From Clostridia bacterium (lineage in GTDB: Bacteria > Bacillota > Clostridia > Oscillospirales > CAG-272), in NCBI GenBank assembly GCA_017465885.1, contig JAFTVG010000016.1, forward strand, positions 1-64,000: 64,000 nucleotides of DNA, read 5' to 3'. The notes below the pieces were generated by a model. It was given only the letters and a program-made list of their open reading frames with translations, was not told the DNA's origin and searched no databases. The translations under genes were made by a program, and so were the position numbers. Position 1 is the first letter of the stretch, and each line of letters starts with the position of its first letter. Of this stretch, positions 1 through 64,000 are shown piece after piece.

Positions 1-31
1 GACCGCGATCGCCGCTTTCGGCGCCGCGCGA

Positions 32-80
32 CGTTGGCTCCCTCCACTCGGGGCTCCGCCCCTCCTTCCGTTAGCCAACG
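32..80. repeat. Nested inverted repeat (hairpin)
   Basis: The outer arms CGTTGGCT (32-39) and AGCCAACG (73-80) are perfect complements. Inside them GGGGC-TCC-GCCCC (50-62) forms a second hairpin. There is no T-run after either arm, so it is not a standard terminator. It may be a structured DNA or RNA element of the accessory region. Confidence 0.6.
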
Positions 81-415
81 CTGTTCTACTACGATTTGTT
101 ACGTTTTTGGAAACTATTGCAACTTGCTATTGCAATTTGCGTTGCAAATAATTTGGATCTCTTCACGATGATTCCTCAATTCATTGGTAAATTCACATTG
201 CAACAGTTCGTTTCCCAAATCTAAAACATAAGATTTTGATGATTCTTGCCCTTGATTTTGCCCTTATAATCCGTCGGGACAAGGGTAAAACGGCGTAACA
301 CCGTATAGTGGGATGAAATGTGAGTTGTTTGCGGAAAATCCTTTATTTAAGGCGGTTTTAGAGCATTTTACTGTGTGTTATGAATAAGCAATAACATCTC
401 AAAAAATCTTGCTAT

Positions 416-434
416 TCAAATTCAAGTTTATCGA
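416..434 (+). repeat. 19-bp direct repeat, left copy
   Basis: The sequence TCAAATTCAAGTTTATCGA occurs here and again at 1216-1234, exactly 800 bp apart. The two copies flank the lipoprotein gene at 476-1198. This could mark a cassette insertion or a duplicated regulatory sequence. Confidence 0.75.
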
Positions 435-475
435 GTAGATAACTACCCAAAGTAATTATTGGATTTTTGTAAAGC

Positions 476-1198
476 TTACTTCAGCGGGTAGTTTTCGCTA
501 ATCTGCAAATGGAATTCGTGAAGCTCGTTCTGGTCGGCTGTAAATGTCAATTTGATTGTCCGTGTTACGTTGGATTCTTTGCCATTTCCACGTGTGAAGA
601 TATAATTCTCCGTAAAAATCAACTCATAAGGAGCATCTGTTTCAATCGGTTCTTTGGAAAGATTCAAATTATTGAAAACAAGTGTATAACGCTCGTCCGA
701 ATAGAGAGTCATTGCACTATCCTCACCCTTATCAGGAGTGAAGTCGGAGGGAAGCTTTTGGGAAATTCCCATTTTTGTCAACGCATCACGGAGGGTATCA
801 CCAAATTCAATTTCGAAAGGAAGCGTGAGACCGTCAAGTGGCACCTGGGTGTAGAAAGAATTGCTATAATCCGCGGTCTCTCCGTTTTGGGATGCTGTGT
901 AGTTGTTGTGGAAACCGAAATTCTCACCGTTAGAGGAATAACCGCCACCATATTGACCGTCATAGAAATAGCCAACGGTAGCTTTTTTTACCGACACATC
1001 GTTATAGGTGTAGTTATCCATTTTTTGCAGCATTTTCGATTGGGACATTGCGGGGACAAACCCCTCGCTATCCAGCCATGCTGCGAAAGCCGTAATATCC
1101 AGTTCGGTTACGGTGTTTTGGTTTGCATTTTCAACATCGTTACAACTTACAAGCCCAATGAGCATAAGTAGGGAAAGAAATACACAAAAACATTTCAT
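476..1198 (-). CDS. Hypothetical lipoprotein
   Basis: A 240-residue protein of unknown function, probably anchored on the outer face of the membrane. The start at 1198 is chosen because GAGGAGG lies just upstream. It gives the signal peptide MKCFCVFLSLLMLIGLVSC with lipobox LVSC. The mature part begins with a polar linker and is rich in Asn, Tyr and Gly around residues 70-110. No catalytic motif or known domain is recognised. It is AT-rich, sits in the accessory flank beyond the rpsI terminators, and is bracketed by 19-bp direct repeats, which suggests horizontal acquisition. It could be a clostridial lipoprotein of the kind that travels with mobile regions. Confidence 0.7.
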   Translation of the reverse strand: MKCFCVFLSLLMLIGLVSCNDVENANQNTVTELDITAFAAWLDSEGFVPAMSQSKMLQKMDNYTYNDVSVKKATVGYFYDGQYGGGYSSNGENFGFHNNYTASQNGETADYSNSFYTQVPLDGLTLPFEIEFGDTLRDALTKMGISQKLPSDFTPDKGEDSAMTLYSDERYTLVFNNLNLSKEPIETDAPYELIFTENYIFTRGNGKESNVTRTIKLTFTADQNELHEFHLQISENYPLK

Positions 1199-1215
1199 AC
1201 AAATAGCCTCCTCTG

Positions 1216-1234
1216 TCAAATTCAAGTTTATCGA
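1216..1234 (+). repeat. 19-bp direct repeat, right copy
   Basis: Second copy of the repeat at 416-434. It lies immediately upstream of the ribosome binding site of the lipoprotein gene, so it could also act in that gene's leader. The bases just beyond differ (GTAG on the left, TTAG here). Confidence 0.75.
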
Positions 1235-1273
1235 TTAGTTAGATTATACCATAAAAACGGCAAAAAGTAAATA

Positions 1274-1306
1274 GGACGGCTCAATTCTTTACAAATTGAA
1301 CCGCCC
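1274..1306 (-). terminator. Hairpin, second terminator formerly downstream of rpsI
   Basis: GGACGGCTCAATT (1274-1286) pairs with AATTGAACCGCCC (1294-1306) with one wobble. Read on the minus strand it follows the hairpin at 1314-1342 and is trailed by a T-rich stretch. Before integration these two hairpins would have lain just after rpsI. Confidence 0.6.
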
Positions 1307-1313
1307 GAAACAC

Positions 1314-1342
1314 AAAAAAGCCCTGCCAAAGCAGAGCTTTTT
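1314..1342 (-). terminator. Original rho-independent terminator of rplM-rpsI
   Basis: On the minus strand AGCTCTGC-TTTG-GCAGGGCT is followed by a run of six T. It lies about 20 bases beyond attL. In an unoccupied chromosome it would sit right after the rpsI stop codon. The integrated element has moved it some 8.6 kb away from the gene. Confidence 0.75.
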
Positions 1343-1361
1343 GTATATGAGAAATAATAGC

Positions 1362-1374
1362 TTATCTCTTCGAG
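1362..1374. other. Attachment site attL, 13-bp core
   Basis: TTATCTCTTCGAG is identical to 9947-9959, where it forms the last codons and stop of rpsI on the minus strand. It is the left boundary of the element. Confidence 0.8.
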
Positions 1375-1959
1375 TTATCAATCGCTCTTATTTTATCATT
1401 TTGTATCGTGATGAATTGAGAATTATTGTTGTGAGAATAGCCCTTTATCTATCAGGCATTACGGCATTTTCTTTCTTATTGTGCTGTTTGTATCGTGCTG
1501 TATTGTTGTGCAAAGAATTGAATCACCATTTTTCAAAGTGTGTTGATTTACTGTTGATTTTCTGCTCTCATCCGATCGCCACCCGGAGGGGGATATAGAG
1601 CGGCGATATAAGCAGGAGTTACCCTCTCAAATAGCCGCCAATTACAAAGAGAGTTTTACAAAGCCATTATATTGATATTTACAGTACCATTAGTACCATT
1701 CATTGATATAGATAAATTATACCGTATTACAGCCTGTTTCAATACGCTACGATAAGTGAATGAGGTTGATTTATGGTACAAGCGAATAGTACCGATGTAG
1801 TACCAACAGTACCCATTGCAATATCAGGAGCATATCACTAAAAATCCCGAAAATCACTAAAAGGAGTTTTTACGGAGTATTTCTCTATATAGTACTGTAT
1901 ATAGTGCCGTTTCAAAAAAAAAATAAATCAATATATTGTATTATTTTCGAGAAATCCTC
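1375..1959. repeat. Left-end repeats, candidate integrase/excisionase arm sites; no gene
   Basis: No gene is supported in this stretch. TGTTGATTT occurs at 1541-1549 and 1552-1560, an 11-bp period, and the same pair with the same period recurs at the right end (9848-9867). AGTACC occurs at 1683, 1692, 1788, 1799 and 1808; the right end carries the same hexamer in inverted orientation. Repeats at both ends of an integrated element, inside the core sites, are typical of arm-type sites for tyrosine integrases and their excision partners. Confidence 0.6.
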
Positions 1960-1988
1960 TTGACATTTGAGAGTTCTCGTGGTATAAT
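1960..1988 (+). promoter_or_regulatory. Sigma-A promoter of the element's main operon
   Basis: TTGACA (1960-1965), a 17-bp spacer and TATAAT (1983-1988) match consensus exactly. Transcription would start near 1995 and run through a ~260-nt leader with a terminator-like structure before the first gene. Confidence 0.85.
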
Positions 1989-2183
1989 AATAGGGCAGAT
2001 AAAGAATCTGTGCTAATTGAATAATGGTTTTATTAAAAGCGTTTTGTACGCTCTTTGATGGTAACAGGCTGAGGAATGAGGCATAAATAAGCCGATACAC
2101 TCCTTACAATTTCCCACGAATTGCCGCAGTTTGATTATAGCCGTCAAAGTTATGGTTTATGTATATATTGTATTGGAGCATAT

Positions 2184-2257
2184 ACGCATTAACTGAGTGT
2201 GTCCCGTAATCGGGAGAGGTACTAAGTCCTCAAACATTCAGTTAGTGCGTTTTTTTT
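2184..2257 (+). terminator. Leader three-way-junction hairpin with U-run, possible attenuator
   Basis: ACGCATTAACTGAGTGT (2184-2200) pairs with ACATTCAGTTAGTGCGT (2234-2250) using two wobbles, and a run of eight T follows. The enclosed loop holds two further hairpins, CCCG-TAAT-CGGG (2203-2214) and GAGG-N8-CCTC (2216-2231), so the RNA would fold as a three-way junction. It sits between a consensus promoter and the first gene, so it should stop most transcripts unless some factor allows read-through. Confidence 0.7.
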
Positions 2258-2292
2258 GTTTGCAAATTTCAATCGAAAGGAGCATACAAGGA

Positions 2293-2469
2293 ATGAGTAT
2301 GACAGAACAGGAAAAAGCCGATTTTGAAAAAGCCATTAGAGAAAAAGTGCTAATGGAGCGTAGGGCTTATAAGGCAGAGTGGAGGCGCAAAAACAAAGAA
2401 AGTATAAAACGCTCCAATCAAAAATACTACGAAAAGCAAAAGCGAATCAAAGCGAATGGAGGCGAGTAA
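2293..2469 (+). CDS. Small basic/charged hypothetical protein
   Basis: A 58-residue, strongly charged protein, rich in Lys, Arg and Glu and with no hydrophobic segment. The start at 2293 follows AAAGGAG with suitable spacing; a longer frame upstream would run through the leader terminator and is rejected. The C-terminal half (about residues 25-55) is Lys/Arg-rich, as in small nucleic-acid-binding proteins. It is the first gene of the element operon and ends two bases before the start of the excisionase-like gene. The function is unknown. Confidence 0.6.
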   Translation: MSMTEQEKADFEKAIREKVLMERRAYKAEWRRKNKESIKRSNQKYYEKQKRIKANGGE

Positions 2470-2471
2470 AT

Positions 2472-2678
2472 ATGACAGAATCAAAAGAATTTCAGCCTAT
2501 TTATCTATCGATCAAAGACACGGCACGTTATACCGGGCTATCTGAGTATTTTTTGAGGGGAAGGCTTAAAGATGGCAAAATCCCTCATATCAATAGCGGT
2601 AACAAAATACTGATCCACCTCCCCTCTCTGCTTACGGAGTTAGAGAATCAAATCTCACATAATGCCGTATCTCAATAA
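2472..2678 (+). CDS. Excisionase-like / MerR-type helix-turn-helix protein
   Basis: A 68-residue protein with the short winged helix-turn-helix pattern of the excisionase (AlpA/MerR-like) family: SIKDTARYTGLSEYFLRG around residues 12-29, then a hydrophobic strand KILIHLPSLLTEL. Such proteins bend DNA at attachment sites during excision or activate element genes. The start at 2472 uses GGAGG located in the end of the preceding gene. It lies directly upstream of the ATPase gene. Excision factor is an inference from size, fold and the presence of a tyrosine integrase in the same element. Confidence 0.7.
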   Translation: MTESKEFQPIYLSIKDTARYTGLSEYFLRGRLKDGKIPHINSGNKILIHLPSLLTELENQISHNAVSQ

Positions 2679-2690
2679 GGCGGTGATCCT

Positions 2691-4475
2691 ATGGAAACGA
2701 ATAACGAACAGTTTACCTGTATATCTGAGAATTACAGGTATTCTAAAGATGGAACGCTTTATTATGTGGAGGGAAAGCAAGGAAAAAATGGCGTAGTATA
2801 TGAGGAATGCTCCACGATCGCCAATCACACCCCATTGTTAAAAGAATACCGCACTATTGATAATGGTATTGAAACGGTGGAGGAGTTAGTTTTCAACGCC
2901 CTCAGGAATTACAGTCGAGGGGCTGATACCATCCTATCTCTCAAGAATGATGTTTACAGCCAAACGCCTAATCTCAAATTTGGTGCGGCTTGCCGTATTA
3001 CCTTAGGGAGAGGGGCTAAATCCCGGTATAGTGAGGCGATGCAAATTCAATGTGAAAATGCTCCCCACGCCGTTATTTATCAGCATACAGGATATGCATA
3101 TATTGACGGTGAACGAGTGTTTTTGAACGGTGATTTTTCGATCGGAAAAGACGGTACTACAAACAAATGTAATGTATCGCTCCCTGAGCAAATGAAAAAT
3201 TATCGCTTTGTGGAAAGTCGAGATGCAGAGCGATTTGACACGCTTTTGAAAATGTTTCCCTCTGTAGCATCCAATGAGCTTGTTTATTCAGGCTTAGGGC
3301 TTGCGTTTCTCACGCCGTTAAATTCTCTCTTGCGTGATATTGGTATAGAGCCGTGTTTTATTCTGTATTTTACAGGAAAGACAGGCACACGCAAAACAAC
3401 AATGGCAAAATTGATTCTAAATTTTTTCGGTACATACGATAATGGCACAGCTCCTCCGGCGAGTTTCAGAGATACCACAAATGCCGTAGAGTTAAAGTTT
3501 GCTCTTGCCGATTCTACATTGATGTTGCTTGATGACAGAATCCCATCCACCACGCCCAAAATAAAGGCACAAATGGAGGCAATGGAGCAAGCCGTAGCAC
3601 GACAGATCGGTGATAGATCAGGGCGTGCAAGAATGAACGCTGATGGCACGCTGAGAGCCACATACCGCCCGAATTGTAATCTCATCATTACCGCCGAGGA
3701 ATCATTTTCAAATGTGGGAGAGTCCGCTATAGCACGCTCTATCTCTGTTGAGCTAAAGCCCGGAGATGTGGATTTGTCAAAGTTGACCGAGGTACAGCAA
3801 AGAGCAACACACCTAAATCAATGTATGGGAGATTATATCCAGTGGGTAATTTCAAATTGGGAGAGTATCTCAGAACGTGCAAAGCCTATGTTTTTGGAGT
3901 TCAGAAACAAGGCTCAGAGCGGCGGTCACGGTCGGCTTGCCGAATGTGTGGCACATTTACAGATCGGTATTGTATCAATGTGCGAATGGTTACGGCACGA
4001 AAAAATTATCACCGATATTGAGGCTAACGCAATACAACGAAAATCGTGGGATATTTTTGTAGCACTTGCAGAGGCTCAAAATCGCCGCATTGCAGAGGAA
4101 AAGCCTGTAAAATTGTTTCTTGATGCTATTAAAGAAATGAGAGATAGAAAGACGATCAATATTTTTGATTTGGACAATCCCTCTCAAAACAGCAATATCA
4201 ATGTAATAGGATACAGAGATAAAGATTTTTATTATTTCTATCCCGATAGCATTTACAGCGAGGTCAAGAAGTTTTATATTGCTCAGGATAAAAATTACCC
4301 ACTCGGGAAAACCGCTCTTTTTCAACAGTTAGCCGATGACGGTTTAATAGAAAAAGACAAAGAGCAAAATACCAAAACAAAGCGAGTACAAGGCAAACGC
4401 CCACGCCTATTGTGGCTTAGAGCCGATGTGCTCAACGATAATGAAAGTGAGGAGGTTACATACAATGGGGAATAA
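2691..4475 (+). CDS. DUF927-like ATPase (putative replication helicase/primase-associated)
   Basis: A 594-residue protein. A P-loop GKTGTRKT is at about residues 229-236, preceded by the strand CFILYFT and followed by an acidic Walker B-like segment TLMLLDD (near 275-281). A sensor-like strand NCNLIITAEE lies near 333. This order matches the DUF927 family, RecA/AAA-type ATPases common in phages and integrative elements. The N-terminal ~200 residues have no motif I recognise. The likely role is replication of the excised element, as for the pri/rep proteins of satellites; that is inferred. Its end overlaps the start of the next gene by 11 bases, so the two are probably translationally coupled. 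Confidence 0.7.
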   Translation: METNNEQFTCISENYRYSKDGTLYYVEGKQGKNGVVYEECSTIANHTPLLKEYRTIDNGIETVEELVFNALRNYSRGADTILSLKNDVYSQTPNLKFGAACRITLGRGAKSRYSEAMQIQCENAPHAVIYQHTGYAYIDGERVFLNGDFSIGKDGTTNKCNVSLPEQMKNYRFVESRDAERFDTLLKMFPSVASNELVYSGLGLAFLTPLNSLLRDIGIEPCFILYFTGKTGTRKTTMAKLILNFFGTYDNGTAPPASFRDTTNAVELKFALADSTLMLLDDRIPSTTPKIKAQMEAMEQAVARQIGDRSGRARMNADGTLRATYRPNCNLIITAEESFSNVGESAIARSISVELKPGDVDLSKLTEVQQRATHLNQCMGDYIQWVISNWESISERAKPMFLEFRNKAQSGGHGRLAECVAHLQIGIVSMCEWLRHEKIITDIEANAIQRKSWDIFVALAEAQNRRIAEEKPVKLFLDAIKEMRDRKTINIFDLDNPSQNSNINVIGYRDKDFYYFYPDSIYSEVKKFYIAQDKNYPLGKTALFQQLADDGLIEKDKEQNTKTKRVQGKRPRLLWLRADVLNDNESEEVTYNGE

Positions 4476-5091
4476 AAAAGGTCACAGCGAGGCTCAGAGC
4501 CTCCCCGAAATGCTTGATACGATGAGCGAGGCAAAAGAACAGGCTTTGAGTACCCGGAGAGGGCAAAGCATTTATAAAAAGGAATCGGGAGAATATCAAG
4601 AGGAAAAGTTGAAAGATTTGATCGGCTTGAATCTCAACGAGTTGGGTGAGGTTGCAACAAAAGAGCGAATCGCCCTTGAGGATGTGAACGAGGTCAAAAA
4701 GCGTTCTGTTGTTTATCTGAGAGCGTGTCAAGAAACAGGCACATTTCCCTCATCGTTGGGGCTTGCACGTTCTCTCGGTTATTCTGACAGAGCCTTGAGG
4801 CATTGGAGAAGCAAACAGCCCAACACAGAAACGGCACAATGGCTTGAAATATTCAATGATATGTGTGCGGATATTCTCAGCCAATCGGCACTTAAAAATA
4901 ACGCCAATAATATTATGGCAATTTTCCTCAATAAAGCATTGTATGAGATGCGTGAAACATCCGAATTGGTGGTTACTCCCAATGCGAGAGATATTGACAC
5001 GGTTGATTATAGTGCGGAGGATATAAGAAAACGATATTTGACAGATATAAAGGAGGATGAGGAAAATAATGAAAAGACCGTTTTATATTGA
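4465..5091 (+). CDS. Small-terminase-like (gp3-type DNA packaging) protein
   Basis: A 208-residue protein. The start at 4465 follows GAGGAGG and overlaps the ATPase stop. Residues ~85-165 read as an HTH followed by helices: a 'C-x-E-x-G-x-x-P-s' opening, LARSLGYSDRALRHW, then a long helix ending NNIMAIFLNKALYE. That spacing, ending in a 'xxAIFxLKNxxGY'-like motif, resembles phage small terminase subunits of the P22 gp3 class. Small terminases recognise pac DNA and direct packaging, and satellites use their own copy to divert helper capsids. The resemblance is motif-level only; a DNA-binding regulator is the alternative. Confidence 0.5.
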   Translation: MGNKKGHSEAQSLPEMLDTMSEAKEQALSTRRGQSIYKKESGEYQEEKLKDLIGLNLNELGEVATKERIALEDVNEVKKRSVVYLRACQETGTFPSSLGLARSLGYSDRALRHWRSKQPNTETAQWLEIFNDMCADILSQSALKNNANNIMAIFLNKALYEMRETSELVVTPNARDIDTVDYSAEDIRKRYLTDIKEDEENNEKTVLY

Positions 5092-5335
5092 GCTTGTAGA
5101 GCATAATTTCAGGTTAGCCGTTAGGCTGAGATATGAGCAAATACAAGGTGGAATGTCACAGCAATGGCATAGAAATACCACAAAATGGCTCAATACCCTC
5201 TCCACAGAGGATAGAGATATTATCGAGCATTTCTATACTTGCAATCAAACAATGTATAAATGCGTGAGTTACAAAATCAGACAAAGGCTTGAACAGTTAG
5301 CGGCAGATTATGCCATAGAGATGGAATTTATTTAA
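5069..5335 (+). CDS. Hypothetical protein of the element operon
   Basis: An 88-residue protein of unknown function. The start at 5069 is preceded by GAGGA. The gene overlaps the end of the terminase-like gene by 23 bases, which shows tight operon packing. The sequence is rich in aromatic and charged residues (HNFRLAVRLRYEQ, HFYTCNQTMYKC) with a predicted all-helical look. No signal peptide, membrane segment or catalytic motif is seen. The compact RLRYEQIQ-type N-terminus resembles small sigma-like or regulatory phage proteins, but this is not strong enough for a call. Confidence 0.55.
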   Translation: MKRPFYIELVEHNFRLAVRLRYEQIQGGMSQQWHRNTTKWLNTLSTEDRDIIEHFYTCNQTMYKCVSYKIRQRLEQLAADYAIEMEFI

Positions 5336-5353
5336 TTTAGGAGGTACACAGAT

Positions 5354-6157
5354 ATGAAAAGACGAGATTTTTACAAAGGTATGATTGAGATCATCCAAGA
5401 GGGATTTGACACGTTGCAGAAAATTGATAAAGCGATCGCAGAGGCTAAGGCTGAGATTAGTTCCGGCAGATATTCTCAGGATGTTGTTAACGAGCTGAGA
5501 GAGAAAATAAATATCCTCTCCAAGCAGAGTGACGATGCAATCACAGCCACCCTCAAAACGCTCAGCAAGCATATTGATGTTATGCGTAGTTCTTTAGAGG
5601 ATGAAATTGCTATGCGTGGATCTGATATTGTGGCTGATGCTGAATTGCTCAAGTACAATTTGGGCGAAAAAGAGCTTGTTTCTATCATTAACAGAAACGA
5701 AAACAATCCCACAATGGTACAGTTGGTTTTGTTGCACGCAAAGGAGAGAGGGATTGATTTAGGTGTTAGATTTTCGGGTAATGAGGTCGAATTGAACGCA
5801 CTGAACAGCATTGAATATGCGGCACAAGTCACACTTAGAAATTACTCTCAAGCCGATATTTTTGAGGATCTGTTCGGAGCGGGATCGGAGATCGAGCAGT
5901 TGTTCAATACGATCGATCCTCCCCCTGCTGTTACTCTTTCCTATACCGATAATGTTATCGCTAACGCCGTTAGATTGCTGAGTGATAACAAGTGCCTCAA
6001 TCCCGATATTCAAAGCGAGGTTATCAAGGAATTTGAAAATCGCCCCGCTGTTCTCTCTATCCTGAGAAATGCGGCGGTAAAAGGACATAATTTTGATGCA
6101 GTCGATGTGATCGATGCTTTAATCAAAAACGATAGCAACAGTAACGAGGAGGAATAA
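5354..6157 (+). CDS. Hypothetical coiled-coil protein A of the element
   Basis: A 267-residue, acidic, almost wholly helical protein. Residues ~1-100 have heptad-like spacing typical of a coiled coil (ELREKINILSKQSDDAITATL). The segment ELVSIINRNENNPTMVQLVL around residues 107-126 resembles a matching segment in the next gene. AGGAGG precedes the start. No enzyme motif is visible. The position after a packaging-type gene and the helical acidic composition would suit a scaffold-like or capsid-interacting role, but that is speculation. Confidence 0.6.
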   Translation: MKRRDFYKGMIEIIQEGFDTLQKIDKAIAEAKAEISSGRYSQDVVNELREKINILSKQSDDAITATLKTLSKHIDVMRSSLEDEIAMRGSDIVADAELLKYNLGEKELVSIINRNENNPTMVQLVLLHAKERGIDLGVRFSGNEVELNALNSIEYAAQVTLRNYSQADIFEDLFGAGSEIEQLFNTIDPPPAVTLSYTDNVIANAVRLLSDNKCLNPDIQSEVIKEFENRPAVLSILRNAAVKGHNFDAVDVIDALIKNDSNSNEEE

Positions 6158-6161
6158 TACA

Positions 6162-7121
6162 ATGAATGTAAATGATTTTAGAGTATTTGACGAAATGTCA
6201 AAGAGTATTCAGAGATTGGGCGAAAAATGGAAAGCCGCCACAATGGATAAAAACGAGCGTACTACTTATGCCGGAGTTCAAAAGGAAATGCAGAGGCTCA
6301 AATTCTTTATCAGCAATGAGAGAGCGGAAATCGAACAACAGCTTAAACAGTTGGGCGATACTTGGTCAGCAAAAGTGATCGAGGAAAAGCGATACAAGCT
6401 CACAAAAGATTTTTCAACATTTACCACAGAGATTATTACCGCTCAAAAACAGGCTGTCAGAAATTTGGCTACTCATAAGAAAGAAAAGATCGCTGACATG
6501 TTAGCCACAGCACCGACAGAATCACAGCTCCATTTGCTTGAGGCTTTGAAAATGAGAGATGATATTGATACTGTAGAATTGAACAGCATTTTACCCACAT
6601 TCTTTGATAATTATCAAGCAATGAAAGTATTACAGACGATCAGTAAAAAGAACGGTGTCACACTCTCAATGCCCTCTCAAATGGATTGCCGAGCAATGTT
6701 TGAAAATGTTGATAAGGTTACCGAGTACCTTTTAAGGGCTTGCGATGAGCTTGACAAGAGCAAAGATAAGAGTGATATGAGGTATCGAGCATTTTTCACA
6801 GTTAACAATGCAGAGCCGAACAAACAGTTTGACCCTTATTACTCTGAATTTATCGATATGTTTGATACCGTACCTCAGTTGCAGGATTGTAAGACAGCGA
6901 AAACAGAGTTAACGCCAACGGAAAGAATAAAGGTAGAGTATTACTACAGGGATTTACTCGGGCTTGATATGAGCAATGAGGCAAACAAAATTAAGGTACT
7001 AAAACGCACTCAAGAGGTGATCAGCAAGCACCCTGAAAGTGTCGAAATGCTCTCTGTTTCTCCCTATGCTGAGTACGTTCAAGAAATAATCGATATGAGT
7101 AGCCGAGGCACAGAGCAGTAA
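6162..7121 (+). CDS. Hypothetical coiled-coil protein B of the element
   Basis: A 319-residue helical protein, last gene of the left operon, four bases after protein A and with AGGAGG upstream. Residues ~1-110 are a long charged helix (coiled-coil-like). The stretch ELNSILPTFFDNYQAMKVLQ (about 139-158) lines up with a segment of protein A, followed in both by a short 'KxxGxxL' turn. The two genes may be diverged duplicates. The C-terminal third is acidic and helical. No known family is recognised. A strong bidirectional terminator follows. Confidence 0.6.
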   Translation: MNVNDFRVFDEMSKSIQRLGEKWKAATMDKNERTTYAGVQKEMQRLKFFISNERAEIEQQLKQLGDTWSAKVIEEKRYKLTKDFSTFTTEIITAQKQAVRNLATHKKEKIADMLATAPTESQLHLLEALKMRDDIDTVELNSILPTFFDNYQAMKVLQTISKKNGVTLSMPSQMDCRAMFENVDKVTEYLLRACDELDKSKDKSDMRYRAFFTVNNAEPNKQFDPYYSEFIDMFDTVPQLQDCKTAKTELTPTERIKVEYYYRDLLGLDMSNEANKIKVLKRTQEVISKHPESVEMLSVSPYAEYVQEIIDMSSRGTEQ

Positions 7122-7131
7122 TATAAAAAAC

Positions 7132-7182
7132 GGTGCAATGGTTTGAGGTATTATTGCCCCACGCCATTGCACCTTATTTTTT
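7132..7182. terminator. Bidirectional intrinsic terminator inside the element
   Basis: GGTGCAATGG (7132-7141) pairs perfectly with CCATTGCACC (7164-7173). A T-rich tract follows on the plus strand and an A-run precedes, so it can stop transcripts from both sides. It separates the left operon from the convergent repressor operon. Confidence 0.8.
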
Positions 7183-7359
7183 CAGCCATCTAATAACCCC
7201 GATGATCAGACAAAGGACAAGAGGCACAGCAACAAGCCAAAATATAACGGGATGGTTAAATATCAGAAACAATGCACCACCAACAATGAATATAAATAAT
7301 AGCATACCTGCTGTCATTACGCCGAGCCTCCATTCTTTGCCTGTTATCGAGTTTCCCAA
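7174..7359 (-). CDS. Small two-helix membrane protein coupled to the repressor
   Basis: A 61-residue protein with two clear membrane helices (about residues 14-35 and 38-57) and a basic C-terminal end. It starts with TTG inside the 3' end of the repressor gene, overlapping it by 16 bases, so translation is probably coupled. It has no recognised family. In prophage-like elements small membrane proteins made with the repressor from the quiescent state can act in superinfection exclusion or immunity; this is inference from position only. Confidence 0.55.
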   Translation of the reverse strand: MGNSITGKEWRLGVMTAGMLLFIFIVGGALFLIFNHPVIFWLVAVPLVLCLIIGVIRWLKK

Positions 7360-7571
7360 GTGATAGTAAAACCTATTATATCAGCTATTTCTTTTACCTC
7401 ACTATATTTGATAGTGCCCCGGGTCAGTTTGTTTGAAATGTTCTGAGGAGTTGTTTTCTCTCCCTCCGGGCGTGATTCATTCATTTTGGATACAATATCC
7501 ACCAATGACCACCCCGAGGCGGCGATATATGATTTTATTTCATTTCTAATAGCATTATTATTCATTAGCAT
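7344..7571 (-). CDS. XRE/Cro-CI-type helix-turn-helix repressor
   Basis: A 75-residue protein with an XRE-like HTH: WSLVDIVSKMN, then TTPQNISNKLTRGTIKY as the recognition region, then EVKEIADIIGF. Two in-frame ATGs (7571 and 7565) are possible; GTAGGGG lies upstream of both. It is short, a DNA-binding domain only. It is transcribed away from the integrase and towards the left operon, the usual place of the quiescence repressor in prophages and satellites. Inverted repeats in the 7572-7741 intergenic region are its likely operators. Confidence 0.7.
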   Translation of the reverse strand: MLMNNNAIRNEIKSYIAASGWSLVDIVSKMNESRPEGEKTTPQNISNKLTRGTIKYSEVKEIADIIGFTITWETR

Positions 7572-7578
7572 AATACCC

Positions 7579-7600
7579 CTACCTATTATAATACAGGTAG
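7579..7600. promoter_or_regulatory. Inverted repeat upstream of repressor, candidate operator
   Basis: CTACCT (7579-7584) and AGGTAG (7595-7600) are separated by an AT-rich 10-bp core that contains a TATAAT-like -10 on the minus strand. The geometry suits autoregulation of the repressor gene. Confidence 0.5.
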
Positions 7601-7634
7601 ATTATAACACAAAAAACACTCAAATGCAACACTC

Positions 7635-7704
7635 TACACTATAATAAATAAAAATTTACAAATATTTAGAGAATTTCTCTTGACAATCGTTGCGTTATAG
7701 TGTA
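7635..7704. promoter_or_regulatory. Widely spaced inverted repeat overlapping the integrase promoter
   Basis: TACACTATAA (7635-7644) and TTATAGTGTA (7695-7704) are perfect 10-bp complements. The right arm covers the start of the -10 of the integrase promoter. A repressor bound to both arms could loop the DNA and silence integrase. Confidence 0.5.
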
Positions 7705-7708
7705 TAAT
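7680..7708 (+). promoter_or_regulatory. Sigma-A promoter of the integrase operon
   Basis: TTGACA (7680-7685), 17 bp, TATAAT (7703-7708), a perfect consensus. It drives the integrase, whose AAAGGAG ribosome binding site lies at about 7727-7733. Confidence 0.85.
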
Positions 7709-7741
7709 TAAACCATAGCAAAACGAAAGGAGCGTTTTAAG

Positions 7742-9010
7742 ATGGCATCATACAGCCCGAGAAAAGATAAAAACGGACAAATAATCAGTTATCAAATAAA
7801 AGTTACTCGTGGCAGGGATAAGTTGACCGGGAAACAGTTGACACCATTTACTAAGACATACATACCGCCTGAGGGATGGAGCAAGAAAGCCGTTGAGAGG
7901 GATTTGATTAAGGTTATGGGCGAATTTGAGGCGGCGTGTAAGCGTGGGGAGGTTTTGACAAAAGAGCAAGAGCGAGAGAAAGCCTTGAGGGAGATCGAGG
8001 AGAAAAAACGCTTACAAGCGGAGGCAGAGCGTAAGCCCACGTTCAATAGGTACATTGATATTTTTATGAGGGAAAAATCAGCCTCATTTGCTCCCGGTAC
8101 GCTTGAAAATTATCGCAATGTTTTGAAAAAGGCATCAGTTGTTTTCGGTGATCTGAAAATGGAGGAGATTGATTTCCTCAGGGTCAAGCAATATATCATT
8201 GATTTGCAGAATAATGGTACTAACGATTTTAACGGAAAGCCTCTTGCACATAAGACGATCATTAAGCATTATATCGTATTACACGCTCTCTTTGAAAATG
8301 CCGTTGAAAATGAGGTTATCCCCTTTAGCCCTATGCAAAATATGAAACGCCCTAAACCACGCAAAGACGAGGTAAGCAAAGAGGCGGTTGTCTATACCGA
8401 AAAGGAAATACAGTATATAATAGAGTGCCTAAATCAAGAGCCTTTGAAATGGAAAGCCCTGATAATGTTCGCTATTGACAGCGGTTGCCGCCGAGGTGAA
8501 ATTATCGGGCTAAAATGGGAGGAAGTCGATTTTAGAACAGGCAGAGTAAATATTTGCCGTAATGCTCAATATACAGCCGGGAAAGGTACATATATCAGCA
8601 CACCCAAGAGCCGCAAGAACAGAGTTATCTATTTGAATCGCCCTGTATTAGCGGTACTGTCAGAGTGGAAACGCCAACAGGCACTTTTACATTTTAGTCA
8701 GCGAATCCCCAATAATGGCTTTTGTTTCACTCAGGACAATGGACAAATGATGAATCCTCAAGCCCCCACCTCCTATTTGAGTAGGTTTGGCAAAAAGTAC
8801 AATTTGCCCGGTATTCACCCACACGCTTTACGCCACACGATGGCTACGCTCAGCATTGCTAACGGTGCAGACATTGTAAGCATTAGCGAGAAATTAGGAC
8901 ACGCAGAGCCATCAATCACGTTAAACGTTTATAGCCACGCTAATGAGGAGGCTCAACAGCGAGCCAATGAAGTTTTGGCAGATGCCATATACAATAGAAA
9001 ACAGGCATAG
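7742..9010 (+). CDS. int: Tyrosine-family site-specific integrase
   Basis: A 422-residue phage-type integrase. Residues ~1-70 form the arm-binding AP2-like domain. A central SAM-like core-binding domain spans ~100-205, and the catalytic domain follows. Catalytic residues visible: Arg250 in SGCRRGE, the HALRH box with His361 and Arg364, His387 in KLGHAEPS and the nucleophile Tyr397 in NVYSHA. It would catalyse integration and excision at the 13-bp core shared with rpsI. Length and domain order are normal for Tn916/phage integrases, and the gene looks intact. It is followed by three short ORFs and a terminator. Confidence 0.95.
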   Translation: MASYSPRKDKNGQIISYQIKVTRGRDKLTGKQLTPFTKTYIPPEGWSKKAVERDLIKVMGEFEAACKRGEVLTKEQEREKALREIEEKKRLQAEAERKPTFNRYIDIFMREKSASFAPGTLENYRNVLKKASVVFGDLKMEEIDFLRVKQYIIDLQNNGTNDFNGKPLAHKTIIKHYIVLHALFENAVENEVIPFSPMQNMKRPKPRKDEVSKEAVVYTEKEIQYIIECLNQEPLKWKALIMFAIDSGCRRGEIIGLKWEEVDFRTGRVNICRNAQYTAGKGTYISTPKSRKNRVIYLNRPVLAVLSEWKRQQALLHFSQRIPNNGFCFTQDNGQMMNPQAPTSYLSRFGKKYNLPGIHPHALRHTMATLSIANGADIVSISEKLGHAEPSITLNVYSHANEEAQQRANEVLADAIYNRKQA

Positions 9011-9018
9011 AGGGTAAT

Positions 9019-9150
9019 ATGAGCAGTATCGCCAATGAACAAAAGACACTTGATAGTGTCAAGGAACATCCTCTATCCGAAACAGCGACACATTACAGTC
9101 AATATCAGTATAACAAAATTTTTGATACAGGAAACAAGATGGGAGGTTAA
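9019..9150 (+). CDS. Mini-ORF downstream of integrase (43 aa)
   Basis: An open frame of 43 codons starting with ATG 8 bases after the integrase stop, with GAGGG just upstream. The product is polar with several Tyr and Gln and no hydrophobic segment. Spacing and ribosome binding site support it as a co-transcribed gene; the function is unknown. Confidence 0.45.
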   Translation: MSSIANEQKTLDSVKEHPLSETATHYSQYQYNKIFDTGNKMGG

Positions 9151-9156
9151 AACAGT

Positions 9157-9333
9157 ATGAAACATTTGGAGGAACAGGCATTACACCTAAAGCAGTTATT
9201 AAAGGTATTGTCTGCAACAGATCCCGAAAACGAAACAGCACTACAGGAAATGCCCGGAGCGTTGACGATCGCCGCCGAATTAGCAGAGCGGTTATATTGT
9301 GCCATCGTTGATGGAGAAAGCGAGGAAAAATAA
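9157..9333 (+). CDS. Small acidic helical protein downstream of integrase (58 aa)
   Basis: A 58-codon frame preceded by GGGAGG at good spacing and starting 6 bases after the previous stop. The product is acidic and helical (EEQALHLKQLLKVL at the start, AAELAERLYCAI near the end). No family is recognised. Its stop overlaps the next start by one base. Confidence 0.5.
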   Translation: MKHLEEQALHLKQLLKVLSATDPENETALQEMPGALTIAAELAERLYCAIVDGESEEK

Positions 9334-9404
9334 TGTTTTGGATTTTATGTATTATAGTCATTCCTTTTGTGGTATTGGCTGAGTTAGTCAAGAGAACGAA
9401 ATAA
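9333..9404 (+). CDS. Single-helix membrane micropeptide (23 aa)
   Basis: A 23-codon frame whose ATG shares the last A of the preceding stop codon (TAATG), with GAGG upstream. The product is one hydrophobic helix ending in a basic KRTK tail, as in small membrane regulators or type I toxins. A terminator follows 5 bases later. The call rests on position and composition. Confidence 0.4.
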   Translation: MFWILCIIVIPFVVLAELVKRTK

Positions 9405-9409
9405 ACAAG

Positions 9410-9445
9410 ATAACGCCCGGTGTAATAGCCGAGCGTTATTTTTAT
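9410..9445 (+). terminator. Intrinsic terminator of the integrase operon
   Basis: ATAACGCCCGG (9410-9420) and CCGAGCGTTAT (9429-9439) form a stem with one mismatch, followed by a T-rich tract. Confidence 0.75.
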
Positions 9446-9887
9446 TTGTATAAGGTGGTTAAGGTTGGACTTTTGAGTCTGTTTTCCGTCTAAAAGGATT
9501 TTATATGGAATTTTCACATTTTTTATATTTGGTTTTGAATTAGATTATTTTGAGCAAATATTTTTTTCACCCCTGTTTTTTCAAGGAAAAACAAAGCGGC
9601 TCAGAGCGCAGGAAAAATCACCAATACTCACGCTCTCCGATCGGAACGGTACTGATTGAGTGGCGATGGCACTACAGAGGTACTGAGGTTATGTACCATT
9701 TTTTGCCTGTTGCATCGTTGTGTATTTGCTCATATTAGAGCGTATTTTATTCAAATTATAGTACGGTACTGTTGGTACTGCTTTTGAGAGCATAGGACAT
9801 ATATATTTTTACACAAACACAGCTTGAGAGCCGTATTCCGCTATGCCTGTTGATTTTTTGTTGATTTTTCGCCCTATCAAAGCAAAA
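9446..9887. repeat. Right-end repeats, candidate arm sites; no gene
   Basis: No supported gene. GGTACT (inverse of the AGTACC seen at the left end) occurs at 9648, 9679, 9765 and 9774. TGTTGATTT occurs at 9848-9856 and 9859-9867 with the same 11-bp period as at the left end. These are likely integrase or excisionase arm sites. Confidence 0.6.
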
Positions 9888-9934
9888 GAAAAAGCCTGTA
9901 AATGCCCGAAAACCGAGCAAATACAAGGCTTTTT
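9888..9934 (-). terminator. Element-borne replacement terminator for rpsI
   Basis: On the minus strand AAAAAGCCT...GCTCGG, loop TTTT, then CGGGCATTTACAGGCTTTTT forms a long stem with two internal mismatches followed by T-rich sequence. It sits only 13 bases beyond the rpsI stop, inside the element, and takes the place of the terminator displaced to 1314-1342. Confidence 0.75.
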
Positions 9935-9946
9935 GTTTGTTTGTAA

Positions 9947-9959
9947 TTATCTCTTCGAG
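9947..9959. other. Attachment site attR, within rpsI 3' end
   Basis: TTATCTCTTCGAG, identical to attL. On the minus strand it encodes the last Ser-Lys-Arg codons and the TAA stop of rpsI. Confidence 0.8.
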
Positions 9960-10351
9960 AACTGAGGTGCACGACGAGCAGCCTTCAGACCGTACTTCTT
10001 TCTTTCCTTCATTCTGGGGTCACGAGTCAGGAATCCTGCCTTCTTCAGAGCGGGACGAAGGGTCTCGTCGCTCTTGATGAGGGCTCTTGCAACGCCGTGA
10101 CGGATTGCGCCTGCCTGACCGGAGATACCGCCGCCGTTTACAAGGCAGATGATATCGAACTTGCCGGTGGTGTGGGTCACACCGAAGGGCTGGTTTACGA
10201 TCAGCTTCAGGGTCTCAAGACCGAAGTAATTGTCAATGTCTCTGCCGTTGATGGTGATCTTGCCGGTACCGGGAACAAGACGTACTCTTGCAACCGAACT
10301 CTTTCTTCTGCCCGTTCCGTAGAAATAGGGCTTAGCACTGGTATAAGTCAT
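9947..10351 (-). CDS. rpsI: 30S ribosomal protein S9
   Basis: A 134-residue uS9. It has the family start [17 protein letters not shown], the central [19 protein letters not shown] segment and the basic C-terminal tail ending QFSKR that reaches the decoding site. Length is normal. It is co-transcribed with rplM from the promoter at 10860-10888. The last codons are the integration target of the element; the coding sequence is intact after integration. Confidence 0.98.
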
Positions 10352-10368
10352 TGTCGTTTACTCCTTTC

Positions 10369-10797
10369 TTAGCCTTCGTATGCAACGGGCTTCTGAGCCT
10401 GCTGGTTGTGCTCGGGACCTGCGTAGACCTTCAGACGGGTCAGGCTCTTTGCGCCGATGGTGTTCTTGGGCAGCATGCCCTTCACAGCCATTTCAAGCAC
10501 CTTCTCGGGCTTGTCTTCCATCAGCTGCTTTGCGGTAACGCTCTTCAGACCGCCGATGTAGCCGGAGTGGTGGTAGTAGACCTTCTGAGTCAGCTTCTTG
10601 CCGGTGAAGATCGCCTTTTCTGCATTGATGATGATCACGAATTCGCCGCAGTCAGCGTGGGGGGTGAATTCGGGTCTGTGCTTGCCTCTTAAAATGTTGG
10701 CAGCGAGAACAGCGGTCTTGCCGACGGGCTTGCCTGCCGCGTCCAGAACGTACCACTTGCGCTCGATGGTTTCTGCCTTAGCCATATAGGTAGACAT
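10369..10797 (-). CDS. rplM: 50S ribosomal protein L13
   Basis: A 142-residue uL13 with family signatures ERKWYVLDAAGKPVGKTA, HRPEFTPHADCGEFVIIINAE and GMLPKNTIG. GGAGG precedes the ATG at 10797. It lies 17 bases upstream of rpsI, the usual bacterial rplM-rpsI pair. No L13-type leader structure is evident in the 60-nt 5' region. Confidence 0.98.
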   Translation of the reverse strand: MSTYMAKAETIERKWYVLDAAGKPVGKTAVLAANILRGKHRPEFTPHADCGEFVIIINAEKAIFTGKKLTQKVYYHHSGYIGGLKSVTAKQLMEDKPEKVLEMAVKGMLPKNTIGAKSLTRLKVYAGPEHNQQAQKPVAYEG

Positions 10798-10859
10798 TTC
10801 GGGATTCCTCCGTTATTTTTCTTCTTCGTATTTTTTGTCTTGTTTTTGACAGCCTGCAT

Positions 10860-10888
10860 ATTATAGCACGCCGACCCCCGTTTGTCAA
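10860..10888 (-). promoter_or_regulatory. Sigma-A promoter of rplM-rpsI
   Basis: On the minus strand TTGACA (10888-10883), a 17-bp spacer and TATAAT (10865-10860). Both hexamers match consensus, as expected for a ribosomal protein operon. Confidence 0.85.
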
Positions 10889-11120
10889 CAGTATTTTTCA
10901 AAAAAATCTCAAAAAATCGGTTTACACCTTTACTATCTCTTGAAATCTTGCAAAATCTCGTTTTTTCTCGTTTTTTCTCTTTTTGCAATTTTCAAATGAT
11001 CCTTGTTTTTTGGGGGAAAGACACTCTTTTTCGCCCTTTTTTAAGGCGACTTTACAAAAAATCTTCCCCCGTACCCAAGCACGGGGGAAGGGAATATCTT
11101 TAAAAAAGCAAGCCGTTTTA

Positions 11121-12023
11121 TCAGCCGTTGATAATGCCCTCGGTCACCTTTTCGGTGGGGGCGTTGGTCAGCTTTCCGCCTGCCGACGCGGTGATCTTAC
11201 CGCCCGAAACGGTCAGTACGGTCGCCGCCTGCAGGCAGTCATCGCCCGCGGTCAGGGTCAGCTCGCCGCCCTCAACGGTGACGTAGCCCTTGCCCTCTTC
11301 CACCTCTTCGCTTGCCTTGATGGCGTCATTTCCTGCCTTTACGGTGATCTTGCCGCTTGAAACGGTCACGCTCTCCTTGCCGCGGATGCCGGTGTTATAG
11401 GCTTCCAGGGTCAGGGTCACTTCCTTGATCTTGATGTCGTTCTTGCTGGAGATGCCGTTGTTGTAAAGGGCGGTGACCTTCAGGCTGCCGCTTCCGCGGA
11501 TGGTCAGGTCGTCGTCGGAATAAATGGCGGCGTTGGGACCGTCAACTGCTGCGGAGGCAGGGTAGTCCACGCCGTCCTTCAAGTGGTTGGTGGTGCCTTC
11601 CTTTGCGGTGAGGAAGAGCTTGTCTGCGCTGTCGCAGAAGATCACGGGACCCACGGGATTGGTCAGCTCCACACCCGCAAGGATCAGCTCCACCTGCTCG
11701 CTCTTGTCAACGTTGACAACGATGCCGCAGGTCTCGCTCTTGCCCGTTAATTCGTAGCTTCCCGCCTTGGTGATGGTCAGAATGCCGTTTTCAAAGGTGG
11801 CACCGGTGGAGCCCACGTCCACGCTGCCGCCGTTGAAGGTGATGGCACCTGCGGGCAGATCGGGGTTGGGGTCGGTGACGGACTCGCCGGGAATGCTTTC
11901 GGGCGTGCTTTCGCCGGGAGCTGCTTTATCGTCGGTGGTGCCCTTGCTCGTGCATGCGCAGACCGTGAGGATCAGGGCAAAGACCAAGCATAGCAGGGAA
12001 AAGAAAGAGATAGAACGCTTCAT
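11121..12023 (-). CDS. Cthe_2159-family carbohydrate-binding-type lipoprotein
   Basis: A 300-residue secreted protein. The N-terminus is a signal peptide with a cysteine pair VCAC that can serve as a lipobox. A Thr/Ser/Pro-rich linker covers ~25-55. From ~60 on there is a repetitive beta-helix-like pattern (GSYELTGKSETCGIVVNV, GPNAAIYSDDDLTIRGSGSL, NDAIKASEEVE, GDDCLQAATVLTVSGGKI) typical of the Cthe_2159/DUF4353 family, some members of which bind polysaccharides such as pectin. It is shorter than many relatives, which carry further repeats. It is monocistronic. Surface carbohydrate binding is inferred from the family. Confidence 0.8.
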   Translation of the reverse strand: MKRSISFFSLLCLVFALILTVCACTSKGTTDDKAAPGESTPESIPGESVTDPNPDLPAGAITFNGGSVDVGSTGATFENGILTITKAGSYELTGKSETCGIVVNVDKSEQVELILAGVELTNPVGPVIFCDSADKLFLTAKEGTTNHLKDGVDYPASAAVDGPNAAIYSDDDLTIRGSGSLKVTALYNNGISSKNDIKIKEVTLTLEAYNTGIRGKESVTVSSGKITVKAGNDAIKASEEVEEGKGYVTVEGGELTLTAGDDCLQAATVLTVSGGKITASAGGKLTNAPTEKVTEGIING

Positions 12024-12134
12024 AATCAGTATTTCCTTTCGGTGATTGCGGCAAAGGGCCGCTTACGTAGACAGTATAACATATCTATGTGAATACTTTG
12101 TGAACATACGGCAAAAAAGGGAAGGTTTTTCTGC

Positions 12135-12228
12135 GACGAAACGCTTTTCGTCGTTTTGACGAAATGAAGCCGAAGAGAGCGGCGAAAGCCGCTCAATATT
12201 TTTTTAAAAAACAAGAAAAAATTTCGTC
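12135..12228. repeat. Four GACGAAA/TTTCGTC motifs in a divergent intergenic region
   Basis: GACGAAA at 12135 and 12158 and its complement TTTCGTC at 12146 and 12222. The first two form a perfect hairpin CGACGAAA-CGCT-TTTCGTCG. They lie between the lipoprotein gene and hpf and may be regulator sites. Confidence 0.4.
12177..12205 (+). terminator. GNRA-loop terminator with no gene before it
   Basis: GAGCGGC-GAAA-GCCGCTC (12177-12194) is followed by AATATTTTTTT. It points along the plus strand, but the upstream gene is on the minus strand. It may end a short non-coding transcript starting between 12024 and 12170, or insulate hpf. Confidence 0.55.
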
Positions 12229-12255
12229 AAATCCCTTTATTTTTATATAAATATA

Positions 12256-12264
12256 TGATATAAT
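12256..12264 (+). promoter_or_regulatory. Extended -10 promoter of hpf
   Basis: TGATATAAT is an extended -10 element. The -35 position holds only TTTATT, a poor match, so the extended -10 or an alternative sigma factor may matter. The transcript would have an ~80-nt leader. Confidence 0.45.
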
Positions 12265-12343
12265 ATATGTACGGAAAGGGTGGAGCGAAAAGCACCGGCA
12301 GACCCTCCGTCCGATCCGAATTCACTTGTAAGGTGGGATCTCA

Positions 12344-12871
12344 ATGAAAATCACATACGCATCGAAACGACAGGACGTGACTTCCGATTTCGTGGCAGCG
12401 GCAGAGCGTAAGCTGAAGAAGTTTGACAGATTCTTCAAGGAAGACGCAACGGCGCTGATCAAAACCGACAAGAAGAAAAACGGGGAAAGCGTGGAGCTGA
12501 CCATTTCTTGCGGCGGAACGCTCTACCGTTCCGAAAAGCGCGCAGAGACCATGAACAACGCGCTGGATGAGACCATCGAGGCGATCCTTCGCCAGATCCG
12601 AAAGAACAAGACCCGTCTTGAAAAGAAGCTGAAGGAGGGGGCGTTTGTGCCCGTACCCGAGGAGGATGCGGCCGAGGAGGTGGAGGAGCACCCCGAGTTC
12701 AAGGTGCGCACCAAGTCCTTCCCCGTGAAGCCCATGTCCACCGAGGACGCCATTTTGCAGATGCTTCTCTTAGAGCACGACTTTTTCCTCTTCTGCAATC
12801 CCGACACGGGAGCGCTGAACGTGGTTTACCGCAGAGCAGACGGTGATTACGGTTTGATCGTGCCCGACTGA
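12344..12871 (+). CDS. hpf: Ribosome hibernation promoting factor, long form
   Basis: A 175-residue HPF/RaiA-family protein. Residues ~1-95 form the S30AE domain that binds the 30S decoding region (start MKITYASKRQDVTSDF, then KFDRFFKED). After an acidic linker (~100-120) comes the C-terminal dimerisation domain KSFPVKPMSTEDAILQM through ALNVVYRRADGDYGLI. The long form joins two ribosomes into inactive 100S dimers in stationary phase. AGGTGGG precedes the start. It is monocistronic and ends in a strong terminator. Confidence 0.95.
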   Translation: MKITYASKRQDVTSDFVAAAERKLKKFDRFFKEDATALIKTDKKKNGESVELTISCGGTLYRSEKRAETMNNALDETIEAILRQIRKNKTRLEKKLKEGAFVPVPEEDAAEEVEEHPEFKVRTKSFPVKPMSTEDAILQMLLLEHDFFLFCNPDTGALNVVYRRADGDYGLIVPD

Positions 12872-12915
12872 CGTCTTGGCGGAAGATGCCTTTGAAGAAA
12901 CGAGAATAAATGCCC

Positions 12916-12959
12916 GGTGGGGCAGAGCCGAAATGCTTCGGCTCTGCCCCACCTTTTTT
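12916..12959 (+). terminator. Terminator of hpf
   Basis: A perfect 17-bp stem GGTGGGGCAGAGCCGAA / TTCGGCTCTGCCCCACC with a 4-base loop and six T. Confidence 0.9.
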
Positions 12960-13012
12960 GTTTTAGAACGAATTTGTGCAGTTTGCCCACTGAAAGAGAA
13001 TAAAAAAAATGG

Positions 13013-13059
13013 TTTTTGTCGAAAAAGGTATTGCTTTTTTGTCGAAAAAGGTGTAAAAT
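13013..13059 (+). promoter_or_regulatory. xpt promoter with tandem 17-bp repeat
   Basis: TTTTTGTCGAAAAAGGT occurs at 13013-13029 and 13036-13052. The repeat core TTTTT-GTCG-AAAAA is nearly palindromic. A promoter TTGCTT (13031-13036), 17 bp, TAAAAT (13054-13059) overlaps the second copy. This suggests an operator for a purine-responsive regulator. No guanine riboswitch is seen. Confidence 0.45.
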
Positions 13060-13136
13060 AAGGACGATTTTTTTTATTCTTTTTTATTTTACATTTTCGC
13101 TTTTCCTTGGAGGGCGGAAATGATGCGGAGGATCTT

Positions 13137-13724
13137 ATGGAAGCCTTGGAACGGAAAATTCTGGAGTGCGGCACGGTGGCACCCGGCAACGTGTTGAAGG
13201 TCAACAGCTTTCTCAATCATCAGCTCGACGTGGCGTTTCTTTGCGAGATGGGTAAGGAGTTTCACCGCCTGTTTGAAAAAGAGGGCGTCAACAAGATCCT
13301 GACCATCGAGGCCTCGGGCATCGGCATTGCCTGCCTGACGGCACAGTATTTCGGCTGCAACGTGGTCTTTGCCAAGAAGAGCAGATCCAGCAATATCAGC
13401 AACGATCTGTATACCGCAAAGTCCTATTCCTACACCCACGGCACGGCAAACGACGTGATCGTGAGCAAGATCTTTTTAAACCCCGGCGACAGAGTTCTGA
13501 TCATCGACGACTTCCTTGCCCACGGCTCGGCGCTTCTTGCCCTTATTGACATCGTGGAGCAGGCGGGGGCGACCGTGGTGGGCGCAGGTATCGCAATTGA
13601 GAAGGCGTACCAGGACGGCGGCAGGATCGTGCGCGAAAAGGGCTACAGAGTGGAGTCCCTTGCCCGCGTGGCATCCATGAGCGTGGAAGAGGGTGTGAAG
13701 TTCGTCCGCGACGAGGCTCTTTGA
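13137..13724 (+). CDS. xpt: Xanthine phosphoribosyltransferase
   Basis: A 195-residue type I PRTase that converts xanthine and PRPP to XMP in purine salvage. It aligns with Bacillus Xpt through KVNSFLNHQLD, the PRPP-binding motif VLIIDDFLAHGSALLAL (~residues 122-138) and GYRVESLARVASM. The start at 13137 is chosen because GGAGG lies 5 bases upstream and MEALERKI matches family N-termini. It is followed 61 bases later by the nucleoside ABC importer genes, which would supply its substrate. Confidence 0.93.
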   Translation: MEALERKILECGTVAPGNVLKVNSFLNHQLDVAFLCEMGKEFHRLFEKEGVNKILTIEASGIGIACLTAQYFGCNVVFAKKSRSSNISNDLYTAKSYSYTHGTANDVIVSKIFLNPGDRVLIIDDFLAHGSALLALIDIVEQAGATVVGAGIAIEKAYQDGGRIVREKGYRVESLARVASMSVEEGVKFVRDEAL

Positions 13725-13785
13725 TCTGATACATACGGAAACACCGTTTGTATATAAACATTTTTATTTTTGGAGGAACACAACT

Positions 13786-15063
13786 ATGTTCAAGAAGGCA
13801 TTATCTCTTGTTCTTACCCTTGCTATGGTCCTCTCCGCTTGCATGATTTTTGCATCCTGCCAGGGCGAAGAAGATCTGAAGGGTATGAGCGAATCCCCTC
13901 TGCCCGCTCCCGAGCTGACGGTGGATTTTGAAGTGAAGGACGATTTCAAGATCGGCTTCATCTTCCTGCACGACGAAAACTCTACCTACGACAAGAACTT
14001 CATCGATGCTGCGCAGAGCGTGAAGACCCTGCTGGGGCTGAGCGACGAGCAGGTTCTGATGAAGGTCAACATTCCCGAGAGCAACGACTGCTACGAGGCA
14101 GCAGTTGACCTTGCAAACAAGGGCTGCGACGTGATCTTTGCAGACAGCTTCGGTCACGAGTCCTTCATTCTGCAGGCTGCAAAGGAATTCCCTAGCGTGC
14201 AGTTCTGCCACGCTACCGGTACCATGGCTCACACCGCTGAGCAGGCGAACTTCCACAACGCATTCGCTTCCATCTACGAAGGCAGATATCTTGCAGGTAT
14301 CGCTGCAGGTCTGAAGCTCAACGAGATGATCGAGGCAAAGAAGATCACCCCTGAAGAGGCTGTAATGGGCTACGTTGGCGCATTCACCTACGCTGAGGTT
14401 ATCTCCGGTCTGACCTCCTTCTATCTGGGTGCAAAGTCTGTTTGCCCCTCCGTGACCATGAAGGTTCAGTTCACCGGCTCCTGGTACGACGAGGGTCTGG
14501 AGAAGGAAGCAGCAGAGGCTCTTCTTTCCAAGGGCTGCGTTCTCATCAGCCAGCACGCTGACTCTATGGGCGCTCCCACCGCTTGCGAAGTAAAGGGCGT
14601 TCCCAACGTTTCCTACAACGGCAGCACCTATGCCGCTTGCCCCGAGACCTTTATCGTTTCTTCCGCGATCAACTGGGCTCCCTACTTCCTGCACATCATC
14701 AAGTGCGCCAACACCGATACTGCCATCGAGGCTGACTGGTGCGGCGGTATCGCAGAGGGCTCCGTGGTTCTGTCCGGCATCAACCTGGACGTTGCCGCTG
14801 AGGGCACCGAGAAGGCGATCAAGGACGCGATCGCAGGCTTCAAGGCAGGCACTCTGCACGTATTTGACGTGGCAAAGGACGATTTCATCACCGTTGAAGG
14901 CCAGAAGCTGACCGAGTACACGGCTGACGTTGACTATGACGAAGCCTTCACCAAGGATACTCAGGTTATCAAGGACGGCTACTTTGCAGAATCCGAGTTC
15001 CGTTCCGCTCCTTACTTCGATATCAACATCGACGGTATCGAGTTCCTCAACGCAAAGTATTAA
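13786..15063 (+). CDS. BMP/PnrA-family nucleoside-binding lipoprotein
   Basis: A 425-residue substrate-binding protein of a purine nucleoside ABC importer, anchored outside the membrane. It has a signal peptide with lipobox FASC, then the Bmp fold: FKIGFIFLHDENSTYDKNF, DVIFADSFGHESFIL, FCHATGT, GYVGAFTYAEV, GCVLISQHADSMGAP and APYFLHIIKC. It is somewhat longer than the typical 350 residues. GGAGG precedes the ATG. It is followed by a stem-loop and the ATPase gene, and xpt upstream supports purine specificity. Confidence 0.92.
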   Translation: MFKKALSLVLTLAMVLSACMIFASCQGEEDLKGMSESPLPAPELTVDFEVKDDFKIGFIFLHDENSTYDKNFIDAAQSVKTLLGLSDEQVLMKVNIPESNDCYEAAVDLANKGCDVIFADSFGHESFILQAAKEFPSVQFCHATGTMAHTAEQANFHNAFASIYEGRYLAGIAAGLKLNEMIEAKKITPEEAVMGYVGAFTYAEVISGLTSFYLGAKSVCPSVTMKVQFTGSWYDEGLEKEAAEALLSKGCVLISQHADSMGAPTACEVKGVPNVSYNGSTYAACPETFIVSSAINWAPYFLHIIKCANTDTAIEADWCGGIAEGSVVLSGINLDVAAEGTEKAIKDAIAGFKAGTLHVFDVAKDDFITVEGQKLTEYTADVDYDEAFTKDTQVIKDGYFAESEFRSAPYFDINIDGIEFLNAKY

Positions 15064-15086
15064 TCGCGTTATTCCGAAACAATCAA

Positions 15087-15129
15087 GGGGTTGCCCCGCT
15101 TTTTGCGGCGCAACCCCAAAGGCTTTTTA
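15087..15129 (+). terminator. Stem-loop between binding protein and ABC ATPase
   Basis: GGGGTTGC (15087-15094) pairs with GCAACCCC (15110-15117), with an inner stem CCGC/GCGG. The following T-run is short and broken. It probably acts as a leaky terminator or mRNA stabiliser so that binding protein is made in excess over the membrane parts. Confidence 0.55.
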
Positions 15130-15217
15130 AAAGAAAACGGTCAACCCCCAAAAAAGCCCATTTGCGGGCGAAACTGCGCTTTTTGCGCAATTTTTCAGCT
15201 ACAAACGGAGGTGCATC

Positions 15218-16765
15218 GTGAACAACGTTGCCGCAGTAGAACTTGTAAACGTGACCAAGACCTTCGGGTCGGTGGTTGCCAACAAAAACGTCAATATGGA
15301 CGTGAGAAAGGGAGAGATCCTTGCCATTCTGGGAGAAAACGGAAGCGGCAAGACCACCCTGATGAATATGCTTTCGGGTATTTACCATCCCGACGAAGGT
15401 CAGATCTATATCGATGGCAAGGAGGCGGTGATCTCTTCACCCAAGGACGCCTTTGCCTATAAGATCGGAATGATCCATCAGCATTTCAAGCTGGTGGACG
15501 TCTTTACCGCCGCCGAAAACATCGTTTTGGGTATTGACGACGGCAAATTCGATCCCAAGGGGATCAGCAAAAAGGTGGAGGAGATCAGCGCCAGATACGG
15601 CTTTGAGATCGACCCGACCAAGAAGATTTATGAAATGGCGGTCTCCGAAAAGCAGACGGTGGAGATCGTGAAGGTGCTTTACAGAGGCGCCGATATTTTG
15701 ATTCTTGACGAACCCACGGCAGTTCTTACCCCTCAGGAGACCCGAAAGCTTTTTGCGGTCTTGCGTCAGATGAGAGAGGATGGAAAGGCCGTGATCATTA
15801 TAACCCACAAGCTGCACGAGGTGCTGTCCATCTCGGACAGAGTTGCCATTTTAAGAAAGGGCGAGCATATCGCCACGGTCAACACGGCAGAGACCGACGA
15901 GACCGAGCTCACCGAGCTGATGGTGGGTCAGAAGGTGGCGCTGAACATCGAGCGCGACGAGCCGCAGGGCTCTGTTGACCGATTGACTGTTTCCCATGTC
16001 AACTGCGTCAGCAGGGAAGGGGTAAAGCTTCTTGACGACGTGAGCTTCACCGCCAAGTCGGGCGAGATCTTGGGTATTGCGGGCATTGCGGGCAGCGGAC
16101 AAAGAGAACTGCTGGAGGCAATTGCGGGACTTCAGCACCTTGACGGCGGTGAGATCACCTATGTCAACCCCAAAAACGGCGAGGTGGTCAATTTAAGAGA
16201 CAAGAACCCCAAGCAGATCAAGGAGCTGGGCGTGCGCCTGTCCTTCGTGCCCGAGGATCGTCTGGGCATGGGTCTGGTGGGCAATATGGACATCACCGAC
16301 AATATGATGCTGCGCAGCTACAGACGTGGAAAGTCCATGTTCCTTGACAGAAAGCGTCCCAAAAACCTGGCAGACGAGATCATCAAGAGCCTGCAGGTGG
16401 TCACCCCCGGTACCAGCACCCCCGTCAGACGTCTTTCGGGCGGTAACGTGCAAAAGGTGCTGGTGGGCAGAGAGATTTCCTCGGCACCCAGCGTGCTGAT
16501 GGTGGCTTATCCCGTAAGAGGACTGGACATCAATTCGTCCTACACCATCTACAATCTGCTCAATACCCAGAAGAGAAACGGCGTTGCCGTCATCTTTGTG
16601 GGCGAGGATCTGGACGTGCTCATGGAGTTGTGCGACCGCATCATGGTCATCGGCTCAGGCAGGATCACGGGTACGGTGGACGGCAGAAGCTGTACCAAGG
16701 AAGAGATCGGCTATCTGATGACAAAGACCGAAAAGGCTGAGAATGAGGAAGGAGGAAAGGGCTGA
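15218..16765 (+). CDS. nupA: Nucleoside ABC transporter ATP-binding protein (two ATPase domains)
   Basis: A 515-residue tandem ABC ATPase of the sugar/nucleoside (RbsA/YufO) type. The first domain has Walker A GENGSGKTT and Walker B ILILDEPTAVL. The second has GIAGSGQRE, signature LSGGNVQK and a degenerate Walker B VLMVAYPVRGLD, as usual in this family. It powers purine nucleoside import with the two permeases that follow. Its stop overlaps the start of the first permease (TGATG). Confidence 0.92.
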   Translation: MNNVAAVELVNVTKTFGSVVANKNVNMDVRKGEILAILGENGSGKTTLMNMLSGIYHPDEGQIYIDGKEAVISSPKDAFAYKIGMIHQHFKLVDVFTAAENIVLGIDDGKFDPKGISKKVEEISARYGFEIDPTKKIYEMAVSEKQTVEIVKVLYRGADILILDEPTAVLTPQETRKLFAVLRQMREDGKAVIIITHKLHEVLSISDRVAILRKGEHIATVNTAETDETELTELMVGQKVALNIERDEPQGSVDRLTVSHVNCVSREGVKLLDDVSFTAKSGEILGIAGIAGSGQRELLEAIAGLQHLDGGEITYVNPKNGEVVNLRDKNPKQIKELGVRLSFVPEDRLGMGLVGNMDITDNMMLRSYRRGKSMFLDRKRPKNLADEIIKSLQVVTPGTSTPVRRLSGGNVQKVLVGREISSAPSVLMVAYPVRGLDINSSYTIYNLLNTQKRNGVAVIFVGEDLDVLMELCDRIMVIGSGRITGTVDGRSCTKEEIGYLMTKTEKAENEEGGKG

Positions 16766-17940
16766 TGAAAAAGGAAAAGAACGCAAAGACTGCGGCAAAG
16801 CCCGCACCTTCTCTCAAAAAGGATCGGGAGATGCCCTTTTACGTCGTCAAGCGGGGCGATGCAGCAAAGACTCCGGGCAGATCCATTCTGATCCACGGCG
16901 GTGCTATTCTGATCGCACTGCTCCTTTGCGGAATCGCAACCATTTTCGTAACGGGTGACAACCCCATTTCCATTTACGCCACCATGTTTAAGGGGGCGTT
17001 CGGTGATGCGCATAACCTGTGGAAGACTCTGCAGGATATCGCCATCCTGCTGTGCGTGTCGCTGGCGGTGACCCCCGCCTTCAAGATGCGCTTCTGGAAC
17101 ACGGGTGCGGAGGGTCAGGTGCTCATCAGTGCTCTTGCCACCGCAATGTGTATGTTTTATCTTGGCGGGGCGGTTCCAACTCCCGTCCTGATGCTCATTA
17201 TGATCCTCTGCAGCATTCTTGCGGGTGTGATCTGGGCGGTGGTCCCCGCCGTATTCAAGGCCTTCTGGGGCACCAACGAAACGCTCTTTACTTTGATGAT
17301 GAACTACGTTGCCATCCAGCTTGTGGAGGTCTTTTTGAAGGTTGCCGACAAGAGCGGCTCCAACACCGTGGGTCCCAACCTTCTGAAGCACGGATGGTTT
17401 CCCGAGCTGTTCGGGCAGAAGTATCTGCTCAACATCCTGATCGTTGCCGTCCTGACGGTGCTGGTGTATATCTATCTGAAGTACAGCAAGCAGGGCTACG
17501 AGATCTCGGTGGTGGGCGAAAGTGAAAACACCGCACGCTATATCGGTGTCAACGTGAAAAAGGTCATCATCCGCACCATGGTGGTGTCGGGCGCTCTTTG
17601 CGGTGTGGCGGGTCTTCTGCTGGTGGCGGGAACCTCCCACTCCATCGACTCAAATCTGGTGGGCGGAAGAGGCTTTACTGCCATTATGGTGTCCTGGCTT
17701 GCAAAGTTTGATCCGCTGATGATGGTGCTGACCACCCTGCTTCTCGTCTTCCTTGACAGAGGCGCTTCGGAGGTGACTACCAATTTCGGTCTGAACTCCG
17801 CCTACTCGGAGATCTTGACCGGCGTGATCATCTTCTTCATCATCGGATGTGAGTTCTTTATCAACTATAAGGTCATGATCAACAGAAACCATCCCTTCTT
17901 CAAGAAGAAGGAGCAGGAAGCCGCAAAGGAGGTGCTCTGA
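16765..17940 (+). CDS. nupB: Nucleoside ABC transporter permease 1
   Basis: A 391-residue BPD_transp_2-type permease with about ten hydrophobic segments. Family marks are KMRFWNTGAEGQVLISALA near residues 110-130 and LNSAYSEILTGVIIFFIIGCE near the end. The N-terminal ~45 residues are polar and cytoplasmic. It is translationally coupled to the ATPase and followed one base later by the second permease. It pairs with that subunit to form the membrane channel. Confidence 0.92.
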   Translation: MKKEKNAKTAAKPAPSLKKDREMPFYVVKRGDAAKTPGRSILIHGGAILIALLLCGIATIFVTGDNPISIYATMFKGAFGDAHNLWKTLQDIAILLCVSLAVTPAFKMRFWNTGAEGQVLISALATAMCMFYLGGAVPTPVLMLIMILCSILAGVIWAVVPAVFKAFWGTNETLFTLMMNYVAIQLVEVFLKVADKSGSNTVGPNLLKHGWFPELFGQKYLLNILIVAVLTVLVYIYLKYSKQGYEISVVGESENTARYIGVNVKKVIIRTMVVSGALCGVAGLLLVAGTSHSIDSNLVGGRGFTAIMVSWLAKFDPLMMVLTTLLLVFLDRGASEVTTNFGLNSAYSEILTGVIIFFIIGCEFFINYKVMINRNHPFFKKKEQEAAKEVL

Positions 17941-17941
17941 A

Positions 17942-18964
17942 ATGTTTGAATTTCTGTCTCAGTTTATACAGCGCTCCATTCTGCAGGGCACGGCGCTCCT
18001 TTTCGGCTCCACCGGTGAGATCATTACCGAAAAGTCGGGCAATCTGAACTTGGGTATCCCCGGTATCATGTATATGGGCGGTATCTGCGGCGTTATCGGC
18101 GGCTTCTTTTATCAGAATGCCGCAGGACGGAGCATCAACCCCGTTTTGGCAATCCTTATCCCCCTGCTTGCATCGCTTCTCGGTTCGCTTGCGGCTTCGC
18201 TGATCTACAGCTTCCTGACCATTACTTTAAAGGCAAACCAGAACGTGACGGGTCTTGCCCTGACCACCTTCGGTGTGGGCTTCGGTAACTTCTTCGGCGG
18301 GTCGCTGATCAAGCTGGTGGACAGTGACGTGCCCTCCATCGCGCTGACCAAGATCGCAAAGGTCTACAAGACCACCCTCCCCTTTGCAGAAAAGCTGGCG
18401 GATTCGGAAAACATCTTCGGGAAGATCTTATATTGGTTCTGCCAGACCTTCCTTTCCTACGGCTTTATGGTCTATCTCGCGGTGATCATCGCGCTGGTTG
18501 CGGCAATGGTGTTGAAAAAGACCAGAGTGGGTCTTCATCTGCGTGCGGTGGGTGAGAACCCCGCAACGGCAGACGCGGCGGGCATCAACGTGACGGCGTA
18601 TAAGTATTTTGCCACCTGCATCGGCGGTATGATCGCGGGTCTGGGCGGACTCTACTACGTGATCGACTACGCCAACGGCGTGTGGTCCAACAACGGCTTC
18701 GGCGACCGCGGCTGGCTTGCCATCGCGCTGGTCATCTTCGCCGTCTGGAAGCCCAATCTTGCAATCCTCGGCTCCTACCTTTTCGGCGGACTGTATATCC
18801 TTTTCAACTACATCGACGGTGCAAGTATGCAGGTCATCCCTCTCTTGAAGATGCTGCCTTACGTGGTCACCATCATCGTGCTCATCGTCGTGAGTATGCG
18901 TAAAAAGAAGGAAAACCAGCCTCCCGCATCCCTCGGACTCTCCTATTTCAGAGAGGAGAGATAA
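17942..18964 (+). CDS. nupC: Nucleoside ABC transporter permease 2
   Basis: A 340-residue permease with the start GTALLFGSTGEIITEKSGNLNLGIPGIMYMG, characteristic of the YufQ/NupC subunit, and the EAA-like loop LHLRAVGENPATADAAGINV (~200). Multiple membrane helices run to ~325, then a short basic tail. It is the last gene of the xpt-nup cluster, followed by a terminator. Confidence 0.92.
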   Translation: MFEFLSQFIQRSILQGTALLFGSTGEIITEKSGNLNLGIPGIMYMGGICGVIGGFFYQNAAGRSINPVLAILIPLLASLLGSLAASLIYSFLTITLKANQNVTGLALTTFGVGFGNFFGGSLIKLVDSDVPSIALTKIAKVYKTTLPFAEKLADSENIFGKILYWFCQTFLSYGFMVYLAVIIALVAAMVLKKTRVGLHLRAVGENPATADAAGINVTAYKYFATCIGGMIAGLGGLYYVIDYANGVWSNNGFGDRGWLAIALVIFAVWKPNLAILGSYLFGGLYILFNYIDGASMQVIPLLKMLPYVVTIIVLIVVSMRKKKENQPPASLGLSYFREER

Positions 18965-18977
18965 AAAGCCTTGAAAG

Positions 18978-19008
18978 AGGGCGGATCGCTTTGCGGTCTG
19001 CCCTTTTT
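18978..19008 (+). terminator. Terminator of the nucleoside transporter operon
   Basis: AGGGCGGATCG (18978-18988) pairs with CGGTCTGCCCT (18994-19004) with two wobbles, followed by a T-run. Confidence 0.75.
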
Positions 19009-19099
19009 CGTTGCCCCGAGGGAGAACGAAAAGGGTGTAAACGATTTGTTAAAATGCGGAATTTTCTCGTTATATGATGGGAAAATGGCATTTGCGGTG

Positions 19100-19128
19100 T
19101 TGACAAAAATGTAAAACTATGATAAAAT
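19100..19128 (+). promoter_or_regulatory. Promoter of the NahK-like kinase gene
   Basis: TTGACA (19100-19105), 17 bp, TAAAAT (19123-19128). A leader of about 180 nt follows, in which I see no clear riboswitch. Confidence 0.7.
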
Positions 19129-19315
19129 AATATGAAAAGTAATGGCGTTGCAAGGATGGCGGCGCAAAGATAAAGACTGTTTTGAATGAAGGACGGCAAT
19201 AAACCGCGAGCGCAAAAGGCGTGTGGCAAAAAAGAACTTTCGGCATATACTGAAGAAGGATCGGGGCTTGCCCTGAGGATGACGCGTTGGTTGGCGGTTA
19301 TATTTGGAGGAATAC

Positions 19316-20410
19316 ATGATCGGTACCGGAATGGAATACGATTTTAAGCATATAGGCGAGGTGTTCAGGCTTCAGGGCACTCTTTCAAGAGTAGAGCCCA
19401 TCAGCGGCGGAAACATCAACAAGACCTATAGAGTGGTATATATCAGAGAAGGGGGCGTGGAAAAGTCCTACCTCTTCCAAAAGATCAATACCTACGTGTT
19501 CAAGAAGCCCGAGGAGGTAATGGAGAACATCGACAGAGTCACCACCCACATCTATCGCAAGAGGGGCGGGATAAACGTCTTGCATTTCCATCACACGGCA
19601 GAGGGAAAGAACTATCACGAGGAAAAGAGCACGCACGATTTCTGGAGAGTGTGCAACTATCTTGATTCGGTGACCTTTGACGTTTGTCAGGACATTCGGG
19701 TGCTTTATCTTGCAGGTGTGGCGTTCGGTATGTTCCAAAAGGACCTCAGCGATTTCGACGCTTCGCTTCTTCACGAGACCATCTCCTCCTTCCACGATAC
19801 CGAAAAGCGGCTGGACACCCTTTTTGCCAGCGTTGAGGCAGACGCTTACGGAAGAGTGGCAGAGGTGAAGGAAGAGATCGACTACATCGCCAGCGTCAGA
19901 CAAAAGGCGGGAACGCTGAGCAGAATGCAAAAGGAGGGAAGCCTGCCTTTGCGGGTGACCCATAATGATACCAAGATCAACAACGTTCTCTTCCACCCCG
20001 AGACCTATCAGCCTTTGACGGTGATCGACCTTGACACCGTTATGCCGGGACTGGTCGCCAACGACTTTGGCGATGCTGTGCGCTTTGCGGCAAACACCTC
20101 GGTGGAGGACGAAAAGGATTTATCCAAGGTGTCCTTCGATCTTGAAAAATTCAAGGCGTTTGCAGAGGGCTTCATCCCCTGCCTGAAGGATAGCCTCACC
20201 GAGCAGGAGATCAAGACTCTGGCACTCAGCGTTTTCTGCATCACCGTGGAGCTCGCCTCCCGCTTCCTTGACGACTACATCACCGGAGACAAGTATTTCA
20301 AGACCCTTTACGAGGGACACAATCTGGTGCGTACCAGAGCACAGCTGACCCTTGCAAAGGATATCGAAAGAAAGCTTCCTCAGATGGAAAAGATCGTTGC
20401 AGAGATCTGA
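19316..20410 (+). CDS. Phosphotransferase family protein, NahK-like sugar 1-kinase
   Basis: A 364-residue APH-fold kinase. It has an ATP-lid strand ISGGNINKTYRV (~25-36), FQKINTYVFKKPEEVMENI, the Brenner motif THNDTKINNVLF (catalytic Asp and Asn) and the metal-binding VIDLDTVMPGL. This combination is seen in N-acetylhexosamine 1-kinases and relatives that phosphorylate a sugar at C1. The start at 19316 is chosen from GGAGG 5 bases upstream; an upstream TTG would overlap that site. The substrate cannot be decided from the sequence. It is followed by a small membrane protein gene. Confidence 0.8.
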   Translation: MIGTGMEYDFKHIGEVFRLQGTLSRVEPISGGNINKTYRVVYIREGGVEKSYLFQKINTYVFKKPEEVMENIDRVTTHIYRKRGGINVLHFHHTAEGKNYHEEKSTHDFWRVCNYLDSVTFDVCQDIRVLYLAGVAFGMFQKDLSDFDASLLHETISSFHDTEKRLDTLFASVEADAYGRVAEVKEEIDYIASVRQKAGTLSRMQKEGSLPLRVTHNDTKINNVLFHPETYQPLTVIDLDTVMPGLVANDFGDAVRFAANTSVEDEKDLSKVSFDLEKFKAFAEGFIPCLKDSLTEQEIKTLALSVFCITVELASRFLDDYITGDKYFKTLYEGHNLVRTRAQLTLAKDIERKLPQMEKIVAEI

Positions 20411-20457
20411 AGACCCGCGCGCCTGAGGACGCAAATCTGATGAAAGGTGAATAACTT

Positions 20458-20718
20458 ATGAGCAAGACCAAAAAGACGCTGATCGTGATCGCTTCGGTGG
20501 TGGGCGGAATCGCTCTGCTTTGTGCCATTGCATACGGCATTTTCTACGGCGTGCTGACCCATCTTTTCGCAAAGACCAACTACGTTTCCGAGCCCGAGAT
20601 CGTCGTGCCCTCAAGCTGGGATGCAGATGAGGACGGGATCGGCGCAAGCACCGACATCGAGGATCTGATCAATCAGCTTGAAAAGGAAGAGGCTGAAAAA
20701 AATCAAAACGGCAACTGA
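20458..20718 (+). CDS. Small single-span membrane protein
   Basis: An 86-residue protein. A basic N-terminus (MSKTKKT) precedes one membrane helix (~8-30) and an acidic tail with IEDLINQLEKEEAEK. No known family. AAAGGTG lies upstream, it follows the kinase gene by 47 bases and ends in a terminator, so it is probably co-transcribed with the kinase. Confidence 0.65.
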   Translation: MSKTKKTLIVIASVVGGIALLCAIAYGIFYGVLTHLFAKTNYVSEPEIVVPSSWDADEDGIGASTDIEDLINQLEKEEAEKNQNGN

Positions 20719-20721
20719 CTG

Positions 20722-20752
20722 AAAACCCCGAAGCACCTTTCGGGGTTTTTTA
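20722..20752 (+). terminator. Terminator after small membrane protein gene
   Basis: AAAACCCCGAA / TTCGGGGTTTT stem with a T-run. Confidence 0.9.
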
Positions 20753-20761
20753 ACGGTCGCC

Positions 20762-20790
20762 TTGAAAAATAGAAAAAAGTGTGTTATAAT
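20762..20790 (+). promoter_or_regulatory. Promoter of the DtxR/MntR-type regulator
   Basis: TTGAAA (20762-20767), 17 bp, TATAAT (20785-20790). Confidence 0.75.
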
Positions 20791-20821
20791 AAAAAAAGAA
20801 CTGTTCGGGAGGTAAAAAGCG

Positions 20822-21202
20822 ATGCTTCATTTGCATGAATCGGGCGAAATGTATTTGGAATCCATCTACGTGCTCTGCAAGCAAAAGGGTGCGGTGAGAT
20901 CGGTGGACGTTTGTGAATATATGGGATACTCCAAGCCCAGCGTGAGCAGAGCGGTGGGGCTTCTCAAAAAGGGAGGATATCTGACTGTAGATAAGGATGG
21001 CTATCTTTCCTTGACCGAGGAGGGCGTACGGATGGCTGAAAAGACCTACGAGCGTCATACCGTGCTTTCCGAAGCATTTGAGCTGATGGGGGTGCCTGCA
21101 CAGGTGGCGGCGGATGACGCCTGCCGGATCGAGCATCACATCAGCGACGTGACCTTTGAGGCACTCAAGCAGTATTTGAAGAAGGTCAAGGAGGGGCGCT
21201 GA
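20822..21202 (+). CDS. DtxR/MntR-family metal-dependent transcriptional regulator
   Basis: A 126-residue regulator. A winged HTH covers ~1-65 (VDVCEYMGYSKPSVSRAVGLLKKGGYL, DGYLSLTEEGVRMAEK). A dimerisation helix region follows with YERHTVLSEAFELMGV and DACRIEHHISDVTFEAL, which carries the Glu/His/Asp residues used for metal binding in MntR (residue assignment is approximate). It lacks an SH3-like domain, as MntR does. It probably represses Mn or Fe uptake genes located elsewhere. It is monocistronic. Confidence 0.88.
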   Translation: MLHLHESGEMYLESIYVLCKQKGAVRSVDVCEYMGYSKPSVSRAVGLLKKGGYLTVDKDGYLSLTEEGVRMAEKTYERHTVLSEAFELMGVPAQVAADDACRIEHHISDVTFEALKQYLKKVKEGR

Positions 21203-21233
21203 CCGCCCTTCAAAGCACAAAATGCATAAAACA

Positions 21234-21280
21234 CGCCAAGCCGATACCCCCTTGGGGAGTATTGTAAGCTTGGCGGTTTT
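21234..21280. terminator. Terminator between convergent genes
   Basis: CGCCAAGC (21234-21241) pairs with GCTTGGCG (21268-21275) around an inner stem ATACCCC/GGGGAGTAT, followed by TTTT. Confidence 0.7.
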
Positions 21281-21315
21281 CGTATCAGGGAGATCCTTTG
21301 AAAAAGGGCACGCGG

Positions 21316-22365
21316 CTAAAAGAGGGAGGCAAGAAGATCCTTTTCGTATTCCTCAAGAGAGGAAAAGTCCATGGCAGAGCCGTAGATCTCCTCTGCCTTG
21401 AAATGCAGGTCCTTGACTTCGGAAAGCAGCTCCAGCGCCGAGTCAACCAGCATCTCCTCGCTCTTTTCCAACCGTTTGAGCTGATCCTTCCTGCTTTTTT
21501 CGGGGGAAGAGAGCAGTCTGCGGGGATCGACGATCCGTTCCCGCTCAAGAAGAAGGGCGTCTCCGCATCTGAACAGACAGCGGCTTTCTTCGAAATAAAG
21601 GGCGTCGGGCTTGAGGGTCAACGGATCGAGCAACAGCAGCATTCTTTGCTCCTTCTCTCGGGCTTTTTGAAGGAGAAGCTCCAAAAGATGGGTGCTTGCG
21701 GCATAACGGGGGAGGATGGTCACGATGCAGTCTGCCCGTTTTAAAAGCGCGTCGGAGATCAGTGCTCCCCGCATACTCAGCGCCTTTTGAAAAAGAACGG
21801 TGGCTTTCCCTTTTTTTGAAAAGACCTTTTTTGCCCACCGACTTACCGTCTGCTCCCCTTTTTTTAAATCCAACAGCTCGTTTGAAAGGGACTCTCTGCA
21901 AAGAGCGGCGTTTTTGGCAGCCTCCAGCAGGAGATAGGCGCGGGAGTAAAGCTCCTTTTTGCCAAGAGAAAGAAGCTCCAGCTCCTTTTTGCGGGCGGCG
22001 AGTGCAGAGGCGTTCCAAAAGCGGCCCGTGTCGGCGATCTGCTCTCTTGCCCCGGGCAAAAGGGGCTCTAACAGATGAGGGGCGGTGGCATCGGCAAAGG
22101 CAACGCCCTGCTCAGGCAGGATCAGTCCGTCTAAAGAGGAAGGATCGGAGGAGCAGAGAATGGGCAGGACGGGCAGGGCGCGTTTTTCGGCTTCCCGCCA
22201 AACCTTTTTCATCAATCCCGACTTGCCCGTGCCGGGTCCCCCTTTTACAAGATAAAGGGTAGAGGAGCCTTGAAGGAGCTCGTTAAAATACGAAACGAAG
22301 CCGAAGCCCGAATTGGCGCAGACGAACAGTCCGCCTTGAGAGGAAAAGGGAGTATAGGTGGTCAT
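21316..22365 (-). CDS. PRK06851-type P-loop ATPase
   Basis: A 349-residue protein. The P-loop KGGPGTGKSGLMKKV is at about residues 42-56. It is followed by the family pattern CSSDPSSLDGLILPEQGVAFADATAPHLLEPLLPGARE. The rest is helical with many Leu/Lys/Glu. Family members in Firmicutes are uncharacterised nucleotide-binding proteins, often in spore formers. The start at 22365 is chosen from GGAGG just upstream; a longer frame has no ribosome binding site. It is a lone gene. Confidence 0.75.
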   Translation of the reverse strand: MTTYTPFSSQGGLFVCANSGFGFVSYFNELLQGSSTLYLVKGGPGTGKSGLMKKVWREAEKRALPVLPILCSSDPSSLDGLILPEQGVAFADATAPHLLEPLLPGAREQIADTGRFWNASALAARKKELELLSLGKKELYSRAYLLLEAAKNAALCRESLSNELLDLKKGEQTVSRWAKKVFSKKGKATVLFQKALSMRGALISDALLKRADCIVTILPRYAASTHLLELLLQKAREKEQRMLLLLDPLTLKPDALYFEESRCLFRCGDALLLERERIVDPRRLLSSPEKSRKDQLKRLEKSEEMLVDSALELLSEVKDLHFKAEEIYGSAMDFSSLEEYEKDLLASLF

Positions 22366-22438
22366 AAACCCTCCTTTTGCTTTTTTATAAGCAGTATATG
22401 CGAAAAATGCTAAAAGGAAACGGTGTACGATCAGAAAA

Positions 22439-22460
22439 GACGGATGCATTTGCATCCGTC
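22439..22460 (-). terminator. Perfect palindrome after the flavin reductase gene
   Basis: GACGGATGCA and TGCATCCGTC form an 11-bp palindromic arm pair, followed on the minus strand by a short T-run (TTTTCT). Probable terminator. Confidence 0.65.
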
Positions 22461-22472
22461 TGAGGATCAGCC

Positions 22473-23078
22473 TTAGCCGTCATTCTTTTTTTGAGGGCGG
22501 GGCTTTTGAGGGTGCTTCTTCTTTTTGCGCACCGAAAAGCCAAAGTCACCAAGCTTTTTGCCAAGGGCAAAGTATTCGCCGTGGGCGTAGGCGGCAAGAC
22601 CGCTTTTTTCAAGACAGAGCCTGCCGCTTTTGTCCATCAGCCTTTCGTCTGCCGTTACCGCCACCACGTCCAGGAGAAACATATGGTGGCTGCCCAGCTC
22701 CATCACCTCAAAGACCTTGCATTCGATAGAAAGCGGGCTTTCGGCAAGGGTGGGTGCGGACACGGCGGTGGAGGGGATGGGGGTGATCCCGCATTTTTCA
22801 AATTTGTTCAGATCCCTGCCCGATCTGACTCCGCAAAAGTCGGCGGTGCGCACAAGGCTTTCGGTGGTCAGATTGATGACCAGCTCGCCCGTTTCCTTGA
22901 TCAGACCGTAGGAATAGCGCTCGGGACGGATGGAAACGTAGGTTTTTGGGGGGCGGGTGTTGATGATGCCCGTCCAGGCGGCAGTCATCACGTTGGGATT
23001 TTCCATGGTTCCGCAGGTAATGAGTGCGGGGGGCAGGGGCGCCATTAATGCGCCGCCTTTAAAAAGAACTCGGCTCAT
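22473..23078 (-). CDS. Flavin reductase family protein (FMN-binding split barrel)
   Basis: A 201-residue protein. It has the flavin-reductase-like pattern PPALITCGTMENPNVMTAAW at the start, then PPKTYVSIRPERYSYGLI, ELVINLTTESLVRTADFCG and SHHMFLLDVVAV. These proteins bind FMN and reduce it or act as small flavoprotein oxidoreductases. The C-terminus ends in a Lys/Pro-rich tail. It is divergent from the pseudouridine synthase gene. Confidence 0.88.
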   Translation of the reverse strand: MSRVLFKGGALMAPLPPALITCGTMENPNVMTAAWTGIINTRPPKTYVSIRPERYSYGLIKETGELVINLTTESLVRTADFCGVRSGRDLNKFEKCGITPIPSTAVSAPTLAESPLSIECKVFEVMELGSHHMFLLDVVAVTADERLMDKSGRLCLEKSGLAAYAHGEYFALGKKLGDFGFSVRKKKKHPQKPRPQKKNDG

Positions 23079-23130
23079 AGTCTAACCTTTTTCTGCCGCA
23101 CGTTTTTTGCGGCAAGCGTTATTTTCTTAT

Positions 23131-23145
23131 ACTACTACTACTACT
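23131..23145 (+). repeat. (ACT)5 triplet repeat in divergent intergenic region
   Basis: Five ACT units directly after TATACT-like sequence between the flavin reductase and pseudouridine synthase genes. Short tandem repeats next to a -10 can vary in number and alter spacing. Confidence 0.5.
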
Positions 23146-23211
23146 ATACCACATCGGCGGCGAAAAGTCAAAGCATTTCTTCTATTCTTTTTGCCGCGGA
23201 AAGGATGCGTT

Positions 23212-23901
23212 TTGAAGATTTTAAAAGAAACGAAGAACTATATCCTCTTCGTCAAGCCCGTAGGGATGCTGTCTGAGGAGGAGGGCAACAAGCAAAGCGT
23301 GCCTAAGGCACTTAAAGAATACCTTTTGGAAAAGGGAGAGGGCGCTACGCAGATCTTCACGGTGCACCGTCTTGACAGAGACGTTTCGGGGGTGATGGTG
23401 GCGGCAAAGAACAGCCGCACCGCCTCGATGCTGTCAAAGGCGGTGGCAGAAAGAAGAATCGAAAAGGAATATCTGGCGGTCATCAAGGGCGTACCGGAGG
23501 AGAAGGAGGGGCGCTTAGAGGATCTGCTCTTCCGCGATGCCTCAAAAGGCAAGACCTACGTCACCGACCGTATGCGCAAGGGGGTCAGAGACGCCTCTCT
23601 TTCCTACCGTCTGCTTGAAACGGTGAACGAGGAGGGCGTGGGCGCTCTCAGCCTGGTGCGCATTCGTCTGCACACCGGGCGCACCCATCAGATCAGAGTG
23701 CAATTTGCCTCAAGAAAGCTGCCTCTTTACGGCGATGGCAGATACGGTGCGGGCGATGGAAAGCAGCGTCCCGCACTCTTTTCCTGCAGGCTGTCCCTTG
23801 AGGACTGCTTTGACTGCACCCAAATGCCAACGGACTATCCCTTTACCCTGTTTTCGTCTGTGAGACAGGGCGTTGACCTGAAGAGCGATCCGTTGACCTA
23901 A
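23212..23901 (+). CDS. RluA-family RNA pseudouridine synthase
   Basis: A 229-residue enzyme that isomerises uridine to pseudouridine in rRNA or tRNA. The catalytic motif HRLDRDVSG contains the essential Asp. Other family marks are LFVKPVGML, RRIEKEYLAVIKG, RTHQIRVQFAS and PLYGDGRYG. It lacks an N-terminal S4 domain. The TTG at 23212 is chosen because AAAGGA lies 7 bases upstream and the protein then begins as relatives do; the frame is open further upstream without support. The exact target site cannot be told. Confidence 0.88.
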   Translation: MKILKETKNYILFVKPVGMLSEEEGNKQSVPKALKEYLLEKGEGATQIFTVHRLDRDVSGVMVAAKNSRTASMLSKAVAERRIEKEYLAVIKGVPEEKEGRLEDLLFRDASKGKTYVTDRMRKGVRDASLSYRLLETVNEEGVGALSLVRIRLHTGRTHQIRVQFASRKLPLYGDGRYGAGDGKQRPALFSCRLSLEDCFDCTQMPTDYPFTLFSSVRQGVDLKSDPLT

Positions 23902-24225
23902 CGGGGAAGGGCAGGAACGAAACGCCTCCCTTGCGCATAAACTGCAAGGGGTTGTTTTTGAAGGCAGGCAGAAGCATTTTGGAATGGATGTATTTTTGTT
24001 TACAATTTATAATGAAAAAAATCAAAAAAACCCTTTTCAGAATGAAAAATATGTGATACAATAGAGTGGTAGAAGAATGCCTTGCCGTGCCCGCTGAAGA
24101 AAGCTCCTTTCTTCTTCCTGACACGGGCGGGTCGGAGCATCAAAGAACAAGGTGCCGAGCGGCACGCTTGCGGGGGACCGCAAACAAAAAACGAAAGGAC
24201 GTGCCGCAGGCACGGGACATACATA
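23902..24225 (+). promoter_or_regulatory. Structured 5' region of murA
   Basis: No gene. A weak promoter TTTTCA, 17 bp, TACAAT ends near 24061. The leader then holds hairpins GAAGAAAG/CTTTCTTC (~24098-24117), GTGCC-GAGC-GGCAC-like, TTGCGG-GGGA-CCGCAA and CGTGCC-GCA-GGCACG, the last lying between AAAGGA and the ATG. I recognise no riboswitch class, but the density of stems suggests post-transcriptional control. Confidence 0.4.
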
Positions 24226-25491
24226 ATGGAAAAAATTCTGATTGACGGCGGGAAACCGCTGGTAGGTGAGATTGAGACCAGCGGAATGAAGAACGCCGCA
24301 TTGCCCATCATTTTCGGGTGCGTGCTGGTCAAGGGTCGGTGTGTGATCGAAAACCTGCCCGAGATCGACGACGTGGAGGTCTCCTTCCAGATCCTTGAGG
24401 ATATGGGCGCCACCATCGAGCGCATCGACCGCACCACCTACGCCATCGACTGCACCAAGGTCAGAGGGGGAAGCTCTTCGGTCCAGCTGGTGAGAAAATT
24501 AAGAGCCTCCTACTATCTGCTGGGCGCAGAGATCGGCAGATACGGCAAGGCATACGTGGGCTCGCCCGGCGGATGCGATTTCGGGTGCAGACCCATCGAC
24601 CAGCACATCAAGGGCTTCGAGGCGCTGGGATGCACGGTGCGGATGGACGGCAACTACGTGGAGGCAGTGGCGCACAAGGGCCTTCAGGGCACCAACATCT
24701 TTTTTGATCTGGTGTCGGTTGGTGCGACCTTGAACGTGATGCTTGCCGCCGTGTGCGCGCCCGGCGTGACGGTGATTGAAAATGCGGCAAGAGAGCCCCA
24801 TATCGTGGATCTGGCAAACTTTTTGAACACCTGCGGCGGACATATTTCGGGCGCGGGAACGGATACCATCAAAATCAAGGGCGTGACCGAGCTTCACGGA
24901 TGCACCTACGCCATCATTCCCGATATGATCGAGGCAGGCACCTATATGATCGCCGCCGCGGCAACGGGCGGACATCTGAAGGTCACCAACGTCATCCCCA
25001 AGCACCTTGAATCCATCACCTCCAAGCTTTGCGAGATGGGCGTGACGGTCACCGAGGGTGACGACTTCGTGGAGGTGGCGATGGAGGGCAAGAAGCTGAC
25101 CAGAACCAACGTCAAGACGTTGCCCTATCCCGGCTTCCCCACCGATATGCAGCCCCAGATGGCAGTGCTGATGTGCCTGGCTGAGGGCATCTCCAATATG
25201 CACGAAAGCGTTTTCGACAACCGCTTCCGCTACACGGAGGAGCTGGCACGGATGGGAGCGCTCATCAAGGTCAGTGGCAAAATGGCGCGCATCGAGGGCG
25301 TGAAGTCACTGCGCCCTGCAAGGGTGAGAGCAGTGGACTTGAGAGCGGGTGCGGCAATGGTCATTGCAGGACTTGCTACCGAGGGTACCACAGAGATCGA
25401 CAACATCCAGCTTATTGAAAGAGGATACGACGATCTGGTGGGCAAGCTGACGAAATGCGGCGCGGACATCCGCAAGGAGCAGGTGGGCTGA
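24226..25491 (+). CDS. murA: UDP-N-acetylglucosamine 1-carboxyvinyltransferase
   Basis: A 421-residue MurA that transfers enolpyruvate from PEP to UDP-GlcNAc, the first committed step of peptidoglycan synthesis. It begins ILIDGGKPLVGEIETSGMKNAALPII with the conserved Lys-Asn pair. The active-site loop PGGCDFGCRPID has the catalytic Cys at residue 117. TDMQPQMAVLMCLAEG and IERGYDDLVGKL are also family marks. A Cys at this position predicts fosfomycin sensitivity. The start at 24226 is by homology of the N-terminus. Firmicutes often have two murA genes; which one this is cannot be told. Confidence 0.95.
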   Translation: MEKILIDGGKPLVGEIETSGMKNAALPIIFGCVLVKGRCVIENLPEIDDVEVSFQILEDMGATIERIDRTTYAIDCTKVRGGSSSVQLVRKLRASYYLLGAEIGRYGKAYVGSPGGCDFGCRPIDQHIKGFEALGCTVRMDGNYVEAVAHKGLQGTNIFFDLVSVGATLNVMLAAVCAPGVTVIENAAREPHIVDLANFLNTCGGHISGAGTDTIKIKGVTELHGCTYAIIPDMIEAGTYMIAAAATGGHLKVTNVIPKHLESITSKLCEMGVTVTEGDDFVEVAMEGKKLTRTNVKTLPYPGFPTDMQPQMAVLMCLAEGISNMHESVFDNRFRYTEELARMGALIKVSGKMARIEGVKSLRPARVRAVDLRAGAAMVIAGLATEGTTEIDNIQLIERGYDDLVGKLTKCGADIRKEQVG

Positions 25492-25529
25492 GACCCGCAA
25501 ATATGACAGAAAGAAAAGGAGCTATCGTT

Positions 25530-26834
25530 ATGAAGCAGTACGATCATCTGAATATTTCAAAGGAACTCATCGAATTTATCGACCGCTCTCCCAGCAGCTT
25601 CCACGCTGTGAAGGAGCTGGGCGCAATGCTGGAGGATAGGGGCTATACCCGTCTTTTTGAGTCGGATAGCTGGAATTTAGAGGAGGGCAAGGGCTATTAC
25701 GTGACCAGAAACGGAAGCTCGGTCATCGCCTTCCGCTATAAAAAGGATTTTGAGGGCTTTTCCATTGCCGCCTCCCACAGCGACTATCCCTGCTTCAAGA
25801 TCAAGGATAAGGGCGAGCTTTGCGGAGAATTCGTCAGACTCAACACAGAAAAGTACGGCGGTATGATCTGCTCCACCTGGCTTGACAGACCCTTGTCTGT
25901 GGCAGGCAGAGTGATCGTGAAGACCGAGCAGGGCATTGAATCGATGCTTCTCGATATTGACAGAGACCTGCTGCTCATCCCCTCGGTTGCCATCCATATG
26001 AACAGAGCCTCCAACGACGGTATGAAATATAATCCCGCCGTGGATACCGTTCCCCTCTTTGGCGGAAAGGAAAGCAAGGGCACCTTCTATGCCCTCATCG
26101 CAAAGGAGCTGGGGATCAAGGAGGAAGAGATCCTTGGCACCGACCTGTTCGTTTATGCAAGACAGAAGGGCTGCGTCTGGGGAAGCGAAGGACAGTACGT
26201 TTCCTCCAGAGCTCTTGACGACCTGCAGTGTGCATTTGCCTCGATGAAGGGCTTCCTTGAGGCGGGGCAGGGAAAGAGCTTGCCTGTTTGCGCTGTTTTT
26301 GATAACGAAGAGGTGGGCTCCTCCACAAGACAGGGTGCTGCTTCCACCTTCCTTTACGACATTTTACACCGCATCTGCGCAGGGCAGAGCGAGGATGGCT
26401 ACTACAAGGCACTTGCCTCCTCCTTCCTTCTTTCCTGCGACAATGCCCACGCATTACATCCCAACCACCCCGAATATGCCGATGCCGAAAACAAGGTGCG
26501 CTTGAACGAAGGCATCGTGATCAAATTCAATGCAGGACAGAAATATACCACCGACGGTATTTCCGAGGCGTACGTGAAGTATCTGTGCGCCAAGGAGGGC
26601 GTGCCTTTCCAGAGCTACGCCAACCGCTCGGATATGGCAGGCGGATCCACTCTTGGCAACATCGCCACCACCAGAGTGTCGGTCTGCTCGGCAGACGTGG
26701 GTCTGCCTCAGCTGGCAATGCACTCGGCTTATGAGAGTGCAGGTCTGAAGGACACCGCATATATGATCGATCTGTGCAAGGCACTGTTTGAAGGATGCTT
26801 CAAGGAAAGCAAGAAGGGATACGAGCTGATCTGA
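25530..26834 (+). CDS. apeB: M18 family aspartyl-type aminopeptidase
   Basis: A 434-residue zinc aminopeptidase removing N-terminal, mainly acidic or neutral, residues. Family motifs: FIDRSPSSFHAV, AASHSDYPCFKIK with the first metal His/Asp, LDRPLSVAGRV, DNEEVGSSTRQGA with the catalytic and metal Glu pair, SCDNAHALHPNH and SDMAGGSTLGNIAT with later His ligands in AMHSAYE. AAAGGAG precedes the ATG at 25530. It is 38 bases after murA, so probably in the same transcript. The substrate is cytosolic peptides. Confidence 0.93.
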   Translation: MKQYDHLNISKELIEFIDRSPSSFHAVKELGAMLEDRGYTRLFESDSWNLEEGKGYYVTRNGSSVIAFRYKKDFEGFSIAASHSDYPCFKIKDKGELCGEFVRLNTEKYGGMICSTWLDRPLSVAGRVIVKTEQGIESMLLDIDRDLLLIPSVAIHMNRASNDGMKYNPAVDTVPLFGGKESKGTFYALIAKELGIKEEEILGTDLFVYARQKGCVWGSEGQYVSSRALDDLQCAFASMKGFLEAGQGKSLPVCAVFDNEEVGSSTRQGAASTFLYDILHRICAGQSEDGYYKALASSFLLSCDNAHALHPNHPEYADAENKVRLNEGIVIKFNAGQKYTTDGISEAYVKYLCAKEGVPFQSYANRSDMAGGSTLGNIATTRVSVCSADVGLPQLAMHSAYESAGLKDTAYMIDLCKALFEGCFKESKKGYELI

Positions 26835-26889
26835 GGCTTTCTTGAAGTAACTGCACCGAATGACGCTGAAAAGAAGGGAAGGAATACTG

Positions 26890-27318
26890 ATGAACGTTGC
26901 TTTTTTTATCAAACCCAAAAGCGCGATTGCCTTTATCTACGAAGACAACACCCTGCGGCAGGGGCTTGAAAAAATGAAGCATCACGGCTATTCGTCCATT
27001 CCCGTTTTGGCAAGAGACGGCAGATACGTGGGAACGGTGAGCGAGGGGGACTTTCTGTGGGCGATCTACAGAAGGGAAGATCCCCGCTACGAAGAGAAGA
27101 CCCGTGTTTACGAGATCCTGCAGGGAGAGCACAGAGATCCGGTGCGGATCACGGCAAGCATGGACGAGCTTCTTTTGAAGGTGCTGACCCAGAATTACGT
27201 TTCCATCGTGGACGATTCCGACTCCTTTATCGGCATCGTGACCAGAAGAGACGTGATGCGCTACTACTACGAAAGGATCAAGGAAATCGAGGCTCATCAG
27301 ACCTCCAAGGAGGAGTGA
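26890..27318 (+). CDS. CBS-domain protein
   Basis: A 142-residue protein made of a pair of CBS motifs (YSSIPVLARDGRYVGTVSEGDFLWAI and YVSIVDDSDSFIGIVTRRDVMRYY). CBS pairs bind adenine nucleotides and sense energy state. No enzyme domain is attached. It resembles stand-alone YkuL/CbpA-like proteins. The start at 26890 follows GGAAGGAA. It lies 55 bases after the aminopeptidase gene and is followed by a strong terminator. Its partner is unknown. Confidence 0.85.
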   Translation: MNVAFFIKPKSAIAFIYEDNTLRQGLEKMKHHGYSSIPVLARDGRYVGTVSEGDFLWAIYRREDPRYEEKTRVYEILQGEHRDPVRITASMDELLLKVLTQNYVSIVDDSDSFIGIVTRRDVMRYYYERIKEIEAHQTSKEE

Positions 27319-27345
27319 GCTCCGGAGATCCCGAAGGGAAGATCC

Positions 27346-27380
27346 ACCCCGCAAAGCGGTGCTTTGCGGGGTGTTTTTTT
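27346..27380 (+). terminator. Terminator after the CBS protein gene
   Basis: A perfect 12-bp stem ACCCCGCAAAGC / GCTTTGCGGGGT with a 3-base loop and seven T. Confidence 0.92.
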
Positions 27381-27472
27381 GTCCTTGAGCGGCTACCCCG
27401 TTTTGTCCTGCCAAAGAAGCTTTTCGGATGCGTTTTTTTGTGAAAAAACGGGAACTTTTTTTAAAAAAACAC

Positions 27473-27501
27473 TTGACAAAACGGATGAAAAAAGGTATAC
27501 T
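27473..27501 (+). promoter_or_regulatory. Promoter of the leu-ilv operon
   Basis: TTGACA (27473-27478), 17 bp, TATACT (27496-27501). The transcript starts near 27508 and enters the T-box leader. Confidence 0.85.
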
Positions 27502-27507
27502 GTTTCT

Positions 27508-27797
27508 ATCGTTTTTCAAGGCGTTGATGGGAACAAAACTTCATTTTTGACCTTTGCAGAGAACTGTCGGTGGGTGCAAGACAGAAGGCAGATGAAGAAC
27601 ACTCCTCCCGGAGCTGCCCGCTGAAAGGGAAACCGAGTAGGTGCGGACGGGTCCTCCCGATACAGAGGAAGGGCGTTGGTTGACGCCTGCAGAGAGGGCG
27701 CAGGATGCGCCAAAAAGAGTGGTACCGCGGAGAACATATACCCTTCGTCTCTTTTACAAAATACGGGTCTTCGTGTTTTGGGAAAGAGGCTTTTTTA
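27508..27797 (+). promoter_or_regulatory. T-box leader (probably tRNA-Leu) upstream of leuA
   Basis: The T-box core GTGGTACCGCGG is at 27719-27730. Upstream are Stem I features: GAGAACTGTCGGTGGGTGCAAGACAG-type distal loop region (around 27560-27584) and lower-stem pairing CTTCAT/ATGAAG. The likely specifier is CTC (27602-27604, Leu) in the loop after GAAGAACA; this is inferred from position and from leuA downstream. The intrinsic terminator is GTCTCTTT (27747-27754) with AAAGAGGC (27783-27790) plus an inner stem and six T. Uncharged tRNA would favour the antiterminator and switch on the whole operon. Confidence 0.9.
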
Positions 27798-27882
27798 TTT
27801 CCGATTGGCTTTTTGAGCCGAAAAAAGGCAGATTTTCCCGACCGACTCCCCCAAATTTCAAAAAAGAAAGGATTTTTGGAAA

Positions 27883-29556
27883 GTGAAAGGCTACGAGAAG
27901 TATCAAAAACAGTTTTTTGAAGCCCCCGGCGTGACCGGTGATTGGATGAAAAAATCGGTGATCGAAAAGGCGCCCATCTGGTGCAGCGTCGACCTGCGTG
28001 ACGGCAACCAGGCGCTCATCGTTCCTATGAGCCTGGAGGAAAAGTTGGAATTCTTCACGGTGCTTGTGAATCTGGGCTTCAAGGAGATCGAGATCGGCTT
28101 CCCTGCCGCATCGGACACCGAATACGAATTTTGCCGTACGTTGATCGAGCGGAATATGATCCCCGAGGACGTGACGGTGCAGGTGCTGACTCAGTCAAGA
28201 GAGCACATCATCAAAAAGACCTTCGAGGCGTTGAAGGGCGCCCCCTCCGCCATCGTGCATCTTTATAATTCTACTTCCGTGGCACAGCGGGAGCAGGTAT
28301 TCAGACGCTCCAAGGAGGAGATCATCGACATTGCCGTTACGGGTGCAGAGCTTTGTAAAAAGTATAGAGAAATGACCCCCGGCAAGTTCCGCTTCGAGTA
28401 TTCTCCCGAAAGCTTCACCGGAACCGAGCCCGAATTTGCCGCAGAGATCTGCAATAGAGTGATCGATATCTGGCAGCCCACCAAGGACGATCCTGTGATC
28501 ATCAACCTGCCTGTGACCGTTTCCCACTCCATGCCCCACGTGTACGCAAATCAGGTGGAGTATATGTGCAAGAACCTGAAGAACAGAGAAAACCTGATCA
28601 TTTCTCTGCATCCTCACAACGACCGCGGCTGTGCGGTGGCAGACAGTGAGCTGGGACTTCTTGCGGGCGGCGACCGTATCGAGGGTACGCTCTTTGGCAA
28701 CGGCGAGAGAACGGGTAACGTGGACATCGTCACGCTGGCAATGAATATGTATTCTCAGGGCGTTGATCCCGAGCTTGATTTTTCGGACATCCCCGCCATC
28801 ACCAATGTTTATGAAAAGGTGACGGGTATGCAGGTCTATCAGCGTCAGCCCTACAGCGGCGCGCTGGTATTTGCCGCCTTCTCGGGCTCTCATCAGGATG
28901 CCATTGCAAAGGGTATGAAGTGGAGAGTGGAGAAGAACGACGAGCACTGGACGGTGCCTTATCTGCCCATCGACCCCACAGACGTTGGCAGAGTATACGA
29001 AGCGGACGTGATCCGCATCAACTCTCAGTCGGGCAAGGGCGGTATCGAATATCTGATGGAGACCAGATATTCCCACATCCTGCCTCCCAAGATGAGAGAG
29101 GTCTTCGGCTACAAGGTCAAGGGCGTTTCGGACAAAGCCCACAAGGAGCTGCAGCCCGAGGAGGTTTACAAGATCTTCTCCGAAAATTACCTCAACGTCA
29201 ACGCTCCCATGAAGGTTTTGGACATTGCATACGAAAAGGAGCAGGGGCTGGCAGAGGTGAGCTTCACCGTGGAAAGAGAGGGCAGATTTGAGAAGGTCCA
29301 CGCCACGGGTAATGGACGCCTCAACGCCGTAAGTAACGGTTTAAAGCAGGTGCTTGGAAAGGATGCCTTCTCCTTTGAAGACTACTCCGAGCATTCTATG
29401 GAGGGCAGATCCACCGCAAGAGCGGCGGCATACGTTTCGGTCAAGGGCAAAGACGAGCGCATCTATTGGGGTGCGGGCGTGGACAGCGACATCCTTGCCG
29501 CATCGGTGCTGGCTCTCATCAGCGCTGTAAACAATATGCTTAAAGGACAGGCATAA
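27883..29556 (+). CDS. leuA: 2-isopropylmalate synthase (long, LeuA type 2)
   Basis: A 557-residue enzyme that condenses acetyl-CoA with 2-oxoisovalerate, the first leucine-specific step. It has a TIM barrel with CSVDLRDGNQALIVPMS (metal-binding DGNQ), GFKEIEIGFPAAS, SLHPHNDRGCAVAD with the His-x-His metal pair, and GNGERTGNVDIVTLAMN. The C-terminal ~150 residues form the regulatory leucine-binding domain. It belongs to the longer class shared with actinobacteria and fungi. The start is GTG at 27883. It is the first gene after the T-box. Confidence 0.95.
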   Translation: MKGYEKYQKQFFEAPGVTGDWMKKSVIEKAPIWCSVDLRDGNQALIVPMSLEEKLEFFTVLVNLGFKEIEIGFPAASDTEYEFCRTLIERNMIPEDVTVQVLTQSREHIIKKTFEALKGAPSAIVHLYNSTSVAQREQVFRRSKEEIIDIAVTGAELCKKYREMTPGKFRFEYSPESFTGTEPEFAAEICNRVIDIWQPTKDDPVIINLPVTVSHSMPHVYANQVEYMCKNLKNRENLIISLHPHNDRGCAVADSELGLLAGGDRIEGTLFGNGERTGNVDIVTLAMNMYSQGVDPELDFSDIPAITNVYEKVTGMQVYQRQPYSGALVFAAFSGSHQDAIAKGMKWRVEKNDEHWTVPYLPIDPTDVGRVYEADVIRINSQSGKGGIEYLMETRYSHILPPKMREVFGYKVKGVSDKAHKELQPEEVYKIFSENYLNVNAPMKVLDIAYEKEQGLAEVSFTVEREGRFEKVHATGNGRLNAVSNGLKQVLGKDAFSFEDYSEHSMEGRSTARAAAYVSVKGKDERIYWGAGVDSDILAASVLALISAVNNMLKGQA

Positions 29557-29589
29557 AAAGAAAGCAAACCGAAAGGACTATACCGATAT

Positions 29590-31284
29590 ATGATCAAAAC
29601 AGGCGCACAGATCGTCGTAGAGACGCTCATTGAGCAGGGGGTAAGCGACGTGTTCGGCTACCCCGGCGGACAGGTGCTTCACATTTACGACGCTCTTTAC
29701 GAATATCAGGACAAGATCAACCACGTGCTCACCGCCCACGAGCAGGGCGCGTCCCACGCGGCTGACGGCTATTTCAGAGCCACCGGAAAGCCCGGCGTGG
29801 TTATCTCCACCTCGGGCCCCGGTGCCACCAACTTAGTCACCGGCATTGCAACGGCAATGCTTGACTCGGTTCCCCTTATTGCCATCACCGGAAACGTTCC
29901 TTGCTCGCTCATTGGCAAGGATAGCTTCCAGGAGATCGACATCGTGGGCGTGACCATGCCCATCACCAAGCACAATTTCTTCGTGAATCACATTGAGGAT
30001 CTGGCGGATACCATCCGCGAGGCATTCCGTATCGCCCGCTCGGGCAGACCCGGACCCGTGCTGATCGATATTCCCAAGGACGTGCAGACGGCAAAATACG
30101 AGTTTGAAAACAAAGAACCCAAGCCCCTGATTGCTATGAGAAAGGCGACCGAGGAGGAGATCGACAGCGCAGTTGCCCTCATCAAGGAGAGCAAGCGCCC
30201 CTATATCTATCTGGGCGGCGGCGCCGTGGGTGCCGATATCTCAGCTGAGGTGCAGGAATTTGCAGAGCGGATCGACGCGGTAATGGGATGCACCTTGATG
30301 GGCATTACCGCCGTGCCCTCCTCCAATCCCCGCTTCCTTGGAATGCAGGGAATGCACGGACATTACGCCTCCACCATCGCGCAGGACGAGGCAGACCTGA
30401 TCATCGCCCTGGGCGTGCGCTTCAGCGACAGAGCCACGGGCAATAAGGCGCGCTACGCCAAGAACTCCAAGATCTTACACATCGACCCCGACTTTGCGGA
30501 GATCAACAAGAATATTCCCGCAGACGAAGGGATCGTTTGCGACCTGCACGATGCGTTCCTCAGGATCATTGCCAAGATCGAGGGCGAAAAGAAGCCCCGG
30601 TGGATCGCCCGCGTGGAAGAGCTGAAGCGGATCGAAATAGAAAAGATGGAGAGCGACGAAAAGCGTGCGGGTGCACTCCTTTGCCCCAGAGCCGCTATCG
30701 GCGCGATCAACGAAAACAAAAATGCAGACACCCCCGTGGTCACCGACGTGGGTCAGCACCAGATGTGGGCGGCGCAGTTCTGCGAATTTGAAAAGAAGAG
30801 AACCTTCTTGTCCAGCGGCGGTCTTGGCACTATGGGCTTTGGTCTGGGTGCGGCGATCGGTGCGCAGGTAGGCACGGGGAAGAGAACCGTTCTGGTCACG
30901 GGCGACGGAAGCTTCGGAATGAACTTAAACGAGGTGGCTACCGCCGTGAAATATGACCTGCCCATCACCATCGTTGTGATGAACAACGGGGTGCTCGGTA
31001 TGGTCAGACAGTGGCAGACCCTCTTCTTTAACAAGCACTACAGCAACACCACCCTTGAAAGAAAGACCGACTTTGTGAAGCTTGCCGAGGCGTTTGGCGC
31101 GGCAGGTGCAAGAGCGACCACCAAGGAAGAGCTTGACGTAGCCTTAAAGGAAGCGGCAAAGAGAAGCGGCCCCACCATCATCGACTGTGTGATCGACAAG
31201 GACGAATTCGTTTTGCCCATGCTCCCTCCCGGCGGATCGGTGGACGACATTATCGTGACGAAGGAGGAATTGAACCTTGAGTAA
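29590..31284 (+). CDS. ilvB: Acetolactate synthase large subunit
   Basis: A 564-residue ThDP enzyme making acetolactate or acetohydroxybutyrate from pyruvate and 2-oxobutanoate. Seen: FGYPGGQVLHIYDAL, the catalytic Glu in LTAHEQGASHAADGY, the FAD-region GGGAVGADIS, and the ThDP-Mg motif GDGSFGMNLNEVATAVKYDLPITIVVMNN. Length is normal. It overlaps the small subunit by 8 bases and both form the holoenzyme. Confidence 0.96.
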   Translation: MIKTGAQIVVETLIEQGVSDVFGYPGGQVLHIYDALYEYQDKINHVLTAHEQGASHAADGYFRATGKPGVVISTSGPGATNLVTGIATAMLDSVPLIAITGNVPCSLIGKDSFQEIDIVGVTMPITKHNFFVNHIEDLADTIREAFRIARSGRPGPVLIDIPKDVQTAKYEFENKEPKPLIAMRKATEEEIDSAVALIKESKRPYIYLGGGAVGADISAEVQEFAERIDAVMGCTLMGITAVPSSNPRFLGMQGMHGHYASTIAQDEADLIIALGVRFSDRATGNKARYAKNSKILHIDPDFAEINKNIPADEGIVCDLHDAFLRIIAKIEGEKKPRWIARVEELKRIEIEKMESDEKRAGALLCPRAAIGAINENKNADTPVVTDVGQHQMWAAQFCEFEKKRTFLSSGGLGTMGFGLGAAIGAQVGTGKRTVLVTGDGSFGMNLNEVATAVKYDLPITIVVMNNGVLGMVRQWQTLFFNKHYSNTTLERKTDFVKLAEAFGAAGARATTKEELDVALKEAAKRSGPTIIDCVIDKDEFVLPMLPPGGSVDDIIVTKEELNLE

Positions 31285-31846
31285 GAAATTCAGCCTTGCG
31301 GTGTACGTGGACAACCATTTCGGCGTTCTGTCCCGTGTCACGGGTATGTTTACAAGACGGGGATTCAACATCGACTCGCTCACCGTTGGCGAGACCGAAT
31401 CTCCCAAATATTCCAGAATCACCATTACCTTAAGCGGCGACGGCTACGCCAAGGAGCAGATGCTCAATCAGCTCCGCAAGCTCTATCCCGTAAAGAAATT
31501 AGAGCTGCTGGAGGCAGAGGAGTCGGTCAGACGCGAGCTGTGCCTCATCAAGATGAAGCACGATCCCAAGACCCGCGCCGACGTGATGTCGGCGGTGGAG
31601 GTGTTTCGAGCCAAGGTCATCGACTACGGCGTGGAAGCGCTGAGCATCGAGGTGACCGGCGAGCCCTCCAAGATCGACGCCTTCGTGTCGGTGATGAAGC
31701 CCTACGGTATTCTTGAAATGTGCCGTACAGGCGTTGTGGCGATGTCCAGAGGCAGCAAATGCATCAAGGACAAGACCGATATTTCAAGCGAGGCAGAGGA
31801 AGAGCTGCCCGAGATCAGCGAAAACGACCAAAGAGATATCTTTTGA
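31277..31846 (+). CDS. ilvN: Acetolactate synthase small (regulatory) subunit
   Basis: A 189-residue subunit. The N-terminal ACT domain (FSLAVYVDNHFGVLSRVTGMFTRRGFNIDSLTVG) binds valine for feedback. A conserved C-terminal domain activates IlvB (VMSAVEVFRAKVIDYGVEALSIEVTG). The start is TTG within the end of ilvB, giving translational coupling. Slightly longer than the 160-residue average, with an acidic tail. Confidence 0.93.
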   Translation: MSKKFSLAVYVDNHFGVLSRVTGMFTRRGFNIDSLTVGETESPKYSRITITLSGDGYAKEQMLNQLRKLYPVKKLELLEAEESVRRELCLIKMKHDPKTRADVMSAVEVFRAKVIDYGVEALSIEVTGEPSKIDAFVSVMKPYGILEMCRTGVVAMSRGSKCIKDKTDISSEAEEELPEISENDQRDIF

Positions 31847-31871
31847 TCATTTTTATAAATTTAAAATTTAA

Positions 31872-32921
<1,050 letters not shown>

Positions 32922-32963
32922 TTTTAATAAGAGTTTTTAACGCAAGAAAAGAGGTATGTACCC

Positions 32964-34628
32964 ATGGTGAAGGAAACCATCGTTTCGGGATTCAATAACG
33001 CCCCCCACAGATCGTTATATCACGCCCTTGGCTTGACCAAGGAGGAGCTGGACAGACCCCTCATCGGCATTGTCAGCTCCTATAACGAGATCGTGCCCGG
33101 GCATATGAACTTAGACAAGATCACCCAGGCGGTAAAGACCGGCGTGGCAATGGCAGGAGGAACGCCCATCGTATTCCCCGCCATCGCCGTGTGCGACGGC
33201 ATCGCTATGGGTCATACCGGTATGAAATATTCGCTGGTCACCCGTGACCTGATCGCCGACTCCACCGAGGCAATGGTGATGGCGCACGGCTTTGACGGTC
33301 TGGTGATGATCCCCAACTGCGACAAGAACGTGCCGGGTCTGCTGATGGCATCGGCAAGACTGAACATCCCCACCGTTTTCGTGTCGGGCGGTCCGATGCT
33401 GGCAGGCAGAGTGGGCGGCAAAAAGACCAGCCTTTCCAGTATGTTTGAGGCGGTGGGTGCTTACGCGGCGGGCAAGATCGACGAGGAGAAGCTGACCGAA
33501 TTTGAGGAAAAGGCTTGTCCCTCCTGCGGCTCCTGCTCGGGTATGTACACCGCAAACTCCATGAACTGCTTAACCGAGGTTTTGGGTATGGGACTGCGGG
33601 GCAACGGCACCGTTCCCGCGCCCTACTCGGCACGTATCGAGCTTGCCAAGCACGCGGGTATGCAGATCATGGATCTGGTAAAGAAGAATATCAAGCCCCG
33701 TGACATTATGACCGAGGCGGCGATTCGCAATGCGGTCACAGCCGATATGGCTCTTGGATGCTCCACCAACAGTATGCTCCATCTGCCCGCTATTGCAAAC
33801 GAATGCGGCATCGACTTTGATTTGGATATGGTCAACGAGATCAGCGAAAAGACCCCCAACCTTTGCCACCTTGCCCCCGCAGGACCCACCTATATGGAGG
33901 ATTTAAACGAAGCGGGCGGCGTTTACGCCGTGCTGAGGCAGCTTGAGGAGGCAGGACTCATCGACTCTTCCGTTATGACCTGCACCGGAAAAACGATGCA
34001 CGAAAACATCGCGAACGCGGTAAATCTGGACGAAACGGTGATCAGACCCCTTTCCAATCCCTACAGCAAGACGGGCGGTATTGCGGTACTGCGCGGCAAT
34101 CTTGCCCCCGACGGATGCGTTGTCAAGCGCTCGGCAGTGGCTCCTGAAATGCTGAAGCACGAAGGCCCAGCAAAGGTGTTTGAAAGCGAAGAAGAGGCGA
34201 TCGACGCCATCTACGGCGGAAAGATCAAGGCAGGCGACGTGGTGGTCATCCGCTACGAGGGCCCTGCAGGCGGTCCCGGTATGCGGGAGATGCTGAACCC
34301 CACCTCCGCCATTCAGGGTATGGGACTGGGCTCGTCCGTGGCACTCATCACCGACGGACGCTTTTCGGGAGCGACCCGCGGTGCTTCCATCGGTCATTGC
34401 TCGCCCGAGGCGGCAAACGGTGGTCCCATCGCTTACGTGAAGGACGGAGATCTGATCTCCATCGACATCCCGTCGTACAAGATCGAGCTGAAGGTGTCCG
34501 ATGAGGAGCTGGCAAAGCGCCGCGAAGAAATGCCCATCAAGAAGAAGGAGCATATTTCGGGATACCTCAAGCGCTATGCCGCTATGGTCAGCTCCGCCGA
34601 TAAGGGCGCGATCATCAACCGCTTGTAA
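32964..34628 (+). CDS. ilvD: Dihydroxy-acid dehydratase
   Basis: A 554-residue Fe-S enzyme forming 2-oxo acids in Ile and Val synthesis. Cluster cysteines are seen in NCDKNVPG and [21 protein letters not shown]. Other marks are [24 protein letters not shown] and [17 protein letters not shown]. Length is normal. The cluster is oxygen-labile in this family, consistent with an anaerobe. A ~79-base gap to leuC holds no obvious structure. Confidence 0.96.
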
Positions 34629-34707
34629 GCGGTATTGAAGAAGTGAAGCGTTGCATTGAGTTCTTGCGCTCGCTTGAGACGTAATTTTTGGAAAAGAGGA
34701 ACATTCT

Positions 34708-35970
34708 ATGGGAATGACAATGACACAAAAGATCCTTGCAGCCCACGCAGGACTTGAAAAGGTCGAGGCGGGGCAGCTGATCTTGGTGGATCTTGACAGA
34801 GTATTAGGAAACGATATCACCTCTCCCGTTGCCATCAGAGAATTCAACAATATGGGCAAGGAGGGGGTATACGACAAGGACAAGGTGACGATGGTCATGG
34901 ACCATTTCGCCCCCAACAAGGACATCAAGGCGGCAGAGCAGTGCAAGATGTGCAGAAATTTCTGCAATGAAAAGAAAGTAACCCATTTTTATGACGTGGG
35001 ACAGATGGGCATTGAGCACGCCCTTCTGCCTGAAAAGGGTCTGGTCATCCCCGGCGACGCGGTGATCGGCGCAGACTCGCACACCTGCACCTACGGAGCG
35101 CTGGGCGCATTCTCCACCGGTGTTGGTTCCACCGATATGGCTTGCGGCATGGCAACGGGCAAGGCCTGGTTCAAGGTGCCCTCCGCCATTCGCTTCTATC
35201 TGACGGGTGAGCTTGCCCCCTACGTTTCGGGCAAGGACGTGATCTTACACATCATCGGTATGATCGGTGTGGACGGCGCGCTTTACAAGTCTATGGAATT
35301 TGCAGGACCCGGTGTGGCGTCCCTTTCCATTTACGACAGACTCACCATTTCCAATATGGCGATCGAAGCCGGTGCCAAAAACGGCATCTTCCCCGTAGAC
35401 GAGCAGACCCTTGCCTACGTGAAGGAAAGAAGTGACAGAACGCCTGCAATTTACGAGGCAGACGAGGACGCGGTATACGAAAAGACCATCGAGATCGATC
35501 TTTCCACCGTCAAGTCCACCGTTTCCTTCCCCCATCTGCCCGAAAACACCCGCACCATCGACGAGGTGGGTGAGGTGAAGATCGACCAGGTGGTGATCGG
35601 CTCTTGCACCAACGGTCAGTATAAGGATCTTTACGAGGCGGCAATGATCTTCAAGGGCAAGAAGGTTGCCAAGGGGGTACGTGCCATCGTGATCCCTGCA
35701 ACCCAGGATATTTATTTAAAGGCGATCGAATCGGGCATTGCCAAGATCTTTATCGAGGCGGGATGCGTGCTTTCCACCCCCACCTGCGGCCCCTGCCTTG
35801 GCGGACATATGGGCATTCTTGCAGCAGGCGAGAGAGCAGTTGCCACCACCAACCGCAACTTTGTGGGACGTATGGGTCACCCCACGTCCGAGGTGTATCT
35901 GGCAAGCCCTGCCGTAGCGGCGGCAAGTGCCATTATGGGCAAGATCGCAGGACCCAAGGAGGTGCTTTAA
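34708..35970 (+). CDS. leuC: 3-isopropylmalate dehydratase large subunit
   Basis: A 420-residue aconitase-family subunit of the archaeal/clostridial LeuC type (shorter than the 466-residue E. coli form). The 4Fe-4S ligands lie in VIGSCTNGQ and [36 protein letters not shown] is the substrate region. It isomerises 2- to 3-isopropylmalate with LeuD, whose gene starts at the next base. Confidence 0.95.
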
Positions 35971-36465
35971 ATGGAATTCACAGGAAAAGTGATCAAGTAC
36001 GGTGACAACGTGGACACCGACGTGATCATCCCCGCAAGATATCTGAACACCATCGACAAAAAGGAGCTTGCCTCCCACTGCATGGAGGATTTGGACAAGA
36101 CCTTCGTTTCCAGAGTGAACGAGGGTGACATCATGGTGGCAGGCTGGAACTTCGGTTGCGGCTCCTCCAGAGAGCACGCACCCATCGCCATCAAGGAAAG
36201 CGGCATCAGCCTGGTCATTGCCAAGAGCTTTGCCCGCATCTTTTACAGAAACGCCATCAACATCGGTCTTGCCATCGTGGAGTCGGAGGAGGCGGCTGAA
36301 GCCATCGCCGAGGGTCACACCGTAAAGGCAGATCTGGACGGCGGAAAGCTGTTTGACCTTGACACCGGCAAGGAATACGGCATTGAACCCTTTCCTCCCT
36401 TCATTTCCAAGATCATTGAAAACGGCGGTCTTGTGGAGTCGGTGAAAAAGGGCGTTATCGCTTAA
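35971..36465 (+). CDS. leuD: 3-isopropylmalate dehydratase small subunit
   Basis: A 164-residue swivel-domain subunit. It has [35 protein letters not shown] and [14 protein letters not shown], the family signature. It completes the LeuCD enzyme. It is directly joined to leuC with no gap. Confidence 0.95.
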
Positions 36466-36490
36466 TTTCGGTAAAACTACTCAATAGCCA

Positions 36491-36512
36491 AAGAGGGGAT
36501 CATACCCCTCTT
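36491..36512 (+). terminator. Weak hairpin between leuD and leuB
   Basis: AAGAGGGG / CCCCTCTT, 8 bp with a 6-base loop. No clean T-run follows, so it is more likely a leaky stop or a processing/stability element inside the operon. Confidence 0.4.
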
Positions 36513-36605
36513 CACGGCTTTATACCCCTTTTGAAAAAAACGAGGTTTCTCCCTTTTTTTGCGGGAAAGCCTCATAAAAACGAGTGCGAAAGGACTGAAT
36601 TTGTT

Positions 36606-37679
36606 ATGAATTACAATATTGCACTGCTCAAGGGCGACGGTATCGGACCCGAGATCGTGGAAAGCGCCGTCAGAGTGCTTGAGGCAGTGGGTAAAAAATA
36701 CGGTCACACCTTCAACTTTACCTCTTATCTCATCGGCGGATGCGCCATCGACGCTACCGGCGCCCCTCTGCCCGAGGAGACCGTTGCGGGGTGTCTTGCA
36801 TCCGACAGCGTTTTGCTTGGTGCGGTGGGCGGCCCCAAATGGGACACTCTGCCCGGCAACCTGCGCCCCGAAAAGGCGCTTTTGGGCATCCGCGCGGCAA
36901 TGGAGCTTTACACCAATCTGCGTCCTGCAAAGCTCTATTCGGTTTTGAAGGATGCCTGCCCTCTGCGCGCCGATCTGGTGGAGAAGGGCTTTGATCTGCT
37001 GATCGTCAGAGAGCTGACGGGCGGTATCTATTTTGGTGAAAGAGGCTACCGTCAGGGAAAATACGGCGAAGAAGCATACGATACCGAGGCGTACAGCGTT
37101 TACGAGATCGAGCGCATTGCCGTTGCCGCCTTTGACGCCGCAATGAAGAGAAACAAGAAGGTGATCAGCATTGACAAGGCAAACGTGCTGGAAAGCTCCC
37201 GCCTTTGGAGAAAGGTGGTCCATCAGGTGGCAGAGCGCTATCCCGAGGTGACCCTTTCCGATATGCTGGTGGACAACGCCGCTATGCAGCTGGTGCGCAA
37301 CCCCGCGCAGTTTGACGTGGTGGTGACCAGCAATATGTTCGGCGATATCTTATCCGACGAGGCATCCCAGATCACCGGCTCTATCGGTATGCTGCCCTCC
37401 GCCTCCCTTGGCGCAACGGGCAGAGGTCTTTACGAGCCCATCCATGGCTCTGCCCCCGACATCGCAGGCAAGAATCTTGCCAACCCCATCGCAACCGTGC
37501 TTTCCGCCGCGATGATGCTCCGCTATTCCTTCAGCCTGCAGAAGGAGGCAGACGCCATCGAGCAGGCGATCGACAAGGTGCTGTGCGAGGGCTACCGCAC
37601 CGCAGACATTGCGGCAGGCGCAGAAGCTGTCGGCACGGTAGAGATGACCGATCTGATCATCAAGGCACTTGAGGACTGA
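36606..37679 (+). CDS. leuB: 3-isopropylmalate dehydrogenase
   Basis: A 357-residue NAD-dependent decarboxylating dehydrogenase. It has [17 protein letters not shown] at the start, [51 protein letters not shown] and [16 protein letters not shown] with metal-binding Asp residues, and [23 protein letters not shown]. The start at 36606 is preceded by AAAGGA and matches the family. It completes the leucine branch. Confidence 0.96.
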
Positions 37680-37690
37680 GAGGTGGGAGT

Positions 37691-38896
37691 ATGCTGACAC
37701 TTGACAAGGTATATCACGCGAAATACGTTTTAAAGGAAGCGATCAGAGATACCGATATGCTTTCTGCCCCCATCCTCTGTCCCGACTGCGAGCTTTATCT
37801 GAAGTGCGAGAATCTGCAGATCACAGGTTCTTTTAAGCTTCGAGGTGCGTACTACAAGATGTCCCAGCTCACAGCAGAGGAGCGGGCAAAGGGCGTCATC
37901 GCCTGCTCTGCAGGAAACCACGCTCAGGGCGTGGCTTTGGCGGCTCAGAAAAACGGGATCGACGCCACCATTTGTCTGCCCGACAACGCCCCCATCTCCA
38001 AGATCGAGATGACCAAGAGCTACGGGGCAAAGGTGGAGCTGGTGGAGGGCGTTTACGACGACGCATACAAGAGAGCGCTGGATCTGGCGGCGGAGAAGGA
38101 ATACACCTTCATCCATCCCTTTGACGACGAAGCGGTGATCGCAGGGCAGGGAACCATCGGACTTGAGATCATCGAGCAGCTGCCCGGTGTGGAGGCTGTG
38201 GTGGTGCCCATCGGCGGCGGCGGTCTGATCTCGGGCGTTGCCTACGCCATCAAATCCTTGAACCCCAACGTGAAGGTCTACGGCGTGCAGGCATCGGGTG
38301 CGCCCTCCATGAGAAATTCGGTGAAGGATGGACACATTGAAAGCCTTTCCTCGGTTTCCACCATTGCAGACGGCATTGCCGTCAAGACCCCCGGTACGCT
38401 GACCTACGAGATCTGCTCCAAATACGTGGACGAGATCGTCACCGTCAGCGACGATGAGATCGCGGCTGCCATCCTTGCGCTGATGGAAAGATACAAGCTG
38501 GTCACCGAGGGTGCGGGGGCGGTTGCAGTTGCCGCCGTGATGTTCGGCAAGCTGCCCACCGCAGGAAAGAAGACGGTCTGCCTGCTTTCGGGCGGCAACA
38601 TCGACGTGACCATTCTTTCCCGTGTGATCACGAGAGGCTTGATCATGTCGGGCAGAATGTGTCAGATGACCATCGAGCTTACCGACAAGCCCGGTCAGTT
38701 AAAGACCGTTTCGGCGCTCATCGCCGATCTTGGCGGTAACGTGATCGCCGTACACCACGAGCACACCAATGAAGGCTCTGCCGTAACGGGATGCTATCTG
38801 TCGCTGACTCTTGAAACGAGAAATGCCGAGCATATCGTGGAGATCGAGCAGGCACTGAAGTCGAAGGGCTTCCGCATCACCCATACCGGAATTTAA
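37691..38896 (+). CDS. ilvA: Threonine ammonia-lyase with C-terminal ACT domain
   Basis: A 401-residue PLP enzyme deaminating threonine to 2-oxobutanoate. The PLP lysine is in TGSFKLRGAYYKM, and the phosphate-binding glycine loop is PIGGGGLISGVAYA. The C-terminal ~75 residues (TIELTDKPGQLKTVSALIADLGGNVIAVHHEH) form a single ACT domain, as in the TdcB-like short class rather than the 510-residue biosynthetic IlvA. Position in the operon shows a biosynthetic role supplying isoleucine. Confidence 0.92.
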   Translation: MLTLDKVYHAKYVLKEAIRDTDMLSAPILCPDCELYLKCENLQITGSFKLRGAYYKMSQLTAEERAKGVIACSAGNHAQGVALAAQKNGIDATICLPDNAPISKIEMTKSYGAKVELVEGVYDDAYKRALDLAAEKEYTFIHPFDDEAVIAGQGTIGLEIIEQLPGVEAVVVPIGGGGLISGVAYAIKSLNPNVKVYGVQASGAPSMRNSVKDGHIESLSSVSTIADGIAVKTPGTLTYEICSKYVDEIVTVSDDEIAAAILALMERYKLVTEGAGAVAVAAVMFGKLPTAGKKTVCLLSGGNIDVTILSRVITRGLIMSGRMCQMTIELTDKPGQLKTVSALIADLGGNVIAVHHEHTNEGSAVTGCYLSLTLETRNAEHIVEIEQALKSKGFRITHTGI

Positions 38897-38936
38897 GGGT
38901 TGTCTATAAAAGTTTAAAGCAAAGAAGGATATTCAA

Positions 38937-39311
38937 ATGAGTACTAAAATTTCAACCGAAAAAGCACCCGCAGCCATCGGTCCTTATTCTCAGGCAGTGG
39001 TTTCGGGGGGAATGGTATATACCTCGGGACAGATCGCCATCAATCCCGCAAGCGGTGCGGTGGAGGCAACCGACATCGTTTCTCAGACCGAGCAGGTCAT
39101 GAAGAACCTGGGCGAGGTGCTCGCCGCCGCGGGAAGCAGCTTTGAAAAGGCTGTGAAGACCACCTGCTTCCTTGCAGATATGGGCGACTTCGCCGCATTC
39201 AACGAGATCTATGCCAAGTATTTCATCACCAAGCCTGCAAGAAGCTGTGTGGCGGCAAAGACCCTTCCCAAGAACGTTCTTGTGGAAGTGGAAGTGATCG
39301 CAGAGGTATAA
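38937..39311 (+). CDS. ridA: RidA-family enamine/imine deaminase
   Basis: A 124-residue YjgF/RidA protein. Family marks are AIGPYSQAVVSGGMVYTSGQIAI, VMKNLGEVLAAAGSSFEKAVKTTCFL and the active-site Arg in PARSCVAAKTLPKNVLVEVEVIAEV. It hydrolyses the reactive 2-aminocrotonate or 2-aminoacrylate released by threonine/serine dehydratase and so protects PLP enzymes such as IlvE. It lies between ilvA and ilvE, which matches that role. Confidence 0.95.
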   Translation: MSTKISTEKAPAAIGPYSQAVVSGGMVYTSGQIAINPASGAVEATDIVSQTEQVMKNLGEVLAAAGSSFEKAVKTTCFLADMGDFAAFNEIYAKYFITKPARSCVAAKTLPKNVLVEVEVIAEV

Positions 39312-39323
39312 GGAGGGCGCGCT

Positions 39324-40388
39324 ATGGAGATCAAGATCATTAGAAATGAAAATCCCTCCACGCCCATCGCCGACGAAAGCACGCTCGGCTTTGGTGTGAA
39401 CTTCACCGACCATATGTTTTTGATGGATTATACCGAGGAAAAGGGCTGGCACGACGCCCGCATCGTCCCCTATGGACCTATTGCGATGATGCCCTCCTGC
39501 TCGGTGCTCCACTACGGATGCGAGATCTTCGAAGGACTGAAGGCGTATAGACTCCCCGACGGCAGCGTGCAGACCTTCCGTATGAAGGACAACATCCGCA
39601 GAATGAACGATTCGGCAGAGCGCCTTTGCCTTCCTCAGCTTGACGTGGAGGACACCGTGCAGGCGATCAACGAGCTGATAAGGATCGACGAGCGCTTCGT
39701 TCCCCACACCGCGGGCACCTCGCTCTATATCCGCCCCTTTACCCTGGGTATGGATAGAAACTTAGGCGTTCACGGATGCAAGACCGCGCTGTTTTGCGTC
39801 ATCCTTTCTCCCTCCGGCTCTTACTACAAGGAGGGCATCAACCCCGTTCGTATCATGATCGAGACCCAGGACGTGCGTACCGTCAGAGGCGGTACGGGCT
39901 ATGCCAAGTGCGGCGGTAACTACGCCGCGAGTCTGAGAGCCGGCGAAAAAGCGGCAGAGAAGGGCTACACTCAGGTTCTGTGGCTTGACGGCGTGGAAAG
40001 AAAGTACATCGAGGAAGTGGGCAGTATGAACGTGATGTTCAAGATCGCAGGCAAGATCGTCACCCCTGCGCTGACCGGAAGCGTTCTGCCCGGTATCACC
40101 AGACGCTCCTGCGTGCAGATGCTGAAGGACAAGGGCTACGAGGTGGAGGAACGTCTTCTTTCCATCGACGAGCTGGAGGCTGCGGCAAAGAACGGTACTC
40201 TTGAAGAGGCTTGGGGTACGGGTACTGCGGCGGTGGTATCGCCCATCGGCGAGCTTTGCGTCAACGACGAGATCTTTGAGATCGGCGGCGGTAAGATCGG
40301 ACAGGTCACCCAGATGCTTTACGATGAGCTGACCGGCATTCAGTATGGCAGATGTCCCGATACATACGGTTGGACGGCGAAGGTCTGA
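39324..40388 (+). CDS. ilvE: Branched-chain amino acid aminotransferase
   Basis: A 354-residue fold-type IV PLP transaminase of the eukaryote-like/class II BCAT type. Seen: LHYGCEIFEGLKAYR, RMNDSAERLCLPQ, RPFTLGMDRNLGV, GGTGYAKCGGNYAASL with the nearby PLP lysine, EEVGSMNVMF and GTGTAAVVSPIG. It performs the last step of Leu, Ile and Val synthesis. It is the last gene of the operon; no terminator is evident in the 54 bases before the next promoter. Confidence 0.95.
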   Translation: MEIKIIRNENPSTPIADESTLGFGVNFTDHMFLMDYTEEKGWHDARIVPYGPIAMMPSCSVLHYGCEIFEGLKAYRLPDGSVQTFRMKDNIRRMNDSAERLCLPQLDVEDTVQAINELIRIDERFVPHTAGTSLYIRPFTLGMDRNLGVHGCKTALFCVILSPSGSYYKEGINPVRIMIETQDVRTVRGGTGYAKCGGNYAASLRAGEKAAEKGYTQVLWLDGVERKYIEEVGSMNVMFKIAGKIVTPALTGSVLPGITRRSCVQMLKDKGYEVEERLLSIDELEAAAKNGTLEEAWGTGTAAVVSPIGELCVNDEIFEIGGGKIGQVTQMLYDELTGIQYGRCPDTYGWTAKV

Positions 40389-40442
40389 GCGGACGTTTTC
40401 ACAACGAAAAGAAAGAAAATCTTACACTCGGTAAAAATGTAC

Positions 40443-40497
40443 TTGACAAAATGTGAAAAGAAGTGTATACTAAGTACACAACTTTTTCACATTTTGT
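40443..40497 (+). promoter_or_regulatory. Promoter of the XRE gene inside a large palindromic operator
   Basis: TTGACA (40443-40448), 17 bp, TATACT (40466-40471). ACAAAATGTGAAAA (40446-40459) and TTTTCACATTTTGT (40484-40497) are perfect 14-bp inverted arms. An inner pair GTGTA (40463-40467) and TACAC (40475-40479) shares almost the same centre. The repeat covers the promoter from -35 to beyond the start site, which suggests tight autoregulation. Confidence 0.75.
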
Positions 40498-40516
40498 TAT
40501 CAGGAAGGAAACGAGT

Positions 40517-40819
40517 ATGTTGATCGGACAGCTGAACAAGAACGAGCTCATCGAAAAGATGGCGGACAATCTCCCTATGTTGCGCACCAAATTGGGCTTC
40601 ACGCAGGAGGAGATCGCAGAGATGATCGGCGTGAGCAGACATACCGTCATTTCTATGGAAAACAAGAAGCGCCCCATGACTTGGAATACCTTTTTGTCTT
40701 TGATCCTGATCTTTTCGGGTAATGCAGATACCAAGATGCTTTTAAAGGTTCTCGGCATTATGACACCCGAGCTTGAGGAGTTCTTAACGCCTCAGAAGAA
40801 GTACGAAAAACGGATCTGA
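40517..40819 (+). CDS. XRE-family HTH transcriptional regulator
   Basis: A 100-residue regulator. The HTH is LRTKLGFTQEEIAEMIGVSRHTVISMENKKRPMTWNTF (about residues 22-59), with helices flanking it on both sides. AGGAAGG precedes the start at 40517. It has its own promoter within a palindromic operator. It may also be reached by read-through from the ilv operon. Targets are unknown; a convergent terminator separates it from the secreted CHAP protein gene. Confidence 0.85.
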   Translation: MLIGQLNKNELIEKMADNLPMLRTKLGFTQEEIAEMIGVSRHTVISMENKKRPMTWNTFLSLILIFSGNADTKMLLKVLGIMTPELEEFLTPQKKYEKRI

Positions 40820-40835
40820 TCCACATATGAACAAT

Positions 40836-40868
40836 AAAAAACAGCATTCCCGAAGGAATGCTGTTTTT
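40836..40868. terminator. Bidirectional terminator
   Basis: AAAAACAGCATTCC-CGAA-GGAATGCTGTTTTT, a perfect stem with A-run before and T-run after, serving both convergent genes. Confidence 0.92.
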
Positions 40869-40874
40869 GTATTT

Positions 40875-43010
40875 TTAAGCCTCCGCCAGCAGATTGAGCA
40901 GGGTGCTCACGTCGCTGATCGAGTAGCCGGCGGCGGAATAGCCGCCTTCTGCGTTGCCGCTGAGGATGTTGAGCAGCTCTGAAACGTCGGAAATACTCAG
41001 TTGTCCATCGCTCGTGAAGTCATTCAAGAGACGGTCGTAGATGGGCAGGCTCACAAGATCGCAGGAGAGGGGCAGATCATATACCGCACCGCTTTCCGCC
41101 TCGTGACGCATATAGCCGTCGGTCGCCATAAAGACCATCATCAGCTCGCAGATCTGCTGATTGTTAAACGCCAGATCCTTGCCCACCTTGAAGCTTACCG
41201 ATCCGATGCGCAGGTCGCCTTCGGGCAGAGTGCTTCCGTCATAGCTGAATTTCAGCATTCCCTCAAGCGAGCTGTCGCAGGAAACGCCGTCGATGGCGGG
41301 AGAAAACGTCTTGTAGTCCAGCTCTGCAAGACACAGGCTGTAGTCGAGATTGAAGCTGAAGGACGAAACGCCGGGGGTGTTCTTCAAATACAAGTCAAAG
41401 GACAGGTCAGATCCAGAGAAGGTCTTCTGTGCGTTGCCCGTCAAGATGACGGTGGAGTTGGGCAGAGTGTAGAACTGTGCCACGTAGGTGGTGTCCTTGG
41501 TAGCGGCGGCGAGGGGCTTGTCCCAGCCGACGAAGAAATACATCAGCTCGTCTGCGGCAACGTTGGTGCTGCCCGTGAAGACGGGCAGGGTGCCTTCAAC
41601 GCAGGAAACGGTGGTCTTGGTGCCCTTGACGTCAAAGGTGATGTTGTAGACCGTGGGCTTATATACCTTTTTGGCGTTGATGAAGGGGGCATTGCCCGTG
41701 GAGCTGACCGAAAGGGAGCTGAAGACCTGAGCGGTCCCCAGATAGGTTACGGTGGAAAGAGAGGTGCAGGAGGAAAAAACGTTTGAAGAAATGGCAGTCA
41801 ACGTTCTTTCCACAGTCAGATTCTGCAGAGAAGTCGCCCCGTAAAAGGCGTAGGGTGCAATGCTCTTACAGCTTGCGGGAAGGGTGACGTTGGCACTCTT
41901 TCCTTTATAGAGCACCAGCGTGGAGCCGCTCATAATGAAGGGATCGGTGTCTGCGGCGGTGGCGGCAACCATTGCCGAGCGAAGGGATGCCCAGCTTGAA
42001 GGACCGCAGCAGCCGTCCACCTCCAGACCCTTTAAGGTTTGATATTGCTTTAACGCGTTATAGGTGGCAGTATCAAAGGTGCCGTTTACAGAGGGAGCGG
42101 TGATGGAGGAATTGGTCATCGCCAACACCTTCAAGGCAAGCTGCATTTTGATGACAGCGTCGCCGCTGCTCTGATTGACCTTCAAAAGCGATCCGCCGTA
42201 TGCGCCGATGTCATAGCAGTTACCCGAAAGGGAGTCTGAGGTCTCGTATGCGGGGATGGCGAAGCCGGTGATGTAGGTGTCGGTGTAGATATAGCCCGAG
42301 GAGGATGCGGTCATGGTGTAGCTTTTTGCCTTGACCATATTGGAGACGTTCCCCTCGAGGGTATGTATGATGATCTTGCTGATGCTGCCGTCATTACCGT
42401 ATACCAGCTCGCTGTAATCAACGATACCCACGTGCTTGTAGGTGCTCGTGCCCAGTGAAAAGACGTTTTTTGCGTTGGAATAGCCGAAGAAAATGATGTC
42501 GCCGGGGGCAGGGATGTAGCTTCCGCCCTTCACGGGCAGGTCGTAAAAGCCCTTGAAGGAGGAGCCCTCCAAAGCGTTGTCGCCAACGAAGTTGAAGCCG
42601 TAGCCGCTATAGTATTGGGGCTTGGCAGAGGTAGCGGGCTTGATGATGGTGGAGGGGATCCTTGCCATTGCGGCGCACCAGGAGACGAACATTCCGCACC
42701 AGCCGCCCGCGTTGCCGCTGAACATATAGTTGTTGTATTCGGTGTAGTTTCCGCTTCCGTAGGAGGTGCCTGCCACCTGAGAGGAGGAATTGCCCTCGGT
42801 GTAGCCCACCTGGCTTTTTGCCACGGCAACGATGTCCTTACGCATATCTCCGGTCAGCTCGACGCTTAAAAGCTTGGTGTAGTATGGGCCTGCGGCATAT
42901 AAGGAGCTGACAGAAACCGAAGGAGATAAAGCAAAAGAGGGGAGCACGGTCATCAAAAGTGTTGAAACGAGTAAAAGCAGGGTTATAAAAAGCTTAAACG
43001 TCTTTTGCAT
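40875..43010 (-). CDS. Secreted multidomain CHAP / peptidoglycan-binding / LRR / cohesin-dockerin-like protein
   Basis: A 711-residue exported protein. Order: signal peptide (~1-29); CHAP-type cysteine amidase/peptidase domain (~55-230) with GGWCGMFVSWCA and YKHVGIVDY as Cys and His; PG_binding_1-like repeat (~275-345, KMQLALKVLAM...VNGTFDTATYNALKQYQ); BspA-like LRR (~375-430, APYAFYGATSLQNLTV); InlB-like strand region (~470-530); cohesin-like domain (~535-655); and two dockerin-like EF-type repeats at the C-terminus (TSDGQLSISDVSELLNIL, AAGYSISDVSTLLNLL). The second repeat lacks an obvious Asp-rich calcium loop. The start at 43010 gives a clean signal peptide. It probably acts on the cell wall and anchors to, or assembles with, cohesin/dockerin partners. 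Confidence 0.8.
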   Translation of the reverse strand: MQKTFKLFITLLLLVSTLLMTVLPSFALSPSVSVSSLYAAGPYYTKLLSVELTGDMRKDIVAVAKSQVGYTEGNSSSQVAGTSYGSGNYTEYNNYMFSGNAGGWCGMFVSWCAAMARIPSTIIKPATSAKPQYYSGYGFNFVGDNALEGSSFKGFYDLPVKGGSYIPAPGDIIFFGYSNAKNVFSLGTSTYKHVGIVDYSELVYGNDGSISKIIIHTLEGNVSNMVKAKSYTMTASSSGYIYTDTYITGFAIPAYETSDSLSGNCYDIGAYGGSLLKVNQSSGDAVIKMQLALKVLAMTNSSITAPSVNGTFDTATYNALKQYQTLKGLEVDGCCGPSSWASLRSAMVAATAADTDPFIMSGSTLVLYKGKSANVTLPASCKSIAPYAFYGATSLQNLTVERTLTAISSNVFSSCTSLSTVTYLGTAQVFSSLSVSSTGNAPFINAKKVYKPTVYNITFDVKGTKTTVSCVEGTLPVFTGSTNVAADELMYFFVGWDKPLAAATKDTTYVAQFYTLPNSTVILTGNAQKTFSGSDLSFDLYLKNTPGVSSFSFNLDYSLCLAELDYKTFSPAIDGVSCDSSLEGMLKFSYDGSTLPEGDLRIGSVSFKVGKDLAFNNQQICELMMVFMATDGYMRHEAESGAVYDLPLSCDLVSLPIYDRLLNDFTSDGQLSISDVSELLNILSGNAEGGYSAAGYSISDVSTLLNLLAEA

Positions 43011-43062
43011 GAAAGGTTCCTCTCTATCTGTTTTGTATATTTTTTCCGAAGCCCACCCCTTT

Positions 43063-43091
43063 ATTATATCATTTGTAAAGATTTCTGTCAA
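43063..43091 (-). promoter_or_regulatory. Promoter of the CHAP protein gene
   Basis: On the minus strand TTGACA (43091-43086), 17 bp, TATAAT (43068-43063). Confidence 0.8.
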
Positions 43092-43197
43092 CAGAATACG
43101 AGAAAAAAACAGTACTTTTGACGGCAAAAATCGTAAATTTTTTGTGATATTCGGGAAAAACTTTCCATTTTTGTGGCACTTTTGGTGAATGAGAAAT

Positions 43198-43221
43198 CCC
43201 CCTGCCGCAGGTGGCAGGGGG
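43198..43221 (-). terminator. Hairpin after the first Gfo/Idh/MocA gene
   Basis: CCCCCTGCC / GGCAGGGGG, a 9-bp perfect stem with a 6-base loop. The T-tract on the minus strand is weak. Confidence 0.6.
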
Positions 43222-43238
43222 ATATAAAAACGGGGTGC

Positions 43239-44312
43239 TTAATCGAAATAAACGGGGGCTCCGGTCTCAGCCGACTTATAGATCGCCTCCAGGATCTCGG
43301 AGACCACGCACGCTTGCTCGGGTAAAACGCAGGGGTCGGTGTCGTTTAAGATGGCGTCGATCCACTGCTGCGCTTCAGCGCCTGCCGAAGCCTGCTTGAT
43401 GGTGCCCTCATAATCGGAGATGGGCTTTTCCTCCACCAGCTTGTCGTCCTTGTCGTAGTTCAAGATCAGTTCCTTGTTCTTGATCTGCGCGCCCGCCTTG
43501 GTGCCGCACAAAACGGTGGATGCCTCAATGGGGTCAACGATGTTCAGCGCCCAGGAGGACTCCAGATTGATGGTAGCGCCGTTCTTCATCACGATGAAGC
43601 CGAAGGCGGAGTCTTCCACCTTGTGCTGCTTGGGATCCCACTCACCCCACACGTTTCCGCACTTGGGGTTGTTGAGCTTTTTGTAGGAGGTACCAAGCAC
43701 CATCTTGGGCTCATAGTTGTCCATCATATAAAGGGTCAGGTCAAGAGCGTGGGTACCGATGTCGATCAGCGGACCGCCGCCCTGCTCGTATTCGTTCAAG
43801 AATACGCCCCAGGTGGGGGTGGCTCTTCTGCGGATGGCAAGGGCTTTGGCATAATAGACTTCGCCAAGAACACCCTTTTCCATGACTTCCTTCTTCAAGT
43901 AAACGCTTTCAGGACGGCAACGGTTCTGGTAGCCCACGGTCAACTTCATCCCTGTTTCCTTTGCCACCTTCACCATCTCTCTTGCTTCCTCTGCCGTCTT
44001 TGCCATGGGCTTTTCCACCATAACGTGCTTGCCTGCCCGCAGAGAATCGATGGTGATGAAGCTGTGGGAGCGGTTGGGGGTGCAGATATGTACCACGTCG
44101 ATGCTCTGATCCTTCAGCAGCTCCTTATAGTCGGTATAGACCTTGGCGTCGGGCGTGCCGAATTCCTTCTTTGCCTTTTCGGCTCTTTCCTCAATGATGT
44201 CGCAGAAGGCAACCATCTTTGCCTCCTTGACCGTTTTTAAGCCCGGCATATGCTTGCTGTTTGCAATACCGCCGCAACCGATGACTGCCACGTTTAAGAT
44301 CTTCTTTTCCAT
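43239..44312 (-). CDS. Gfo/Idh/MocA family oxidoreductase 1
   Basis: A 357-residue NAD(P)-dependent sugar or inositol dehydrogenase. The Rossmann motif VIGCGGIANSKHMPG is at the N-terminus. Next come VDVVHICTPNRSHSFITIDSLRAGKHVMVEKPMAKT (catalytic Lys in EKP) and GGGPLIDIGTHALDLTLYMM with the His and Asp of the active site. The start at 44312 is chosen from the AAAGAAAGGG upstream and family alignment. It is transcribed alone. The substrate cannot be told; relatives act on inositols, glycosides or amino sugars. Confidence 0.9.
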   Translation of the reverse strand: MEKKILNVAVIGCGGIANSKHMPGLKTVKEAKMVAFCDIIEERAEKAKKEFGTPDAKVYTDYKELLKDQSIDVVHICTPNRSHSFITIDSLRAGKHVMVEKPMAKTAEEAREMVKVAKETGMKLTVGYQNRCRPESVYLKKEVMEKGVLGEVYYAKALAIRRRATPTWGVFLNEYEQGGGPLIDIGTHALDLTLYMMDNYEPKMVLGTSYKKLNNPKCGNVWGEWDPKQHKVEDSAFGFIVMKNGATINLESSWALNIVDPIEASTVLCGTKAGAQIKNKELILNYDKDDKLVEEKPISDYEGTIKQASAGAEAQQWIDAILNDTDPCVLPEQACVVSEILEAIYKSAETGAPVYFD

Positions 44313-44463
44313 AATCGGGTCCCTTTCTTTTTTACAGGACGGCGCTTTTTCGTCATTTTCACAAGCGCACATATATACAGATGCATTATAACACAAATCT
44401 TTTCAATTTACTATAGTTTTTTGAAATTTTATTGGAAAAGTTTAAAAAAAGAAAGCAAAGCTC

Positions 44464-44492
44464 TTGAAAACAAAGGGGAATTGTGCTATACT
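44464..44492 (+). promoter_or_regulatory. Promoter of the YitT gene
   Basis: TTGAAA (44464-44469), 17 bp, TATACT (44487-44492). Confidence 0.75.
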
Positions 44493-44539
44493 TCGACTAA
44501 TGTACACAATCATCTTTGAATAGAAAAGAGGTCTTTTTC

Positions 44540-45490
44540 ATGAAAAGCAAGGAGCAAAGCAAGGCTCTTTTGCCCAAGAATGCATTGACGAAGCACAAGG
44601 TCCGGGATTTCTTAAAAGAGTATCTGGTGATCACCTTCGGCGTGCTTCTTGTAGCCATTGGTGCATACTTCTTTAAATTTCCCAATAATATCTCAACCGG
44701 CGGCGTCACCGGTCTTGCGGTAGTGTTGGCACAGTTCCTTCCCCTGTCGGCATCAAACGTGGTGACCATCTTCAACGCCGTGTTTTTGGTCATTGGCTTT
44801 GTGGTGCTTGGCAAGGAGTTTGGCTTTAAGACCTTCTACGGCTCAACGCTCCTTTCCATCTTTCTGGAGGTCTTTGATCTGATCCCCATGCCCGAGGGCA
44901 CCCTTCCCATTACCGTTACCGCGTCAAATCCCAACGGAGAGCCCATGCTGGAGCTGCTTTTTGCAGTGGCGTTTCCTGCGGTGGGCTCGGCAATTCTCTT
45001 TTACAACAAGGCTTCCAGCGGCGGGACCGACATCATCGCCATGATCCTCCACAAATATACCAGCCTTGACAGCGGCAAGGGACTGCTTGTGGCAGACTGC
45101 GTGCTGGTGCTGCTCACCTTCCTGCAGTTTAAGGACGGAGAGGTTTCCCTCAACTGGACCACCGGTCTGCTTTCCGTTTCGGGAACCATTATGAAATCGC
45201 TGGTGGTGGACAATATGATCGAAAGCATCAATCAGTCCAAATACTTCCTTGTGATCACCACCAAAAAGGACGAGGTGGAGCAGTACATCATCACCAAGCT
45301 CAACCGAAGCGCCACGAATTGGGAGTGTAGGGGCGCCTATTCTCAGAAGAGTGAATATGCCATCGTGACGGTGATGAACCGCTATCAGGGCTATCAGCTT
45401 CGACAGTACATCAAATCCATCGACCCCACAGCCTTCGTGATCGTCACCAACAGCAGTGACATCATCGGTAAGGGCTTCAGACAGGTTTAA
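44540..45490 (+). CDS. YitT family membrane protein
   Basis: A 316-residue protein. Five to six membrane helices cover ~25-200, with the family pattern FPNNISTGGVTGLAVVL and NKASSGGTDIIAMIL. A cytoplasmic DUF2179 domain (VVDNMIESINQSKYFLVITTKK ... VIVTNSSDIIGKGF) occupies ~215-316. The start at 44540 follows AGAGG. The function of the family is not established; DUF2179 has been suggested as a ligand-binding domain. It has a sigma-A promoter and is followed by the metallophosphoesterase gene. Confidence 0.9.
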   Translation: MKSKEQSKALLPKNALTKHKVRDFLKEYLVITFGVLLVAIGAYFFKFPNNISTGGVTGLAVVLAQFLPLSASNVVTIFNAVFLVIGFVVLGKEFGFKTFYGSTLLSIFLEVFDLIPMPEGTLPITVTASNPNGEPMLELLFAVAFPAVGSAILFYNKASSGGTDIIAMILHKYTSLDSGKGLLVADCVLVLLTFLQFKDGEVSLNWTTGLLSVSGTIMKSLVVDNMIESINQSKYFLVITTKKDEVEQYIITKLNRSATNWECRGAYSQKSEYAIVTVMNRYQGYQLRQYIKSIDPTAFVIVTNSSDIIGKGFRQV

Positions 45491-45550
45491 AAGCGGATCG
45501 CATCGCCCCGAGGGCTTTCCTCGGGGCGAAAAATATAGAAAGAAGGACAT

Positions 45551-46126
45551 ATGGAATACTTTATTGCGGACACCCACTTTTATGATAAAAAGTGCATCTT
45601 ATACGACGGCAGGCCCTTTTCAAACGTGGAGGATATGAATCGTCTGCTCATAGACCGGTGGAACAGCGTGGTCACCTCTGCCGATACCGTTTACGTGGTG
45701 GGAGATTTTTCTTATGGGTATGGCGCCGACATCGTTTCCACCGCTCAGCGCTTAAACGGCAAAAAGATCCTCATTCGTGGAAACCACGACAGCGATGTGA
45801 ATTTGAAATACGCCTTTGCCGAGATCCACGATTATTTTGAGACCAAGGTGGAGGAGGGAAGCGTGATCCTCTGCCACTATCCTCTTGCCTCCTTCAAGGA
45901 TATGCAAAAGGGAGGCACCATCCATATTTACGGACACGTGCATAATACCTACGAAGCCAAGCTTGCAAACGACGTCTACGAGCGGATGCGCCGTTTGCCC
46001 AACAGAGAGTATCATTTTGAAGCGTATAACGTGGGCTGTATGCAGGACTATATGGACTACACTCCCCGCACCATCACCGAGCTGCGGGAGCGAACGAAAA
46101 GGTTTGCACTGAAGTTTGACAGATAA
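45551..46126 (+). CDS. Calcineurin-like metallophosphoesterase
   Basis: A 191-residue enzyme with all family metal-binding motifs: ADTHF, VGDFSYG, RGNHD, LCHYPL and YGHVHN. It resembles small phage and bacterial phosphoesterases of broad specificity. No signal peptide, so cytosolic. It follows YitT by 60 bases and may be co-transcribed. The substrate is unknown. Confidence 0.9.
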   Translation: MEYFIADTHFYDKKCILYDGRPFSNVEDMNRLLIDRWNSVVTSADTVYVVGDFSYGYGADIVSTAQRLNGKKILIRGNHDSDVNLKYAFAEIHDYFETKVEEGSVILCHYPLASFKDMQKGGTIHIYGHVHNTYEAKLANDVYERMRRLPNREYHFEAYNVGCMQDYMDYTPRTITELRERTKRFALKFDR

Positions 46127-46139
46127 TAGCTTTTTATAT

Positions 46140-46172
46140 AAAAAACTCCCGACTTCGGTCGGGAGTTTTTTT
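46140..46172. terminator. Bidirectional terminator between convergent genes
   Basis: AAAAAACTCCCGAC-TTCG-GTCGGGAGTTTTTT, a perfect stem with a UUCG loop. Confidence 0.93.
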
Positions 46173-46187
46173 GATCGTATAATGATC

Positions 46188-47255
46188 TTAGTCGATGGTA
46201 ACCTCGTGGCCGGTCTCTGCGGACTCGTAGATAGCGCAGAGGATCTTCATCAGGGTTACGCCGTCTTCTGCAGGAGCTTCGCAAACCAGGTCGCGGTTCT
46301 TGATGCACTCTACGAAGTGGTCAACTTCCTTCTGGTAAGCGTCGCCGCCCATAGCGGTCTTGCACTCTGCCAGAGTAACGTTGGTCATGTAGTTGAGAGC
46401 CTCGGTGGTCAGGTCGAGAGTTGCACCGTCCAGCTTTGCGCCGCCCTTGGTACCGAACAGCTCGATTGCGCCGGAACCGTTCTTGATGTTCAGGGAGAAG
46501 GAAGCCTCAACGCTCATTACGAAGCCGTCCTCGAAACGGATCATAGCGGTAGCAAGGTCTTCTACGTTGCAGATGTCGTTCTCGCTTCTGGAAGCGGAGT
46601 AGTAGCCCTTGGGGGTCTTCAGGTTGGGACGGTTGAGCAGCTTCTGGAAGGTAGCGCCGTAAACGGATACGGGCTTCTTGTTGCCTGCCAGATAGCGAAC
46701 CATGTCGATCACGTGCACGCCCAGGTCGATCAGAGGACCGCCGCCGGAACGGGACTTGTCGCCGAACCAGCCCTCGGGGTTACCGTTTCTGCGCAGGTAG
46801 GAAACCTTAGCATAGTACAGCTCGCCGAAGAAATCGCTGTTGTACAGATCCTTTAAAACCTCGGTATCGTTACCGAAACGGCGAACGAAGCCGATCTGCA
46901 GGTGCTTGCCGCTTTCCTTAGCAGCAGCCAGCATTGCCTGTGCGTCTGCAACGTTGGTAGCCATGGGCTTCTCGCACATAACGTGCTTGCCTGCCTTCAG
47001 AGCAGCGATGGTCACGGGAGCGTGCTCGCTGTTCCAGGTACAAACCGAAACTGCCTCGATCTCTTCCAGCTTGAGCAGCTCCTTATAGTCCAGGAATCTG
47101 CGCTCTTCGGGGATGTTATAACGGTCGCCCTGAGCCTTCAGGGTCTTCTCATTGATATCGCAGATCGCATACAGCTCGGTCTCGGGGTTCTTTACGTAGG
47201 AATCAAGATGGCAATCGGAAATGGAGCCGACGCCGATAACAGCAACTTTCATCAT
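46188..47255 (-). CDS. Gfo/Idh/MocA family oxidoreductase 2
   Basis: A 355-residue dehydrogenase. The N-terminal VAVIGVGSISDCHLDSY binds NAD. VSVCTWNSEHAPVTIAALKAGKHVMCEKPMATN has the catalytic Lys, and SGGGPLIDLGVHVIDMVRYLAG the active-site Asp and His. AAGGAG lies upstream. It is 56 bases after the TIM-barrel gene and shares its promoter. The pair, a sugar oxidoreductase with a xylose-isomerase-like epimerase, suggests catabolism of an inositol, keto-sugar or glycoside. Confidence 0.92.
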   Translation of the reverse strand: MMKVAVIGVGSISDCHLDSYVKNPETELYAICDINEKTLKAQGDRYNIPEERRFLDYKELLKLEEIEAVSVCTWNSEHAPVTIAALKAGKHVMCEKPMATNVADAQAMLAAAKESGKHLQIGFVRRFGNDTEVLKDLYNSDFFGELYYAKVSYLRRNGNPEGWFGDKSRSGGGPLIDLGVHVIDMVRYLAGNKKPVSVYGATFQKLLNRPNLKTPKGYYSASRSENDICNVEDLATAMIRFEDGFVMSVEASFSLNIKNGSGAIELFGTKGGAKLDGATLDLTTEALNYMTNVTLAECKTAMGGDAYQKEVDHFVECIKNRDLVCEAPAEDGVTLMKILCAIYESAETGHEVTID

Positions 47256-47311
47256 CGTTTTAAATCTCCTTGTTGGTTATATAAAAGTTTTATAAAGTTC
47301 TTTTTGTGGAA

Positions 47312-48265
47312 TTACAGCATCTTGATCTTGCCGCGCAGGAAGTCAGCAGCCATAATGATGTCGGCAGCGGGATCTGCACCGCACTCACGCTCGATGGTGA
47401 GGAAGCCCTTGTAGCCGATGTCCTGGAGAGCTCTCATATAGCCGTTCCAGTTTACGTTACCGTAGCCAAGAGGTAGCTCGATGAAGGGAGCGCCCTTCTT
47501 GGTAGCAGCGATGATGGAGTCAAGCACGGGGTTGCCGGTGGACTCTTCTGCCTTAGCGTCGCCGCCTTCCTTAATGAAGTCAACGATGTCGCCTGCATAA
47601 AGCTTAGCGGGGTCAACGTTCTTTAACATCATACCGTCCTTTGCGTGGGTATGAACGATGTACTTGGACAGACGATGAACTGCAACAGCCAGATCGTTGT
47701 CAGCGGAGCACATAACCAGGTTTGCGGGGTCGAAGTTTACTGCAACACCGGTGGAGTTCAGGGTGTCAAGGAAGTCACCCAAACGAGCTGCGGGCTCGGG
47801 ACCGGTCTCGATTGCAAAGTGAGAACCCATTGCATCTGCAAATTCAGCCAGCTCAAAGCAAGCTTCCTGCATAACCTTGTACTGATCGCAGGTGGTGTCT
47901 ACGGGAACCTGACCGATGTGGGTGGTAACGACGTCGGTGCCGAATTCCTTAGCGAATTCCATGATGCGCTTGGACTTTTCGATCTTCTTGGCGTTGTTTT
48001 CCTTGTACTGGAAGCCGCCGCGCATGCCTGCGTCACCGCCGAGGTCGCCGCAGATTGCGGAGAATACCATGCCTTCGCTCTTGACCATATCAAGCAGCAT
48101 CTTCTGACGTTCGGTGGTCATGTTGTCAACGTGGTTTTCAGACAGACCGTATGCGGTCATGTACATCTGAATACCCTGCGCGCCGATAGCGGCAGCCTTC
48201 TTGATGCTTTCTTCGGTACGACCGGGGAAGGATTCAACGATTACGCCAATGGGAAAATTGTACAT
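47312..48265 (-). CDS. Sugar phosphate isomerase/epimerase-type TIM-barrel protein
   Basis: A 317-residue AP_endonuc_2/xylose-isomerase-like protein. Metal ligands are likely in FAIETGPEP (Glu), VNFDPANLVM (Asp), KYIVHTHAKDGM (His) and LTIEREC (Glu). GAAAGGA precedes the ATG. It is the first gene of an operon with the oxidoreductase at 46188-47255 and divergent from an AraC regulator. It could epimerise or isomerise a free sugar, or, as in gut C-glycoside degraders, act on an oxidised 3-keto intermediate; no small partner subunit of that system is present. Confidence 0.88.
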   Translation of the reverse strand: MYNFPIGVIVESFPGRTEESIKKAAAIGAQGIQMYMTAYGLSENHVDNMTTERQKMLLDMVKSEGMVFSAICGDLGGDAGMRGGFQYKENNAKKIEKSKRIMEFAKEFGTDVVTTHIGQVPVDTTCDQYKVMQEACFELAEFADAMGSHFAIETGPEPAARLGDFLDTLNSTGVAVNFDPANLVMCSADNDLAVAVHRLSKYIVHTHAKDGMMLKNVDPAKLYAGDIVDFIKEGGDAKAEESTGNPVLDSIIAATKKGAPFIELPLGYGNVNWNGYMRALQDIGYKGFLTIERECGADPAADIIMAADFLRGKIKML

Positions 48266-48324
48266 ATGAACCGTCCTTTCTTTGAAGAGGCATGGATTTT
48301 TCTAAAATTTTTGAAATCCTCTTC

Positions 48325-48372
48325 TTGCAAAATTCACAATTGTATTATATAATATTTTTGGTGAAATTGCAA
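48325..48372 (-). promoter_or_regulatory. Promoter of the isomerase-oxidoreductase operon with flanking inverted repeat
   Basis: On the minus strand TTGCAA (48372-48367), 17 bp, TATAAT (48349-48344). TTGCAAAATTCAC (48325-48337) and GTGAAATTGCAA (48361-48372) form an inverted repeat, one base apart in length, around the -10 and overlapping the -35. It is a candidate operator for the neighbouring AraC protein or a second regulator. Confidence 0.65.
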
Positions 48373-48465
48373 GGCACAAAATAGATATTTTTTAACACTA
48401 TTCTGCTTTTTTTAAAGAATTTTTGCAAAAAATCGACATATAAGCATTGAAATCGGGAGGATCGG

Positions 48466-49278
48466 GTGAAATACGAGGTTCATCATCTGGATAACACAAA
48501 ACTGCCATTTATCTTTCGTCACGACATTATGCACGCCGGCGAGAAGGATTTTACCCATTGGCACGAAAACATAGAGATCTTATATTTTGAAGAGGGGCGG
48601 GGCAGAGTCACCTCTGACTATACCGTCAGCGAAACGGCACCCGGTGACCTTTTCGTGGTCAATTCCGAAAGGCTTCATATGGTGGAGTCTGCAGACGAAA
48701 AGCAGCCCGTTCACTACTATTGCCTGATCGTGGATATGGATTTTTGTCTTGCAAACGGTCTGCCCGTTTCAAGCCTGACCTTCAAAAGCAAGATCTCGGG
48801 TGACGAGGCGCTTTGTGCCCGCTTCAAGGAGCTGATCGCCGCCTACTCTCAGAAGAGCGAATTCAAGGAGGCATCCATCCGCGTTGCCGCACTGTCGTTG
48901 CTGGTTGCCCTTTGCGACCGTCATCTGGCGGGCGAGGAGGAGAGCGATGATAAGGACAGAGAGCATTTGCAAAACGTAAAGGACGCCATCAAGTATATCA
49001 AGGAGCATTTCGAGGAGCGGATCACCGTGGACGAGATCGCACGGAGTGCAGGGCTTTCCACCGCCTATTTTTCAAGGATCTTCAAGGCGGTCACCGGCTA
49101 TACGGTGGTGACCTATATCAACCTGATCCGTTGCCGCCACGCCGAAAAGCTGCTGAAATCGGGAAAATTCAAGGTGGGCGAGATCGCTTCTGCCTGCGGC
49201 TTTGAAAACAAGTCCTATTTTGCAAGGACCTACAAGAGACTGATGGGTGCGCTTCCCTCAGATGCGGCGGAGAAATAA
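48466..49278 (+). CDS. AraC family transcriptional regulator
   Basis: A 270-residue regulator. An N-terminal cupin sensor (~20-110; HWHENIEILYFEEGRGRV, APGDLFVVNSERLHMVE) is followed by a C-terminal double HTH (~170-265; ITVDEIARSAGLSTAYFSRIFKAVTGYTVVTYINLIRCRHAEKLL and VGEIASACGFENKSYFARTYKR). The start is GTG after GGGAGG. It is divergent from the sugar isomerase-oxidoreductase operon, which it probably activates on binding a sugar ligand. Confidence 0.93.
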   Translation: MKYEVHHLDNTKLPFIFRHDIMHAGEKDFTHWHENIEILYFEEGRGRVTSDYTVSETAPGDLFVVNSERLHMVESADEKQPVHYYCLIVDMDFCLANGLPVSSLTFKSKISGDEALCARFKELIAAYSQKSEFKEASIRVAALSLLVALCDRHLAGEEESDDKDREHLQNVKDAIKYIKEHFEERITVDEIARSAGLSTAYFSRIFKAVTGYTVVTYINLIRCRHAEKLLKSGKFKVGEIASACGFENKSYFARTYKRLMGALPSDAAEK

Positions 49279-49344
49279 AAGCGCCGCAAAGGGAAAGGAC
49301 GCTTCGGCTTTATGAATTTATTGGTAAAAAGGAGAATGAAAGCG

Positions 49345-49701
49345 ATGAAAAAATTTGATGTGGTAATGCTGTGCTTGATGATCCTGCTGTCCGCACTTAT
49401 TTTGATCCCCCTTATGATCTGTTCGTCGGCGATCGTCAGCAATCTGATAGAGGATTACGTAAACGTCGGAAATGAAGGCTTCCACAGCGGGACGGGACAG
49501 ACGTTCTTTGTAAGTCAGCTCTTTCTTACGTGTTGGAACGTACTGATGACGCTGTGCGGACTTGTCTGCACGCTGATCGCAGCCCTTCACCGCTCAGAGT
49601 CCCGAAAAAACGTGATCGCCTTTGTCTGCATTTCGGCAGCGCCCTTTTTGAGCCAGATCCTTCTTATAGTGCTATTCAATGTTGTAAATCAACTGTTTTA
49701 G
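49345..49701 (+). CDS. Hypothetical membrane protein with three predicted helices
   Basis: A 118-residue protein with hydrophobic segments at about 5-29, 55-76 and 87-112 and a polar extracytoplasmic loop after the first. No family recognised. The start at 49345 sits 10 bases after AAGGAG; an ATG nine bases earlier is too close to that site. It is 66 bases after the AraC gene and may be co-transcribed. A strong terminator follows. Confidence 0.65.
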   Translation: MKKFDVVMLCLMILLSALILIPLMICSSAIVSNLIEDYVNVGNEGFHSGTGQTFFVSQLFLTCWNVLMTLCGLVCTLIAALHRSESRKNVIAFVCISAAPFLSQILLIVLFNVVNQLF

Positions 49702-49717
49702 CAGATCAATTGACGTT

Positions 49718-49756
49718 AAAAAACGCTCCACGGAAGTTTTCTGCGGAGCGTTTTTT
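49718..49756 (+). terminator. Terminator after the membrane protein gene
   Basis: AAAAAACGCTCC / GGAGCGTTTTTT, a perfect 12-bp stem with a T-run. Confidence 0.9.
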
Positions 49757-49803
49757 GCTTTTATAAGCCGTGGGGATGCGGTGCGGCGCCCCGTGCTGCA
49801 TCG

Positions 49804-50577
49804 TTAACCTCTGTTCTGCCTGAACACCTCAAACGCCAAAATAGAGGCGGCGGAGGCGGCGGACAGGGCGGCGTCGAAGGGTCTGCCGTAGTCAAGGCGG
49901 ACGATGGCGTCGCATTTTTCAAGAACGGGGGCAGAGATCCCCCTCTTTTCTCCTCCGACCACCAGCAAAAGGGGCTTTTTCAAGTCGGCGTCGTATACAG
50001 ATACCGAGTTTGGAAGATCGGCGCAAACGATCCGATAGCCCTTCATTTTGAAGAGCTTCACGCACTCCTCGGGGCTTGCAAGGTAGAGGGGCATGCGCTC
50101 GCTTGCCCCCGCAGAGGAGCGGCAAACGGTGCCGTCGGCACCCTCTCTTACCCCGCCCGTTAAGATCACCCCGTCCACGCCCGAGGCGTAAAGGGAACGT
50201 AAAGCGTAGCCGAAATTGAAGGGATCCTCAATACCCTCCATCATCACGTAAAAGCCGCCTTCTGCAAGATGCTCGTTCAAAAGCGAAGGGAAGGAGCGCC
50301 CCGTGCACAGAGCAAGCACCCCGCCGTGGCTGTTGCCCGAAGCCCTCTTTTCAATTTCATCCCCGGGGGTGAGGATGACGGGAAAGCCGAACTCCTGTCC
50401 GCGGTGGCAGAGGAAGGCGTATTCCTTCATCTTCTTTTTTTGCCGGTCCTCGTTATAAAGCAGGGCGGTGATCCTGCGGTCGCTGACACCGCTTTTCATC
50501 GCGTCAAGCAGAGCGCGTACAGAGACCATTCCCTCAAAAACCAAATCGCCCGAAGGGGCGTTTTTTTCATTTTTCAT
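49804..50577 (-). CDS. TrmH/SpoU-type RNA 2'-O-methyltransferase
   Basis: A 257-residue SPOUT protein. An N-terminal substrate-binding-like domain (~1-90) is followed by the knotted domain: VMMEGIEDPFNFGYALRSLYASGVDGVIL, SAGASERMPLYLA, and LLLVVGGEKRGIS. The third motif usually has a Ser-Leu-Asn core; here it reads DYGRPFDAALSAASAASILAFE with no Asn. This may alter cofactor binding or specificity. The target RNA site cannot be predicted. It lies 26 bases after the ppx gene, so probably one transcript. Confidence 0.82.
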   Translation of the reverse strand: MKNEKNAPSGDLVFEGMVSVRALLDAMKSGVSDRRITALLYNEDRQKKKMKEYAFLCHRGQEFGFPVILTPGDEIEKRASGNSHGGVLALCTGRSFPSLLNEHLAEGGFYVMMEGIEDPFNFGYALRSLYASGVDGVILTGGVREGADGTVCRSSAGASERMPLYLASPEECVKLFKMKGYRIVCADLPNSVSVYDADLKKPLLLVVGGEKRGISAPVLEKCDAIVRLDYGRPFDAALSAASAASILAFEVFRQNRG

Positions 50578-50603
50578 GTTGTGTTCCTTGTTTTATTGTC
50601 ATT

Positions 50604-51527
50604 TTAGGGCATTATGGCGTCAAAGGGCAATCCCTTGACCGTCTTTTCCAAAAATCCCTCTCTGATGCCCCCGCGGCAGATGAGGATCTCCTTCGTGCCC
50701 GCCACCTCAAAAATGGTGTCAAAGGCAGTCATACCTGCGCCCATCAGATGGTAGCGCTGGGGGATGAGCTCCTTCATTCGTTCAAGAGTCTGCTCATCGG
50801 GATCGGTGATGCGGGAAAGGAGGGCGGAAAAGTCGTCTCTTGAAAGACGGTTGCCCCCTTTTTTCTTCAAGAATTCTCTTGCAAGGCTTCTACACGCCTT
50901 GGCAGTTCCTCCCACCAGCACCGCTCTTTTGCCGCACCGCCCGAAGGAGGAAAGCTCCCGAGGCAGAAGGGAGAGAACGTGCTCTCTTGCAAGGGCTGCC
51001 TCTCTTGCGGTGATGGCATCCCCCGCGCCTACGGCGTTTTTGACCGAAAGAGCACCGAAGGGGCAGGAGTGCAGATAGAGCGAGCGCCCCTTTTCAAAGC
51101 GGTTGAGCTCGGTGCTGCCGCCCCCCATATCCGCCATAAAGCCTCCGGCAGGAAGATGGTTCATAGTGGAAAGCATCCCGAAAAAGCTGCAGGATGCCTC
51201 CTCGCTTCCCGAAAGCAGACGGACGGACAGTCCGGTCCTTTCTTTGATGGCGGTTAAAACGGGCAGAGGGTCGTCAAGTCGGCGCAGGCTCGCCGTGGCA
51301 AAGGGAAGGATGGCGGCGCCTGCTTGCTCGCCGTCACGCTTATAGTCTTCCAGCGTGGAGCAGAGGACCTCCATACCCTCTGGGGTCAGCGCACCCTTTT
51401 CAATATAGTTGATGATGCCCAGCGCCCGTGAGCGGTGGCTGATACTGACGGGCTTTTTGCCGCCGCAAGAGTCGAATACGTCGTACTTTACGGTGTTTGA
51501 GCCAATATCGATGATCAGATAACGCAC
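50604..51527 (-). CDS. ppx: Ppx/GppA-family exopolyphosphatase
   Basis: A 307-residue ASKHA-fold phosphatase. It has the phosphate-1 loop IIDIGSNTVKYDVFD at the N-terminus, GSEEASCSFFGM, the ADMGGGSTEL phosphate-2 motif, FGALSVKNA, and AVLVGGTAKACRSLA. It corresponds to the short two-domain form. It acts on polyphosphate or pppGpp; which one cannot be told. It is transcribed from the promoter at 51565-51593, with the SPOUT gene downstream. Confidence 0.9.
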   Translation of the reverse strand: MRYLIIDIGSNTVKYDVFDSCGGKKPVSISHRSRALGIINYIEKGALTPEGMEVLCSTLEDYKRDGEQAGAAILPFATASLRRLDDPLPVLTAIKERTGLSVRLLSGSEEASCSFFGMLSTMNHLPAGGFMADMGGGSTELNRFEKGRSLYLHSCPFGALSVKNAVGAGDAITAREAALAREHVLSLLPRELSSFGRCGKRAVLVGGTAKACRSLAREFLKKKGGNRLSRDDFSALLSRITDPDEQTLERMKELIPQRYHLMGAGMTAFDTIFEVAGTKEILICRGGIREGFLEKTVKGLPFDAIMP

Positions 51528-51564
51528 GGCGATCCCTCCTTCCTTAAAGCTTCTATACCCCTAC

Positions 51565-51593
51565 AGTATAGCAGATTTTCTCCCGTTTGTCAA
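51565..51593 (-). promoter_or_regulatory. Promoter of ppx
   Basis: On the minus strand TTGACA (51593-51588), 17 bp, TATACT (51570-51565). Confidence 0.8.
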
Positions 51594-51602
51594 AGGGTTT
51601 GG

Positions 51603-51631
51603 CATAGTACGAGCCTCCTTTTTCATAGGAT
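51603..51631 (+). promoter_or_regulatory. Possible mother-cell (SigE/SigK-type) promoter of sigK
   Basis: CATAGTA near 51603 and CATAGGAT (51624-51631), about 15 bp apart, resemble the ATA and CATAnnAT elements of mother-cell sporulation sigma factors. This is a weak match judged by eye. Confidence 0.35.
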
Positions 51632-51692
51632 GGAGCAGCTTTACGGCGGCGCTCTTTGACAGCGGCGGCGAAAAACGACAAAAGGAGGCGTT

Positions 51693-52388
51693 ATGATCGG
51701 TTCTGCGCTGGTGCCCCTGCTTTTCGGGGCGCTATATTTGATTTTAAAGGTGTCTGACGGACAGTCCTTTCCGCCCCCCCTTTCCTCTGAGGAGGAGCGG
51801 CGGTGCTTCCGCCTTGCCCGTGCGGGAGACAGTGGCGCAAGGGCACTGCTCATCGAGCACAATATGCGTCTGGTGGTGCATATCGTGAAGAAGTATTACA
51901 CCCAGACCGACTGTCAGGAGGATCTCATCTCCATCGGCACAATCGGGCTCATCAAGGCTATTGACACCTTTGACGTTGACAAGGGCGCCCGCTTTGCCAC
52001 CTATGCGGGCAGGTGCGTGCAAAACGAGATCTTAATGTACTTCCGCTCCCAGAAGAAGCTGGTGGGGGAGGTCTCTATGAACGAGACCATTGACGTGGAT
52101 AAGGACGGCAATCCTCTGACCTACGCCGATATTCTTGCCACCGAGGACCACATTGCCGAGGAACTGTTTACGAAGATCAGCTCAAGACGCGCGGTGGACT
52201 ACATTATGAAAGAGCTTGAAAGCAGGGAGCGGCAGATCCTGATCCTGCGTTACGGGCTGGACGGCGGCATTCCGCTGACCCAAAGGGAGATCTCCAAAAA
52301 GCTGGGTATTTCAAGAAGTTACGTTTCCAGGCTTGAAAAGGGCGCCCTTGAAAAGATCGGCAGTCATTTGCGTCTTTTGGGCTGCTGA
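51693..52388 (+). CDS. sigK: RNA polymerase sporulation sigma factor SigK
   Basis: A 231-residue sigma-70-family factor. A short hydrophobic pro-sequence (ALVPLLFGALYLILKV, ~5-20) is followed by FPPPLSSEEERRCFRLARAGD, region 2 (LIEHNMRLVVHIVKKYYT, EDLISIGTIGLIKAIDTFD, KGARFATYAGRCVQNEILMYFR) and region 4 (ILRYGLDGGIPLTQREISKKLGISRSYVSRLEKGAL). This matches pro-sigma-K, active late in the mother cell. It is one uninterrupted gene, so no skin-type element splits it. The pro-sequence suggests processing by SpoIVFB. Confidence 0.95.
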   Translation: MIGSALVPLLFGALYLILKVSDGQSFPPPLSSEEERRCFRLARAGDSGARALLIEHNMRLVVHIVKKYYTQTDCQEDLISIGTIGLIKAIDTFDVDKGARFATYAGRCVQNEILMYFRSQKKLVGEVSMNETIDVDKDGNPLTYADILATEDHIAEELFTKISSRRAVDYIMKELESRERQILILRYGLDGGIPLTQREISKKLGISRSYVSRLEKGALEKIGSHLRLLGC

Positions 52389-52452
52389 GACGCTGATCTC
52401 TTAAAAAAACAAGGGGGAGCTTGCCCTTTTGTGCTAAACGGTCTTTTTTTCT

Positions 52453-52460
52453 CATACTAT
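52453..52460 (+). promoter_or_regulatory. Possible SigE-type -10 upstream of the SPOCS protein
   Basis: CATACTAT lies ~30 bases before the gene and resembles the CATACAAT -10 of SigE promoters. A clear -35 is not seen. Confidence 0.35.
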
Positions 52461-52491
52461 TGAAACAAATGCAAGCACAAGGAGAATGATG

Positions 52492-54063
52492 ATGGAGTAT
52501 ACCAAAAAGATAAATTTCCGCATAGGTGAGGACGAGGACTTTTGCTCTGCCGAGCAGATCTGCGGGACGGTGTCCTTAAAGGACCAGAGCGAGGATTTTA
52601 TCCTGCCCGACTATCTGCCCGACGTAAAAAAGGTGATCGCCGTCTTTCCTCAGTGCGCCATCAAAGGGCGGTTTATGGGGAGCGGTACGCTGGAATACGA
52701 GGGAGAGGTCAGCTACCGCGTTTTATACGTTGCCGAGGATCAGAGCGTGAAGAGCGTGCTCTTTACCACGGGCTTTGAAGAAAAAATGGGGGGAGAGGAG
52801 TTTTCTGAGGAGTGTGTGGAGCTGATCCGTCCTCTTTGCAAAAACACCGTGGTGCGGATGCTCAATCCCCGCAAAATGAACATCCGCTCCTCAAACGGCG
52901 CCGAGATCAGCGTCTATCGGCGCAAATGCTTTTTGCCTGCCCTTTACGGCGCGCGCACTCTTGACGACGAGCAAGCGCTCCAGACCCTTCTGACGCAGGC
53001 AAAGGGGGTCAACGTGCTCAGTCTGCGGGAAAGCGGACTCACCCTTTCCGAGGACGTGAGCTTTGAAGCCGCAATGCCTACCGCCGAGGAGTTGATCTTT
53101 GCCCGACCGGTGCTGTCGGTGCAGGAATGCCGCGTGCTTGAGGGCGAGGCGCAGATCCGCGGCGTTGCGGACATTTTTTGTCTGCTGTCTGCGGGCAAGA
53201 CCGAGGGGGGCAGGGAGGAATGGCTGCTTTTGAACAGACCGCTGTCCTTCTCCCAGACCTTGAAAAACGAGGGACTGCACGAGGGGGGCAAATGCTTTGC
53301 CCGTCTTCTTCCCGAGGGGATGGAGTTTCGCTTAAGAGAGGACGAATTCGGACAAAAGCGGGTGGTGGAGATGGACGTGACCTATCTTTGCGATCTGGAG
53401 GTCTTTTACGACAAGCCCACCGCGCTTTGTCTTGATGCCTATTCCCTTGAACGGGAGACCGAGAAAAACACAGTGGAAAAGCGCTTTTTTGCCCCTGTTG
53501 CCCAGCTGAAGGGTGGATTTTCGGTGAACGAGAGCGTGACGCCCGATCTGCCCGAGGAGGGGGGATACTCGGTGGTCTGCACCTTTGCCGAGCCTTTTTT
53601 GCACGTGGCGCAGGAGGACAAAAACGGCAAGGTGGTCCTTGAGGGAGAGTGCGCCCTATCGTTGCTTTTAAAGGACAGCGCGGGTGCACCCGACGTACGC
53701 AGAACGAGTCTGCCCCTGAGATTTGTGACCGACGTGCCTTTTCCCGAAGGCGGTGTGGAGGGGCAGATCTCGGTAAAGGCTTCGGGGGTGCGCTGTCGGT
53801 TGGATAAAAACAGGCTTTCCTGCGATATGGAGCTGTCCTTCTGCGGGCTTCTGATGGGCTCTTCCTGCTACGCCGCAGTGGACACCCTGCGCATCTTGCC
53901 CGAAAAGCGGCAAAAAACGGGCAGACGGGGAAGCGTGATCCTATACTATCCCGAAAGGGACGAGTCACTTTTCGGCATTGCCAAAAAGTACGGCGTGCGC
54001 CCGGATAGCCTTTCCTTTGAGGAGGAGGGCGAGGGAGCGCCGCTGATGATCTACTGCAAATAA
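52492..54063 (+). CDS. SipL-like SPOCS (DUF3794) / LysM spore protein
   Basis: A 523-residue protein with repeated DUF3794/SPOCS-type beta modules (GTVSLKDQSEDFILPDYLPDVKKVIAVFPQCAIKGRFM at the start; AQLKGGFSVNESVTPDLPEEGG near 335-365). The C-terminal ~50 residues resemble LysM (GSVILYYPERDESLFGIAKKYGVRPDSL). This layout is that of clostridial SipL, which binds SpoIVA and tethers the spore coat to the forespore. Of three adjacent ATGs, 52492 has the best spacing to AAGGAG. The location just after sigK supports a sporulation role. Confidence 0.85.
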   Translation: MEYTKKINFRIGEDEDFCSAEQICGTVSLKDQSEDFILPDYLPDVKKVIAVFPQCAIKGRFMGSGTLEYEGEVSYRVLYVAEDQSVKSVLFTTGFEEKMGGEEFSEECVELIRPLCKNTVVRMLNPRKMNIRSSNGAEISVYRRKCFLPALYGARTLDDEQALQTLLTQAKGVNVLSLRESGLTLSEDVSFEAAMPTAEELIFARPVLSVQECRVLEGEAQIRGVADIFCLLSAGKTEGGREEWLLLNRPLSFSQTLKNEGLHEGGKCFARLLPEGMEFRLREDEFGQKRVVEMDVTYLCDLEVFYDKPTALCLDAYSLERETEKNTVEKRFFAPVAQLKGGFSVNESVTPDLPEEGGYSVVCTFAEPFLHVAQEDKNGKVVLEGECALSLLLKDSAGAPDVRRTSLPLRFVTDVPFPEGGVEGQISVKASGVRCRLDKNRLSCDMELSFCGLLMGSSCYAAVDTLRILPEKRQKTGRRGSVILYYPERDESLFGIAKKYGVRPDSLSFEEEGEGAPLMIYCK

Positions 54064-54069
54064 TTTTCA

Positions 54070-54100
54070 AGAGGGCTCTTGTTAAAGAGCCCTCTTTTTT
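54070..54100 (+). terminator. Terminator after the SPOCS protein gene
   Basis: AGAGGGCTCTT / AAGAGCCCTCT stem with six T. Confidence 0.9.
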
Positions 54101-54139
54101 GAAAAAAAGGGTGCTTTTGAAAGTTTTACAACTTGATAA

Positions 54140-54168
54140 TTGACTTTGACTATCCCCTTTGGTAAAAT
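54140..54168 (+). promoter_or_regulatory. Promoter of the tandem lipoprotein genes
   Basis: TTGACT (54140-54145), 17 bp, TAAAAT (54163-54168). Confidence 0.65.
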
Positions 54169-54198
54169 GGGCGCAAAACCGAAAGGAGTCATTTCAAA

Positions 54199-54978
54199 AT
54201 GAACAAAAGACCTTTATTTTCCGCCCTTGCGGTGTGCTTGCTTGCATCTATGCTTTTTCTTTCCTCCTGCGGGGAGCGTCTGCCCGGCGATCTGCCCACC
54301 TCCAAGGAATCGCTCTCCTCTGATGAAAGCGAAGGGGAGCGTCCCGCATCTTCCTCTTTTGCCCCCGCTACGTCCTCTTCTCCTTCTGACGGTATAACGC
54401 CCTCTCTGCCCTTTGAAGGCGATCCCGCCACGCCCGAAGATCCTACCACGTCCGACGAGGAGCTGACCCCCGAGCATCGCTCTTACCGCGCTCTTCTTTC
54501 CTTTATCGAAGAAAAGGGCGCCTCCTGCGGCGGCTCTCCCTTGATGGCAAACGGTCTTACGCCCTCCTTTTTAAGAGGGCTTTCAAAGAGCTACGACTAT
54601 CAGGGCGGTGCGGTGCGCAACGTCTATATCGGGGTGATGCAGGGCGAGCTTTGCCTTTTTTACGATGCCAAGGGATTTCAGTGCCGCGTGCTCTTTCAAA
54701 ATGGCGGTGCCTCTGCCGATGTAATCTGCCACGCCTCCACCTATCGCTGTACCGAAACGCTGACCTGCGGCAAGGCAATGGACCCCACCTATTTTAACGG
54801 CACGACCGAGTTTTTTAACGGCGGTCCCTTTTCCGACTACGAGCCCCGATACAATATGCTCACCCTGCTTGACCGATGCGACGCCATCCTGAAGGAGCAG
54901 GGATCGGAGATCTTCTTAAAGGATCTGGGATACGAGCATATGAACGCCGAGATCTTTGCGATAGAGTATATGTACTGA
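54199..54978 (+). CDS. Hypothetical lipoprotein, tandem copy 1
   Basis: A 259-residue exported protein: signal peptide with lipobox LSSC, a Ser/Pro/Glu-rich linker (~30-90), then a ~165-residue globular domain starting HRSYRALLSFIEEKGA. The domain has three or more Cys (SCGG, ICHASTYRCTETLTC) that could form disulfides. No family recognised. It shares layout and several segments with the next gene: the 'YxxLxxxLEExG' start, a beta-rich centre, and a 'LGY-x-x-Y' type end. Probably surface-anchored; function unknown. Confidence 0.7.
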   Translation: MNKRPLFSALAVCLLASMLFLSSCGERLPGDLPTSKESLSSDESEGERPASSSFAPATSSSPSDGITPSLPFEGDPATPEDPTTSDEELTPEHRSYRALLSFIEEKGASCGGSPLMANGLTPSFLRGLSKSYDYQGGAVRNVYIGVMQGELCLFYDAKGFQCRVLFQNGGASADVICHASTYRCTETLTCGKAMDPTYFNGTTEFFNGGPFSDYEPRYNMLTLLDRCDAILKEQGSEIFLKDLGYEHMNAEIFAIEYMY

Positions 54979-54992
54979 CCAAGGAGGGGAAA

Positions 54993-55640
54993 ATGAAAAA
55001 AGTGATGGCATTCCTTCTTGCCCTGCTATGCCTTTTGCTCTGTTGTGTTTCCTGCGGAGAAGATCAGAGCTCCGATTCGGATCAGCCCTCTTCTCCTCTG
55101 ATCCAAAGCTCTTCGTTGCCTGAAGAGGAGATTGACGAAGCGGCTTTGGCGTACGACAGTCTGCGCGACTTGCTTGAAGAGCAAGGACAGCCCTTTTCGG
55201 GTGAGGGAAAGAACAAAACAGGCTATCAAATGCCCTCTTACCAAAAGAGCTTTTTTGGAGATATATCCTATAGTACCGGTCCCAATACCACAGCCACCGT
55301 TTTTGTCTGCGTAGGGCTCGCGGAAAACGAGGTGGAGATCACCGTGGACTATGCAGGCGGCAGAAGCACCCTCTTTTTTGCGGAGGACGGGCAGTATTTG
55401 GAGATCTCGGTAAAAAAGAAGAACGCTTTTGATTGCGCCGAGCGGACACAAAGAGGACGGATCGTTTCCTCTGCCTACTGTTTTTCTGACAAGCACGTGA
55501 CGGTAGCGGGAGGCATCTACCATAAAATGCAACCTCGCGAGACCCTTCTTTTTTCGATGTGGCAGACAGATAAGCTCTTTGCGGATCTTGACACAGGTTG
55601 CTCTTTTGAGGCATTGGGCTACCGGTACATTTATCTTTGA
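54993..55640 (+). CDS. Hypothetical lipoprotein, tandem copy 2
   Basis: A 215-residue protein. Signal peptide MKKVMAFLLALLCLLLCCVSC with lipobox CVSC, a Ser/Asp/Glu linker (~20-48), then a domain starting AYDSLRDLLEEQG and ending FEALGYRYIYL, which resembles copy 1. The start at 54993 follows AAGGAGGGG and lies 14 bases after copy 1. The pair probably arose by duplication; copy 2 has a shorter linker. Function unknown. Confidence 0.7.
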   Translation: MKKVMAFLLALLCLLLCCVSCGEDQSSDSDQPSSPLIQSSSLPEEEIDEAALAYDSLRDLLEEQGQPFSGEGKNKTGYQMPSYQKSFFGDISYSTGPNTTATVFVCVGLAENEVEITVDYAGGRSTLFFAEDGQYLEISVKKKNAFDCAERTQRGRIVSSAYCFSDKHVTVAGGIYHKMQPRETLLFSMWQTDKLFADLDTGCSFEALGYRYIYL

Positions 55641-55692
55641 ACGAATTTGAATAAAAATGCAACGAATGATGAAATATTTTTGAGAAAAGATA

Positions 55693-55721
55693 TTGACAAA
55701 CGCACTTTAGTGTGCTAAACT
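55693..55721 (+). promoter_or_regulatory. Promoter of the aromatic amino acid operon
   Basis: TTGACA (55693-55698), 17 bp, TAAACT (55716-55721). The spacer holds CAC-TTTA-GTG, a small palindrome that might be an operator. Confidence 0.8.
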
Positions 55722-55738
55722 GTTCCTATCTTGTTGAA

Positions 55739-55854
55739 GGGAGAAACGGTATGCAGAATAAGCTTTTTGCAGGCGCATACTTTTATTACTTTTACTTTTG
55801 CAACGATCAAAGGTAAAAGCGATTTGTGCTGCAAAAAAAGAACCGTTTTCTCTT
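55739..55854 (+). promoter_or_regulatory. Leader helix spanning the leader peptide (1:2 pairing)
   Basis: GAGAAACGGT (55741-55750, next to the leader RBS) can pair with ACCGTTTTCTC (55843-55853). CTTTTTGCA then pairs with TGCAAAAA, and GCGCA (55774-55778) with TGTGC (55825-55829). The helix encloses the aromatic codons, so a ribosome stalled on them would break it. Confidence 0.55.
55751..55816 (+). CDS. Phe/Tyr-rich leader peptide of the aromatic operon
   Basis: A 21-codon ORF with AAGGGAG eight bases upstream. Codons 10-16 read Tyr-Phe-Tyr-Tyr-Phe-Tyr-Phe, seven aromatic residues in a row. It lies between a consensus promoter and an intrinsic terminator ahead of aroF, and the operon makes Phe and Tyr. 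This is the arrangement of ribosome-mediated attenuation, as in enterobacterial pheA: low charged tRNA-Phe or -Tyr stalls the ribosome here and prevents the terminator from forming. The control role is inferred; the ORF and its composition are seen directly. Confidence 0.85.
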   Translation: MQNKLFAGAYFYYFYFCNDQR

Positions 55855-55871
55855 CATAAAAACGATTTTTC

Positions 55872-55911
55872 GGGCTTCGCAGTATAAACGCTGTGAAGCC
55901 CTATTTATTTT
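55872..55911 (+). terminator. Attenuator terminator before aroF
   Basis: GGGCTTCGCAG (55872-55882) pairs with CTGTGAAGCCC (55891-55901), one wobble, followed by TATTTATTTT. It lies 32 bases before the aroF start and would block the operon unless antiterminated. Confidence 0.8.
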
Positions 55912-55942
55912 GAACTTCAGAAAAAGAAAGAAGGAATGAACA

Positions 55943-56947
55943 ATGATTACCGTCATCAGACCGGGAACGAAGGAAGAGCAGATCGACAGCCTGATCCATT
56001 GGTTCCGTGAACAGGGGCTGGACGTGCACGTTTCAAAGGGCGAGGTGCATACCGTTTTGGGCATCATCGGTGACACGGCAAAGGTGGATACCGACCTGCT
56101 TGAGGGTCTTGAAATGGTGGAAATGGTGCAAAGAGTCAGCGACCCCTTTAAAAAGGCGAACCGCAAATTCCACCCCGAGGACAGCGTGATCGACTGCGGC
56201 GGCGTAAAGATCGGCGGAGGGCATTTTGCCATTATGGCAGGACCCTGCTCGGTGGAGAGCGAGGAGCAGATCACCCTCGTTGCAAACGAAGTGAAAAAGG
56301 CAGGGGCTGCCATCCTTCGCGGAGGCGCCTTCAAGCCCAGAACCTCACCCTATGACTTTCAGGGTCTGAAGGCGGAGGGCATCGAGCTGCTTCTTGAAGC
56401 CAAGAAGCAAACGGGTATGCCCATCATCACCGAGATCATGAACGCCAACCATCTGCCCCTTTTTGAAAAGGTGGACGTGATCCAGGTGGGTGCCCGCAAT
56501 ATGCAAAATTTCGAGCTGTTAAAGGAGCTGGGCAGAACCAACAAGCCCGTTCTTTTGAAAAGAGGTCTTGCCAACAGCTTAAAGGAGCTGTTGATGTCTG
56601 CCGAATATATTATGGCAGGGGGCAACGAGAACATTATGCTTTGTGAAAGAGGCATCCGCACCTTTGAGACCTACACGAGAAACACGCTGGATCTTTCCGC
56701 CGTGCCCGTGTTGAAGGAGCTGACCCACCTGCCCGTGATCATCGATCCCAGCCACGCCACGGGCAAGGCGTCCTTGGTGCCCTCCATGGCTGTGGCGGCT
56801 GTGGCGGCAGGGGCTGACGGACTGATGATCGAGGTGCATAACGACCCCAAGAAGGCGCTGTGCGACGGTGCACAGTCGCTGACCCCCGCTCAGTTTGAAA
56901 AGCTGGCAAAGAGGGTAGAAAAGATCAGAAAGGCTCTTGAAGACTGA
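55943..56947 (+). CDS. aroF: 3-deoxy-7-phosphoheptulonate synthase (DAHP synthase)
   Basis: A 334-residue type I-beta DAHP synthase joining PEP and erythrose 4-phosphate. An N-terminal ferredoxin-like regulatory domain (~1-70) is followed by the barrel: FAIMAGPCSVESEEQI, RGGAFKPRTSPYDFQG, KRGLANSLKELL, and VIIDPSHATGKASLV with metal ligands. In Thermotoga the same N-terminal domain mediates Tyr/Phe feedback, so that is likely here too. First structural gene after the attenuator. Confidence 0.95.
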   Translation: MITVIRPGTKEEQIDSLIHWFREQGLDVHVSKGEVHTVLGIIGDTAKVDTDLLEGLEMVEMVQRVSDPFKKANRKFHPEDSVIDCGGVKIGGGHFAIMAGPCSVESEEQITLVANEVKKAGAAILRGGAFKPRTSPYDFQGLKAEGIELLLEAKKQTGMPIITEIMNANHLPLFEKVDVIQVGARNMQNFELLKELGRTNKPVLLKRGLANSLKELLMSAEYIMAGGNENIMLCERGIRTFETYTRNTLDLSAVPVLKELTHLPVIIDPSHATGKASLVPSMAVAAVAAGADGLMIEVHNDPKKALCDGAQSLTPAQFEKLAKRVEKIRKALED

Positions 56948-56974
56948 GCAAAAGAGCAGAAGGAAGGCGAAAAA

Positions 56975-57814
56975 ATGACGGTAGGAATCGTGGGATTGGG
57001 ACTCATCGGCGGATCGCTTTGCAAGGCGTATAAGGAAAACGCCCCGCAGACGAGAGTTCTTGGATGGGATCTTGATCCGAAGATCACGGGCATTGCTCAA
57101 ATTGCGGGAGTGATCGACGGGGAGCTGACCGACGAGCGGTTAGGGGAGTGCGATCTTGTTTTGGTCGCCATCTATCCTCAGGCGGCGATCGACTGGATTT
57201 TAAAAAAAGCTCCGCTTTTCAATAAAGAGGGAGTGGTGATGGACTGTTGCGGCGTGAAAAAGAAGGTGTGCGACGCCTGCTTTGAAGCGGCAAGGAGGGA
57301 GGGCTTCCTCTTCGTTGGCGGACATCCTATGGCGGGCTCTCACAACGCCGGCTTCAAATATTCCCGCGGCGACCTTTATAAGGGTGCGCCTATGGTGATC
57401 GTTCCTCCCCACTTTGACGATATCGATCTGCTTGAGCGGATCAAGCGTCTGCTTTTGCCCGTGGGCTTTGGCAAGATCAGCGTGACGAGTGCAGAGCATC
57501 ACGACGAGGTGATCGCCTTCACCTCTCAAATGGCGCACGTGGTGTCAAACGCCTACGTGAAAAGCCCCACAGCGGAAAACCACAAGGGCTTTTCTGCGGG
57601 AAGCTACAAGGATCTTACCCGCGTTGCGTGGCTCAGCGCCCCTATGTGGAGCGAGCTTTTTATGGAAAACAAGGACTGTCTTTTAAAGGAGCTGACCCTG
57701 TTTCGGGACAACGTCAACGCCTATATTGAAGCCCTTGAAGAGGAAGACGGAGAGAAGCTTTGCGCCCTTTTAAAAGAGGGAAGCGATATTAAAGGAAGGA
57801 TCGACGGACGGTGA
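56975..57814 (+). CDS. tyrA: Prephenate dehydrogenase
   Basis: A 279-residue enzyme converting prephenate to 4-hydroxyphenylpyruvate for tyrosine. Rossmann start VGIVGLGLIGGSLCKAYK, the active-site His in GGHPMAGSHNAGF, and HHDEVIAFTSQMAHVVSNAYV are family marks. No ACT domain is attached, so feedback must come from elsewhere (for example the DAHP synthase). Its stop overlaps the GTG start of aroB. Confidence 0.93.
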   Translation: MTVGIVGLGLIGGSLCKAYKENAPQTRVLGWDLDPKITGIAQIAGVIDGELTDERLGECDLVLVAIYPQAAIDWILKKAPLFNKEGVVMDCCGVKKKVCDACFEAARREGFLFVGGHPMAGSHNAGFKYSRGDLYKGAPMVIVPPHFDDIDLLERIKRLLLPVGFGKISVTSAEHHDEVIAFTSQMAHVVSNAYVKSPTAENHKGFSAGSYKDLTRVAWLSAPMWSELFMENKDCLLKELTLFRDNVNAYIEALEEEDGEKLCALLKEGSDIKGRIDGR

Positions 57815-58869
57815 AACAGGTTAACGTAAAGGCATCGGGATGCTATGACATTTATATCGGCGGGGGGCTTTTGGAGGGCCTTGGCAAAAGGCTGAAGGAC
57901 TCCTTCCCCAAAGCCGAAAAAATACTGCTGTTATCTGACGAAAGGGTGTTTTCCCTTTACGGAGAGCGGGTGGGGCAGGAGCTTTCCGCCTGCTTCTCCC
58001 TTTGCACTTTCACTCTGCCTCAGGGGGAGGATTCCAAGTCGATGACCAATCTCGTTGCCCTGCTTGAAACGATGGCAGAGGCAAATCTGACCCGCACCGA
58101 CCTGCTGGTGGCGCTGGGAGGCGGAGTGGTCGGAGATCTTGGCGGCTTTGCCTCGGCTTGCTATTTAAGAGGCATCGATTTCGTCCAGCTTCCCACCACC
58201 CTTCTTGCGGCGGTGGACTCCTCGGTGGGCGGAAAAACGGCGGTGAATCTGTCTGCGGGCAAAAATCTTGCCGGCGCCTTTCATCAGCCGGCATTGGTTC
58301 TTGCCGACACCGACTGCTTAAAGACACTTGATCCCGATATTTTAAGGGACGGCTGTGCCGAGGTGATCAAATACGGTATCCTCACCGACAAGGATCTTTT
58401 TGAAGCCCTTTTTGCGGGCAAAGAGTATGCCATGAGCGAGGAATGCATTGCAAGATGTGTAAAGATCAAGCGCTCTTACGTGGAAGAGGACGAATTTGAC
58501 AAGGGCGCTCGTCAGTTTTTGAATCTTGGACACACGGTGGGACACGCCGTTGAAAAGCTCAGCGGCTATGGGATCTCCCACGGTGCGGCGGTCGCCATTG
58601 GTACGGCGGTGATTTCAAGGGTCGCTGTGGCGCAGGGACTTCTGAAAAAGGAGGACTGTTTACGCATTCTTTCCCTTCTTGAAACCTTCGGATTTGATCT
58701 TGCCTGCCCCTTCACGGTGGAGCAGATGCTGTCGGTGATGCTCTCCGACAAGAAGAGAGCAGGGGCAACGGTGACGCTGGTGATGCCCTTTGCCATCGGC
58801 AGATGTGAGCTTGTAAAGGTGAAGGCGGAGGACCTTGCCGACTATATCAAAAAGGGGATGGAAGAATGA
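57811..58869 (+). CDS. aroB: 3-dehydroquinate synthase
   Basis: A 352-residue NAD- and metal-dependent cyclase. It has LPQGEDSKSM, VALGGGVVGDLGGFASACYLRGIDFVQLPTTLLAAVDSSVGGKTAVN, KYGILTDKDLF with ligand Glu just upstream, and the metal His in LNLGHTVGHAVE and GISHGAAVAIG. GTG start overlapping tyrA; its stop overlaps aroA (ATGA), so all three are translationally coupled. Confidence 0.95.
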   Translation: MKQVNVKASGCYDIYIGGGLLEGLGKRLKDSFPKAEKILLLSDERVFSLYGERVGQELSACFSLCTFTLPQGEDSKSMTNLVALLETMAEANLTRTDLLVALGGGVVGDLGGFASACYLRGIDFVQLPTTLLAAVDSSVGGKTAVNLSAGKNLAGAFHQPALVLADTDCLKTLDPDILRDGCAEVIKYGILTDKDLFEALFAGKEYAMSEECIARCVKIKRSYVEEDEFDKGARQFLNLGHTVGHAVEKLSGYGISHGAAVAIGTAVISRVAVAQGLLKKEDCLRILSLLETFGFDLACPFTVEQMLSVMLSDKKRAGATVTLVMPFAIGRCELVKVKAEDLADYIKKGMEE

Positions 58870-60119
58870 AAGTGACTGTAAAGCAGGGACTGCGGGGTGG
58901 CGAAATCACTGCCATTCCCTCCAAGTCCGACGCCCACAGATTGCTCATTTGCGCCGCCCTGGCAGACGGCCCCACCACTCTGATCTGTCCTGCCACCTCG
59001 GAGGATATCGAGGCAACGGCAGGGGTGCTTCGGGGTCTTGGCGCGGGTATTGAGCGCACCGCTGAGGGCTATACCGTAACGCCCATTAAACGCGTTCCCC
59101 GGGAATGCCTTCTTGACTGCGGGGAGAGCGGCTCGACCCTTCGCTTCCTTCTGCCCGTGGCGGCAAGTCTTTCGGCAAACGCCACCTTCGTCGGTCACGG
59201 CAGACTCCCCCAAAGACCGATGGACGAGCTGTACGATGCCCTTACTGCAGGGGGCGTGCAGATCACAAGCGGCTGTAAGCTCCCCTTCCACTTATCGGGC
59301 AGTCTTTTGGCGGGCGAATATGAGATCGGAGGAAGCGTTTCCTCCCAGTATCTTTCGGGGCTTTTGATGGGTCTTCCCCGTCTTTCGGGAAATAGCCGCA
59401 TTGTGGTCAAGGGCAGGCTTGAATCAAAGGGCTACGTTTTGATGACCTTAGACGCCCTTTCCCGCTTCGGCGTGGATGTAAAGAGGGAAGAGAATACCTT
59501 CATGGTACCCGGCGGATCGCCCTACAAGACCCCCGGCACCATCACCGTGCAGGGTGACTGGAGCAACGGCGCCTTCTTCCTTTGCCTGGGCGCACTTTTA
59601 AAGGAGGGGGTGACGGTGAAGGGTCTGGACGAGGGCTCCACGCAGGCAGACAAGGCGGTGCTTGCGGTGCTTGAAGAAATGGGCGCGCAGGTGGAGCGAA
59701 GCCCGGAGGGGATCACCGTGAAAAAGGGGGATCTTAAGGGCGTGACAGTGGACGCCTCCCATATTCCCGATCTCGTCCCCGTGCTTTCCATCGTCGGTGC
59801 GCTGGCAGAGGGCAAGACCACCTTTGTCAATGCAGGACGTCTGCGTGCCAAGGAAAGCGACCGTATCAAGACGGTTTGCGCTATGATCACCGCTCTTGGC
59901 GGTAGGGCAGAGGAGCATACGGAGGGGCTTGCCGTGTGGGGCGGCCTTTCGGGCGGCGAGGTGTTTGGTGCAGGCGATCATCGCATCGTGATGTCCTCGG
60001 CGATCGCTGCGGCAGTTTGCCCCGTGACCATCACGGGCGCACAGGCGGTGGGCAAGTCCTACCCCGGATTTTTTGAAGATCTGTCTTTGCTTGGTGCAGA
60101 GATTTTAAAGGAGGACTGA
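58866..60119 (+). CDS. aroA: 3-phosphoshikimate 1-carboxyvinyltransferase (EPSP synthase)
   Basis: A 417-residue enzyme. Key segments are IPSKSDAHRLLICAALADG (PEP/S3P lysine), CGESGSTLRFLLPVAA, GRLPQRPMDELYDAL, SVSSQYLSGLLMGLP, IPDLVPVLSIVGALAEG and LRAKESDRI. It transfers enolpyruvate from PEP to shikimate 3-phosphate. The 'GESGSTLRF' variant of the usual 'NAGT' loop points to a class II-like EPSPS, often less glyphosate-sensitive; that is inference. Confidence 0.94.
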   Translation: MKVTVKQGLRGGEITAIPSKSDAHRLLICAALADGPTTLICPATSEDIEATAGVLRGLGAGIERTAEGYTVTPIKRVPRECLLDCGESGSTLRFLLPVAASLSANATFVGHGRLPQRPMDELYDALTAGGVQITSGCKLPFHLSGSLLAGEYEIGGSVSSQYLSGLLMGLPRLSGNSRIVVKGRLESKGYVLMTLDALSRFGVDVKREENTFMVPGGSPYKTPGTITVQGDWSNGAFFLCLGALLKEGVTVKGLDEGSTQADKAVLAVLEEMGAQVERSPEGITVKKGDLKGVTVDASHIPDLVPVLSIVGALAEGKTTFVNAGRLRAKESDRIKTVCAMITALGGRAEEHTEGLAVWGGLSGGEVFGAGDHRIVMSSAIAAAVCPVTITGAQAVGKSYPGFFEDLSLLGAEILKED

Positions 60120-60124
60120 GTGCT

Positions 60125-61285
60125 ATGGAAGAAGCTCAGATCAAGGATATAAAGGAATTAAGAGAAGAGATCAACGAAATCGACCGTCAGATGGTAGAGC
60201 TTTTTATGAAGCGGATGGAGGTCTCCAAGGGCGTTGCCCTTTATAAGCAGTCAAGGGGACTGCCCATCTTTGATCCCGCAAGAGAGCGGGCAAGGCTTGC
60301 CGACGTTTCCGAGCAGGCAGGACCCGAATATGAGTCTTACACCCGTGTTTTGTATGCTCTGATGATGGAGCTGAGCAAAAATCTTCAGCAAAAGGTGCTT
60401 CATCCCACCTCGGGACTGAAGGACTCGGTGAAGGGTGCAATGGAAAATACCCCTTTGCTCTTCCCCGAAAAGGCGAAGGTTGCCTGCCAGGGCGTGGAGG
60501 GTGCCTACTCGGGGCAGGCTTGCGAAAAGCTGTTTGCCCTGCCCGAGATCTCCTATTATAAGGATTTCGAAGGGGTATTCAAGGCCATCGAGGAGGGCAA
60601 ATGCCGCTACGGCGTTCTGCCCATCGAAAACAGCACCGCAGGATCTGTGAATGCGGTATACGATCTGATGATCAAATATAATTTCCGCATCGTGCGCTCG
60701 CTTCGTCTGAAGGTGGATCACTGCCTGCTTGCAAGAAGGGGCACGAAGGTGGAAAACATCAGGGAGGTCTGCTCCCACGAGCAGGCGCTCAACCAGTGCG
60801 CGGGCTTTTTGAGGACGCTTGGAGACGTGAAGATCACCGTCTGCCCCAACACCGCCGTGGCGGCGAAAATGGTGGCGGAAAGCGGCAGAGACGACATTGC
60901 CGCCCTGTCCTCCTCCTCTTGCGCTTCTCTTTACGGGCTTTGCACCCTTGCCTCCTCGGTGCAGGACAGAGGCAACAACCACACCCGCTTCATCTGCATC
61001 TCGGCAAAGGAGGAGATCTACCCGGGGTCCGACCGCACCTCCGTGATGATGGTGGTCTCCCACCGTCCGGGTGCTCTTTACAGAGTCCTCTCCCGCTTCT
61101 ATGCTCTGGGCATCAATCTGGTGAAGCTGGAGAGCCGTCCCATCCCTGACAGAGATTTTGAGTTTATGTTCTATTTCGACCTGCAGGTGTCCATCTATTC
61201 GGAGAAGTTCGACGAGCTGTTATCCGAGCTTGAATACCAGGGCGACGAGGTACGGTATCTGGGCAGCTATCAGGAGGTCTTCTGA
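60125..61285 (+). CDS. pheA: Bifunctional chorismate mutase / prephenate dehydratase
   Basis: A 386-residue P-protein. Chorismate mutase domain at ~5-95 (LREEINEIDRQMVELFMKRMEVSKGVALYKQ). Prephenate dehydratase at ~115-290 with VACQGVEGAYSGQACEKLF, GVLPIENSTAGSVNAVYDL, and a TRF motif in HTRFICIS. C-terminal ACT domain at ~300-380 (HRPGALYRVLSRFYALGINLVKLESRPIPDR) for phenylalanine feedback. It makes phenylpyruvate for Phe and supplies prephenate to TyrA. Its stop overlaps the aroE start. Confidence 0.95.
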   Translation: MEEAQIKDIKELREEINEIDRQMVELFMKRMEVSKGVALYKQSRGLPIFDPARERARLADVSEQAGPEYESYTRVLYALMMELSKNLQQKVLHPTSGLKDSVKGAMENTPLLFPEKAKVACQGVEGAYSGQACEKLFALPEISYYKDFEGVFKAIEEGKCRYGVLPIENSTAGSVNAVYDLMIKYNFRIVRSLRLKVDHCLLARRGTKVENIREVCSHEQALNQCAGFLRTLGDVKITVCPNTAVAAKMVAESGRDDIAALSSSSCASLYGLCTLASSVQDRGNNHTRFICISAKEEIYPGSDRTSVMMVVSHRPGALYRVLSRFYALGINLVKLESRPIPDRDFEFMFYFDLQVSIYSEKFDELLSELEYQGDEVRYLGSYQEVF

Positions 61286-62034
61286 TGTACGGGCTTCTTG
61301 GAAAGACCCTGGGGCACAGCCGCTCCCCTCAGATCCACGCGCAGTTAGGAGACTACCCCTACCACCTTTTTGAGGTGGAGGAGGAGCAGGTGGGAGCTTT
61401 TCTTGAAAAAAGAGAATTTGAGGGCATCAACGTCACCGTGCCTTATAAGGAACGGGTGATCCCCTACTGCGACGAGCTGACCGATGCGGCAAAGCGGATC
61501 GGTGCGGTAAATACCATCGTCAAGAGAGCAGACGGCAGTCTTTTGGGGCACAATACCGACTACGACGGCTTTTTGGCAACAGTCAAACGCTCGGGTTTTG
61601 AAATTGCGGGCAAAAAATGTCTGGTGCTTGGCTCGGGCGGGGCTTCCAAAACGGCAGTCACCGTGCTTACCGACCTTGGTGCGCGGCAGGTGGAGGTCAT
61701 TTCCCGATCGGGGCAGAACAACTACGGCAATCTCCATCTTCATAAGGATGCCGCCATCCTCGTCAACACCACCCCCGTGGGGATGTACCCGCAGGTGGAT
61801 CAAACACCGCTGACCTTGGAGCATTTTGACGAACTTGAAGGGGTTTTTGACGTGATCTACAATCCCCGTCCCACAAAGCTGCTGTCCTTGGCAGAGCAAC
61901 GGGGCATCCCTGCCTTTGACGGACTTTATATGCTGGTCTGTCAGGCGATCGCCGCCGCAGAGCGCTTTCTTGACCGCCCTATCGGCTATGAGCGGGCGCA
62001 GGAGATCTGCGAAGTAGTGGCAAAAACCCTTTAA
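61285..62034 (+). CDS. aroE: Shikimate dehydrogenase
   Basis: A 249-residue NADPH-dependent enzyme, slightly short. LGHSRSPQIHAQL binds shikimate, GINVTVPYKERVIPYC has the catalytic Lys, GHNTDYDGF the Asp, and VLGSGGASKTAVTVL is the nucleotide loop. VNTTPVGMYP and GLYMLVCQA are family marks. Last gene of the operon; aroC, aroD and aroK are not in the window. Confidence 0.94.
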   Translation: MYGLLGKTLGHSRSPQIHAQLGDYPYHLFEVEEEQVGAFLEKREFEGINVTVPYKERVIPYCDELTDAAKRIGAVNTIVKRADGSLLGHNTDYDGFLATVKRSGFEIAGKKCLVLGSGGASKTAVTVLTDLGARQVEVISRSGQNNYGNLHLHKDAAILVNTTPVGMYPQVDQTPLTLEHFDELEGVFDVIYNPRPTKLLSLAEQRGIPAFDGLYMLVCQAIAAAERFLDRPIGYERAQEICEVVAKTL

Positions 62035-62045
62035 GAACAACAAAA

Positions 62046-62081
62046 AGAGAACCGATTGACGCGCGCGTCAATCGGTTCTCT
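62046..62081. terminator. Long palindromic terminator between aroE and pheT
   Basis: AGAGAACCGATTGACGCG is followed directly by its perfect complement CGCGTCAATCGGTTCTCT. It sits between convergent genes and can act in both directions, although the T-tracts are modest. Confidence 0.75.
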
Positions 62082-62102
62082 TGCGTTATCGGTTTGTTTT
62101 TC

Positions 62103-64000
62103 TTACTTGGAGCGGATGTCTGCGCCGAGAACCTTGGAAAGCTTCTTGATGGCGGAGTTTGCAACCGTCTCGATCTCAGCACCGGTCAGCGTCTTTTCAC
62201 CCGATCCGATTACCAGACGGATGGTCACCGACTTCTTGCCTTCGGGAACCTGCTTGCCCATATACTCATCAACGAACTTCACGTCCTTTAAGAGCGCTCC
62301 CTCGGACTTCTTGCCAAGGACGGTCTTGTAGATGTCCTCCCACTTCACCGAGCGGTCAACAAGGAAGGACAGGTCGTAATCGTTCATGGGGAACTCGGGC
62401 AGATGCTCGAAGCGGTTGGTTCTGGACTTGAAGGGCACGAATGCATCCATATTCAGCTCAACGAGCACGGTGGACAGCACCTTGATGCCGCAAGCAAGCG
62501 CCGCTTTCTTGGAAAGCAGACCCAGATCGCCGATCTTCTTGTCGCCCAGGTAGATGTTCAGCCAGACCACCTCGTCTGCCCAGTAAGGCTTTTCATCCTT
62601 CTTGAAGGTGAAGGACTCCATATGGGTGTAGCGGGGCATATCGCCGATGATGCCCTTTGCCGCGCGGAAGAGGGCGGCAATATCGTCTGCTTTGCCTGCA
62701 AAGGCACAGCCAAGGTGTCTTTCCTGCAGAGGAAGCTTTTCGTTTTCATCGTAGGGGCATACCGTCTTTGAGCCGTTGAAGATCTGAGCCTCCTCGAAGA
62801 GGGCGAACTCGTCGAAGTTTCTCTCGTTCTTCTGCACAGCCTTGCAGATGTTGGGCAGAAGGGTAGAGCGCACGTACTTTTCATCGGGGGCGGGAGGGGT
62901 TGCCAGAGCAAGAGTGCCTTCGGTGTCGGGCAGGATGGCGTTTACGAACTCGTCACTCATCCAAGGATAGGTGAAGATCTCCTGCATATTGCAACGGAAC
63001 GCCATATATTCCTTCACTCTGCGGATCAGATCCCAGTCAAGCTGATTGATGGCGCCAAGGAAGGAGGTGGTGATGGCAGTTGCCTCGAAGTTTTCGTAGC
63101 CGTACATACGGGCGACCTCTTCCATGATGTCCGCCTTGATGGACACGTCGCCTGTGGAGCGCCAGGTAGGCACCACCACGTGCATCTTGTCGCCGTCAAA
63201 GGAGACCTCGTATCCCATAATGCCAAGCTTTCCGGCGATCACCTCGTTGGGGATGCGCTTTCCAAGGCGTCTTTCAAGCCAGGAAAGCTCTACGTCGATC
63301 TCTTTTCTTTCAAGCTTGCTTGCGTAAACGTCCTTGAAGGCGGTGACCTTCATTTCGGGGTAAAGCTCTTTAAAGAGTGCCATTGCCAGCGACAGTGCCT
63401 GATCGCAACGCTCAGGGTCGATCGCCTTTTCATAGCGGGAGGATGCCTCGGTACGGTTGTCGTAACGGAGTGCCGTTCTTCTCACGCCCTTGGACTCGAA
63501 GTTTGCCACCTCCAAGATCACCCGCTCGGTCTCGGGAAGGATGGAGTCCTTTGCACCGCCCATCACGCCTGCCAGGGCGACTGCCTCCTTGGCGTCGGCG
63601 ATCACCAGATCGTCGGTGGAGAGCGCCAGCTCCTTGTCGTTAAGCAGACGGAGCACTTCGCCTTCGGAAGCACGGCGTACCTCGATATAGTCCTGAATGT
63701 GGTCGGAATCGAAGGCGTGGGTGGGCTGACCCACGGCGAGCATCACGTAGTTGGTCACGTCAACCAGCGCGTTGATGGGGCGCATACCCACTCTCCAAAT
63801 GCGGCTCTGCATCTGGAAGGGCGAGGGCTTGACGTACAGTCCCTCGATCTTGGCGCCGATATAGCGGGGGCACCGCTCGGTGTCGGCAATGCGCACGTCA
63901 AATTCCTCCACCTCTTGAGCAACGAACTTTTCAATGGGAAGCAGAGGCAGATCGTACAGTGCCGCGATCTCTCTTGCAATACCGTAGTGACCCCACAGGT
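62103..64000 (-). CDS. pheT: Phenylalanine--tRNA ligase beta subunit (partial, 5' end outside window)
   Basis: The C-terminal ~632 residues of PheT; the frame runs through the window edge without a start. Seen: the B3/B4-type region MRPINALVDVTNYVMLAVGQPTHAFDSD with the editing site, GVMGGAKDSI, the B5 domain around RKEIDVELSWLERRLGKRI, the catalytic-like domain, and the C-terminal ferredoxin-fold anticodon-binding domain (FEHLPEFPMNDYDLSFLVDRSVKWEDIY ... VTIRLVIGSGEKTLTGAEIE). It charges tRNA-Phe with PheS, whose gene should lie beyond the window. Its position next to the Phe/Tyr operon is notable. Confidence 0.96.
   Translation of the reverse strand, partial: LWGHYGIAREIAALYDLPLLPIEKFVAQEVEEFDVRIADTERCPRYIGAKIEGLYVKPSPFQMQSRIWRVGMRPINALVDVTNYVMLAVGQPTHAFDSDHIQDYIEVRRASEGEVLRLLNDKELALSTDDLVIADAKEAVALAGVMGGAKDSILPETERVILEVANFESKGVRRTALRYDNRTEASSRYEKAIDPERCDQALSLAMALFKELYPEMKVTAFKDVYASKLERKEIDVELSWLERRLGKRIPNEVIAGKLGIMGYEVSFDGDKMHVVVPTWRSTGDVSIKADIMEEVARMYGYENFEATAITTSFLGAINQLDWDLIRRVKEYMAFRCNMQEIFTYPWMSDEFVNAILPDTEGTLALATPPAPDEKYVRSTLLPNICKAVQKNERNFDEFALFEEAQIFNGSKTVCPYDENEKLPLQERHLGCAFAGKADDIAALFRAAKGIIGDMPRYTHMESFTFKKDEKPYWADEVVWLNIYLGDKKIGDLGLLSKKAALACGIKVLSTVLVELNMDAFVPFKSRTNRFEHLPEFPMNDYDLSFLVDRSVKWEDIYKTVLGKKSEGALLKDVKFVDEYMGKQVPEGKKSVTIRLVIGSGEKTLTGAEIETVANSAIKKLSKVLGADIRSK

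Follow-up and report, generated by a model that had tools for sequence, protein, structure and literature searches.

The window, by which we mean the whole 64,000-nucleotide stretch of Clostridia bacterium DNA analysed here, carries on its forward strand six genes that together make up the route from shikimate to Phe and Tyr. An initial annotation had named them aroF-tyrA-aroB-aroA-pheA-aroE and had placed a leader-peptide attenuator ahead of them. Pfam and NCBIfam searches verified the gene identities, the aroE-like call being the weaker one, with a match above the Pfam cut-off but below the NCBIfam cut-offs. The operon reads as follows, all assignments coming from Pfam/NCBIfam:

55943 to 56947, forward strand: aroF-type DAHP synthase, the operon's first gene (ATG at 55943)
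56975 to 57814, forward strand: tyrA, prephenate dehydrogenase
57811 to 58869, forward strand: aroB, 3-dehydroquinate synthase
58866 to 60119, forward strand: aroA, EPSP synthase
60125 to 61285, forward strand: pheA, chorismate mutase-prephenate dehydratase-ACT
61285 to 62034, forward strand: aroE-like shikimate dehydrogenase

Upstream of aroF lie the parts of the leader, given here with the evidence on which each is placed:

55693 to 55721, forward strand: sigma-70-type promoter (same layout before most relatives' leaders)
55735 to 55750, forward strand: 5' strand of the outer helix P1, which holds the leader Shine-Dalgarno sequence and pairs with 55842-55856 (fold)
55751 to 55816, forward strand: leader ORF, peptide MQNKLFAGAYFYYFYFCNDQR (sequence; kept in relatives)
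55764 to 55800, forward strand: region 1, 5' strand of the 1:2 protector hairpin, control codons included (fold, pair counts)
55778 to 55798, forward strand: control codons TAC TTT TAT TAC TTT TAC TTT, or YFYYFYF (sequence)
55808 to 55837, forward strand: region 2, partner of region 1 or, over 55818-55832, of region 3 (fold, permutation, alignment)
55842 to 55856, forward strand: 3' strand of P1, facing the leader Shine-Dalgarno sequence (fold)
55872 to 55901, forward strand: intrinsic terminator hairpin (3:4), 12 bp in the fold (scan and fold)
55879 to 55892, forward strand: region 3, the terminator apex, antiterminator partner of 55818-55832 (permutation, alignment, ribosome folding)

The expression signals that had been proposed for the small ORF are all present. 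Its consensus promoter consists of a TTGACA -35 element (55693-55698), a 17-nt spacer and an extended -10, (TG)TAAACT, with the hexamer at 55716-55721, and transcription would start at about 55728. The ORF has its own ribosome binding site (AAGGGAG, 55737-55743) and runs for 21 codons to a TAA stop (55814-55816), with codons 10-16 forming the unbroken run of seven aromatic codons, and downstream of it the terminator hairpin is followed immediately by the U-rich tract UAUUUAUUUU at 55902-55911. As expected of an attenuator, an ORF with a start codon, a ribosome site and clustered end-product codons, predicted to be translatable, thus precedes a terminator that itself lies before the first gene. 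The promoter spacer also contains a short palindrome, CACTTTAGTG (55703-55712), and some distant relatives (L059, L066) have a similar sequence; it may be an operator or a chance occurrence, and as a general operator we rejected it since it is not general among relatives.

The leader RNA has a folding energy of -63 kcal/mol, compared with a mean of -37.6 for shuffled sequences (z -6.6). In the 1:2 hairpin region 2 pairs with the ORF itself (TTTGCAG...TACTTTTACTTT), and the control codons therefore belong to this helix, as had been seen from the start, with region 1 spanning all of them. The antiterminator, which the initial annotation had left unclear, can now be placed: 55818-55821 and 55823-55832 pair with 55879-55892 to give 14 bp (2:3), so that the partner of region 2 is the terminator apex, made up of the end of the terminator 5' arm (GCAG), the loop and the first 4 nt of the 3' arm. 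P1, in turn, probably shuts off further translation of the leader.

We compared the locus with DAHP-synthase neighbourhoods taken from whole genomes of the same family (the gene was found in 72 of 196) and from public genome contigs, and scored the aromatic run in the 107 aroF upstream regions for which at least 450 bases were available. A small ORF with at least six Phe/Tyr per eight residues occurs in 76.6% of these regions and one with at least seven in 50.5%, whereas the controls (the opposite strand of these regions, shuffled sequences, windows from elsewhere in the loci and tiles across the entire window) give 0-0.2% and 0%, respectively. Had relatives with the operon lost the ORF or its aromatic run, this would have spoken against the attenuator, yet 84% of the 107 retain a run of at least five in eight; no such run was detectable in the other 16%, so that leader control is not universal. 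The leader peptides of cultured relatives illustrate the pattern (Sporobacter termitidis MRNVLFTASYYFYFYFYWDEVRAIDAAKSAI; Emergencia MRNFIFAAAYYFYYFFFTNKEE...; Anaerotignum neopropionicum MNSNSFAATTYFYFYRVFRDSK), and most relatives' leaders are preceded by a promoter match of similar quality, located some tens of bases upstream of the start codon. Both Phe and Tyr are used in 69 of the 70 leaders that have a clear terminator, which contain 266 TTT, 52 TTC, 165 TAC and 123 TAT codons and only four TGG. A covariance model of the leader finds one strong match in the window's own genome (E 1.6e-20) and matches, under strict filters, in no fewer than 34 of the 391 class genomes (own genome counted) and at least 6 of 398 of the phylum, nearly all strong ones sitting before aroF-tyrA. 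No aroF match was found in two genomes of the same genus (G066 and G113; 92% and 87% complete), and these close relatives may not synthesize aromatic amino acids. The window's own genome (80.6% complete) has no trpE match and its leader likewise has no Trp codon; sensing of Trp was considered and rejected, Trp codons being nearly absent from the leaders as well.

Control by a T-box or a metabolite-binding riboswitch, with the ORF incidental, would be the usual expectation in this group, where T-boxes are common, and this genome has at least two above the cut-off. One lies at 27515-27755 of the window (101 bits), upstream of a leuA-like gene at 27883, and two sensing systems would thus coexist in the genome. 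At the leader, however, an Rfam search found neither T-box sequence nor the stem I-antiterminator architecture. None of the Rfam amino-acid leader families scored above its gathering cut-off at the site, and no Rfam family fits the leader, matches at relaxed thresholds being far below the gathering cut-offs. Apart from the 1:2 hairpin and the terminator, the alignment of relatives contains nothing conserved that resembles an aptamer domain, and a T-box is absent even from all 12 relatives without the leader run that were checked. We therefore consider such control of the operon extremely unlikely.

The mutually exclusive 1:2, 2:3 and 3:4 pairings expected of an attenuator are kept across relatives. 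When pairing partners were swapped among 70 species in 20,000 permutations, a statistic that ignores common descent, cognate antiterminator duplexes had a mean of -16.8 kcal/mol against -13.0 for permuted ones (sd 0.34; z -11.3), and not one permutation was as good; the 1:2 helix (z -15.4) and the 3:4 terminator (z -29.7) were likewise unmatched in all 20,000. These tests left out about 20 relatives with missed or mis-called terminators, plus near-identical duplicates. P1 also scored better in its cognate form (z -7.5 overall), with the helix being strong in the window and a minority of relatives and weak or absent in many. Column-by-column pair counts in a 28-sequence alignment, made without regard to kinship and with slides of one to three columns as controls, agree: 84% of cells are paired in the antiterminator versus 28-66% after sliding and 83.5% in 1:2 versus 35-53%, while the terminator has 93% of its cells paired and compensatory changes at 11 of 11 counted pairs. 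Double changes are limited in the former two because one segment must serve both 1:2 and 2:3. Covariation had been proposed earlier as a check on the attenuator, and for all three helices cognate pairing beats the species-swapped one.

These comparisons also bear on whether the ORF could instead encode a functional hydrophobic microprotein, with the hairpin as its ordinary terminator and the aro operon transcribed from its own promoter. The peptide is indeed hydrophobic and of conserved composition, and a promoter and ribosome site of its own precede the ORF, but peptide sequence, length and C-terminus vary freely while the Phe/Tyr codons and the RNA pairing stay. Region 2, with the consensus GTAARAGYGATTTNTGCTGC, is read in differing frames (KVKxIxAA, KSDLCC) or located after the stop, depending on the relative, which indicates that it is conserved as RNA and not as peptide, even where it is untranslated. 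Moreover, an antiterminator that covaries with the terminator apex would serve no purpose for a microprotein, and the identity of the codons tracks the downstream gene (see below). We regard the microprotein as highly improbable.

What the attenuator would sense is suggested by leaders found before other genes. Five stand-alone pheA leaders of one family (L149, L153, L154, L155 and L156) contain Phe in each case and Tyr in none: MNNFAFTSFGFFFAFTSRGI, MTNFAFTWRDFSFFAFTNRGN, MTNFAFTWREFFFAFRNRGL, MTRNIFTAFDFFFGFAFFFGKTLKVLTA and MVNFSFTWREFSFFAFTKLGN, the last one read from the sequence. Some genomes of that family carry pheA apart from the aroF operon and with its own leader, and in the two genomes with a Phe-only pheA leader for which the aroF leader could be seen, the latter has both Phe and Tyr (MKIAVFYYAFYFFYYGKNTGAVCA; MNKGFIGNAYYYYYFYVGCSK). 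Where an operon has no prephenate dehydratase, Phe makes up a smaller part of the Phe plus Tyr in its leader, at 36% versus 48% (33 operons with scorable pheA status; Mann-Whitney P 0.016, relatedness being ignored). In these sequences codon identity follows the product of the controlled gene, Phe and Tyr for aroF and Phe only for stand-alone pheA. One could still propose that the leader senses slow translation in general, or that a DNA-binding regulator acts over the promoter, with Phe/Tyr specificity being minor; the sequestering of the leader Shine-Dalgarno sequence by P1 and the spacer palindrome of the window and a few relatives would suit such a view. The near-exclusive use of Phe/Tyr codons (606 versus 4 Trp in 70 leaders) and the Phe-only pheA leaders point to specific sensing, however, and the palindrome is not a general feature of relatives; we regard both proposals as very unlikely.

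Further leaders extend the range of possible targets. In one genome a second, aromatic-rich leader, MFLSVLFVFICLYFYFFAFLFCKSKSVLCCG (L148, ~1400-3400), precedes an AMP-binding CoA ligase, plausibly one that acts on arylacetates to salvage aromatic amino acids, and a protein with a pair of ACT domains. In another (G689; L197, reverse strand, ~1430-1720) a leuA-like gene follows a TTG-start leader rich in Ile, Leu and Val, NTLFVSAAILLTVIAGLLTSDSGYLRCLQTD, which is a weak covariance-model match and has a promoter, a Shine-Dalgarno sequence and a terminator, GCCTTGTAGCGTAAACGCTGCAAGGC, of similar make; this genome has the aroF copy of the element next to it. Its sequence makes it look like a branched-chain attenuator built along the same lines.

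Folding with a ribosome on codons 10-16, also proposed at the outset, was modelled by folding only the RNA ahead of the ribosome, from 13 bases past the first base of the A-site codon, while the 3' end was extended stepwise. With the ribosome stalled on any of these codons the antiterminator has a probability of 0.97-0.98 when the RNA 3' end reaches 55892, and it stays high to 55896 and, for most codons, to 55898 (codon 12: 0.35). With the ribosome at the stop codon, in contrast, it has a probability of 0.49 at 55892 and zero by 55896, and the terminator takes over. At equilibrium the full-length terminator wins for every ribosome position (-27.1 vs -22.8 kcal/mol for a stall at codon 14), so that read-through must depend on timing, by way of a kinetic trap. 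As long as upstream RNA is barred from pairing past the ribosome, a stall frees region 2 in this model; where such pairing was allowed, in a fold whose codon positions were off by one base, the antiterminator mostly loses. Pairing of RNA across a stalled ribosome is sterically unlikely, and the model assumes as much.

Taken together, the conservation of the ORF and its aromatic run, the covarying helices, the ribosome folding and the Phe-only pheA leaders support the leader-peptide reading of the initial annotation, and we put at roughly 90% the probability that the element is a ribosome-mediated transcription attenuator that senses charged tRNA-Phe and tRNA-Tyr through the position of the ribosome. 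When both tRNAs are plentiful the leading ribosome would clear the control codons, reach the stop at 55814 and cover the start of region 2; upon its release 1:2 would re-form, the terminator would fold and transcription would end before aroF. If charged tRNA-Phe or tRNA-Tyr is scarce, the ribosome would stall on codons 10-16, inside region 1, leaving region 2 free to pair with the emerging terminator apex, and this 2:3 pairing would delay the terminator until RNA polymerase is past the U tract, such that the operon is read. Termination would be the default where there is no translation, as 1:2 and the outer helix over the leader ribosome site would both form. Where a relative's ORF is short, its stop comes before region 2, and the details of ribosome release may therefore differ. 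We infer that the RNA is made, that the peptide is translated and that expression responds to Phe and Tyr; by this analysis the leader very probably switches on the Phe/Tyr genes when either amino acid is short.

The sequence comparisons thus make a well-supported case for a widespread attenuator of a well-known type, with unusually clear comparative support. Many gut Clostridia, for which other RNA switches were assumed to be the principal means of control, probably govern their main Phe/Tyr operon by translation of a very small ORF rich in Phe/Tyr instead of by a T-box, and the complete switch, including its antiterminator, can now be described. A broader proposal is that of a Clostridia-wide, uncatalogued attenuator family of one architecture, in which region 2 pairs with either the control codons or the terminator apex and amino-acid specificity is re-tuned, with Phe plus Tyr before aroF, Phe before pheA, a probably aromatic specificity before a CoA-ligase/ACT pair and, in one genome or more, Ile/Leu/Val before leuA. 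Such leaders would fill roles that fall to T-boxes at other places in these genomes or in related ones; taken jointly, we would give these points about an even chance of being right. Mixed and Phe-only leaders within one genome amount to a natural experiment on how attenuator specificity changes. A covariance model of the leader is now available, and the isolates Sporobacter termitidis, Emergencia, Anaerotignum neopropionicum and Angelakisella massiliensis carry this leader.

The classical systems for comparison are pheL-pheA and trpL of E. coli, in which a leader ORF rich in end-product codons is combined with a 1:2 protector, a 2:3 antiterminator and a 3:4 terminator. The window element shares with them the leader ORF, these three pairings and the biosynthetic operon that follows. 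It differs in its mixed Phe/Tyr codons over a whole shikimate-to-Phe/Tyr operon, in an antiterminator partner that is the terminator apex, with its loop and the initial bases of the 3' arm, and in that it matches no Rfam leader family.

A search of mainly open-access literature, with most subscription journals outside it, turned up no account of this element across Clostridia, of its antiterminator or of the pheA variant with Phe alone. Nearest in gene context is the uORFC-13-1 motif, an aroF uORF of Acholeplasma with Phe codon(s) and a terminator for which attenuation was proposed; it has 24 examples, only in Acholeplasma and environmental sequences, and its available description does not mention Tyr or give an antiterminator (PMC8632094). 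Compared by that description, the two share a uORF and terminator directly before aroF (PMC8632094). A study of five genomes, Clostridium novyi among them, shows in its Fig. 6b two candidate uORFs that encode Phe and Tyr and are associated with genes of shikimate metabolism (PMC6429828). By the figure legend these have Phe/Tyr coding and the shikimate genes in common with the window element and may belong to the same class, and priority for the idea therefore cannot be claimed (PMC6429828). The initial annotation had considered peptide attenuation unusual in Firmicutes, and it is less so than implied, as His leaders, ilv/leu leaders and Phe/Tyr uORFs near shikimate genes are on record (PMC2965389, PMC9413887, PMC5864092, PMC5794164, PMC6429828, PMC8632094). 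His leader-peptide attenuators occur in bacilli (PMC2965389) and in Eubacteriales and Erysipelotrichales (PMC9413887); like the window element they combine a leader peptide, a terminator and an antiterminator in Bacillota and replace T-boxes, but their codons are for histidine and their targets are his or hisS/hisZ (PMC2965389, PMC9413887). The ilv/leu leaders of Listeria and Staphylococcus, reportedly studied in the laboratory, are also cases of leader attenuation in Bacillota, but with branched-chain codons and before other operons (PMC5864092, PMC5794164).
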